A stretch of DNA of 34,919 nt, taken from the NCBI GenBank assembly GCA_012837285.1, contig DURJ01000002.1:1-34919 (forward strand). The letters are read 5' to 3'. The stretch comes from Bacillota bacterium. GTDB lineage: Bacteria > Bacillota > DTU030 > DUMP01. This document shows, in pieces, positions 1 through 34,919 of this stretch; within the stretch, counting starts at the first letter, position 1, and the number at the start of each line of letters is the position of its first letter. The notes under the pieces are model-generated. The model was not told the origin of the DNA. It saw nothing but the letters and a program-made list of their open reading frames with translations, and did not search any database. The position numbers and the translations under genes are program-made.

Positions 1-63
1 AGGGATTTGTCGATGCTGGGTGAAAACGCACAGAAGGATTCTGCTACCAGTATATGGAAGTAA
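1..63 (+). CDS. C-terminal end of an upstream gene (partial, unidentified)
   Basis: Reading frame 1 is open from the window edge to a TAA at 61-63 and encodes about 20 residues ending in SIWK. The open frame, its stop just upstream of the next gene's ribosome binding site, and the plus orientation fit the tail of a preceding gene. It is too short to assign to a family, and a chance open frame of this length is also possible. Confidence 0.35.
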   Translation, partial: RDLSMLGENAQKDSATSIWK

Positions 64-95
64 GCGGCACCAAGGGCAGGCAGAGGTGGTAGGCG

Positions 96-851
96 ATGTT
101 AATGCTGGGTAGAGGGTGTACAGCCGCTGGGGTGTTGTTGATCCTGGCTTTGTCTTTCTGTCCCCAGACAGTGCTGGGAGAAGAATCGGTGCCGACCAAT
201 GTTGGGGACACGGTCCAGACTGTACCGGCGGAGGAAACGGAATTGGGGGACAAGTGTGATTGGGCTCCAGGGGCTTTACCCGAGCCGGTGCTGTTACCGG
301 CTGAGGGAGAGGACAGCGGCAGTTTCTTCTGCCAGGAACTGAGCACGTTTCAGTCCGGCCCGGCTTGGTATCTGGTGGGACGAATCCACAACAAGGCCGA
401 CTTGGCCGCAGAGTTGACGCTCATTACTTGGGAAGTGGGCAACAACGACCAGGAGGTGGTGGCTGCCGCCCAGGTGTATGTACGATTTCTTAACCCGGGT
501 GAGAGTAAGCCGTTTAAGCTGATGCTACCTTATCGGGCCGACATAACCAGGTACCGGGTACGGCTGACGCCGGGGTTTAAAGCCAGGCCCCGACCGGTTC
601 AGTTTACAGCCACAGCCGAGCCCTATGGCGATCGAGGCCCGGCCTATATCAGCCTGTTGGGGCAACTGACTAGTACAGGACCGGAGCGGCTAGACTTTGT
701 CAAAGTGCTGGTGGAGTTTTTGGATGAGAGCGGGCAGCTACTGGATGTGGACTGGGCGTTTTTGAACTATTTGGATCCCGGTGAAACCCAGAGCTTCACT
801 GTTTACACGCCGCGGCTTCAAGCCTGTAAATGGCGGATCTGTCTTGACTAG
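96..851 (+). CDS. secreted protein with two FxLYD-like domains
   Basis: A 251-residue protein with an N-terminal signal sequence: a basic start (GRG) and a hydrophobic stretch at about residues 9-24, with cleavage probably after VLG near residue 28. The mature part holds two similar beta-rich units at about 85-160 and 180-245. Each has a glycine-initiated strand (VGRIHNK, LGQLTST), a V-x-V strand and a closing NPGES or DPGET turn followed by an aromatic. This is the pattern of FxLYD/DUF3426-type extracytoplasmic domains. The signal peptide has a Cys but no convincing lipobox, so it is probably secreted or membrane-tethered rather than a lipoprotein. An AGAGGTGG-like ribosome binding site precedes the ATG at 96; an in-frame ATG at 102 is the alternative. 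Function unknown; it is not obviously linked to the tRNA-modification genes that follow. Confidence 0.7.
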   Translation: MLMLGRGCTAAGVLLILALSFCPQTVLGEESVPTNVGDTVQTVPAEETELGDKCDWAPGALPEPVLLPAEGEDSGSFFCQELSTFQSGPAWYLVGRIHNKADLAAELTLITWEVGNNDQEVVAAAQVYVRFLNPGESKPFKLMLPYRADITRYRVRLTPGFKARPRPVQFTATAEPYGDRGPAYISLLGQLTSTGPERLDFVKVLVEFLDESGQLLDVDWAFLNYLDPGETQSFTVYTPRLQACKWRICLD

Positions 852-895
852 GCTTATTGTGGAAAGCCATTTTTTGCCATCCTGGGGGCAACGCC

Positions 896-950
896 TGAAG
901 GATCTTCTTTGAGATTCTTAAAACCCTTCGTTTCGTTCAAGATGACAATG
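896..950. repeat. degenerate intergenic repeat element
   Basis: This intergenic stretch resembles the dispersed element found between genes in many Bacillota, whose recognisable parts are GGATCTT, GAGATTCTT, CTTCGTTTCGTTC and GATGACA in that order. All four blocks occur here in order between 898 and 948, with extra bases in the middle. The assignment rests on recall of this repeat type; other copies in the genome would confirm it. Confidence 0.35.
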
Positions 951-990
951 AACAAGAGTGGGCTTTGCGTCCGCTGGAGTTGCGAGTTGC

Positions 991-1019
991 TTGACCACCG
1001 CCAGTGCCTCGCCTATAAT
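991..1019 (+). promoter_or_regulatory. sigma-A promoter for tsaE-tsaB-rimI
   Basis: TTGACC (991-996) and a perfect TATAAT (1014-1019) are separated by 17 bases, and transcription would begin about 30 bases before the tsaE start. The -35 lies within an 11-mer, CTTGACCACCG, that recurs at 5845 and 5934. Confidence 0.75.
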
Positions 1020-1058
1020 GAACATAAAGGTGCGGCCGGTGGCGGGAGGTAAAAAGCG

Positions 1059-1550
1059 GTGCTTCAGTTGACAACCAAGACGGTGGAGGAAACAGAGCAG
1101 ATCGGTGAGCAACTGGGCAAGCTTGCCGGCCCGGGGATGGTGGTCCTTCTTACCGGCGAGTTAGGAGCGGGAAAGACTGCGTTTGCACGGGGTGTGGCCT
1201 GGGGCCTAGGGGTGAAAGGTCCGGTAACCAGCCCCAGTTTTACATTAGTCGAAGAACACCAGGGGCGGATCCCCCTTTATCACCTGGATGTGTATCGGCT
1301 GAACGCCCCTGATGAGCTGCTGGATATCGGCTATGAAGAGTACGTATACGGCCACGGCATTTGCCTGATCGAATGGGGCGACTTGGTACGGGAATTACTG
1401 CCGCCAGATCATTTAGAGGTGAGGATTACCGGGATCGGTGCTGAGCGCAAAGTGACCTTTTTGCCTTCTGGGGCTTACTATCAGGAACTGGTGAGGGAGC
1501 TGACAACCGATGTGGCTAGTGGCTTTGGAGACGGCAACCCCAACACTTAG
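1059..1550 (+). CDS. tsaE: TsaE, ATPase of the tRNA t6A synthesis complex
   Basis: TsaE is the small ATPase that, with TsaB and TsaD, transfers the threonylcarbamoyl group to A37 of ANN-decoding tRNAs in the cytoplasm. The 163-residue product has the Walker A motif GELGAGKT at about residues 34-41, the family motif SPSFTL at about 59-64 and the LYHLDVYRL strand that follows it, then IEWGD at about 106-110. It starts at GTG 1059, with GGGAGG nine bases upstream. The last 41 bases overlap tsaB in another frame, so the two are translationally coupled. Length is usual for the family and the assignment is secure. Confidence 0.95.
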   Translation: MLQLTTKTVEETEQIGEQLGKLAGPGMVVLLTGELGAGKTAFARGVAWGLGVKGPVTSPSFTLVEEHQGRIPLYHLDVYRLNAPDELLDIGYEEYVYGHGICLIEWGDLVRELLPPDHLEVRITGIGAERKVTFLPSGAYYQELVRELTTDVASGFGDGNPNT

Positions 1551-2250
1551 TGTGGCGCTGCTAAAAGATGGAAATCCGGTGGTGGAACATAACGAACAAT
1601 CTAAACGCCGTCATGCCGAAACAGTAGCCCCCACCATAGCGGCACTACTTGGTGCCATGGGCCTGGAACCTAAAGACTTAGGGGCTGTGGCCTGCGGGGC
1701 GGGACCGGGTTCCTTTACCGGGCTGAGGATCGGACTGAGTACCGCCAAGGGGCTGGCTCAGTCGCTTAACATACCGCTTGTTACTGTCAGCACTTTAGAC
1801 GTATTGGCGGCGGCAGCTGTACGGCCCGGCTTTGTCACCGCGCCGCTTCTGGATGCGAAACAAAGGCACATCTATGTGGCTTTTTATGCCGGCCACCATC
1901 GGGACGATGATGTGCAGCCCCTTAGCGGCTATCTGGCGCTAAAGCCGGAGCAGGTGGCGGTACAGGCTAAGGAGTTGACCGGCGGCAATCGTTTGGCGGT
2001 ATGTGGGGACGGAGCTACTTTGTGCCGGGAATATTTTGATCTGGAGGGGCTGGCCGTACTGGAGCTACCATCTTGGTACAACCTGCCCCGAGCCTCGATC
2101 TTGGGTCGGTTGGCGGCGCGCCGCTTGGCCGCAGGACAAGTGCAAGACGTGGCCGCAGCTCAGCCGCTCTATGTACGTCGGGCCGCAGCGGAACTGGCGC
2201 GGGAGGCGCGGAGAGCCGAGGAGGCCGAGGGCAATGCCAGTACCCCTTGA
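1510..2250 (+). CDS. tsaB: TsaB, t6A synthesis scaffold protein
   Basis: TsaB is an inactive paralogue of TsaD that dimerises with it to support t6A37 formation on tRNA. The 246-residue product shows the N-terminal ASKHA strand ALETATPTLSVAL and the family signature GPGSFTGLRIGLSTAKGLA at about residues 65-83. It starts at ATG 1510 inside tsaE, with a GAGGGAG site nine bases upstream. Its 3' end overlaps rimI by 17 bases. The order tsaE-tsaB-rimI, with tsaD nearby, is the standard Firmicute arrangement. Confidence 0.95.
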   Translation: MWLVALETATPTLSVALLKDGNPVVEHNEQSKRRHAETVAPTIAALLGAMGLEPKDLGAVACGAGPGSFTGLRIGLSTAKGLAQSLNIPLVTVSTLDVLAAAAVRPGFVTAPLLDAKQRHIYVAFYAGHHRDDDVQPLSGYLALKPEQVAVQAKELTGGNRLAVCGDGATLCREYFDLEGLAVLELPSWYNLPRASILGRLAARRLAAGQVQDVAAAQPLYVRRAAAELAREARRAEEAEGNASTP

Positions 2251-2692
2251 GATTAAGATACTGCCCATGACCATGGACCACCTGTCCGGGGTGATGGAGG
2301 TGGAACGACAGTCTTTTCCTTATCCCTGGTCCCAGGATGCATTTATGTTTGAGCTGCTCCATAATAAAGTGGCTTGTTACCTGGTGGCCATGGCGGAGGA
2401 AACAGTGGTGGGGTATGCCGGTATGTGGGTCCTGGTGGATGAAGCTCACGTGACCAACATTGGCGTGTTACCCCAATGGCGGCGTCAAGGCATTGCCAGA
2501 GCCCTGCTGAGTAGACTGATGGAGATAGCTAAAGCTAACGACGCCGACAAGATGACCTTGGAGGTAAGAAAGTCGAATTGGGGTGCCCGGAAGCTGTACG
2601 AGAACCTTGGCTTTAAGGCTTTGGGTTGTCGGCGCAACTACTACGCCGAAACCCACGAAGATGCTGTTATCATGTGGAAATTCGATCTTTGA
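2234..2692 (+). CDS. rimI: RimI-type ribosomal protein N-acetyltransferase
   Basis: RimI acetylates the N-terminal alanine of ribosomal protein S18 in E. coli; in Firmicutes it is annotated from synteny and sequence. The 152-residue protein is a GNAT: VTNIGVLPQWRRQGIA (beta4 and the acetyl-CoA-binding R/Q-x-x-G-x-A loop), LEVRKSN, and the RimI-like C-terminus LGFKALGCRRNYYAE followed by EDAVIMW. The open frame extends upstream to 2003, but family length and the GGAGG at about 2219-2224 place the start at ATG 2234, overlapping tsaB by 17 bases. A hairpin terminator follows at 2703. Confidence 0.9.
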   Translation: MPVPLEIKILPMTMDHLSGVMEVERQSFPYPWSQDAFMFELLHNKVACYLVAMAEETVVGYAGMWVLVDEAHVTNIGVLPQWRRQGIARALLSRLMEIAKANDADKMTLEVRKSNWGARKLYENLGFKALGCRRNYYAETHEDAVIMWKFDL

Positions 2693-2702
2693 AACAACAA
2701 GA

Positions 2703-2719
2703 CCCGTGTTTAGCACGGG
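2703..2719. terminator. shared terminator between convergent rimI and the GNAT gene
   Basis: A 6-bp stem CCCGTG/CACGGG with a 5-base loop, flanked by T-rich sequence on the plus side and by A-rich sequence (CAACAA) upstream. It lies between two convergent genes and overlaps the stop codon of the minus-strand gene. The short T-run makes efficiency uncertain. Confidence 0.5.
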
Positions 2720-3330
2720 CTTAGTTCTTTTACCATGACTATCCATTCACCCTGAAGATCCCTGGCCTGGCCTACAGGCACAAAGCCGAAGCTGGCATAA
2801 AGATGAGCAGCCGCGGTGTTGGTGGGGCGGACTTCCAGTTTTATGCTGCTTACATTGTGGAGCGCCAAGTAATCAATTCCAGCCGCAATGAGCTTTCGCC
2901 CGATTCCTTTTCCTTGGTGCTCAGGAATTACCCCGATAGACAAGAGTTGTCCGCCCGGATCGGTGGCAACCTCGAAGCGCATATAATATAGTTTGTTGTG
3001 AACGATCTTTTTAATCGTGGACCCACTGACGCCATAGACTCCGGCGATGGTCTTAACAGCCAACTTAAAAGCAAAACCGGAGAAGACGGCAGCCAGCCAC
3101 AAACGTCTAATGTCAGGGGCCATGACTATATAGCCTAGAACTTGACCGTTTTCAACGGCCACCATAAAACCGGGGCCAAAAACCAAGAGCAGAAGCTGGA
3201 AAAAGTCCTTAAGAGCCACCTTGATCTTCGGAGTGAGCGGCGTAAAGAAGGAGATACTGTCATAAAAAGCAGCCGCGAAAATATCCACCACTTCATCCAG
3301 TTCCCTGGCTGTTACCGGCCTAATTTCCAT
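2710..3330 (-). CDS. GNAT-family N-acetyltransferase of unknown substrate
   Basis: A 206-residue single-domain acetyltransferase of the GNAT fold. The acetyl-CoA-binding segment is LLSIGVIPEHQGKGIGRKLI at about residues 128-147, matching the V-x(4)-Q-x-x-G-x-G/A loop. It is followed by KLEVRPTN and the C-terminal strand-helix AAHLYASFGF. The central part, about 70-115, is longer than in RimI and hydrophobic. It starts at the ATG read from 3330 on the minus strand, with a GGGGGTGAT site just upstream. It sits inverted between rimI and tsaD and breaks the usual tsa operon, so it probably entered or was rearranged here. The substrate cannot be predicted. Confidence 0.85.
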   Translation of the reverse strand: MEIRPVTARELDEVVDIFAAAFYDSISFFTPLTPKIKVALKDFFQLLLLVFGPGFMVAVENGQVLGYIVMAPDIRRLWLAAVFSGFAFKLAVKTIAGVYGVSGSTIKKIVHNKLYYMRFEVATDPGGQLLSIGVIPEHQGKGIGRKLIAAGIDYLALHNVSSIKLEVRPTNTAAAHLYASFGFVPVGQARDLQGEWIVMVKELSPC

Positions 3331-3428
3331 CCCATCACCCCCGGGTCCGGTGTTAACTAATCATACTAACTGTAGCTGCCCTCGCCAAAGAGTCCTCCTC
3401 AGACTATAATAAACCTGAGGTGAGTTGT

Positions 3429-4502
3429 TTGCATAGAGAACAAATAATTTTAGGTATCGAAACTTCGTGTGATGAAACATCGGCCGCCCTGGTGGCTGAC
3501 GGGCGTCATGTTTTGGCTAATATTGTTTCTTCCCAGGTGAACTTACATGCTCTTTACGGTGGGGTGGTGCCGGAGTTGGCTTCCCGCCGGCATGTGGAAC
3601 TGATTGTGCCGGCCGTGGAAACGGCCCTGAAGGAAGCCGGTTTGACGTTTGGCGATTTGTCGGCCGTGGCGGTTACTGCCGGTCCCGGTTTAGTGGGGGC
3701 GTTACTCGTGGGCTTGTCCTATGCTAAAGCAGTGGCCTTAGCTCAAAACGTGCCTTTGATCGGTGTCCATCATACTGCGGCCCACATCTATGCCAACCTG
3801 CTGACGCAGCCGGAGCTCCAAGCACCATTTTTGAGTCTGGTGGTCTCAGGCGGTCATACCTCGCTTATTCATGTCCACGGTCACGGCCACTATGAGTTGC
3901 TCGGTCGTACGGTGGATGATGCCGCCGGAGAAGCTTTTGACAAGATAGCCCGAACCTTGGGTTTAGGATACCCTGGCGGACCGGCCATTGAGCGTTTGGC
4001 GCAGTCCGGTAACCCGGACGCATTGCCTCTGCCCCAGGCAGTGGTGAAAGACCATCCGCTGGACTTTAGCTTTAGCGGGCTTAAAACGGCCGTACTCAAT
4101 TACCTAAACCAACTGCGCCAGCGCAAAGAGGAGCCTAACAAGGCCGATGTGGCGGCCAGCTTACAACGGGCGGTGGTTACGGCATTGGTGAAGCGAACAT
4201 TGTTGGCGGCTGATATCACTGGGCTGAAGCAGATTGCTTTAGCCGGCGGTGTCGCGGCCAATGGCGAGCTCAGGCAGGCCCTGCGGGAAGCAGGAGCTGA
4301 GCGCAGGTTGGAGGTATTGGTGCCGCCGTCGGTTCTTTGCACTGATAATGGAGCGATGGTAGCCTGTGCCGGTTACTGGTATTTAAGACAGAATCTTACG
4401 GCTCCGTTGTCCCTGAACGCAGTGGCCAACTTGCCCCTTGGAGCCGAAAACGCCTGGGGAAAACTTGGGGAAAAAAAGCAAGAACCAGGAAAAAACGGTT
4501 AG
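3429..4502 (+). CDS. tsaD: TsaD, tRNA N6-adenosine threonylcarbamoyltransferase
   Basis: TsaD transfers the threonylcarbamoyl group from TC-AMP to A37 of tRNA. The ASKHA fold is evident: GIETSCDETSAALV near the start, the metal-binding motif HHTAAHIYA (HxxxH), VSGGHTSLI, AGEAFDKIART and LAGGVAANGELR. About 357 residues, normal for the family. A GTG at 3420 is also in frame, but the GAGGTGAG at 3417-3424 overlaps it and is correctly spaced (4 bases) only for TTG 3429, so I prefer TTG. A TATAAT at 3405-3410 lies inside an inverted repeat CCTCAG/CTGAGG, without a good -35. Separated from tsaE-tsaB-rimI by an inverted GNAT gene. Confidence 0.93.
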   Translation: MHREQIILGIETSCDETSAALVADGRHVLANIVSSQVNLHALYGGVVPELASRRHVELIVPAVETALKEAGLTFGDLSAVAVTAGPGLVGALLVGLSYAKAVALAQNVPLIGVHHTAAHIYANLLTQPELQAPFLSLVVSGGHTSLIHVHGHGHYELLGRTVDDAAGEAFDKIARTLGLGYPGGPAIERLAQSGNPDALPLPQAVVKDHPLDFSFSGLKTAVLNYLNQLRQRKEEPNKADVAASLQRAVVTALVKRTLLAADITGLKQIALAGGVAANGELRQALREAGAERRLEVLVPPSVLCTDNGAMVACAGYWYLRQNLTAPLSLNAVANLPLGAENAWGKLGEKKQEPGKNG

Positions 4503-4543
4503 CAGCAGGCGGTTTTTATCCCCGGAATCACTGACTGCAGTTC

Positions 4544-4624
4544 TGTGGAGAATGTGGAGAAGTAGAAAGAAATGTTTGGACGAGCCGCTTTTTGTGTGGA
4601 TAATCCTGTGGATTGTGTGGATAG
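4544..4624 (+). repeat. cluster of five DnaA-box-like 9-mers
   Basis: Within the gap between tsaD and the lgt remnant lie TGTGGAGAA (4544-4552), TGTGGAGAA (4553-4561), TGTGGATAA (4595-4603), TGTGGATTG (4607-4615) and TGTGGATAG (4616-4624). All have the same orientation and two pairs are directly abutting. TGTGGATAA is the exact reverse complement of the consensus DnaA box TTATCCACA; the others differ by one or two bases. This could be a DnaA-binding or titration site, or a chance tandem repeat. Confidence 0.45.
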
Positions 4625-4711
4625 TGGGAAAGAACGTTCGCCTTTGGGCTTATTTAGCCCCAAAAGTGGGGAATGTATAACGAGTCTCATTGTCGGAAAG
4701 CTGGTGAAAAG

Positions 4712-5190
4712 GTGAGACCGGTCTTGTTTACACTGGGTCCAATTAAAGTTTACAGTTGGGGTTTCCTATTGGCCACCGCTACTTTGCTGGGTACTTGGGG
4801 TGCTGTTTGCTTGGCCCGCCAAGAAGGCTGGCAGCAGCCGGAGGGCTTGCTGGATGTAGCTGTGGGCGGTGTACTGGCTGGGGTAGTGGGGAGCCGTCTT
4901 AATTACCTGCTCCTGTACGACGCCGCCGAGTTTCTGCGCCAGCCGCTGATTTTCTTTCGTTTTTCCAGTGGCGGCTTGGTTTTTTACGGCGGATTGGTGA
5001 CCGGTATTGCCGCCGCTGCCGGGCTGGCTTATCGACGGGGGTTTAGGTTTTGGGCCTTATGTACTCGTCGACACTAAGTCTGGCTCAAGTGGTGAGTGCG
5101 GCGCTGTTTGTGTTGGCAGTGGCCCTGTATTGTTGGCGCCGACAGGCGGCAGAAGGGACAGCGTCGTCCGAGAAAGGCAAGCTGGCTTAA
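4712..5190 (+). pseudogene. lgt: lgt remnant (prolipoprotein diacylglyceryl transferase) with internal deletion
   Basis: Lgt attaches diacylglycerol to the lipobox Cys of prolipoproteins at the membrane. From GTG 4712 the frame encodes the Lgt N-terminus: LGPIKVYSWGFLLA, VVGSRLNYLL and the GGLVFYGGL motif, ending near RFW at about residue 115, after which it terminates at 5077. The Lgt C-terminus reappears in another frame from about 5059 (LSLAQVVSAALF, then a hydrophobic helix and CWRR), stopping at 5190. The roughly 100 residues between, including the essential GRIGNFxN region, are absent. This is an out-of-frame internal deletion, not a single sequencing error. The two lipoproteins in this window imply an intact lgt elsewhere. 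Confidence 0.8.
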
Positions 5191-5780
5191 CCGGTTTCCA
5201 GTTGGGCTATGTTCTGCACTTGGCCGACAAAGTCGGCAGTCTTAGAGCGGGGGATGGCCACGCGAAGAGTCACTTGTTGTTGATAATCAGCCGTTACCAC
5301 TTGGCCGTCACTCTTTCTTACCAAGTACAGGCATTGATCCAGCTCCGGATAATCCAGGACTAACTGAAAGGTCTCGGTGATGACTTTGTCCACAGTCCCG
5401 GCGGCAGCCAGGGCTTGGGCGGCGGTGCCGCCGTAAGCTTCGATCAGTCCGCGGATGCCGAGTTTTTTTCCGCCGAAGTAGCGGGTTACTACCACCGCTG
5501 TGTCCATGAGCTCCAGACTCAAGATAGCGCGCAAAATGGGCTCGCCGGCAGTACCGGTGGGTTCACCGGCATCACTGGCAAAACGAATGTCGCGCTCGGG
5601 ATCGACCCGGTAGGCCCAAGCGTTGTGAGTTGCCTGTCGATGCAATTCGCTTCTGGCAGAAATGAAGTCCTTGGCTTCTTGTTCCGAATCTACTGGGCGT
5701 GCCCGCCCAATAAAGCGGGAGCGCTCTATTTTTATTTCCACTTCGGTTTCTTGGGCCAGGGTACGGTATGTATCTACCAC
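5187..5780 (-). CDS. yvyE: YigZ/IMPACT-family protein
   Basis: About 197 residues of the YigZ/YvyE family, whose N-terminal half is related to eukaryotic IMPACT. The hallmarks are IERSRFIGRA, THNAWAYR, SDAGEPTGTAGEPIL, the VVTRYFGGKKLGIRGLIEAYG segment, and a C-terminal ferredoxin-like DUF1949 half at about 130-195. The cellular role is unproven (proposed in translation or stress regulation). The TTG at 5795 is in frame, but it overlaps the GGAGG at 5789-5793 that properly serves GTG 5780, so the shorter form is chosen. Its stop overlaps the end of the lgt remnant by 4 bases, tail to tail. Confidence 0.9.
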   Translation of the reverse strand: MVDTYRTLAQETEVEIKIERSRFIGRARPVDSEQEAKDFISARSELHRQATHNAWAYRVDPERDIRFASDAGEPTGTAGEPILRAILSLELMDTAVVVTRYFGGKKLGIRGLIEAYGGTAAQALAAAGTVDKVITETFQLVLDYPELDQCLYLVRKSDGQVVTADYQQQVTLRVAIPRSKTADFVGQVQNIAQLETG

Positions 5781-5934
5781 TGGGCACACCTCCAATTATC
5801 CCCATCATAGCACATTTTCCGGCCAGTTGCTGTTAGCCTCTTGCCTTGACCACCGGCACCTGACTTAAAGAGGTTTCTATGGGCTATGGTCAAGCCAAGA
5901 AAAGTAAATAAATGTTTAAGAAATCATTTTTTAC
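5781..5934. promoter_or_regulatory. divergent control region between yvyE and the osmolyte transporter
   Basis: This gap and the leader that follows contain no gene. It carries CTTGACCACCG at 5845-5855, the inverted core TGGTCAAG at 5887-5894, and abuts another CTTGACCACCG at 5934-5944 that forms the transporter -35. The spacing (34 and 39 bases between cores) would suit a looped or bipartite operator, but no regulator is known for this motif. On the minus strand a TATGAT at about 5806-5811 could be the yvyE -10; I see no clear -35 for it. Confidence 0.4.
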
Positions 5935-5963
5935 TTGACCACCGCAAACTGGGCGCGTATACT
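5935..5963 (+). promoter_or_regulatory. sigma-A promoter of the osmolyte ABC transporter operon
   Basis: TTGACC (5935-5940), 17-base spacer, TATACT (5958-5963). Transcription would start near 5970, leaving a leader of about 145 bases before the ATP-binding gene. Confidence 0.75.
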
Positions 5964-5969
5964 GAAGTT

Positions 5970-6116
5970 GTCGGCAACTCCCGAGTTTGCCTCCTGTAGC
6001 AGCAAGTATGAACGCTGAAGTAACGGCATTAGCACGGGGCCAAGGGTGCCGAGAAGGCGGAGTGCCGGTTCAAGTACCGTCCAATGACAGAGTCTAATTT
6101 TAACGAGGTGAAGCAA
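5970..6116 (+). other. long 5' leader of the transporter operon, possibly structured
   Basis: The leader has no reading frame. It contains short complementary segments, for example GGCA/TGCC and GGCG/TGCC pairs between about 6027 and 6070, suggesting local folding. It does not match any riboswitch consensus I can recall, including the ydaO c-di-AMP element often found before osmolyte transporters. No intrinsic terminator was seen. The ribosome binding site ACGAGGTG ends six bases before the ATG. Confidence 0.3.
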
Positions 6117-7286
6117 ATGGTTAGATTTGAACAAATTACAAAGAGATTTAGCGGAGGCACTACTGCCGTTGATCAACTGAACCTTACTATTGGGAAGGGA
6201 CAATTCGTTGTTTTAATCGGTCCCAGCGGCTGTGGTAAGACCACAACGTTAAAAATGGTGAACCGTCTGATCGAGCCTACCAGTGGCGAGATTTATATCC
6301 ATGATCAGAACGCCCGGGCTCTTAATGTGGTGGAATTGCGGCGCGATATCGGCTACGTGATTCAAACTATTGGCTTGCTACCCCATCTTACAGTAGCAGC
6401 TAACATAGCGTTGGTGCCGCAGCTCAAGGGCTGGTCCCGGGCCAAGTGCCAAGCTCGGGTAGAGGAATTGCTTACTATGGTAGACATGGAACCGGCAGTA
6501 TATGCCGGACGTTATCCGGCCCAACTGTCCGGCGGACAGCAGCAGCGCATTGGTGTGCTCAGGGCCCTGGCGGCTGATCCGGAATTAATTTTGATGGACG
6601 AACCCTTCGGTGCTCTGGATCCGATCACCAGGGAACAACTGCAACTGGAGCTGAAACGGTTGCAAGGGCAACTGAAAAAAACCATTGTATTTGTTACCCA
6701 CGACATGAGCGAAGCGTTGCTGTTGGCGGATCGCATTATTATCATGAAGGACGGCGTTATTGTCCAGGACGATACTCCGGAAGAGATTGTCCGTCATCCG
6801 GCCAACGATTTTGTCGCCAGCTTTATTGGCCGCAGTGCTCGGCCGCAGGCAGTGGAAGAGCTGAAAGTGAGCGATGTTATGAATCCTAATCCGGTAACTA
6901 TTGCTGCCGACCGCGGTTTAGGTGAAGCCTTGATGCGCATGCAGCGCCAACGGGTGGATAGCTTGCTGGTGGTCAAAGACGGGGTTCTGCAAGGTATCGT
7001 TCGAGCCCGGGATCTATATCCGTATCTTCTCCGTGACGAGATGGTGTCAGTGACGGAGGTGCTGTCTCTAGTGGCACCGCAAGTACATCCGGATGCACCG
7101 CTGTCACTGGCAGCAGAAAAGCTACTGGATAGAAACACTAATTTAGTGGCAGTAGTAGATGGCCAAAACCGGCTTCAGGGCGTAGTGACCCGAGCCAGTT
7201 TGGTGGGCGTTTTAGTGGACAATTATAGTAATGGTCAGGTAGCTGGCGAACAGTACTTGGCCAAGGCAGTAGGAGGTTGCAGATAA
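6117..7286 (+). CDS. opuBA: betaine/choline-type ABC transporter ATP-binding protein with CBS domains
   Basis: ATPase of an osmoprotectant (OpuB/OpuC/ProV-like) importer, 389 residues. Walker A GPSGCGKTT at about 37-45, Q-loop VIQTIG, signature LSGGQQQR, Walker B LILMDEPFGALD and the H-loop VTHD are all present. The C-terminal third (about 250-375) is a tandem CBS pair: VSDVMNPNPVTI, then VDSLLVV and LVAVVDGQNRLQGVV. In OpuA-type transporters such CBS domains gate activity by ionic strength or by c-di-AMP. The open frame reaches back to 6084, but the ribosome binding site fits ATG 6117. Its stop overlaps the permease start (TAATG). A BusR-like regulator lies 3 kb downstream. Confidence 0.92.
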   Translation: MVRFEQITKRFSGGTTAVDQLNLTIGKGQFVVLIGPSGCGKTTTLKMVNRLIEPTSGEIYIHDQNARALNVVELRRDIGYVIQTIGLLPHLTVAANIALVPQLKGWSRAKCQARVEELLTMVDMEPAVYAGRYPAQLSGGQQQRIGVLRALAADPELILMDEPFGALDPITREQLQLELKRLQGQLKKTIVFVTHDMSEALLLADRIIIMKDGVIVQDDTPEEIVRHPANDFVASFIGRSARPQAVEELKVSDVMNPNPVTIAADRGLGEALMRMQRQRVDSLLVVKDGVLQGIVRARDLYPYLLRDEMVSVTEVLSLVAPQVHPDAPLSLAAEKLLDRNTNLVAVVDGQNRLQGVVTRASLVGVLVDNYSNGQVAGEQYLAKAVGGCR

Positions 7287-7969
7287 TGACAACCAAGATG
7301 CTAGAAACATTTACTAAGATGACCGGATATATAGCTTCTCACGGGCCAGAGATACTGGCAGCTTTTCAAGAACACACTTTAATACTGGTGGTCCTGCCGG
7401 TGGGATTAGCGGTGCTGGTGGCTGTGCCTTTAGGGATCTTGGCTACCCGGTATGCACCGCTGGAGCGGGTAGTCATGGGAATAGGAAATGTTATCCAGAC
7501 GATTCCCAGCCTGGCTTTGTTGGCCCTATTTATTCCGTTGGGACTGGGTATCGGTAACAAGCCGGCGGTGGTAGCTTTGTTTCTTTATTCCTTGCTGCCT
7601 ATTATGCGTAACACCTACACTGGTATCAAAGGGGTAAGCCCCGAATTAAAAGAGGCGGCCAACGGCATGGGCATGACACCTATGCAGTTGCTGTTCAAGG
7701 TGGAATTACCGCTGGCGGTGCCGGTGATTATGGCCGGGGTACGCACAGCTACCGTAATTGCCATTGGGACGGCCACCTTGGCTGCTATGGTGGGCGGAGG
7801 GGGCCTGGGACGTTATATCGTCCGTGGCCTGAATCTCATGCGCGATTATCTCATTTTGGTAGGGGCTATCCCCGCTGCTGCCATGGCGTTGTTAGCCGAC
7901 TTTTTGCTGAGTCATGTGGAACAGTGGGTGACTCCGGAAGGATTGAAGTTGCATAACCAGCAAGAATAG
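7286..7969 (+). CDS. opuBB: betaine/choline-type ABC transporter permease
   Basis: Inner-membrane subunit of the osmoprotectant importer, 227 residues with about five to six hydrophobic segments. The binding-protein-dependent permease signature is visible: the EAANGMGMTPMQLLFKVELP segment around residue 120, which is the EAA loop that docks on the ATPase. GNVIQTIPSLALLALF at about 70-85 is typical of the OpuBB/ProW group. It starts at ATG 7286, nine bases after AGGAGG; a TTG at 7277 is less well placed. Only one permease is present, whereas classical OpuB/OpuC loci have two, so this one probably forms a homodimer. Confidence 0.92.
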   Translation: MTTKMLETFTKMTGYIASHGPEILAAFQEHTLILVVLPVGLAVLVAVPLGILATRYAPLERVVMGIGNVIQTIPSLALLALFIPLGLGIGNKPAVVALFLYSLLPIMRNTYTGIKGVSPELKEAANGMGMTPMQLLFKVELPLAVPVIMAGVRTATVIAIGTATLAAMVGGGGLGRYIVRGLNLMRDYLILVGAIPAAAMALLADFLLSHVEQWVTPEGLKLHNQQE

Positions 7970-8000
7970 GGGACACTTTTCCACTGGGAGGGGAGAAATA

Positions 8001-8924
8001 ATGAAAAAACTGGCAACTACTCTGGTTTGTGTTTTGGCTGCCATGCTATTTGTTGCTGGCTGCGGCAGTTCGAACAAAAGTACGGGAACAGGGTCGGAAG
8101 GCACCACATTCCGTATTGCCTCACAAGGTTATGCTGAAGTGGAAATCCAGGCTGAATTAGCTAAGGCGCTGATCGAGGCCAAAACAAACCATAAAGTGGA
8201 ACACGTGCAGAACTTGGGCAGCTCCATGGCCAATTTGCAGGCTACCGTCAAGGGCGACTTAGATATGCATATTAGTTTTTCCGGCACGCATTTTCTAGGC
8301 ACGTTTGAGCAGAAGCTTACCCCGAAGTGGCGCGATCCGGATAAGGTGTGGCAGTACGTTCATGACCGGCTCTTGGAAGAATACGGGCTTTATGCTTTTG
8401 AACCATATGGCTATAACAATGTCTATGGAGTAGCGATACCCAGGGCAACAGCGGAAGAGTTGACCTTAAAGAAAATAAGTGACCTGGCACCGTATGCCGG
8501 TGATATGGTGTTGGCCACGGATCAGACGTTTCAGGATTACCCCGGCCAAGGATACAAAGAGTTCTGTGAGACTTACGGCTTTAGCTTCAAGGATGCTATC
8601 CCCATGGACTTTGGGCTTATGTACCGGGCGTTGGCCACAGGAGAAGTTGATGCTGCGGTGATCTACACCACTGACGGGCGCAATATAGCTCAGGACCTGG
8701 TAATTCTGGAAGACGACCGGCAGTTCAACCCGCCCTATTATGGTATGTTAGTGGCCAGGGCCGATGTGTTGGAACAATATCCGGAAGTTCAAGCGGCGCT
8801 GGAACCCCTTTGCGGCTTGATCGATACTGAGACCCAGACCAAACTAAATGCCCGGGTGGACGTGGACGAAGAGGAGCCGGCTCAGGTGGCCCGTGATTTC
8901 CTTCAGGAAAAGGGCTTAATATAA
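8001..8924 (+). CDS. opuBC: osmoprotectant-binding lipoprotein
   Basis: Extracellular substrate-binding protein of the OpuBC/ProX type, 307 residues. The lipoprotein signal MKKLATTLVCVLAAMLFVAGC has a lipobox (VAGC) with Cys at about 21. The mature part is an OpuAC/QAT-binding fold: the AELAKALIEAKT start, YNNVYGVAIPR, DFGLMYRALATGEVDAAVIYTTDGR, DDRQFNPPYYGMLVARADVL, and a C-terminal LNARVDV segment. These are characteristic of quaternary-amine (glycine betaine, choline, carnitine) binders. Which of these is bound cannot be told. A good ribosome binding site (GGGAGGGGAG) precedes ATG 8001; a terminator follows. Confidence 0.92.
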   Translation: MKKLATTLVCVLAAMLFVAGCGSSNKSTGTGSEGTTFRIASQGYAEVEIQAELAKALIEAKTNHKVEHVQNLGSSMANLQATVKGDLDMHISFSGTHFLGTFEQKLTPKWRDPDKVWQYVHDRLLEEYGLYAFEPYGYNNVYGVAIPRATAEELTLKKISDLAPYAGDMVLATDQTFQDYPGQGYKEFCETYGFSFKDAIPMDFGLMYRALATGEVDAAVIYTTDGRNIAQDLVILEDDRQFNPPYYGMLVARADVLEQYPEVQAALEPLCGLIDTETQTKLNARVDVDEEEPAQVARDFLQEKGLI

Positions 8925-8936
8925 CTCACTTTGTTA

Positions 8937-8966
8937 GGGTCAGGTGTACGCCTGGCCCCTTTTTTT
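8937..8966 (+). terminator. intrinsic terminator of the osmolyte transporter operon
   Basis: Stem GGGTCAGG/CCTGGCCC (8 bp with one G-U) around a 6-base loop, followed by a C and seven T. It closes the transporter operon 13 bases after the stop. Confidence 0.9.
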
Positions 8967-8973
8967 GAGTTCG

Positions 8974-9002
8974 TTGACGCTGAACCTACAATATGATAGC
9001 AT
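8974..9002 (+). promoter_or_regulatory. promoter of the LOR/SDH-busR-ireB-murA operon
   Basis: TTGACG (8974-8979), 17-base spacer, TAGCAT (8997-9002), immediately after the preceding terminator. Transcription would start near 9009, with AGGAG at 9021-9025 serving GTG 9035. Confidence 0.55.
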
Positions 9003-9034
9003 GGGTTCAGGCAATTATTGAGGAGAATGATAGC

Positions 9035-10267
9035 GTGTACCAGAGAACTTTAGAGCTCTCGGGACATAGATTAGATTCTCACCTTCTTCTAAGGACCTTA
9101 GCTACCATTTTGGACTTGGGCGGGGACTTTACCATTGAAGATATTGCTCTCGGAAAGACTGGGGATGATCCCAGCCGGGTGCGGCTGCGGCTCACTGCTG
9201 GTTCTGAACCAGAGCTGGCAAGGATTTGGCAGGAGGTGCAGGGCGTGACTGCCCGCGACCGGGAGGAGGTACGGCTGGAGCCGGCTCCCAAGGATGGAGT
9301 ATTTCCGGAACGGTTCTATGCTACCACTAACTTGGCCACTAAGATCCGGTTGCCTTCCGGCTGGATCCCGGTTCAGAGAATGGAAATGGACTGCGCTATC
9401 GCAGTGAATCCGGCGGCGGGAACGGCGGTGTGTATACCCATGAGTCAGGTGAAGCGAGGCGACCCTATTGTGGTGGGCAACCAGGGGGTCCAGGTTACTG
9501 CCCTTCAGCGAGCTCGCGGCCAAGAGGTGTTCTCGTTCATGGGCAGTGCGGTTTCCAGTGAACGCCCCAAAGGCTTGTTAATTGCCGGTATTGCCCGGGA
9601 AATGAAACAAGTGCGGGCCCAAGGCGGAAAGATTCTAGTGGTGCTCGGTCCGGCTGTCATTCACACTGGGGCCGGTCGTTTTTTAGAGCGGCTTATCAGG
9701 GCCGGTTATGTGCAGACAGTATTTACCGGTAATGCCGTGGCCACTCATGATATCGAACATGCTTTGTATGGCACTTCGTTAGGGGTGTGTTTGACCAGAG
9801 GGGAAGCGGTTGCCGGCGGCCATAGCCACCATCTGCAAGCGATTAACACCATTCGAGCTGCCGGCGGTATCAGAGCGGCGGTTGAAATAGGCCTTTTGAA
9901 CAGCGGCTTGATGTACACCCTAGTCAGGGAAGGAGTAGATTTTGTCCTGGCCGGTTCGATCCGAGATGACGGGCCGCTGCCGGATGTGATCACCGATGTG
10001 GTTGTGGCCCAGGATGCCATGCGGGCCCTGATCCCGGGAACCGAGTTGGTATTGATGCTGGGCACCATGCTTCATGCTATTGCCGTGGGCAACCTACTGC
10101 CCGCTGAGGTACATCTGGTCTGTGTGGATATTAACCCGGCAGTGGTGACCAAATTAGTGGATCGGGGCAGTGTTCAGGCGGTAGGTGTGGTTAGCGATGT
10201 AGAGTGGTTTTTGCAGCAGTTGTGTGTTGAACTGCTGGATAAAGACAATTTTCGTAAGGAGGACTAA
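9035..10267 (+). CDS. LOR/SDH-domain protein (TIGR00300), possible ornithine cyclodeaminase
   Basis: A 410-residue protein resembling the TIGR00300 family, common in archaea and found in some bacteria. The N-terminal ~100 residues match the LOR/SDH domain (LSGHRLDSHLLLRTLATILDLGG and GDFTIEDIALGKTGDDPSR). The rest is the family's large C-terminal domain, with GDPIVVGNQGV, LVVLGPAVIHTGAG, VFTGNAVATHDIEHALYGTS and GSIRDDGPLPDVITD. An archaeal member (M. maripaludis MMP1218) was reported to be an ornithine cyclodeaminase, converting ornithine to proline and ammonia; that activity here is inference. An upstream in-frame ATG at 8993 lies within the promoter, so GTG 9035 is preferred. First gene of an operon with the BusR-like, ireB and murA genes; the gap to the next gene is two bases. 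Confidence 0.7.
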   Translation: MYQRTLELSGHRLDSHLLLRTLATILDLGGDFTIEDIALGKTGDDPSRVRLRLTAGSEPELARIWQEVQGVTARDREEVRLEPAPKDGVFPERFYATTNLATKIRLPSGWIPVQRMEMDCAIAVNPAAGTAVCIPMSQVKRGDPIVVGNQGVQVTALQRARGQEVFSFMGSAVSSERPKGLLIAGIAREMKQVRAQGGKILVVLGPAVIHTGAGRFLERLIRAGYVQTVFTGNAVATHDIEHALYGTSLGVCLTRGEAVAGGHSHHLQAINTIRAAGGIRAAVEIGLLNSGLMYTLVREGVDFVLAGSIRDDGPLPDVITDVVVAQDAMRALIPGTELVLMLGTMLHAIAVGNLLPAEVHLVCVDINPAVVTKLVDRGSVQAVGVVSDVEWFLQQLCVELLDKDNFRKED

Positions 10268-10269
10268 GG

Positions 10270-10902
10270 TTGGCACAGCACAAGAGTCTGGGCGTCTTGT
10301 CTCGTTACGAGCAGATTGCACTGGACATCGCCTCCCGGATTTTGCGCGACGAGTATAAAGTGGGGGACAAAATATTTGGGCGGTCGACTCTGGCCGGTCG
10401 GTACAAGGTTTCGCCAGAGACTATACGCCGGGCTGTGGCCCTGCTCCAAGATGCCGGGGTGGTGGAGACGGCTCCCGGTATGGGGGTAATTATTAAGTCC
10501 AAGAAGGCGGCGGAATCATATTTTCATCAGTTTAGAGGCCAGCAAGCCTTAGCTGATATGCAGGGCAAGTTGCGCCAGCTATTCGAAGATAAGCGTAAGC
10601 TGGATCGAGAAATCGAAACCACCAGCCGACAAATGGTTAGCTACCTATGGGGGATGTTGAACAACTTACAGTACCTGGAGAAGGTGGAAATTGGAGAGAA
10701 CTCCTGGTTGGTAGGACACACTCTAGCTTCCAGCCGTATTCGAACCGAGACGGGAGCTACAGTGGTGGCCATCGAACGCCAGGGCCAGGAGTATTATTCG
10801 CCTTCATCGGAAATGGTATTTAAGGCCGGGGATTTATTGCATGTGGTAGGTACGGTGGAAGCCAAGGGTAAATTACGGCGACTGGTGGAACGGGAGGGAT
10901 AG
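10270..10902 (+). CDS. busR: BusR-like GntR/RCK_C transcriptional regulator
   Basis: A 210-residue regulator with three parts: a GntR winged helix at about 10-75 (YEQIALDIASRIL, GRSTLAGRYKVSPETIRRAVALLQDAGVV), a helical, probably coiled-coil linker at about 85-125, and an RCK_C (TrkA-C) domain at about 130-208 (VEIGENSWLVGHTLAS, ATVVAIERQGQEYYSPSSEMVFKAGDLLHVVG). This is the architecture of BusR, the c-di-AMP-responsive repressor of betaine uptake in lactococci and streptococci. The osmolyte importer lies just upstream, which supports the same role. It starts at TTG 10270, seven bases after AAGGAGG. Target sites are unknown; repeated CTTGACCA motifs at the importer promoter are candidates. 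Confidence 0.8.
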   Translation: MAQHKSLGVLSRYEQIALDIASRILRDEYKVGDKIFGRSTLAGRYKVSPETIRRAVALLQDAGVVETAPGMGVIIKSKKAAESYFHQFRGQQALADMQGKLRQLFEDKRKLDREIETTSRQMVSYLWGMLNNLQYLEKVEIGENSWLVGHTLASSRIRTETGATVVAIERQGQEYYSPSSEMVFKAGDLLHVVGTVEAKGKLRRLVEREG

Positions 10903-10905
10903 TGG

Positions 10906-11196
10906 TTGTCAGCTGGAGCTAATATTCAAGAGACGCGCCTCTTTCCAGCCTCGGAACAGGCTAACCCGGCCCGGACGGTGCTGAATTCAGTCAGTGCTGC
11001 TTTGCAGGAGCGGGGCTACGACCCGGTGGATCAGCTGGTGGGATACTTGCTATCGGGCGATCCCACTTATATTACCAACTTCGGTCGGGCTCGGGAGCTG
11101 ATTCGCAGTGTGGAACGGGACGATCTGCTAGAGGAGATCGTACGCGGGTATTTAGAGCTGGAAGGGAGGCCGCAGGGTGGACAAACTAGTGATTGA
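10906..11196 (+). CDS. ireB: IreB/ReoM (UPF0297) regulatory phosphoprotein
   Basis: A 96-residue UPF0297 protein. The core is strongly conserved: ALQERGYDPVDQLVGYLLSGDPTYI, then RARELIRSVERDDLLEEIVRGYLE. Thr10 in ETRLF corresponds to the Thr near the N-terminus that the PASTA kinase phosphorylates in Enterococcus IreB and Listeria ReoM. In Listeria, unphosphorylated ReoM promotes ClpCP degradation of MurA. Here the gene overlaps the start of murA by 20 bases, so regulator and target are translationally coupled. The usual neighbours (alaS, ruvX/yrrK, yrzB) are absent. It starts at TTG 10906, seven bases after GGGAGGG; the next downstream start would cut into the Thr region. Confidence 0.9.
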   Translation: MSAGANIQETRLFPASEQANPARTVLNSVSAALQERGYDPVDQLVGYLLSGDPTYITNFGRARELIRSVERDDLLEEIVRGYLELEGRPQGGQTSD

Positions 11197-12433
11197 AGGC
11201 GGCCGGGTGTTAAGCGGCGTGATTACTGCCAGCGGGGCCAAGAACAGTGCCTTACCGGTTATTGTAGCCGCAGCGCTGGCGGAAGAAGAATCCCTGTTGG
11301 AAAATGTACCCCACGGTACCGATGTGGAGACCATTTGTGCGATTTTGTCCTCTTTAGGAGTTAAGGTTCGCTGGGATGGGCCGGGGCGGCTGCGGGTAAA
11401 CGGAGCCGGATTGAAGGAAGCCCAGGCGCCGTACGAATTGGTACGCAAAATGCGCGCCTCTTTTTATGTAGCGGGTGTTTTGTTGGGTCGCTTGGGCGAG
11501 GCAGTGGTTCCGTTGCCGGGAGGTTGCTCTATTGGCTCGCGGCCAGTGGATTATCATATTAAGGGGTTCGAAGCGCTGGGAGCGCAGGTGACCTTAGAGC
11601 ATGGATATATGAAGGCCCAAAGCAAGCATCTCACCGGGGCCAAATATTACGTCAGCCGGGCCAGCGTGGGTGCTACCATTAACACCATGTTGGCAGCGGT
11701 GTTGGCCGATGGGACCACGGTGCTGGAAAACGCAGCCCGAGAGCCGGAAGTGGTGGACCTGGCGAATCTGCTCAGCGCTATGGGAGCCAGAATCCGCGGC
11801 GCCGGTATGGACGTAATTCGGATCGAAGGCGTAGATCGCTTGCACGGCACCGAGCACGAGATCATTCCCGACCGGATTGAAGTGGGATCCTACCTTATTT
11901 TGGGCGCCATGACCGGCGGTGAGGTAGTGGTTGAAAATGCCATGGGTGAACACCTGCGCTCAGTGCTGGCCAGCTTGGAAGCCATCGGCGTTAAGGTGGA
12001 AGAAAGCACAACGGCTATCCGGGTTTCACGCGGGGACAGGCTGACACCGCTCAATATCGCCACCCAGCAATATCCCGGTTTTCCCACTGATTTGCAGGCC
12101 CCGTTCAGCGTTTTGCTTACTCAGGCCGATGGGGTGAGCACAGTACGGGAGACAATCTTCGACGGCCGCTTTAAGTATGTAGATGAACTCAGGCGGATGG
12201 GGGCGGACATTCAAGTGGAGCGAGATACGGCCATCATCACCGGGCCGGTCGGGCTTACCGGGGCACCGGTAGAGGCCACCGATTTGCGCGGTGGTATGGC
12301 CTTGGTGATCGGAGCGCTGGCAGCCGAAGGCAGGAGCGAGGTTATCGGCTTGGAGCATATCGACCGGGGTTATGAAAATCTGGAGCAAAAACTGCGGGAT
12401 CTGGGGGCCTCGGCGCAGCGACTAACTGTCTAG
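11177..12433 (+). CDS. murA: MurA, UDP-GlcNAc 1-carboxyvinyltransferase
   Basis: First committed step of peptidoglycan synthesis: transfer of enolpyruvate from PEP to UDP-GlcNAc. The 418-residue product keeps the key residues: Lys22 and Asn23 in SGAKNSALP, the loop Cys117 in PGGCSIGSRP (the residue fosfomycin alkylates), and FPTDLQAP with the conserved Asp in the second half. The C-terminal RGGMALVIGALAAEG and IDRGYENLEQKLRDLGA are typical. It starts at GTG 11177, seven bases after GGGAGG and inside ireB. Most clostridia carry two MurA paralogues; only one is seen here. Terminator at 12442. Confidence 0.97.
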   Translation: MDKLVIEGGRVLSGVITASGAKNSALPVIVAAALAEEESLLENVPHGTDVETICAILSSLGVKVRWDGPGRLRVNGAGLKEAQAPYELVRKMRASFYVAGVLLGRLGEAVVPLPGGCSIGSRPVDYHIKGFEALGAQVTLEHGYMKAQSKHLTGAKYYVSRASVGATINTMLAAVLADGTTVLENAAREPEVVDLANLLSAMGARIRGAGMDVIRIEGVDRLHGTEHEIIPDRIEVGSYLILGAMTGGEVVVENAMGEHLRSVLASLEAIGVKVEESTTAIRVSRGDRLTPLNIATQQYPGFPTDLQAPFSVLLTQADGVSTVRETIFDGRFKYVDELRRMGADIQVERDTAIITGPVGLTGAPVEATDLRGGMALVIGALAAEGRSEVIGLEHIDRGYENLEQKLRDLGASAQRLTV

Positions 12434-12441
12434 AAATAGAT

Positions 12442-12464
12442 TTCCCGCCGGATAACGGCGGGAA
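12442..12464 (+). terminator. terminator after murA
   Basis: A perfect 9-bp stem TTCCCGCCG/CGGCGGGAA with a 5-base loop nine bases after murA. The T-tract that follows is weak (CTCTTTG), so read-through is possible. Confidence 0.7.
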
Positions 12465-12587
12465 GGCTCTTTGTCAGCGTAGATTGACACTTGCGGCACC
12501 GACGCCGGGACAAGCTAAAACCTCCTATTCCCATCGCTCCTGATATTTGTTACTATTATACTATGACGCCTAGAGGGGAACAACAAA

Positions 12588-13322
12588 ATGCAAGTTACTG
12601 TTCTGGGCCGCTATGGCCCCTTTCCAGCGGCGGGCGGAGCCTGTTCAGGGTATTTGATCAAAGCTTCCGGCATACATCTGTTACTTGATTGCGGTGCCGG
12701 TGTACTAAGCCGCTTGGCCGGCCATGTGGCACCGGAGTCGTTATCAGGGCTGATCTTATCCCACTTACACAGCGACCATACCAGCGATGTATTTGTGCTC
12801 CGTTACGCTCTGGAAGTGGCCCATATTTATGGTCGGCGCGCTGAACCGCTGCCTGTTTGGGTACCGCCTGAACCTAAGGATCAGTTCGAGCAACTGTTGT
12901 ACCGAGACCTACTTTATCTGCAAGGGCCACTACCGGGGCAGCCCATAGAGGTTGGAGCTTTTAAAGCTATACCGGTTGCTGTCCAGCATAGCATACCTAC
13001 TTTTGGCTGGCGTCTTAGCGCCGGCACTAAAACGGTAGCCTACTCGGCCGATAGTGAGGACTGTGAGGGCTTAGTTGAGTTGGCTCAAGAAGCGGATCTG
13101 TTCTTGTGCGAGGCTACGTACACCGACGTCCGTCTCAAGCAGGGGGGAAGAAACCATTTATCCGCCCGGCAGGCGGGACTGATCGCCAACCGGGCTCGGG
13201 TAAAACGGCTGTTGCTTACCCACTTGTCTCCCCTGGAGGATCCGGGCGCGGTGTTGGCCGAGGCTCGGGAGGAATTTCCGGCTGCCGAGCTGGCTCAAGA
13301 GCAGTGTACATATCAAGTGTAG
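12588..13322 (+). CDS. MBL-fold metallo-hydrolase (RNase Z-like, YhfI type)
   Basis: A 244-residue metallo-beta-lactamase-fold protein. The metal motif HLHSDH at about 60-65, a lone His in VQHSIPTFGWRL, the YSADSEDCEGL Asp and the final LLTHLSP His make up a complete dinuclear site. The N-terminus VTVLGRYGPFPAAGGACSGYLI and the ARQAG helix resemble YhfI and the RNase Z/arylsulfatase-like branch. No flexible exosite arm is present, so it is probably not tRNase Z itself; substrate unknown. The ATG at 12588 follows AGAGGGG by nine bases. It is transcribed alone, after the murA terminator. Confidence 0.85.
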   Translation: MQVTVLGRYGPFPAAGGACSGYLIKASGIHLLLDCGAGVLSRLAGHVAPESLSGLILSHLHSDHTSDVFVLRYALEVAHIYGRRAEPLPVWVPPEPKDQFEQLLYRDLLYLQGPLPGQPIEVGAFKAIPVAVQHSIPTFGWRLSAGTKTVAYSADSEDCEGLVELAQEADLFLCEATYTDVRLKQGGRNHLSARQAGLIANRARVKRLLLTHLSPLEDPGAVLAEAREEFPAAELAQEQCTYQV

Positions 13323-13404
13323 ATTTACCTGTTGTTAATTGGTCTGTAACTTATTTTGTATTATTATTATAATAAACCTTAACTCCACCGGCGGGGGTGG
13401 TTAT

Positions 13405-14832
13405 TTGATTGAGACGGTGAGGCCAGTGCCGAGAAAACATTTGCTCGCAGCTATCATGCTAGTAGCCTTGTTCTTAGCCAGCACAGGGACTGCTGTTGGG
13501 ATTAGGACCTTGTTGGCAGCAGACCGGATTGTGCCAGGGGTGTCCATTGAGGGCACAGATGTCGGCGGCTTGAACGCAGCCGAAGCACAGGCGGTTTTAG
13601 GGTCGCAGGCAAAGAGAATCGACGAGAAGCAGCTGGAATTAGGCTTGGTGGATAAGATGGTGAAGGTTCAGGCTCAGGATATCGGAATTGAAGCTGATTT
13701 GGAGGAGACAATAAATGTAGCTCTGGCTGTCGGTCACAGCGGGAGCCTGTGGGAGCAGCTACAAGAGCGGTACCGGATCAAACAGGAAGGATACAACCTC
13801 AAGCTGGAGCTTCGAATGGACCAGGAACAGTTGGCGGGATTTTTGGCTCAACTGGCTGAGCAAGTCAATGAGCCGGCTCAGGATGCGTATTTCGTCTTGG
13901 GAAGCGGTAACGAACCGGTGGCCGTACCGGAGCAGATCGGCCGTTCGCTGGAAATAGCCGGGGCTAAGGAGCAGATTGTGGCAGCGGTGAAGGCCGGTGA
14001 GGGTACGCTTAGATTGCCGGTCCAACAGGTGATTCCCCGAACCGTGGCCGAGCTTAGACGACGGGGTATCAACGATGTGATCGGGATCTTTAGCACGCGC
14101 TTTAATGCAGCAGCCACGGACAGAAGCTATAACCTAAAATTAGGGGCGGATGCTTTAAATGGCTATTTAATAGAGCCAGGCGAAGTGTTTTCTTTTAATG
14201 CCGTGGTAGGTCCGCGGGAAGCTGAACAAGGCTATCGTGAAGCGCCGATAATTATTAACGATGAGCTGGTTCCCGGTGTCGGCGGTGGTATTTGTCAGGT
14301 GTCTAGTACTCTGTACAATGCGGTCTTGCTGTCGGGGCTGAAACCGGTTGAACGCCGGAACCATTCGTTACCCAGCGCCTATATCGGCTTGGGCCGCGAT
14401 GCCACCGTATCTTACGGAGGCATCGACTTTAAGTTCAAGAATACCAGGCCGGAACCGGTGATGATCTGCAGCCGTGTCAGCGGTAATCAGTTGTTCATGG
14501 CAATTCTAGGCACAGCCCGGGGCGAACAAGTATACATTCAAACCACCGTGGAACAGGAAATACCGTTCCCGATCGTTTATGAAGAGGATCCCAATTTACC
14601 GCCAGGGACCGATACCATCGAAGAGGAAGGTAAACCGGGCTACAAGGTTTCGGTTACCCGTACCATCCGGCGCAATGGTAATATTGTGTTGCACGAAGTG
14701 TTATCGCGGGATACTTACCAGCCGCAACCGGAGATTCATCAAGTGGGACCGCCGGCCGAGGAACAGGCTGCCGAAGAGCTGCTGCCGGCACCCATGGGGC
14801 TGCCGTCGGCACCTACGGAATTGCCTCTGTAA
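13405..14832 (+). CDS. VanW-family envelope protein with PG-binding-4 and G5 domains
   Basis: About 475 residues. An N-terminal membrane anchor or uncleaved signal (about 12-35) is followed by a PG_binding_4-like domain (VPGVSIEGTDVGGLNAAEAQAVLG onward, about 45-220), a VanW domain at about 225-370 (FNAAATDRSYNLKLGADALNG, PGEVFSFN, GVGGGICQVSSTLYNAVLLSGL, RRNHS), and a C-terminal G5-like domain with a proline-rich tail. It probably works at the outer face of the membrane on cell wall; VanW's biochemical role is not known. TTG 13405 follows GGGGGTGG; GTG 13417 is the alternative, and the longer upstream frame has a low-complexity start and is unlikely. A TATAAT at 13368-13373 is the likely -10, with a poor -35. 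Confidence 0.85.
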   Translation: MIETVRPVPRKHLLAAIMLVALFLASTGTAVGIRTLLAADRIVPGVSIEGTDVGGLNAAEAQAVLGSQAKRIDEKQLELGLVDKMVKVQAQDIGIEADLEETINVALAVGHSGSLWEQLQERYRIKQEGYNLKLELRMDQEQLAGFLAQLAEQVNEPAQDAYFVLGSGNEPVAVPEQIGRSLEIAGAKEQIVAAVKAGEGTLRLPVQQVIPRTVAELRRRGINDVIGIFSTRFNAAATDRSYNLKLGADALNGYLIEPGEVFSFNAVVGPREAEQGYREAPIIINDELVPGVGGGICQVSSTLYNAVLLSGLKPVERRNHSLPSAYIGLGRDATVSYGGIDFKFKNTRPEPVMICSRVSGNQLFMAILGTARGEQVYIQTTVEQEIPFPIVYEEDPNLPPGTDTIEEEGKPGYKVSVTRTIRRNGNIVLHEVLSRDTYQPQPEIHQVGPPAEEQAAEELLPAPMGLPSAPTELPL

Positions 14833-14916
14833 GGAAAAAGGCCAGCGGTGGAGGCGTAGGTTGTGCCGAGGCCGGAGCCCAGGGGAACAGCTTGGTACTA
14901 GAAGGGAAGGTGCGTC

Positions 14917-16449
14917 ATGGTTCAGCGGGAGCTAGTTTTGATCATAGATTTTGGCGGCAATGAAGCGCAGCTATTGGCTCAACGGGTGCGGGAGCTGAAA
15001 GTGTATGCTGAGCTGGTACCGCCTACTGTAACGATGGCTAGTGTGCAGGCCCGTAAGCCTAAAGGGATAATATTTAGCGGTGGGCCGACTTCGGTTTTGG
15101 CTCCTGGCGCGCCGACCATAGACCGGGATATATTTGAGCTGGGTATCCCGGTGCTTTGTATTGGGTACGGGCATCAACTCATGGCCCAAGTTTTAGGCGG
15201 GACAGTTTTTGAACAACCGGTAGGTGAGGACCGGTGCCAGCAGTTGACAGTGGACCGCCCAGAAGGGGTCCTGACCGGCTGGGAACGGGAGGAACGGGGT
15301 TGGTTTCGCTCCGGGGCGCGAGTGGTAGCACCGCCGCCGGGCTTTTCGGTGTTGGCCCACACCGCCGCTCTACCGGTGGCTGTGATGGCGGATCTTGAGC
15401 GGCACTTGTACGGAGTGGGGTTTCAGCCTCAGGTGGCCGCTACGGCCAAAGGTGTGCTGCTGCTGCGCGCGTTCCTGTTTGATATTTGTCGTCTAAGCGG
15501 CCAGTGGAACATGGGAACCTTTGCCGAAGAAGCCATGGCCGCGATTCGCACCCAGGTGGGGACGGGGCAGGTAATATGCGGTTTAAGTGGTGGGGTCGAT
15601 TCGTCGGTGGCTGCCACTTTGGTCCACCGGGCAGTAGGCGATCAGCTTACCAGTATTTTTGTCGATCATGGATTGATGCGTCAAGACGAGCCGGAACAGG
15701 TAATGTCTACTTTTCGGCAGCGCGGGTTCAAACTGATTTACGTGGATGCGCGTCAGCGTTTTCTAACCCGGCTGGCCCAGGTCTCCGACCCGGAGAAAAA
15801 GCGCAAAATAATCGGGGAAGAATTCATTCGCGTGTTCGAACAAGAAGCGGAGCGCCTGGGCCAAGTAGATTTTTTGGTCCAGGGAACGGTTTATCCCGAT
15901 GTGATCGAAAGCGGCAGCGGTTCGGCTGTAAGGGTGAAGTCCCACCACAATGTGGGTGGGCTGCCGGAAAAGATGGATCTTAAGCTAATCGAACCTTTGC
16001 GCTTTTTGTTCAAGGACGAGGTGCGCCGGCTGGGCGAGGAGCTGGGGTTGCCGGCAGAGATGGTCTGGCGTCATCCTTTCCCCGGTCCTGGTTTAGCAGT
16101 CCGCGTATTAGGGGAAGTGACAGCGGAAAAACTGGCTATTTTACGGGCAGCCGATGCCATTGTTATCGAGGAGATCAAAGCGGCTGGGTTGTACCGAAAA
16201 CTGTGGCAAGTTTTTGCCGTATTGCCTGATATCAAAAGCGTGGGTGTAACCCACGGTGCACGCACCTATGCTTATACCGTCGGTATTCGGGCGGTAGAGA
16301 GCACCGATGCCATGACAGCCCAGTGGGCCGAGCTGCCGTACGAAGTGCTGGATAAAATAGCGCAGCGCCTAACTAGTGAAGTGCCTCATGTTAACCGGGT
16401 GGTGTATGATATTACTTCCAAGCCACCGGCCACTATTGAGTGGGAATAA
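14917..16449 (+). CDS. guaA: GMP synthase with degenerate glutaminase domain
   Basis: GuaA aminates XMP to GMP. The 510-residue protein has the normal two-part layout. The synthetase half looks intact: PP-loop [11 protein letters not shown] at about 221-231, [19 protein letters not shown], the [11 protein letters not shown] motif, and the C-terminal dimerisation domain ending KPPATIEWE. The N-terminal glutamine amidotransferase half (about 1-195) is clearly homologous ([16 protein letters not shown]) but lacks the catalytic triad. The usual GICYG is CIGYG, with Gly83 in place of the nucleophile Cys, and the usual FHPEV is FQPQV, with Gln170 and Gln172 in place of His and Glu. The DFGSQY motif is DFGGNE. 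It should therefore depend on ammonia, or on ammonia from another protein. ATG 14917 follows GGGAAGG. The purine cluster follows downstream. Confidence 0.93.
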
Positions 16450-16487
16450 AAAAGCTCCCCTGAGGTGGGAATACTGACCCACAAATC

Positions 16488-16648
16488 AGTACCGTCTTGA
16501 GAATCCTTCGCCCCCTAGGTAAGACATTGGCTGTCTGTAGTACCTTTGGACGGTGATTCAGGTATAGCCACCATGAAAAGGACTTAGTTTACCCGCGTAG
16601 TGAACAGCAACAGCAGCCAAGTGGTAAGAGGATACTTTAACATTGGCT
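16488..16648 (+). ncRNA. ssrS: 6S-RNA-like long hairpin between guaA and purE
   Basis: The gap folds into one long irregular hairpin. The closing stem pairs about 16497-16507 (TTGAGA-ATCCT) with 16629-16640 (AGGAT then TTTAA), extendable through CCG/TGG. Next comes an asymmetric bubble (19 bases on the 5' side, 8 on the 3' side), then an 11-bp stem TTGGCTG-CTGT/ACAGCAGCCAA (16527-16538 with 16610-16620), then an apical arm CCTTT/AAAGG and GGTG/CACC. Size (about 160-190 nt), a central bubble flanked by long stems, and a strong terminator just 3' match 6S RNA, the sigma-A RNA polymerase mimic. The 5' end and promoter are unclear. Assigned from structure only. Confidence 0.5.
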
Positions 16649-16655
16649 ATGACTA

Positions 16656-16697
16656 GGCGAACGTTATTACGGAAAACGGTGATAATGTTCGCTTTTT
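16656..16697 (+). terminator. strong intrinsic terminator before the pur promoter
   Basis: A long stem beginning GCGAAC (from 16657) and ending GTTCGC (to 16692), about 16 bp with two or three mismatches around a GAAAA loop, followed by TTTTT. It would end the 6S-like RNA and any read-through from guaA four bases before the -35 of the next promoter. Confidence 0.9.
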
Positions 16698-16700
16698 GTA

Positions 16701-16729
16701 TTGACAAAGGCAGGTAGCCTTGCTATCAT
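16701..16729 (+). promoter_or_regulatory. sigma-A promoter of the purine operon
   Basis: A perfect TTGACA (16701-16706), 17-base spacer and TATCAT (16724-16729). Transcription would start near 16736, giving a 290-base leader before purE. Confidence 0.85.
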
Positions 16730-16735
16730 GGACAT

Positions 16736-16812
16736 GGAATGAAATAGCAAAATAGGGATACCTCAGGCAGTGCGGAATCGGCGGCTGTGTAGAGCCGGCG
16801 TAACCTAAATAT
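16736..16812 (+). other. structured segment upstream of the riboswitch
   Basis: The first 75 bases of the leader can form a separate element: an outer stem TAGG..TAC with GTA..CCTA (from about 16753 to 16807) enclosing a hairpin CGGCT/AGCCG with a 6-base loop. It does not look like the guanine aptamer known in tandem with PRPP riboswitches. It could be an additional aptamer or a passive spacer. Confidence 0.35.
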
Positions 16813-16815
16813 GCG

Positions 16816-16925
16816 TGAGGGAAAGTGTGCCTAGGGTTCCGCGCACATACGGTCTGGACCAAGTGGCACAGGCGCTGTAGCGCTACACCGAAGGGGGAAA
16901 AGCCCAGGCGGGGAGGTTTCACTCA
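16816..16925 (+). ncRNA. ykkC subtype-2 riboswitch, probably PRPP-sensing
   Basis: The ykkC core is present: CCTAGGGTTCC (16830-16840), GGTCTGGACCAAGTGGCAC with GTG(T)GCC as partner, a variable hairpin GGCGCTGTAGCGCT, CACCGAAGGG, then AAAAGCCC and GGGGAGG. P1 pairs TGAG-g-GAAA (16816-16824) with TTTC-a-CTCA (16917-16925). The GGACCAAG form in place of the GUCCGAGAG of guanidine-I members, together with the purE operon downstream, points to the PRPP class (2b) rather than guanidine or ppGpp. P1's 3' strand overlaps the arm of the following terminator, so ligand binding should switch the operon on. Confidence 0.85.
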
Positions 16926-16960
16926 GCAAAAGAAACCACCCGGCTGGCTGTTTTATTTTA
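16901..16960 (+). terminator. riboswitch-controlled terminator before purE
   Basis: Core stem GGTTTC/GAAACC (16915-16920 with 16932-16937), extended by GGG/CCC and, with bulges, AGCC/GGCT, followed by TTTTATTTTA. The 5' arm contains the bases that form the aptamer's P1, so terminator and bound aptamer exclude each other. Confidence 0.8.
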
Positions 16961-17026
16961 TGGGTAGTGCTGAAACTGTGATGTTGTAACCTATGGTAGG
17001 AGAGACTAGGTGAGGGAGGAATATTC

Positions 17027-17524
17027 ATGGACAAAGAGCCTCAAGTGGGCATCGTTTTAGGCAGTGCGTCCGATGGTGCTTTAGGTCAGGAAATTACAAA
17101 AGTCTTGACTTCTTTTGAGGTGTCGTTTGAGCTGGTGGTGGCTTCGGCCCACCGTACACCCCAAAAGGCTTCTTTGTACGCTAAGGAAGCAGCCGGACGG
17201 GGGATAAAGGTACTTATTGCTGTTGCCGGTTTGGCGGCCCATCTGCCGGGAGTACTGGCGGCGGATACCGTACTTCCTGTTATTGGGGTGCCGGCGGCAG
17301 GAGGGACTTTGGGCGGGCTGGATGCCCTGCTGTCCATAGCCCAGATGCCGGGAGGCATTCCCGTAGCTTCTGTTGGTATCAACAATGGTAAGAACGCGGC
17401 CCTGCTGGCAGTGGCTATTTTGGCTCTCTCCAGCCAAAGCCTGGCTCAGCGGTTACAGGCGTATCGCCAGGAACTGGCAGCCCAGGTAGAGGTGGGGGAG
17501 CAGGAAGTATTGCGGGAATTGTGA
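17027..17524 (+). CDS. purE: PurE, N5-carboxyaminoimidazole ribonucleotide mutase
   Basis: PurE rearranges N5-CAIR to CAIR in purine synthesis. The 165-residue product has the class I pattern: GSASD near the start, SAHRTPQ at about 42-48, AGLAAHLPGVLA at about 69-80, GVPAAGGTLGG and QMPGGIPVASVGI. ATG 17027 follows GAGGGAGG. Class I PurE normally needs PurK to make N5-CAIR; purK is not in this cluster, so it is elsewhere or a bypass applies. First gene after the riboswitch, with a 354-base gap to purL. Confidence 0.95.
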   Translation: MDKEPQVGIVLGSASDGALGQEITKVLTSFEVSFELVVASAHRTPQKASLYAKEAAGRGIKVLIAVAGLAAHLPGVLAADTVLPVIGVPAAGGTLGGLDALLSIAQMPGGIPVASVGINNGKNAALLAVAILALSSQSLAQRLQAYRQELAAQVEVGEQEVLREL

Positions 17525-17878
17525 TCTTAGGTCAAATGTTTCCCACCATAATGCTGTTCATTTGCTTACCGGTCTTTTGCTCGCTTTTGTGAAGTCCACA
17601 AAGCAGGATAAGGTCAGTGAGTAAGTGAAGGGGCTAGGTGTCGTGTAGTTGTCTGGTTGTATGGCCATCCTGAAAGCGGGGCTAAGCCCTCGATCAAAAG
17701 AGCGCAGACCAGTGAGGACAGGGCGGAGCGGCTGTTTCCCACCTTACAGGGTGTACAGGGAGCGAAGCGAGTTGCCCGAAGCCCCCGAGCGAGCCAAGCT
17801 CCGTCGTTCTGGGGGGCGCCGCGGAGCGTAAGGATAACCTGTAACCGGATCAACCATGAAAAAAAGGGGGTTTTTCTG
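17525..17878 (+). other. purE-purL intergenic region, partly structured, no gene
   Basis: No credible reading frame: the open frame leading into purL has no family match before 17879. The first half is featureless apart from TGTTTCCCACC at 17537, repeated at 17733. The second half is GC-rich and self-complementary: TTACAGG (17744-17750) pairs with CCTGTAA (17838-17844), enclosing GCCCCC/GGGGGGC (17781-17786 with 17811-17817) and GAGC/GCTC. In many Firmicutes purK, purC, purS and purQ lie at this point; no remnant of them was recognised. It may be a mobile repeat or an RNA element ahead of purL. Confidence 0.5.
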
Positions 17879-20053
17879 ATGGTGGATTACAAAAGCATGG
17901 GGCTTTCCGACGAAGAATATTCAAAGATCGTAAAGCTCATGGGGCGGGAGCCCAATGAGACCGAGACCGGAATCTTTGCTGTCATGTGGTCCGAACACTG
18001 CGGCTATAAGAATTCACGTCCGCTGCTCAAACTATTTCCCACCGAGGGTAAATATGTCCTTCAGGGGCCGGGCGAAAATGCCGGAGTAGTGGATATTGGC
18101 GACGGACAAGCAGCGGTATTTAAGATCGAGAGCCACAATCACCCGTCGGCAGTGGAACCGTATGAAGGAGCGGCCACCGGCGTGGGCGGCATTGTGCGTG
18201 ACGTGTTTGCTATGGGTGCCCGTCCGATAGCGTCTATTAATTCTTTGCGCTTTGGCGAGCTTAACGATAATCACACCCGCTGGATATTTGATGGGGTGGT
18301 GGACGGCATTGCCGGCTATGGTAATACCCTGGGCGTGCCTACAGTAGCCGGGGAAGTGTATTTTAGCCCTTCCTACCAGGGTAACCCACTGGTAAACGCC
18401 ATGGTGGTGGGACTTTTAACCGGTGATCCGGCTAAAGGGTTAGCAGCCGGCGTAGGTAACAAGGTGCTCCTGGCCGGTGGCAAAACAGGGCGCGACGGTG
18501 TTCATGGGGCCACTTTTGCTTCCGGGGAGTTGGACGAAAAGTTGGAGGAACGGCGAGAGGCTATTCCGGCCGGTAACCCGGAGCTGGAAAAACGCCTCAT
18601 CGAGGCTTGTCTGGAAGCACTGGCTGCCGGGCACGTGGTGGGTATGCAGGATCTGGGTGCAGCCGGCCTTACTTCTTCCAGTGCCGAGATGGCGTCACGG
18701 GCCGGCACGGGCATGGAGATGGATCTTTCATTGGTTCCGGTCAAAGAAGAAGGCCTTACCCCGTACGAAATGATGCTGTCGGAATCGCAAGAACGCATGC
18801 TGCTGGTAGTTGAGCAGGGTTACGAAGAAGAAGTGCGGCAAATTTTCACCCGCTGGGATATCGAATCGGTCTATATTGGACAAGTAACAGACGATGGCCT
18901 CCTTAGAGTCTACCATGACGGGGAGATTGCCGCCGAAGTGCCGACAAAATATCTCACCGAAGAAGTGCCCACGTACGTACGCCAAGGTCAGATGCCCGGT
19001 TATCTCAAGGAGGAACAGTCTTTCGATTGGAGCACTCTGCCGGAGCCCGCTGACTACAACGAAGCTTTGCTTAAGCTGATGTCGTCAGGGAATATCTGTA
19101 GCCGTAAATATATCTGGGAAAAGTTCGATATTGAGGCCCAGGGCAACACAGTAGTGGGACCGGGTTCGGATGCTGCGGTGCTTCAAGTGGAAGGAACGAA
19201 CAAGGGCTTGGCCATAACCGTGGATGGCAACGGACGATATACGTACCTAGATCCCTACACCGGCGGTATGATCGCTGTAGCCGAAGCAGCCCGTAACTTG
19301 GCTGTTACCGGAGCCGAACCCTTGGGATTGACCGATGGCCTCAACTTTGGCAACCCGGAAAAGCCGGAGGTATATTGGCAGCTACAAAAGGCCATTGAGG
19401 GCATGGCAGCCGCTTGCCGGGCGCTGGAGATTCCAGTGGTAGGCGGAAATGTGAGCCTATACAACGAGATCGAAGGCCAGGCCATTTTCCCCACCCCTAT
19501 AGTCGGTATGGTGGGCTTGCTGCCGGATGTGTCCAAACACGCGCGGCAGGGATTTCGAGCGGCCGGGGATCTAATTGTGCTGCTGGGCAGTACAGAGGAT
19601 GAACTAGGTGGCAGCGAGTATCTGTATGCGCTGCACAATCTGGAAACGGGACGTCCGCCGCACCTGGATTTGGACCGCGAACTTCGGATTCAGAGCTTAT
19701 GCCGCCAGGCTATAGCCCGGGGACTGTTGGCTTCGGCCCACGATGTTTCCGACGGCGGGCTGGTGGTAGCTATAGCCGAAAGCTGCCTGACTGGGAAAAA
19801 CGGTCCCCTAGGTGCCACAGTCAAGGTAGACCTTGGCAGCTTGCGCCGAGACAGTGCCTACTTCGGTGAGACTCAATCCAGGGTTGTGGTGTCAGTAGCA
19901 CCGGATAAACTTACGGCCCTGGAGAACCTCACCGCTGACTTTGGCGTACCCTATACTGTTTTGGGTAAAACCGGTGGCGATCACTTTACAGTGGACGATG
20001 TTATCTCGCTGCCGTTAACAAAACTGCAGCAGGCTTGGGAGGGGACATTTTAA
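17879..20053 (+). CDS. purL: PurL, FGAM synthase large subunit (small, PurQ-dependent type)
   Basis: PurL makes formylglycinamidine ribonucleotide from FGAR, ATP and glutamine-derived ammonia. The 724-residue length is that of small PurL, which lacks its own glutaminase and works with PurQ and PurS. Two AIR-synthase-like repeats are visible: WSEHCGYK with the catalytic His at about 39-46 and [21 protein letters not shown] at about 83-103, then GPGSDAAVL and GGNVSLYNE in the second half. The long open frame upstream (to 17657) is not part of the gene: ATG 17879 with GGGGG upstream fits the family N-terminus. No purQ or purS lies in the window. TAATG overlap with purF. Confidence 0.96.
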
Positions 20054-21438
20054 TGCCGCCACTTAAAGTTAGGGAAAAGTGCGGCGTGTTCGGTATTTAT
20101 GCTCCGGGCGAAGACGTGGGGCGGTTAACTTACATGGGGCTGTTTGCTCTGCAGCATCGCGGGCAAGAAAGTGCCGGTATAGCTATCACGGACGGTCGAA
20201 CCATTGTATTGGAGAAAGACCGAGGCTTGGTGGCCGAAGTGTTCACTCCCGAACGGCAGCAACGTCTCCATGGCAAGTTAGCTATCGGCCATGTGTTGTA
20301 CGGCAATACCGATACCCAAAGTAACGTGGAAAATGCTGAACCTCTGGCGGTAATGTCCCGCCGGGGTTCCTTGGCTTTGGCCCATAACGGAGAAATTACC
20401 AATGCCGATGCCCTAAGAGCTGAACTCAGTCGTCGTGGCTATCTGTTTCGTACCGACAGTGATATCGAAGTTATCGCCAGTCTCGTTGCTCAAGCGGAAG
20501 ATCCGGACTTAACCTCGGCCCTTATATCTACCCTCAGAAAACTAAACGGTGCTTATGCCTTGGTGGTGCTAACTCCCGATCGTATTATGGGTATTCGCGA
20601 CCCGCACGGCATTCGCCCGCTGTCTTTGGGCCGGTTCGACGGCGGTTATGTCTTGGCCTCAGAAACGTGTGCCTTCGATACCGTTGGTGCCCAGTTTATC
20701 CGACCGGTAGAGCCGGGTGAATTGGTGACCATAGGACCGGACGGTATTTCGTCCCAGCGTTTTGCTCCCGGTGAAAAAGCGGTCTGCACCTTTGAGTATA
20801 TCTATTTTGCCCGCCCCGACAGTCTGATCGAAGGGATCGGTGTTCATGGCGCCCGCCGGCGGGCCGGCCGGATTTTGGCCTCTGAACACCCGGCCAAGGC
20901 CGATATGGTTATTTCTGTACCCGACTCGGGCACATCGGCAGCTTTGGGTTATGCGGAGGCAGCCGGAATTCCCCTGGATGCAGGGTTGATCAAGAACCGC
21001 TATGTGGGGCGGACGTTCATAAAACCGAGCCAGAAGGACCGGGAATTTGCTGTGCAGCTAAAGCTCAGTCCTTTGCAGGAGGTATTGGCCGGAAAGAGTG
21101 TGGTAATGGTAGACGATTCCATTGTCCGCGGAACCACCTGTGGGCGGTTGGTCCGAATGCTGAAGAAGGCCGGGGTGAAGAACGTGCATGTACGAGTAGC
21201 CTCGCCACCGGTAATCAGCCCCTGTTACTACGGTATTGACACCCCTTACCGCCAAGAGTTGGTGGCCGCGCAGTTGACGATTGAGGCTATTCGGACTAAC
21301 ATCGGTGCTGACTCGTTGGGTTTCCTCAGTACAGAGGGGCTAAAAAACGCTATCGGACTTCCGGATGATCCTTATTGCATGGCCTGTTTCAGCGGTCATT
21401 ACCCCGCCGGTCGACCGGACAAGGAAGAGGAGGAATAA
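20053..21438 (+). CDS. purF: PurF, amidophosphoribosyltransferase with altered glutamine site
   Basis: First committed enzyme of purine synthesis (PRPP plus amide nitrogen to phosphoribosylamine), 461 residues. A nine-residue propeptide precedes Cys10 (REKCGVFG), the Ntn nucleophile. Arg36 in [12 protein letters not shown] and the TDSD Asp are retained. The glutamine-binding VRY-x-T-x-G motif is changed: HVLYGNTDT, with Leu82 replacing the essential Arg (E. coli Arg73) and Asn and Asp at the Thr and Gly positions; HNGN reads HNGE. The PRTase half is intact ([13 protein letters not shown]) and all four putative 4Fe-4S Cys remain (VCTFEY, SPCYYG, YCMACF). It starts at ATG 20053, eight bases after GGGAGGGG. 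Confidence 0.95.
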
Positions 21439-21442
21439 CAGG

Positions 21443-22495
21443 ATGCCGACAGAAAGCTGGAGCTATGCCAAGGCCGGTGTAGACATCAATGCCGGCAACG
21501 AAGCCGTACGACGAATCAAACCCTTGGTACAGGGGACCATGAGGCCGGAGGTACTGTCCGGTATCGGCGGCTTTGCCGGCTTGTTTGCCTTGGCCGAGGG
21601 AAAATACCGCCGGCCGGTGCTAGTGTCAGGTTGTGACGGTGTGGGTACCAAGCTAAAAGTTGCCTTTGCTGTAGATAAGCACGACACGGTCGGCATAGAT
21701 TGTGTGGCTATGTGTGTAAACGACATCTTAGTTCTAGGGGCCGAACCTCTGTTTTTCCTGGATTACCTAGCGGTAGGGCGCTTAATGCCGGAACAAGTGG
21801 AGCAGGTAGTACGCGGTGTGGCCGAAGGTTGCCGGCAAGCCGGCTGTGCGCTGCTCGGTGGAGAGACGGCGGAGATGCCGGGGTTTTATCCAGCGGGCGA
21901 ATACGATCTGGCCGGGTTTGCTGTCGGCGTAGTGGAAAAAGACAGCATCATCGATGGCCGCACCGTGGTTCCCGGAGATGTTATCTTAGGACTCGGTTCC
22001 AACGGACTGCACAGCAATGGGTTTTCACTGGTGCGCAAGGTGCTGTTAGAAGAATCCCAGTTGAATCTGGCTTGTTCTGCAGATGACTTCAGACACTCGT
22101 TGGGGGAAGAGCTGCTGGAGCCCACCCGGATCTATGTACCATCTATTCTTGGTTTATTACCGCAGGTTTCTGTGAAGGGCATGGCTCATATCACCGGCGG
22201 CGGGTTAGTGGAAAATGTGGTCCGAGTGCTGCCGGCAGGGACCAAAGCGGTGATTAAGGCCGGCAGTTGGCCAGTACCACCTATATTTAACCTTATTCGT
22301 GAACAGGGTCAGGTGGCAGAGGCGGAGATGGCGCGCACGTTTAACTTAGGAGTTGGGTTCGTGGTTATTGTTGCTGCTGCTGATGCCGCTCGGGCGACCG
22401 AGATCCTGGCCGGTACAGGAGAAAAAGTCTATACCGTAGGCAGGGTGACAGCCGGTGATCCGGCGGTAGAGATAGGAGGGAGCATTTTCTCATGA
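21443..22495 (+). CDS. purM: PurM, AIR synthetase
   Basis: Closes the imidazole ring: FGAM plus ATP to AIR. The 350-residue product begins [15 protein letters not shown] and carries [42 protein letters not shown] and [17 protein letters not shown], all standard. The open frame extends back to 21365 inside purF, but AAGAGGAGG at 21424-21433 fits ATG 21443. Its TGA overlaps the purN ATG (ATGA). Confidence 0.97.
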
Positions 22496-23127
22496 AATCG
22501 GGCTTAGCAGTGTTAGCTTCCGGGCGCGGCACGAACCTTCAGGCCATCATCGATGCCTGGGAGCACGGTACTCTACCGGTAGACATTGTCGGTGTGCTCA
22601 GCAACAATCCAACAGCCCAAGCTCTTGATCGAGCCCGATCCTGTGGCATTCCCACAGCGGTGCTTCGGCTTAAAGACTACCCCGATCGGCGCTCCTATGG
22701 GGAAGCGTTAGTTAAGCAGCTACAAGATTGGCAGACGGACCTAGTGGCCTTGGCCGGCTTTATGCTGCTGCTCGACCCAGTGGTTATTGAAGCGTTTCCT
22801 CATCGAATCCTCAATATCCATCCGGCCCTGCTACCGTCGTTTAAGGGCATTAACGCCCAGCAGCAGGCGCTGGACTATGGGGTACGTGTCACCGGTTGCA
22901 CTGTTCATCTTGTGGATGAGGACATGGATACCGGGCCGATAATATTACAAGCAGCAGTCCCGGTACTGCCAAACGATACCGAAGAAACTCTGGCGGCGCG
23001 CATTCTGACCGAAGAACATCGCCTTTATCCCGAAGCCATTCGGTTGCTGGCCGCCGGCAGGATAAAGGTTTGTGGCCGCAAAGTACGGATTTTGGCTAAA
23101 GGAGAAGATAACATTGATCAAAATTAA
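22492..23127 (+). CDS. purN: PurN, GAR formyltransferase
   Basis: Transfers the formyl group of 10-formyl-THF to GAR. The 211-residue protein has [13 protein letters not shown] at about 8-20, the catalytic [12 protein letters not shown] (Asn, His) at about 105-116, and [10 protein letters not shown] with the catalytic Asp. It overlaps purM by ATGA and purH by 14 bases. Its cofactor can be made by the fhs and folD genes downstream. Confidence 0.97.
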
Positions 23128-24646
23128 CAGGGCTTTGTTGTCGGTATCGGACAAGAGCGGGCTAATTGAGTTGGCCCAAGGGTTGGTTCAAGCTGGGGTC
23201 GAGATCATATCTTCAGGAGGAACAGCCAAGGCGTTGGCCGAGGCCAGACTACCGGTGCGGCGGGTAGAAGAGATTACCGGCTTTCCCGAAATCTTGGACG
23301 GTCGGGTCAAGACCTTACATCCGGCGATTCATGCTGGGATACTGGCCCGACGCGACGTGCCGGAACATATGGCCAAGTTACAGGAACTGGGCCTTGCTCC
23401 CATAGACCTGGTGGTGGTTAACCTGTATCCCTTTGCCGCTACCATTTCCCGGCCCGATGTAACGCTGGCCGAGGCGGTGGAAAACATCGATATCGGTGGA
23501 CCGACGCTGATCCGAGCTGCAGCCAAGAACCATCAAGGTGTAGCAGTGGTGGTTAATCCGGACCGCTATGGTGACATATTGGCCGAACTTAAGGCCGAAG
23601 GCGGTATTAGCGCTGAGACGGCTTATGGGCTGGCGGCGGAAGCTTTTGCCCATACCGCTCAGTATGACACTGTAATTGCCGGCTACTTAGGAAAACAAGA
23701 ACAGGCTTTTCCGGACAACCTGCATTTGGCTTACATTAAGGCCCTGGATCTTCGCTACGGCGAGAATCCTCATCAAAAAGCAGCGCTGTATGTGGAGCCG
23801 GGCAAAAGTTGCGGGATCCCCGGGGCCAAGAAACTGCACGGCAAGGATCTATCCTTTAACAATATTAACGATGCTAACGGTGCTTGGGAACTGGTACAAC
23901 AGTTTACGGCTCCTTGTGCCGTCGGGGTCAAACATAGCAATCCTTGTGGTGTAGGGGTGGCCGCTGATCTTTTAACTGCTTGGCAAAAAGCATACGATGG
24001 TGACCCGGTATCTATTTTCGGTGGGATTGTGGCTTTTAACCAGACGGTAACAGCCGAGGTGGTGGCAGAACTCAACAAGATTTTCTTAGAAGTGGTCATT
24101 GCTCCTGACTACGCGCCCGAGGCCTTGGACCTTCTTAAAACAAAGAAAAACCGCATTGTGCTACAGGCCGTACCGGGCGGCCAAGGTCGCGAGCGGGATC
24201 TGAAAAAGGTTCGCGGCGGTCTGTTGGCACAAGAACTAGACCAACAAGATTACGCTCCAGACGATTTGAAAGTGGTCACCAAACGGACCCCGACGGCTAA
24301 AGAAATGAAGGATCTGAAGTTTGCCTGGAAAGTGGTTAAGTATGTAAAATCCAACGCTATTGTCTTGGCTAAGGACGAGCAAATCATCGGAGTGGGAGCG
24401 GGCCAGATGAACCGTGTGGGAGCAGTGGATATTTCGGCTCGTCAAGCGGGGCCGAAAGCCCAGGGCGCTGTCATGGCCTCCGATGCCTTTTTCCCCATGC
24501 CCGATTCAGTGGCGAGAGCGGCTGAGGCCGGCGTTACAGCTATTATTCAGCCAGGCGGATCGGTGCGCGACGAAGATTCTATCCGAGCGGCAGACGAAGC
24601 CGGTATAGCCATGGTGTTTACCGGGATGAGGCATTTTAGGCACTAG
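23114..24646 (+). CDS. purH: PurH, AICAR transformylase/IMP cyclohydrolase
   Basis: Performs the last two steps to IMP. The 510-residue product has an MGS-like IMP cyclohydrolase domain ([49 protein letters not shown]) followed by the AICAR formyltransferase domain ([24 protein letters not shown] with the catalytic Lys-His, [24 protein letters not shown]). The open frame extends to 23072; TTG 23114 is chosen because it follows GGAGA by eight bases and matches the family N-terminus. It overlaps purN. Confidence 0.97.
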
Positions 24647-24701
24647 AGTGGACCTAGTTGGCGTGGGAACAGGCTAGTTGATACGAGGAGGGTGTTACGC
24701 T

Positions 24702-25973
24702 GTGAAAATTCTGATAGTGGGCGGTGGCGGGCGCGAACATACGCTGGCCTGGAAACTGGCGCAGAGCCCACGGGTGAAGCGGGCATTTGTAGCGCCGGGT
24801 AATGCCGGTACACGTCAGGTAGCAGAGAATGTGCCCATTGTAGCTACAGATATAGAAGGGCTAGCCAATTGGGCCGAAGAGCAAAGGATTGATCTTACAG
24901 TGGTAGGGCCGGAGGCACCGCTTACCGCCGGGTTGGTAGATGCTTTCACAGCCCGAGGGCTGAAGGCGTTTGGCCCTACGCGCGAAGCGGCAGCTATCGA
25001 GGGGAGCAAGGTTTTCAGTAAGAACCTGATGCAAAAGTATAACATTCCCACTGCAGCCTATGCTGTGTTTACGGAACCGGACAAGGCTAAAGACTACGTA
25101 CGGCAAAAAGAGCTGCCGGTGGTACTTAAGGCCGATGGACTGGCGGCCGGAAAAGGTGTGGTGATAGCCCAGAACCAAGACGAGGCCATGAAAGCGGTGG
25201 AAGATATATTGGAGGCCGGTGTCTTTGGCGCTGCCGGCAATCGGTTGGTGGTGGAGGAATTTCTCCAGGGGGAAGAAGTAACAGTTCTGGCTTTTTGTGA
25301 CGGGGAGCATGTTCTACCCCTGGCGTCTTCACAGGATCATAAGCGCATTTTCGATGGAGATAAGGGGCCGAACACCGGCGGGATGGGTGCCTATTCGCCG
25401 GTGCCAGCCTTAACGTCGGCCCTGGCTGCGGAAGTGGAAAAGACGATTCTAAAACCCACCGTCCAAGCCATGGCCGCCGAGGGCCACCCCTTTAGCGGAA
25501 TATTGTATGCCGGACTCATGCTCACGGCAGACGGGCCAAAGGTATTGGAATTTAACGCTCGCTTTGGTGATCCTGAAGCCCAGGCGGTGATACCGCGTCT
25601 TTGTACGGATCTGGTCGGTGTGATCGAAGCGGCCCTACAGGGTCAGCTGGATAAAGTACAGCTTAGTTGGCGTCCGGAAGCGGCTCTCACAGTGGTGTTG
25701 GCATCGGCGGGTTATCCGGGCCCATATGAAACCGGAGGCCCAATTTCAGGTTTAGAAGAAGCGGCGAAACTGCAGGGCATCTATGTTTTTCATGCCGGAA
25801 CGGCTGTTGCCGGGGGTAAGGTAGTCACAGCCGGCGGCCGGGTGTTGGCTGTTACCGCTTTGGGAGCGGACCTTGGTGTGGCCCAACAGCGAGCCTATCA
25901 GGCGGTGGAGCAGATCAAGTTCGAAGGGTGCCATTTCCGCCGGGACATTGGATGGCGAGCTCTTAGCCGATAA
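24702..25973 (+). CDS. purD: PurD, phosphoribosylamine-glycine ligase
   Basis: Joins glycine to phosphoribosylamine with ATP to form GAR. The 423-residue ATP-grasp enzyme shows VGGGGREHTLAWKLA at the start, VGPEAPLTAGLVD, SKVFSKNLMQKYNIPTA, KADGLAAGKGVV, EEFLQGEEVTVLAFCDG, GPNTGGMGAYSPVP and EFNARFGDPEAQAV. GTG 24702 follows ACGAGGAGGG by nine bases. Last pur gene of the cluster; a 177-base gap precedes fhs. Confidence 0.97.
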   Translation: MKILIVGGGGREHTLAWKLAQSPRVKRAFVAPGNAGTRQVAENVPIVATDIEGLANWAEEQRIDLTVVGPEAPLTAGLVDAFTARGLKAFGPTREAAAIEGSKVFSKNLMQKYNIPTAAYAVFTEPDKAKDYVRQKELPVVLKADGLAAGKGVVIAQNQDEAMKAVEDILEAGVFGAAGNRLVVEEFLQGEEVTVLAFCDGEHVLPLASSQDHKRIFDGDKGPNTGGMGAYSPVPALTSALAAEVEKTILKPTVQAMAAEGHPFSGILYAGLMLTADGPKVLEFNARFGDPEAQAVIPRLCTDLVGVIEAALQGQLDKVQLSWRPEAALTVVLASAGYPGPYETGGPISGLEEAAKLQGIYVFHAGTAVAGGKVVTAGGRVLAVTALGADLGVAQQRAYQAVEQIKFEGCHFRRDIGWRALSR

Positions 25974-26150
25974 GACAAGAAATTGAACGCCCAGGGCAGA
26001 AGAATGCAGAGGAAACGAGATAACTAACAACGAATTCAAATGTGAGGATCTACAAGGTATTTTGACTACCAGTAGCGAATGTAAAGACTATATGCCGAAT
26101 GATGCTAGAGTTACTAGTGTCGGAGAACTACGAGAGAGGTGTTTGCAAAC
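25974..26150 (+). other. purD-fhs gap, possible promoter
   Basis: No reading frame and no terminator hairpin were found. TTGACT at about 26061-26066 could be a -35, but nothing close to TATAAT lies at the right distance (ACTATA comes 19 bases later). Read-through from the pur operon is therefore as likely as a separate promoter. Confidence 0.3.
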
Positions 26151-27818
26151 ATGCTGTCGGACATTGAGATTGCCCAAGGGGCAAAACTGAGGCCCATTAC
26201 GGAGGTGGCATCCTCCCTCGGTCTCGGGGAGGAAGATCTGGAGTTGTATGGGCGCTATAAGGCTAAGATAAGCCCAGCGGTTTGGGAGCGGGTTAAGGAT
26301 CAACCGGACGGAAAACTGGTTCTGGTCACGGCTATCAACCCGACCCCTGCTGGAGAAGGAAAGACCACTGTTTCAGTTGGCTTAGCCGATGCTTTGAGCC
26401 AACTGGGTAAGAAGATAATGGTAGCGCTCAGAGAGCCTTCGCTTGGTCCCAGTTTTGGTCTTAAGGGCGGTGCCGCCGGGGGTGGATATGCGCAAGTAGT
26501 ACCGATGGAAGATATCAACTTACACTTCACCGGCGACATTCATGCAGTTACCACCGCTCATAATCTGCTGTCGGCCATTATAGACAACCACTTACAACAG
26601 GGTAACGAACTGGGTATTGATCCTCGACGCATTACTTGGAAGCGAGTCATGGACATGAACGAGCGAGCGCTGAGAAAGGTGGTTGTCGGACTGGGCGGCC
26701 GGCCCCATGGGGTGCCTCGAGAAGACAGCTTCGACATATCAGTGGCGTCGGAAGTTATGGCTAGTTTGTGCCTGGCTGATAGCTTAACCGAGCTCAAAGA
26801 ACGGCTGGCCCGCATCGTTATCGGCTATACCTATGACGCTAAACCGGTGACAGTAAGGGATCTTAACGCCCAAGGTGCCATGACCATCTTACTTAAAGAT
26901 GCACTAAAGCCAAATCTGGTTCAGACTCTGGGACAAGTACCGGCGTTTGTGCACGGCGGCCCCTTTGCCAATATTGCTCACGGTTGCAATAGTATTCAGG
27001 CCACTCGTCTGGGGCTGAAACTGGCCGACTACATGGTAACAGAAGCCGGTTTCGGTGCTGATTTAGGGGCCGAGAAGTTCTTGGATATCAAATGTAGGGT
27101 AGCTGGCCTTAAGCCCAACGCAGTGGTAATCGTGGCCAGTATTCGCGCCTTAAAGGCCCATGGCGGTGTAGCTAAGACCGAGCTCAAGAAAGAGAATGTA
27201 CCGGCTTTAGAAACGGGTTTTGCCAACTTAGAAAAACAAGTGGAAAACATCCGAGGCTTTGGTTTGCCAGCGGTGGTGGCTATCAACCGCTTCCCCACCG
27301 ATACCAAAGCTGAGATCGAGAAGCTGAGCGAGCTTTGCCGTCGGTTTGGCGTTCCTTTTGCCTTGACAGATGTGTGGGCCCAAGGCGGTGCCGGCGGTAT
27401 CGAACTGGCCCAGGAAGTGATGGCAGCAGCCGAGCGGCCGTCGAACTTTACCTTTATGTATGATCGGGCCCAATCACCGAAAGAGAAGATTGCTGCCATT
27501 GCCACCAAAGTTTACGGTGCGGCCAAAGTAGAGTACACAGCCGAAGCTGAGCGGGATCTGAAGGCTATTCATGGTCAGGGTTACGATGACTTGCTGATTT
27601 GTATAGCTAAAACCCAGTATTCCTTAACTGATGATCCAACATTGGTCGGCCGACCCAGAGATTTTACCATTATCGTGCGGGAAGTCCGCCTCTCGGCAGG
27701 CGCTGGGTTCTTAGTGGCTGTTACCGGCCAGATCATGACAATGCCCGGTTTGCCCAAGAGGCCGGCCGCCTTGAGTATGGATATCGACGCCCAGGGCCGG
27801 ATTACGGGATTGTTTTAA
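26151..27818 (+). CDS. fhs: formate-tetrahydrofolate ligase
   Basis: Makes 10-formyl-THF from formate, ATP and THF: the donor for PurN and PurH, and a step of the Wood-Ljungdahl methyl branch in acetogens. The 555-residue product begins [14 protein letters not shown] and has the nucleotide motif [19 protein letters not shown] at about 65-83, then [32 protein letters not shown] and [14 protein letters not shown]. The length is standard. ATG 26151 is preferred over GTG 26139 because it matches the family N-terminus, with AGAGAGG 11 bases upstream. Followed 13 bases later by folD. Confidence 0.97.
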
Positions 27819-27831
27819 GGGAGGAGATAAG

Positions 27832-28671
27832 ATGACGGCCCAAATTCTAGACGGGAAAAAAGTGGCGGCCGATGTCCGGGCCAGTATCGGGGCCGAAATT
27901 GAGCGGCTTAAAGGTCGCGGCGTTACCCCGGGGCTGGCGGTAGTGCTGGTGGGGGAGGATCCTGCTTCCCAGGTTTACGTACGGAGCAAAGAAAAGGCGT
28001 GCCAAGCAGTGGGGATGAATTCCTTCCTGCACCGTTTGCCCGCCGCAACTGAACAGGACCGGCTGCTAGAGCTGATTAAGCAGCTAAATGCTGCCCCGGC
28101 GGTCCACGGTATTCTGGTACAATTGCCCTTACCGCCGCAGATTGACGCCGACGTGGTTCTTCAGGCCATCGACCCGGCCAAAGACGTGGATGGTTTTCAT
28201 CCCTTCAACGCAGGGAAACTCATGGCCGGTTTGAAGACTTTTGTCCCCTGTACCCCGCGCGGCATTATGCATCTGCTGGCGGTATACAATATTCCTTTGA
28301 AAGGGAAACAGGCGGTGGTAATAGGGCGGAGCAACATCGTGGGCAAGCCCATAGCCCATCTACTGTTGGCTCAGCATGCCACGGTAACGGTCTGCCATAG
28401 CAGAACGGTAGGGCTGAACGATATTACCCGCCGGGCGGATGTGTTAGTGGCCGCCGTAGGCCGGCCGCACATGGTCACTGCCGACATGATCAAGCCCGGG
28501 GCAACGGTGGTAGACGTGGGTATTAACCGCTTACCAGAAGGGTTAGTGGGCGATGTAGATTTTGAAGCGGCCAAAGAAGTAGCCGGCTATATCACCCCGG
28601 TACCCGGCGGCGTGGGACCGCTTACCATTGCCATGCTACTCCAAAACACATTAGAGGCGGCAGCCGTATAA
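27832..28671 (+). CDS. folD: FolD, methylene-THF dehydrogenase/methenyl-THF cyclohydrolase
   Basis: Interconverts methylene-, methenyl- and 10-formyl-THF using NADP(H). The 279-residue product has the family motifs [18 protein letters not shown] (with the YxxxK catalytic pair), [34 protein letters not shown] and [17 protein letters not shown] 27832 follows AGGGAGGAG. With fhs it links formate or C1 units to purine synthesis. Terminator at 28704. Confidence 0.97.
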
Positions 28672-28703
28672 TGAAGGTATTAAAGAAGTGATCGAGCTAC
28701 CAG

Positions 28704-28733
28704 GGCCGCAAGCATTCACGCTCGCGGCCTTTT
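28704..28733 (+). terminator. terminator after folD
   Basis: Stem GGCCGC/GCGGCC extended inward by AGC/GCT across one mismatch, followed by TTTT. Confidence 0.8.
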
Positions 28734-28764
28734 GACTTGCGCATGATTTTGACCGGAATACACA

Positions 28765-28800
28765 TTGTAACAGGAGCGTAGGTGGGATACAATGTTACAA
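28765..28800 (+). promoter_or_regulatory. yhdT-panF promoter with flanking inverted repeat
   Basis: A -35 TTGTAA (28765-28770), 17-base spacer and -10 TACAAT (28788-28793). The promoter is bracketed by an exact 8-bp inverted repeat, TTGTAACA (28765-28772) and TGTTACAA (28793-28800), one arm over the -35 and the other from the -10 to the start site. This looks like an operator for a dimeric repressor, identity unknown. Confidence 0.55.
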
Positions 28801-28868
28801 ACAGCGGGGCGGTATGAAATGAAGAAGATTGGCTACCGAATAATACTTCAAGAATGGAGGGTACCTAA

Positions 28869-29165
28869 TTGACCACAGGTGATTTTAAAGAAGACCCGCG
28901 CTTTGCCCAATGCAGCAAAGAGACAATAGTAATGGTAGTCTTGCTAATTGCTAACATTTTATGGTGGTTTGGTTTTGCTTACGGCCTTGGCTCCCGGCCA
29001 GTAGAGCAGTATAGTTATGTTTTGGGATTGCCGGCGTGGTTTTTTTACAGTTGTGTTCTGGGCTATGTTGTCTTTAGCTTGGCTTCCTATCTAGCTGTTC
29101 GCTTCTTCTTTAAAGACATTCCTTTGGACAGTGCCGAAACCAAGAAAGGAGGCGAACAGAAATAA
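28869..29165 (+). CDS. yhdT: YhdT/DUF997-family small membrane protein
   Basis: A 98-residue protein with two hydrophobic segments at about 20-40 (VMVVLLIANILWWFGFAYGL) and 55-80, matching the YhdT/DUF997 family that sits next to, and is sometimes fused to, the pantothenate symporter PanF. The N-terminal EDPRFAQCSKE and the GLPAWFFYSCVLGY segment between the helices are typical. It is thought to be an accessory subunit of the symporter; function not established. TTG 28869 follows TGGAGGG. Its stop overlaps panF by one base. Confidence 0.85.
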   Translation: MTTGDFKEDPRFAQCSKETIVMVVLLIANILWWFGFAYGLGSRPVEQYSYVLGLPAWFFYSCVLGYVVFSLASYLAVRFFFKDIPLDSAETKKGGEQK

Positions 29166-30628
29166 TGCAACCTCAAGCAGTCTTGGTGGTTCTCATTATT
29201 GTTTATTTGAGTGTACTAGTCGGCGTAGGGGTGTATGCTTCCAGAGCTAGACAGACTGTTAAAGGCGGGTTTTTGGCCGACTACTTTCTCGGAGGACGCA
29301 GCTTAAGCGGTTTTGTATTGGCTATGACTTTGGTAGCTACCTATACCAGTGCCAGTAGTTTCTTGGGCGGGCCAGGTACCGCCTATAATCAAGGGCTGGG
29401 CTGGGTACTGCTGGCTGTTATTCAATTGCCTTCTATGTATGTTACTTTGGGGGTGCTAGGCAAAAGGTTTGCCATTATCGGCCGCAAGATTAATGCAGTC
29501 ACTGTTATTGACATTCTGCGCGAACGCTATGACAAAAACAAATTTGTGACCATATCTTCGGCGGTATTCATTGTTGCTTTTCTAATTGCAGCTGTAGCCG
29601 CTCAGTTCTTAGGTGGGGCTCGCCTATTTCAGTCAGTGACCGGCTATAGCTATTTGCTGTGCCTGATCCTTTTTACTGCTGTGGTGATGGTCTATGTAAC
29701 CCTCGGCGGTTTTGTGGCAGTTGCACTCAACGACGCTATCAATGGGACCATGATGTTTATCGGCACGGTTGTGCTCCTTGTGACTACTATTGTGGCTGGT
29801 GGTGGCCTGCCGGCCATAATGACTAAAGTGGCCCAAATCAATCCCGATCTCATTACACCCTTTGGGGTAGACAATTTTATCAGCGTACCTTGGATTTCGT
29901 CGTTCTGGATACTGGTTTGTATCGGTATTCTGGGTTTACCGCAGAACGCAGTACGAGCTATGACGTTTAAGAATTCCAAAGCTATGCACCAGGCAATTGT
30001 CATTGGCACTGTGGTTGTGGGAATGCTGATGCTAGGTATGCACTTGGTGGGAGTGTTAGCACGGGCCATAGTGCCCGTGGTGGCAAACAGCGATATGACT
30101 ATTCCCACGTTGGCTCTTCAAGTTCTACATCCGGTAGTGGCGGCCTTTGTCCTGGCGGCACCCCTGGCAGCCATCATGTCGACAGTAGACTCACAATTAA
30201 TATACATCGCCGGGACTATTGTTAAAGACGTATATTTGAACTACATCAATCCAACTGCACCAGAAAGTGGCATCAAGAGACTCAGTCAGGGTTGCAATAT
30301 TGTTCTTAGCCTGGTGATCTTGGCCCTAGCTATTAAACCCCCAAGCATGATTGTGTGGATAAACCTTTTTGCTTTCGGCGGTTTGCAGGCAGCGTTTTTC
30401 TTCCCCCTGGTAGGAGGCCTTTATTGGAAGCGGGCCAATGTACAAGGGGCCATAGCGGCTCAACTGGCCGGGGTTTTGTCTTTTATCTGGTTTACGGCTA
30501 AGATGCCGCGTCCGTTGGGTTTGCACCCCATAGTGCCCACCCTGGGCATTAGTTTGGCCGCTTTTCTCCTGGTTAGCTTAGCCACACCGGCTCCAAAGAT
30601 GGAAACCATCCAGAAGTTCTGGGGCTAA
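29165..30628 (+). CDS. panF: sodium/pantothenate symporter
   Basis: A 487-residue member of the sodium:solute symporter family with about 12-13 hydrophobic segments. The N-terminus resembles PanF: YFLGGRSLSGFVLAMTLVATYTSASSFLGGPG at about 41-72, then TVIDILRERY, VYVTLGGFVAVALNDAINGTMM, the conserved QNAVRAMTFKNSKAMH loop, and the AAPLAAIMSTVDSQLI sodium-site helix. It imports pantothenate, the coenzyme A precursor, with Na+. The pairing with yhdT supports PanF over a proline or solute symporter of another type. Confidence 0.92.
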   Translation: MQPQAVLVVLIIVYLSVLVGVGVYASRARQTVKGGFLADYFLGGRSLSGFVLAMTLVATYTSASSFLGGPGTAYNQGLGWVLLAVIQLPSMYVTLGVLGKRFAIIGRKINAVTVIDILRERYDKNKFVTISSAVFIVAFLIAAVAAQFLGGARLFQSVTGYSYLLCLILFTAVVMVYVTLGGFVAVALNDAINGTMMFIGTVVLLVTTIVAGGGLPAIMTKVAQINPDLITPFGVDNFISVPWISSFWILVCIGILGLPQNAVRAMTFKNSKAMHQAIVIGTVVVGMLMLGMHLVGVLARAIVPVVANSDMTIPTLALQVLHPVVAAFVLAAPLAAIMSTVDSQLIYIAGTIVKDVYLNYINPTAPESGIKRLSQGCNIVLSLVILALAIKPPSMIVWINLFAFGGLQAAFFFPLVGGLYWKRANVQGAIAAQLAGVLSFIWFTAKMPRPLGLHPIVPTLGISLAAFLLVSLATPAPKMETIQKFWG

Positions 30629-30657
30629 TTAATCGCCTTTTCTTTCGGACAGGCCTC

Positions 30658-30666
30658 TGGTATAAT
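30658..30666 (+). promoter_or_regulatory. extended -10 promoter of the BMP transporter operon
   Basis: TGGTATAAT is a perfect -10 (30661-30666) with a TGn extension; the -35 region is T-rich but poor. Transcription would begin near 30673. The 130-base leader contains CCCAGCA (30684-30690) and TGCTGGG (30733-30739), which pair to close a 42-base loop. Confidence 0.6.
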
Positions 30667-30805
30667 TAGGTTGTGAGATAGTTCCCAGCATTTGTTTAGT
30701 AAGACAGGGCTAGTTGCTATAAAGATCTACTTTGCTGGGGGGATGCAGCGACAAAAAACATAGATTCACCTGGGTTCGTGAGCAAGGGAAGAGGGGGAAA
30801 AGCTT

Positions 30806-31906
30806 GTGTTCAAGAGTAAAAAGATTCTAGCTCTGACGTTGGTGCTAGCGGTAGTTTTGACCGTGGCTGGGTGTGGGCCCAAGCCGGCTCCCAGTGAAGC
30901 TGAAGAGCCCGGAGAGGACAAGATCAAGGTCGGTTTGGTATTTGACGTGGGTGGCCGGGGCGATTTGTCGTTCAACGACGGTACTTATGCCGGTTTTGAG
31001 AAGGCTTTTAACGACTTCTCGGACAAGATCGAGGGCAAACCGGAAGATGCGGCTAAGGAGCCGTCGGGCGGGGGCGAAGACAGAGAGCAGCTTATGCGCC
31101 TTCTGGCCGAAAGCGGCTATGACATGATTGTGGCTGTGGGCTTCATGTTTACGGAGCATGTGGATAAGCTGTCGAAAGAGTTTCCCGATACCAAGTTCGT
31201 TCTTATTGACGGTGCCATCGATGACTTAGACGAAGACTCCAACATTGTCTGCCTCCTGTTCAAAGAGCACGAAGGCAGTTTCTTGGTGGGCGCAGCTGCA
31301 GCTTTGAAGTCCGAGACCGATAAGGTCGGCTTCGTGGGCGGTATGAAAGGAGCGCTCATTGAGCGGTTTGAAGTTGGCTATTTGGCCGGAGCCAAGTATG
31401 TGAATCCCAAAATCGAAACCTATTCTGACTATATCGGCACCACCGGCGACGCTTTTAAGGATCCGGTGAAGGGCAAAGAACTGGCCTTGAAGCAATACAA
31501 GGCCGGCGCCGACGTGGTCTATCATGCCTCCGGCGCTTCTGGAACAGGTGTTATTGAAGCTGGCACCAACGAGAAGAAGTTCGTTATCGGCGTAGACTCT
31601 GACCAGTCACTTACTGCTACTGACGAGCAGCGGCCCTACATTCTCACCAGTATGCTCAAACGCTTGGATGTGGCTACCTATGATACGATCAAAGACTTTG
31701 TGGAAGGCAACTACAAAGGTGGGTACCGAGTCTTTGGGTTAGCGGACGACGGGGTAGCTTATGCTGTTAACCAGTACAATAAAGATCTACTCAGTGATAT
31801 CGAGCCGCAACTGAAGGAACTCAAAGCTAAAGTAGTCAAAGGCGAAATTAAAGTACCCATCGACAAAGCCGAATACGAGAAGTTCTTGCAAACACTGCCG
31901 AAATAG
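30806..31906 (+). CDS. BMP-family substrate-binding lipoprotein (nucleoside type)
   Basis: A 366-residue lipoprotein of the BMP/PnrA family, the binding component of purine-nucleoside and related ABC importers. The signal ends in a lipobox (VAGC, Cys at about 23), followed by a charged acidic linker. Family motifs: VGLVFDVGGRGDLSFNDGTYAGFEKA, VDKLSKEFPDTKFVLIDG, LLFKEHEGSFLVGAAAAL, KVGFVGGMKGALIERFEVGYLAGAKYV, ADVVYHASGASGTGVIEA and VIGVDSDQS. GTG 30806 follows GAGGGGG by eight bases. Gene order (BMP, double ATPase, two permeases) matches YufNOPQ/NupABC; nucleoside uptake is likely but not shown. Confidence 0.9.
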   Translation: MFKSKKILALTLVLAVVLTVAGCGPKPAPSEAEEPGEDKIKVGLVFDVGGRGDLSFNDGTYAGFEKAFNDFSDKIEGKPEDAAKEPSGGGEDREQLMRLLAESGYDMIVAVGFMFTEHVDKLSKEFPDTKFVLIDGAIDDLDEDSNIVCLLFKEHEGSFLVGAAAALKSETDKVGFVGGMKGALIERFEVGYLAGAKYVNPKIETYSDYIGTTGDAFKDPVKGKELALKQYKAGADVVYHASGASGTGVIEAGTNEKKFVIGVDSDQSLTATDEQRPYILTSMLKRLDVATYDTIKDFVEGNYKGGYRVFGLADDGVAYAVNQYNKDLLSDIEPQLKELKAKVVKGEIKVPIDKAEYEKFLQTLPK

Positions 31907-31921
31907 CGACCGTAAAGCAGT

Positions 31922-31949
31922 GGGGTGGCACACGCCGCCCCGCTTTTTT
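31922..31949 (+). terminator. partial terminator between binding protein and ATPase genes
   Basis: Stem GGGGTGGC/GCCGCCCC (8 bp, one G-U) with loop ACAC, followed by GC and six T. It lies inside the operon, so it probably lets the binding protein be made in excess over the membrane parts; the ATPase ribosome binding site follows at once. Confidence 0.85.
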
Positions 31950-31959
31950 AGGAGGGAAA

Positions 31960-33486
31960 ATGGTGGCCACGGCGGTAAAATTAACCGGGATTACGAAGAG
32001 ATTCCCTGGTGTGTTGGCTAATGACAGTATTGATCTTCAAGTGACTAAAGGTGAAATTCACGCTATTGTAGGCGAAAACGGAGCCGGCAAAAGCACCCTC
32101 ATGAAGATTTTGGCCGGGCTCTATCAGCCGGATGCCGGCCAGATCTTTATCTTCGGGCAAGAGCAGGTGATCAGTTCGCCGGCTCGGGCTATTGAGCTCA
32201 AGATCGGCATGGTTCACCAGCACTTTATGTTAATTCCGCGCTTTACCGTGCTGGAGAACATTGTGCTGGGAGCGGAGCGCAAACACGGGGTCATGCTAGA
32301 TACTTTAGCCGCGCGCCGGGAGGTTACGGATCTGTGCCAGTTGTATAATTTTGCTCTGGAGCTGGAGGCCCCGGTGGGTGAGATTTCGGTGGGACAAGCT
32401 CAGCGGGTGGAAATTCTAAAAGTCCTCTATCGCGGGGCCGATATTTTGGTTTTGGATGAGCCTACAGCTGTGTTGGCACCCCAAGAGGTTAAAGAGCTCT
32501 TTAATAATCTTCGCCGGCTCAAGGATGACGGCAAGACGATTATTTTTATCAGCCATAAGCTAGATGAAGTACTGGAGATTGCTGACCGGGTCACGGTGCT
32601 TAGAAAAGGAAAATTGGTGGGGACGGCGGCCGCCGATTCGGTCAGCCAGGATGATCTGGCCCAAATGATGGTGGGGAGGCCGGTGGTTCAAAGCATTGAC
32701 AAAGAAGAAGGGACTTTCGGGGCGGCGGTTTTGTCGCTGGTAGGGCTGACTTTGCAAGAGACCGGGGATCGGGCGGCGTTGTCCGATTTGTCGCTTGAGG
32801 TTCGCGCCGGGGAAATCTATGGTATCGCCGGAATTGAAGGCAACGGACAAAAAGAGCTAGCTGAAGCCGTGATTGGCCTGCGCCAACCTACAGCCGGACA
32901 GATCCTGATTTCCGGCCAGGATACCAAGGGCCTGGATGTAGCTGCCGTACGGGCTCTCGGGGTGGCCTATATTTCCGAGGACCGGCACCGCCAAGGATTA
33001 GTGCTGCCGATGAAGGTCTGGGAGAACATGATCCTGGGCTTGCAGCGGCGGCAGTTTTATCGCCGGCCGCGGCTTGAGGTTACGGCGGCGCAGCAGTTCA
33101 GCCGGCAAAAAGTGGAGGAGTACAGTATTGCTCTGAGCTCGATCCAGCAAAAAGCAGAGAGCCTGTCCGGCGGCAATCAACAAAAGGTGATTTTGGCCCG
33201 CGAGTTGGCCCAGGAGCCGCAAATGATTGTGGCGGCTCAACCCACCAGGGGTCTGGATATTGGGGCGGCGGAGTTTGTGCACCGTCAGCTACTGGCTAAA
33301 CGCCAGAGCGGCTGCGCTATTCTATTTATCTCCGCCGACTTGGATGAAGTGCTCTCCATTGCCGACCGGGTGGGTGTGATCTACAACGGCCGGATTGTGG
33401 CTGAGTTTAGGCCGGAAGAAGTAACGGCGGAGGAGCTGGGGGTCTATATGCTGGGCGGTAAGAAGAAGGCAGGTGGGGCAGCATGA
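31960..33486 (+). CDS. nucleoside-type ABC transporter ATP-binding protein (two cassettes)
   Basis: A 508-residue double ABC ATPase of the sugar/nucleoside (RbsA/YufO) group. Cassette 1 (about 5-240) has Walker A GENGAGKST, signature ISVGQAQR, Walker B ILVLDEPTAVL and H-loop ISH. Cassette 2 (about 255-500) is typically degenerate: a Walker-A-like GIEGNGQKE, signature LSGGNQQK, and AAQPTRGLD replacing the usual Walker B E, with ISADLDE replacing the H-loop His. Only cassette 1 should hydrolyse ATP efficiently. ATG 31960 follows GGAGGG; the 3' end overlaps the permease gene (ATGA). Confidence 0.93.
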   Translation: MVATAVKLTGITKRFPGVLANDSIDLQVTKGEIHAIVGENGAGKSTLMKILAGLYQPDAGQIFIFGQEQVISSPARAIELKIGMVHQHFMLIPRFTVLENIVLGAERKHGVMLDTLAARREVTDLCQLYNFALELEAPVGEISVGQAQRVEILKVLYRGADILVLDEPTAVLAPQEVKELFNNLRRLKDDGKTIIFISHKLDEVLEIADRVTVLRKGKLVGTAAADSVSQDDLAQMMVGRPVVQSIDKEEGTFGAAVLSLVGLTLQETGDRAALSDLSLEVRAGEIYGIAGIEGNGQKELAEAVIGLRQPTAGQILISGQDTKGLDVAAVRALGVAYISEDRHRQGLVLPMKVWENMILGLQRRQFYRRPRLEVTAAQQFSRQKVEEYSIALSSIQQKAESLSGGNQQKVILARELAQEPQMIVAAQPTRGLDIGAAEFVHRQLLAKRQSGCAILFISADLDEVLSIADRVGVIYNGRIVAEFRPEEVTAEELGVYMLGGKKKAGGAA

Positions 33487-34631
33487 GCAAAGACTGGCAG
33501 ATAAGGATCATAAGAGTGGCGGCACCGGTGGTGGCCATACTGTTGGCAGCGTTTCTGAGTTCTTTGGTAATCTTGGCGATCGGGAAGAGCCCGCTGGCAG
33601 TGTTTGCCACCATGTTCAGCTTTAGTTTTCGCCGTCTGGACAGTATCGCTATTATTCTGCACAATGCTACGCCCTTAATCTTTTCCGGGTTAGCAGTGTC
33701 CATCGGTTTTCATATGGGACTCTTTAATATCGGGGTGGAAGGGCAGTATCTTATGGGCGCCTTTACGGCAGCTCTGGTGGGGTTTGCCGTTAAAGGGCTG
33801 CCCCAGGCGATTCATCTGCCGCTCACTATCGCGGCCGGGATTGCCGGAGGTCTGATCTGGTCCTTCCTGCCTATTTATCTAAAAGTCAAGCGCGGCGTTC
33901 ATGAAGTGATCAGCACCATTATGTTTAACTATATTTCGTATTCTCTGATCCACTACTTTATTGCGGACTTGTTTTTGGACCGAACACAGAAATTAGTTAT
34001 GGGACTGGGCAGTCCGCTGATGCGAATGCCGAAACTTTTACCGACGGCTCTTATGCCTCGGTTGCACGGTTTCCTAGCGCTGTTTGGCCTTACACTACCG
34101 AAACATGTGTATCTTAACTGGTTTTTCCCGTTGGCCTGTTTGCTGGCCGGCGGAGTCTATTATTTGCTTTTGGGAACGCCCTTTGGGTTCGAGCTTAGGG
34201 CAGTGGGGCACAACGCCGAGGCGGCCCGGGCGGCCGGTATTGCGCCGGAAAGGGTTTATCTGAAAGGATTCTTGCTGAGCGGGGCTATTGCCGGGCTGGT
34301 GGGGCTGTCTAACTTGCTGGGTTTTTCCGGCTATATGGATTTGGATTTTCCGCGCAGTTATGGTTTTGACGGTATTGCTGTAGCTTTAATTGCCCGCAAC
34401 AACCCTTTCGGCATTATTTTTTCCGCCATCTTATTTGGTTTCTTGAACCGGGGCGCGGAAGGAGTCCAGACTTTCCTCAATGTACCCATGGATACAGTGG
34501 TTATTCTTCAGGCCCTTATGATCCTGTCCATTGTGATCATCAACAAGGTCATTGAGGATTACTTGAAGCGTCTGGCTCAAAAGGAGGTGGCCAAGGGTGT
34601 TTCTGACCGAACTGTTGGCATCGAGCTTTAG
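33483..34631 (+). CDS. nucleoside-type ABC transporter permease 1
   Basis: A 382-residue BPD_transp_2 membrane protein with about nine to ten hydrophobic segments. Signature parts: GLAVSIGFHMGLFNIGVEGQYLMGA at about 72-96, the VKRGVHEVISTIMFNYIS cytoplasmic loop, and GHNAEAARAAGIAPERVYLKGFLLSGAIAGLVG, the coupling loop equivalent of the EAA motif. This corresponds to YufP/NupB-type permeases of BMP transporters. ATG 33483 overlaps the ATPase stop; its 3' end overlaps permease 2 by 35 bases. Confidence 0.92.
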   Translation: MSKDWQIRIIRVAAPVVAILLAAFLSSLVILAIGKSPLAVFATMFSFSFRRLDSIAIILHNATPLIFSGLAVSIGFHMGLFNIGVEGQYLMGAFTAALVGFAVKGLPQAIHLPLTIAAGIAGGLIWSFLPIYLKVKRGVHEVISTIMFNYISYSLIHYFIADLFLDRTQKLVMGLGSPLMRMPKLLPTALMPRLHGFLALFGLTLPKHVYLNWFFPLACLLAGGVYYLLLGTPFGFELRAVGHNAEAARAAGIAPERVYLKGFLLSGAIAGLVGLSNLLGFSGYMDLDFPRSYGFDGIAVALIARNNPFGIIFSAILFGFLNRGAEGVQTFLNVPMDTVVILQALMILSIVIINKVIEDYLKRLAQKEVAKGVSDRTVGIEL

Positions 34632-34919
34632 AATGGGTGTTCCTATTTTGTTGGTATCGCTGGGGGCGGTGTTTTCGGAGCGAAGCGGTGTGGTCAACAT
34701 CGGGCTGGAAGGGATGATGGTGGTCGGATCGTTTTGGGGTGCGCTGGGGGCTTACTTTCTGGGCCCGGTCAGCGGCTTCTTGCTGGCGGCGGTGGCGGGC
34801 CTAGTGTTGGCGCTTATACATGCCTTGGCTACAGTCACCTTTCGCGTGGAGCATGTGGTGAGCGGTGTGGCCCTTAATATTCTGGCTTACGGTAGCAGTC
34901 GCTTCATGAGCCAGGCTAT
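34597..34919 (+). CDS. nucleoside-type ABC transporter permease 2 (partial, runs off the window)
   Basis: The first 107 residues of the second BPD_transp_2 permease (YufQ-like): a short N-terminal helix, then GVPILLVSLGAVFSERSGVVNIGLEGMMVVGSF, the usual opening of this subunit, and VEHVVSGVALNILAYG near the edge. GTG 34597 follows AAGGAGG by nine bases and lies inside the upstream permease gene. The 3' part, expected to be about 200 residues more, is outside the window. Confidence 0.9.
   Translation, partial: MFLTELLASSFRMGVPILLVSLGAVFSERSGVVNIGLEGMMVVGSFWGALGAYFLGPVSGFLLAAVAGLVLALIHALATVTFRVEHVVSGVALNILAYGSSRFMSQA

Follow-up and report, generated by a model that had tools for sequence, protein, structure and literature searches.

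Glutamine is commonly held to be the obligatory nitrogen donor for purine synthesis in vivo. The window, i.e. the whole 34,919-nucleotide stretch of Bacillota DNA analysed here, carries a guaA gene whose product retains none of the catalytic residues of its glutaminase (GATase) site. This raises the question of which nitrogen donor such a GMP synthase uses, and why the inactive domain is still present. The gene and its main features are listed below.

14917-16449, + strand: guaA, GMP synthase with an inactive glutaminase domain (510 aa; NF000848, 704.8 bits, above cut-off; the top Foldseek matches are solved bacterial GMP synthases)
14938-15483, + strand: relict class-I GATase domain, residues ~8-189 (PF00117, 89 bits; AlphaFold2 pLDDT mostly 80-97)
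15163-15165, + strand: codon 83 (GGG), Gly replacing the nucleophile Cys (LCIGYGHQ in the alignment versus LGICYGHQ in family relatives)
15424-15426, + strand: codon 170 (CAG), Gln replacing the catalytic His (VGFQPQV versus VQFHPEV)
15430-15432, + strand: codon 172 (CAG), Gln replacing the catalytic Glu (FQPQV versus FHPEV)
15520-16446, + strand: ATP-pyrophosphatase and dimerisation domains, residues 202-510, with intact motifs (TIGR00884, 489 bits, cut-off 338.75)

Alignment with GuaA proteins of related genomes confirmed the original prediction that the entire triad is replaced, as Gly83, Gln170 and Gln172 occupy the positions of Cys, His and Glu in family relatives. The DFGSQY motif had also been described as altered. 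The window does read DFGGNE at this site; since the relatives' form is DFGGQY, only the change from QY to NE is derived. The WMSHG segment of the GATase domain is altered as well and reads WFRSG. Neither mark of a glutamine-hydrolysing GMP synthase is found, as the Cys-His-Glu triad is absent and the match to TIGR00888, the model of the GuaA N-terminal domain, is 160.6 bits, below the cut-off of 172.15. Deprived of its nucleophile, its base and its acid, the domain should be unable to hydrolyse glutamine. Current family models nevertheless label such enzymes "glutamine-hydrolyzing". In contrast, the synthetase half is intact, as had been predicted. The PP-loop LSGGVDS, the lid loop (a stretch of 10 residues) and the GMP_synt_C domain, which are the features of XMP amination, are all present. 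The gene is the only GuaA frame in the window and has no internal stops. AlphaFold2 yielded a model with a mean pLDDT of 83.9, and Foldseek matched the entire protein to bacterial GMP synthases of known structure; the N domain is thus predicted to fold still, having lost its chemistry alone.

Neither sequencing error nor chance accounts for the lesions; the original prediction had already excluded a single sequencing error. The canonical CHE triad was read in 163 of 194 aligned GuaA rows, the rest having a lost nucleophile, a partial triad, or a shrunken or absent N domain, and related species have overlapping lesions at the same sites.

The window genome (G000) is a draft of 204 contigs and 2.17 Mb, 95% complete with 2% contamination. 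The original prediction had proposed searching it for a second guaA or a free GATase subunit, and neither was present. The profile search returned one GMP_synt_C match, whereas PF00117 was matched twice, by GuaA itself and by a CTP synthase with an intact Cys-His-Glu triad. Glutamine could in principle be hydrolysed in trans by another glutaminase docking on GuaA, as in the two-subunit GMP synthetases of archaea (PMC10526850). This is very improbable, because CTP synthase is the sole other PF00117 protein of the genome and PF13507 has no match, and a trans-acting GATase was rejected on these grounds. Similarly, when a free GATase was looked for in G001, a genome of the same genus, CTP synthase was the only PF00117 protein found. 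With an inactive glutaminase site and neither another guaA nor a free GATase to replace it, ammonia dependence is the natural reading, and this part of the original prediction stands.

In the window genome, PurQ, PurF and glutamine synthetase are affected by the erosion too, which had been overlooked. The lack of any PF13507 match means that no PurQ was found, either in the genome or in the purine cluster described below. Profile searches of the genome gave no match to the carbamoyl-phosphate synthetase large chain, and CarA is not among the PF00117 matches. No double-SIS GlmS was found in it either, and two SIS proteins resemble RpiR-type regulators (named by eye). Glutamine synthetase (PF00120) has no match in G000, in G001 or in G002, a further member of the genus. 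PurF, the only class-II GATase match, retains its N-terminal nucleophile Cys; its glutamine site, VRYSTAG in family relatives, reads VLYGNTD, and the Arg changed to Leu is the residue that we take to bind the glutamine carboxylate. Since PurF keeps this Cys and the CTP synthase triad is intact, glutamine use may not have been given up entirely. In G004, a genome of the same family (93% complete), GuaA, PF00117 proteins, PurQ, PurF and glutamine synthetase were not detected, and two CarB-like proteins were.

The guaA gene is preceded by a vanW-like gene and followed by a set of purine genes.

16820-16912, + strand: ykkC-family riboswitch-like element upstream of purE (RF00442, E 2.5e-8; 53.4 bits, short of the gathering score of 63)
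17027-17524, + strand: purE (TIGR01162)
17657-20053, + strand: purL, small-type frame (homology from residue ~75, position ~17879; NF002290 from residue 83)
20035-21438, + strand: purF (TIGR01134; compared with family relatives)
21365-25973, + strand: purM, purN, purH and purD (profile matches)
26139-28671, + strand: fhs (formate-THF ligase) and folD, after the purine genes (PF01268, PF02882)

Because the adjoining genes are purine genes, the ykkC-like RNA may respond, as a relative of the guanidine switch, to PRPP or ppGpp instead of guanidine. The window also encodes a glycine-betaine ABC transporter. At 4673-5810 (+ strand), an lgt-like match in the ORF 4673-5077 spans just the first half of the profile, and the ORFs around it, which lie in other frames, point to a frameshift or an assembly error.

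Dead or deleted GATase domains are also found in relatives of the same genus. In G002, the GuaA Cys is replaced by Gly, His and Glu are kept, and the oxyanion segment SGGP is changed too. In G001, GuaA lacks the GATase domain; a 330-aa synthetase part follows the vanW-like gene after a short gap. The triad is canonical in G003, G006 and G007, which belong to a neighbouring genus. In the tree of the synthetase half, G000 and G001 group together, with G002 outside. A similar range occurs in a neighbouring family, in which triads read GHE in G012, GQA in G011 and GYE in G008, and the domain is deleted in G009 and G010. Domain-less GuaA proteins correspond in length and domain content to the archaeal synthetase subunit (2dpl and 6jp9 were among the structural comparisons).

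The original prediction had further proposed that the domain is kept for structure or regulation, and this part is less supported. If the enzyme depends on ammonia, its inactive domain could still be actively retained as a module that, for instance, supports the dimer or the lid loop or to which glutamine binds as an effector. Consistent with this view, which we consider unlikely, the domain is full length in both the window genome and G002, its GATase fold is confidently predicted (AlphaFold2, Foldseek), and its dN/dS is below 1. An open frame is uninformative here, because a stop in the N domain would cut off the essential C-terminal half as well. Moreover, the synthetase part remains where the domain has been deleted (G001, G009 and G010), the domain is shrunken in many other dead lineages, and conserved segments outside the triad are altered as well. 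The ratio of N- to C-domain divergence is 1.93 in dead and 1.52 in intact GuaA proteins (p=2.5e-6). Among the dead proteins of G008, G011 and G012, for which synonymous change is unsaturated, dN/dS is 0.44-0.52 in the N domain and ~0.11 in the C domain, versus ~0.05 in both domains between canonical relatives. The N domain is therefore mainly a relict, as it diverges faster, has become smaller in other dead lineages and has been lost by clean deletion in a sister species; constraint on it is relaxed (dN/dS 0.16-0.5) yet residual.

Two further explanations were considered. A chimeric or contaminant contig might be suspected in a draft assembly of 204 contigs with 2% contamination. This is highly improbable, since the purine genes lie on a single 35-kb contig, the vanW-guaA order is matched in G001 and G003, and same-genus relatives have overlapping lesions in both GuaA and PurF. 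It is equally hard to credit that guaA is a dispensable gene in decay, with guanine nucleotides being salvaged. Several glutamine-linked genes are indeed missing, but the synthetase half has stayed conserved, with 79-83% identity to family members and a dN/dS of ~0.05, and guaA lies beside genes for de novo purine synthesis. Both pseudogene and artefact were rejected, given the gene order in G001 and the conservation and dN/dS of the synthetase half.

The erosion recurs in many lineages. Among ~112 relatives, the GATase domain of GuaA is dead, shrunken or deleted in 26 genomes, and the commonest lesion in full-length N domains is the change from Cys to Gly. The best tree requires 11 changes of GuaA state, at least 5 of which are on well-supported branches. 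As a control, we analysed GuaA proteins from 80 diverse named genomes that are 51-59% identical to the window protein; 78 are canonical, and both exceptions are from Bacillota MAGs. The label AS05jafATM appears in a biogas-reactor survey (PMC7038595). G053 carries two guaA genes, a domain-less one on a 40-kb contig and a canonical one on a 4.6-kb contig, the small member of the C94/C57 pair. The latter is probably contamination, and G053 was excluded from the main glutamine synthetase test.

Glutamine synthetase is absent from 13 of 25 genomes with a dead GuaA versus 1 of 83 with an intact one (Fisher p=3e-9). The imbalance is similar in genomes at least 90% complete (11/21 versus 1/79) and after collapsing by family (9/15 versus 1/53, p=9e-7). 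As a glutamine synthetase match persists in 12 of the 25 dead genomes (weak in 4), loss of this enzyme is not required. PurQ is either absent or altered from Cys to Gly or Ala in 23 of 25 dead versus 6 of 83 intact genomes (p=7e-16), with triads read in 10 dead-GuaA genomes and 10 others and the remaining PurQ proteins counted as intact unread. The change to Gly (GIGNGFQ and similar) occurs in several lineages (L377, L378, L380, L381, L382, L383 and L385), and the change to Ala in G019 (L375). Glutamine-site residues of PurF are altered in 21 of 23 dead versus 3 of 44 intact genomes (p=3e-12). Since the genomes share ancestry, all Fisher p-values are inflated; in an independent-pairs test with 5 pairs on well-supported branches, the 1-3 informative pairs all point in the predicted direction, too few for significance. 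Most surveyed genomes are apparently draft MAGs, and some gene absences may be assembly gaps. In G071, a PurQ-like match at C1:1419413-1420202 has several in-frame stops and is an apparent pseudogene.

GlmS is affected in G009 and G010, where it consists of the isomerase domain only (~234-607 of TIGR01135).

L204:922-2073, - strand: GATase-less GlmS of G010
L206:919-2070, - strand: GATase-less GlmS of G009, with an adjoining glmM-like frame

It would be unusual for a glucosamine-6-phosphate synthase to depend on ammonia. In the CTP synthases of this neighbouring family, the GATase Cys is replaced by Ser (GISLGMQ) in L054 (G010) and L063 (G008).

From these sequence comparisons, we consider it very likely that the window GuaA is an ammonia-dependent enzyme with a decaying relict domain, and that it belongs to a broader change in which free ammonia takes the place of glutamine. 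In such an enzyme, GMP would be formed from XMP, ATP and free ammonia entering the synthetase active site from solution. This is consistent with the finding that, in two-domain GMP synthetases, the synthetase activity does not depend on the GATase and external ammonia can serve as a substrate in vitro (PMC10526850). Capture by glutamine synthetase normally keeps the level of free ammonia low (PMC3376133). Loss of glutamine synthetase would leave a cell with no home-made glutamine and would remove the main ammonia sink. In ammonia-rich surroundings, glutaminase sites would become useless to such a cell and would decay or disappear, as may have happened to GuaA, PurQ, the glutamine pocket of PurF and, within the sister family, the GlmS GATase domain. 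The relatives suggest a path in which loss of the Cys would be followed by erosion of the triad, shrinkage and deletion of the domain. The frequent choice of Gly may plausibly reflect strain relief at the nucleophile elbow. We infer that ammonia is the donor in vivo, and that glutamine synthetase loss or ammonia excess is the driver.

With less assurance, we favour the broader view that the switch is recurrent and genome-wide in anaerobes lacking glutamine synthetase. Purine synthesis (PurF, PurL and GuaA) and, in some lineages, a GATase-less GlmS would run on free ammonia, and glutaminases would have decayed repeatedly, with Cys changed to Gly in unrelated enzymes. The setting was probably that of ammonia-rich anaerobes. 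Glutamine synthetase is missing from three syntrophic acetate oxidisers that were obtained from digesters with high ammonia (PMC5113046, PMC4374699, PMC5924567). The fhs, folD and glycine-betaine transporter genes of the window are compatible, by analogy, with a similar life in an ammonia-rich habitat. In the literature searched, we found no published account of such glutaminase decay or of a pattern linked to glutamine synthetase. One family offers a natural series from intact to dead to deleted glutaminase, coupled to glutamine synthetase loss, which makes the question of why ammonia is channelled from glutamine directly testable. It also supplies GuaA, PurL, PurF and GlmS proteins that are candidates for natural variants working on ammonia only, and the pattern may help to recognise from a genome that its owner lives in an ammonia-rich habitat.

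The window GuaA resembles two-domain bacterial enzymes (1gpm, 7sbc) in domain order, fold and synthetase motifs. It differs from them in that all three glutaminase residues are replaced and glutamine use is not expected. In the archaeal GuaAa/GuaAb system, the synthetase part alone uses ammonia, a feature that the window enzyme would share; in contrast, no partner GATase subunit was found in the window genome. Catalytic Cys loss has also turned a glutamine amidotransferase to free ammonia in the carbamoyl-phosphate synthetase CPS1, although CPS1 is eukaryotic, a single enzyme and allosterically specialised. Single-domain NadE is likewise an amidating synthetase that works on free ammonia in vivo, competing for it with glutamine synthetase (PMC3376133). 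Ammonia use is ancestral in NadE, whereas in the window genome it would be a later state, reached in several enzymes once their use of glutamine had been lost secondarily. S. schinkii, T. acetatoxydans and C. ultunense are similar to the window genome in lacking glutamine synthetase and, probably, in having an ammonia-rich habitat, and the window also has fhs/folD and a glycine-betaine ABC transporter; unlike the window case, decay of glutaminase domains goes unmentioned in the excerpted accounts of these species. Taken as a single enzyme, the window GuaA is a variation on a known theme, and the surprise lies in the repeated, multi-enzyme pattern linked to glutamine synthetase.

Follow-up and report, generated by a model that had tools for sequence, protein, structure and literature searches.

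Riboswitches of the PRPP class have the ykkC fold and, as crystal structures revealed, an add-on helix P0 that is missing from guanidine-I (PMC6031431). Guanidine-I aptamers carry A at residue 49, where subtypes 2a/2b have a pyrimidine, and residue 96 is G in more than 97% of PRPP aptamers and non-G in ppGpp aptamers (PMC6031431). ON switching was demonstrated experimentally for other PRPP riboswitches (PMC5912903). In a survey of tandem riboswitches, guanine is the only PRPP partner listed, with 192 cases, and tandems with orphan candidates were seen and left unreported (PMC9481103).

The leader in front of purE in the window (the whole stretch of 34,919 nt that was analysed) resembles the singlet PRPP riboswitch (PMC5912903, PMC6031431) in its core, G96, pyrimidine-49, P0, terminator overlapping P3 and P0, purine operon, and predicted ON switching, but differs from it by a conserved upstream element overlapping P0. 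As in the guanine–PRPP tandem (IMPLY gate; PMC5912903, PMC9481103), the element abuts the aptamer, the 3' strand of its P1 overlaps the P0 5' strand, and one terminator is shared. Unlike in that tandem, neither sequence nor fold nor Rfam score identifies the element as a guanine aptamer. The PRPP riboswitch itself is a further example of a described class. The leader as a whole is, with good probability, a two-part transcription attenuator composed of a PRPP riboswitch and an upstream OFF-directed element. Its parts are evident in sequence, conservation, and mutually exclusive pairing, and we read the element as opposing the PRPP aptamer.

According to the gene calls in the window, guaA (14917-16449) is followed by the leader and then by purE-purL-purF-purM-purN-purH-purD-fhs. 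The intergenic DNA between guaA and the upstream terminator (16450-16650, some 200 bases) looks structured; only chance-level Rfam matches were obtained for it, and no second copy was found in the own genome or in 40 relatives. The following features were annotated:

16655-16700, + strand, terminator-like hairpin separating guaA from the leader (16-pair stem and T tract)
16701-16729, + strand, promoter TTGACA-17-TATCAT with extended -10 (sigma-70 type, 11/12 consensus matches)
16761-16820, + strand, unclassified upstream element (homologues at purE in five other genomes, without Rfam match, identity above that of saturated synonymous sites)
16816-16824, + strand, P0 5' strand, named P1 in the earlier note (pairing and covariation)
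16820-16912, + strand, ykkC core (P1, P2, P3) of the PRPP aptamer (RF00442, 53.4 bits)
16864, + strand, U at the equivalent of position 49, which is A in guanidine-I (RF00442 alignment and the residue rule of PMC6031431)
16901-16959, + strand, intrinsic terminator with arms 16901-16920 and 16932-16949 and U tract 16951-16959 (fold of 16896-16958, -25.3 kcal/mol)
16907, + strand, G at the position-96 equivalent, as in PRPP and not ppGpp aptamers (sequence GCCCAGGCGGGGAGG and the rule of PMC6031431)
16917-16925, + strand, P0 3' strand (pairing and covariation)
17027-17524, + strand, purE, which opens the controlled operon (PF00731, 3e-56)
17657-27818, + strand, purL, purF, purM, purN, purH, purD, and fhs (Pfam matches)

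Transcription probably starts at about 16736, and the complete leader folds more strongly than shuffled sequences (z -4.2). The span of 16736-16960 given in the earlier note begins near this likely start; the separate element at 16761-16820 and its predicted opposition to the switch were not mentioned there.

The helix 16816-16824/16917-16925 claimed in that note is real, with one mismatch, but its published name is P0, not P1. It has eight pairs (16816-16819 with 16925-16922, and 16821-16824 with 16920-16917) around the mismatch G16820 x A16921. When 46 distinct PRPP leaders were compared, 88% of P0 cells were paired, with slid registers reaching at most 54%, and 23 double-change cells were counted versus 9.4 in shuffled data (0 of 500 shuffles reached 23). 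The terminator, with the U tract UUUUAUUUU, overlaps by its 5' arm both P0 at 16917-16920 and P3 at 16902-16913; the claim that terminator arm and helix share bases is thus borne out by the four positions 16917-16920. Because the 3' strands of P0 and P3 sit in the terminator 5' arm, the ON-switch reading is sound, and ligand-stabilised P0 and P3 should block the terminator, i.e., antitermination is predicted. Together with the P0 covariation, this arrangement argues for the ON geometry ahead of purE that had been proposed, and the polarity of the window riboswitch is presumably ON.

The upstream element is a 60-nt imperfect hairpin with P1a (CCUCA/UGAGG), P1b (GCA/UGC), internal loops, a GG/CC helix, and a CGGC/GCCG hairpin. 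Only chance-level matches were found when it was compared with 4227 Rfam models. It adjoins the PRPP aptamer in the slot that is held by the guanine aptamer in guanine–PRPP tandems. The 3' strand of P1a, UGAGG at 16816-16820, doubles as part of the P0 5' strand; P1a and P0 are therefore mutually exclusive. In folding of the growing transcript, the element forms first, and the P0 5' strand pairs with upstream sequence with a probability of 1.00, versus 0.47 when the upstream sequence was shuffled (none of 30 shuffles reached this value). In the MFE structure, 16753-16760 additionally pair with the aptamer; this pairing was rejected, as by eye it is not retained in homologues.

In the proposed mechanism, the intrinsic terminator would capture both the P3 and the P0 3' strand when PRPP is absent, and transcription would end before purE. 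With PRPP bound, P0 and P3 would close, the terminator would be blocked, and the purine operon would be ON. The element would fold first, keep the P0 5' strand in its own P1, and push the switch toward OFF; it is the holding of this strand that would make it OFF-directed. It would act in the slot and geometry of the guanine aptamer of guanine–PRPP IMPLY gates.

Six genomes, from two genera of one family, have the element at purE. Covariance models of the element matched purE leaders of G004 and G005 from the same genus and G002 and G003 from the sister genus, and in all four the element is followed by a PRPP aptamer. The sixth occurrence, in the single-contig genome G001 of the sister genus, was recognized by an unfiltered search (22 bits, E 0.001). 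A scan of 399 genomes of the phylum with model R2 returned only the five others, and as its search filters missed G001, absence elsewhere is tentative. Model R3, used on 41 relatives, gave nothing above chance in 35 other relatives, nor did an unfiltered search of 40 purE upstream regions and 21 PRPP leaders. No occurrence of the element was found before other purine genes. An exact-pattern search of genome contigs yielded the four known MAGs and four matches with no PRPP aptamer nearby. Hairpins of the singlet PRPP leaders L114-L118 and L125-L132 were rejected as homologues, as they scored at chance level with R3 (best L116, 10.5 bits).

Comparison across genera gives 65-72% identity for the element versus 21-38% at fourfold-degenerate sites of purE (Fisher p 2e-4 or lower in three genome pairs), but gapped alignment inflates identity, with shuffles averaging 57%. 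Comparison of scores is for this reason safer, and in all genome pairs tested the alignment score of the element was higher than that of any of 500 shuffles. Judged from these alignments, the element has stayed conserved across a divergence at which synonymous sites have become saturated. Its pairs are almost all invariant across homologues and the sequences are few, so the fold is nearly without covariation support. Across genera, 7-9 of the 18 internal-loop positions are identical, and the hairpin loop has not been retained; some unpaired bases are invariant (columns 23, 54, 58, 60, and 61 of alignment A4). In G004, the element (L006, 1436-1510) begins a few bases past the guaA stop codon. 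There is no room for a promoter between them, and transcripts would therefore reach the switch either by read-through from guaA or from a promoter inside guaA.

The purE leader of G001 contains the element and lacks the PRPP aptamer, and RF00442 matches in this genome are limited to three other leaders (L008, L011, and L014). P1 of the element, lengthened by AAGC/GCUU, runs into the U-rich UUUGAUUUU, and purE follows. The inner hairpin is less conserved and the U tract is broken by GA. In this leader (L137, 1350-1445), P1 has apparently been remade as a terminator-like stem, as though a deletion had removed the PRPP aptamer together with most of its terminator. The arrangement fits an OFF role of the element, with or without the PRPP aptamer. 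As the element is kept here without P0 as a competitor, G001 speaks for an independent regulatory role. Another leader of this genome, L008 (1501-1597, minus strand), has a ykkC-type RNA resembling the ppGpp subtype, and the start of its downstream gene resembles, by eye, a glutamate-synthase-type amidotransferase.

How the element works can be read in several ways. Given most weight, though tentatively, is that it represents a ligand-free competitor hairpin that sequesters the P0 5' strand and merely tunes the PRPP threshold, as simple hairpins pair with the same strand in PRPP leaders without a guanine aptamer (L070, L097, L126, L129, and L131). The helix sequence of such a hairpin could drift freely, yet it is near-invariant across saturated divergence, and the element persists in G001, where no P0 competes.

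Next in order, it is possible, although doubtful, that the element is an aptamer in its own right, of a kind not yet described, which would bind a purine-pathway metabolite (X), act as an OFF switch, and make the leader a new two-ligand X–PRPP logic gate. The slot and the overlap with P0 are as in the guanine aptamer, the helix bases and some unpaired bases are invariant, the element is retained before purE of G001 in the absence of the PRPP aptamer, and it belongs to no Rfam family; against this stand internal loops of such limited identity between genera, no spread seen past one family, and no finding before other purine genes. The region 16761-16820 might then, with equal reserve, be the founding example of a rare new aptamer class repressing purE, alone in G001 with P1 serving as the terminator, and in tandem in five genomes, with a first input other than guanine. 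An earlier unpublished sighting of the element is possible, because orphan-candidate tandems were left unreported in PMC9481103.

Sequence-constrained helices and loops would suit recognition by a protein too, and the element as a binding site of a regulatory protein is an unlikely explanation, but one to be considered. Somewhat more improbable still is a decayed guanine aptamer. Its position would be the same, and leader L069 looks like such decay, but no Purine match appears up to E 10, though RF00167 finds the permease leaders of sister species. The element is moreover one long hairpin without UUUCUACC or UAUGG, and it is conserved rather than decaying. A guanine aptamer upstream of the PRPP aptamer was likewise rejected, as RF00167 gave no match in 16736-16822 up to that E value. 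The NCS2-permease leader of the same genome (L001) is a standard guanine–PRPP tandem with a true guanine aptamer in the slot, and its copies in sister species, L009 and L013, match Rfam Purine with scores of 83.9 and 38.9 bits.

Several other PRPP leaders were inspected. Many of those without a guanine aptamer (L070, L097, L125-L132, L091, and L092) have a simple hairpin whose 3' strand is the P0 5' strand, e.g., CUCGU...ACGAG, and L047, L051, L052, L120, and L121 seem to begin right at the PRPP aptamer. Upstream of 1501 in L069, a decayed-looking guanine aptamer precedes the PRPP aptamer and has no Rfam Purine match. In L109 and L111 (about 318-418), a Purine aptamer is in tandem with the PRPP aptamer before purE, with Rfam Purine scores of 64-66 bits. 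Their joining segments are altered, as AGCACUACC replaces GUCUCUACC and GACUGCG replaces GACUACG, and a changed base specificity is possible.

The aptamer at 16820-16912 has the ykkC fold, with the core motifs CUAGGG, GGUCNGG, and GGGNNAAAAGCCC of P1-P3. RF00442 (Guanidine-I) matched it with E 1e-8 at a relaxed threshold in a 601-base search, its 53.4 bits falling short of the gathering score of 63. No Rfam family reached its gathering threshold anywhere in the window, and there was no separate PRPP model among the Rfam matches. Position 96 was assigned to G16907 by counting back from A103-G104-G105. Among 79 distinct ykkC-like leaders gathered, the window leader clusters with purE and NCS2-permease leaders, and the 3' core CCCAGGCGGGG is common to it and to the guanine–PRPP tandem of the same genome. 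The ppGpp-type leaders L010-L012 and L014 from related genomes are without G96 and differ at the diagnostic sites. The pyrimidine U16864, G16907, and the P0 helix assign the aptamer to subtype 2b (PRPP) under the published residue rules. The claim of a ykkC subtype-2 riboswitch before purE agrees with the RF00442 match, residues 49 and 96, P0, and the full purine operon downstream. The residue rules, P0, and the operon also favour PRPP as the ligand, as had been suggested. PRPP is likely in view of the diagnostic residues, the grouping with purE and NCS2-permease leaders, and the shared core; another phosphorylated ligand within subtype 2 could take its place.

That the aptamer binds guanidine or ppGpp is very improbable: Guanidine-I is the sole Rfam match, but the score is below gathering, U stands at the A46 equivalent (position 46/49), P0 is present, and the context is purine genes, while ppGpp (ykkC 2a) was rejected by G16907, which the related ppGpp-type leaders lack, and by a purine operon in place of amino-acid genes.

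The element outweighs the PRPP switch in importance, as it is a conserved RNA without an Rfam family in the guanine slot, found also without the PRPP aptamer. In the literature, guanine alone was found as a partner of PRPP aptamers. Should the element bind a purine-pathway compound, both the riboswitch class and the logic gate would be new; should it act purely as a competitor hairpin, it would show how the PRPP threshold is tuned without a second ligand.
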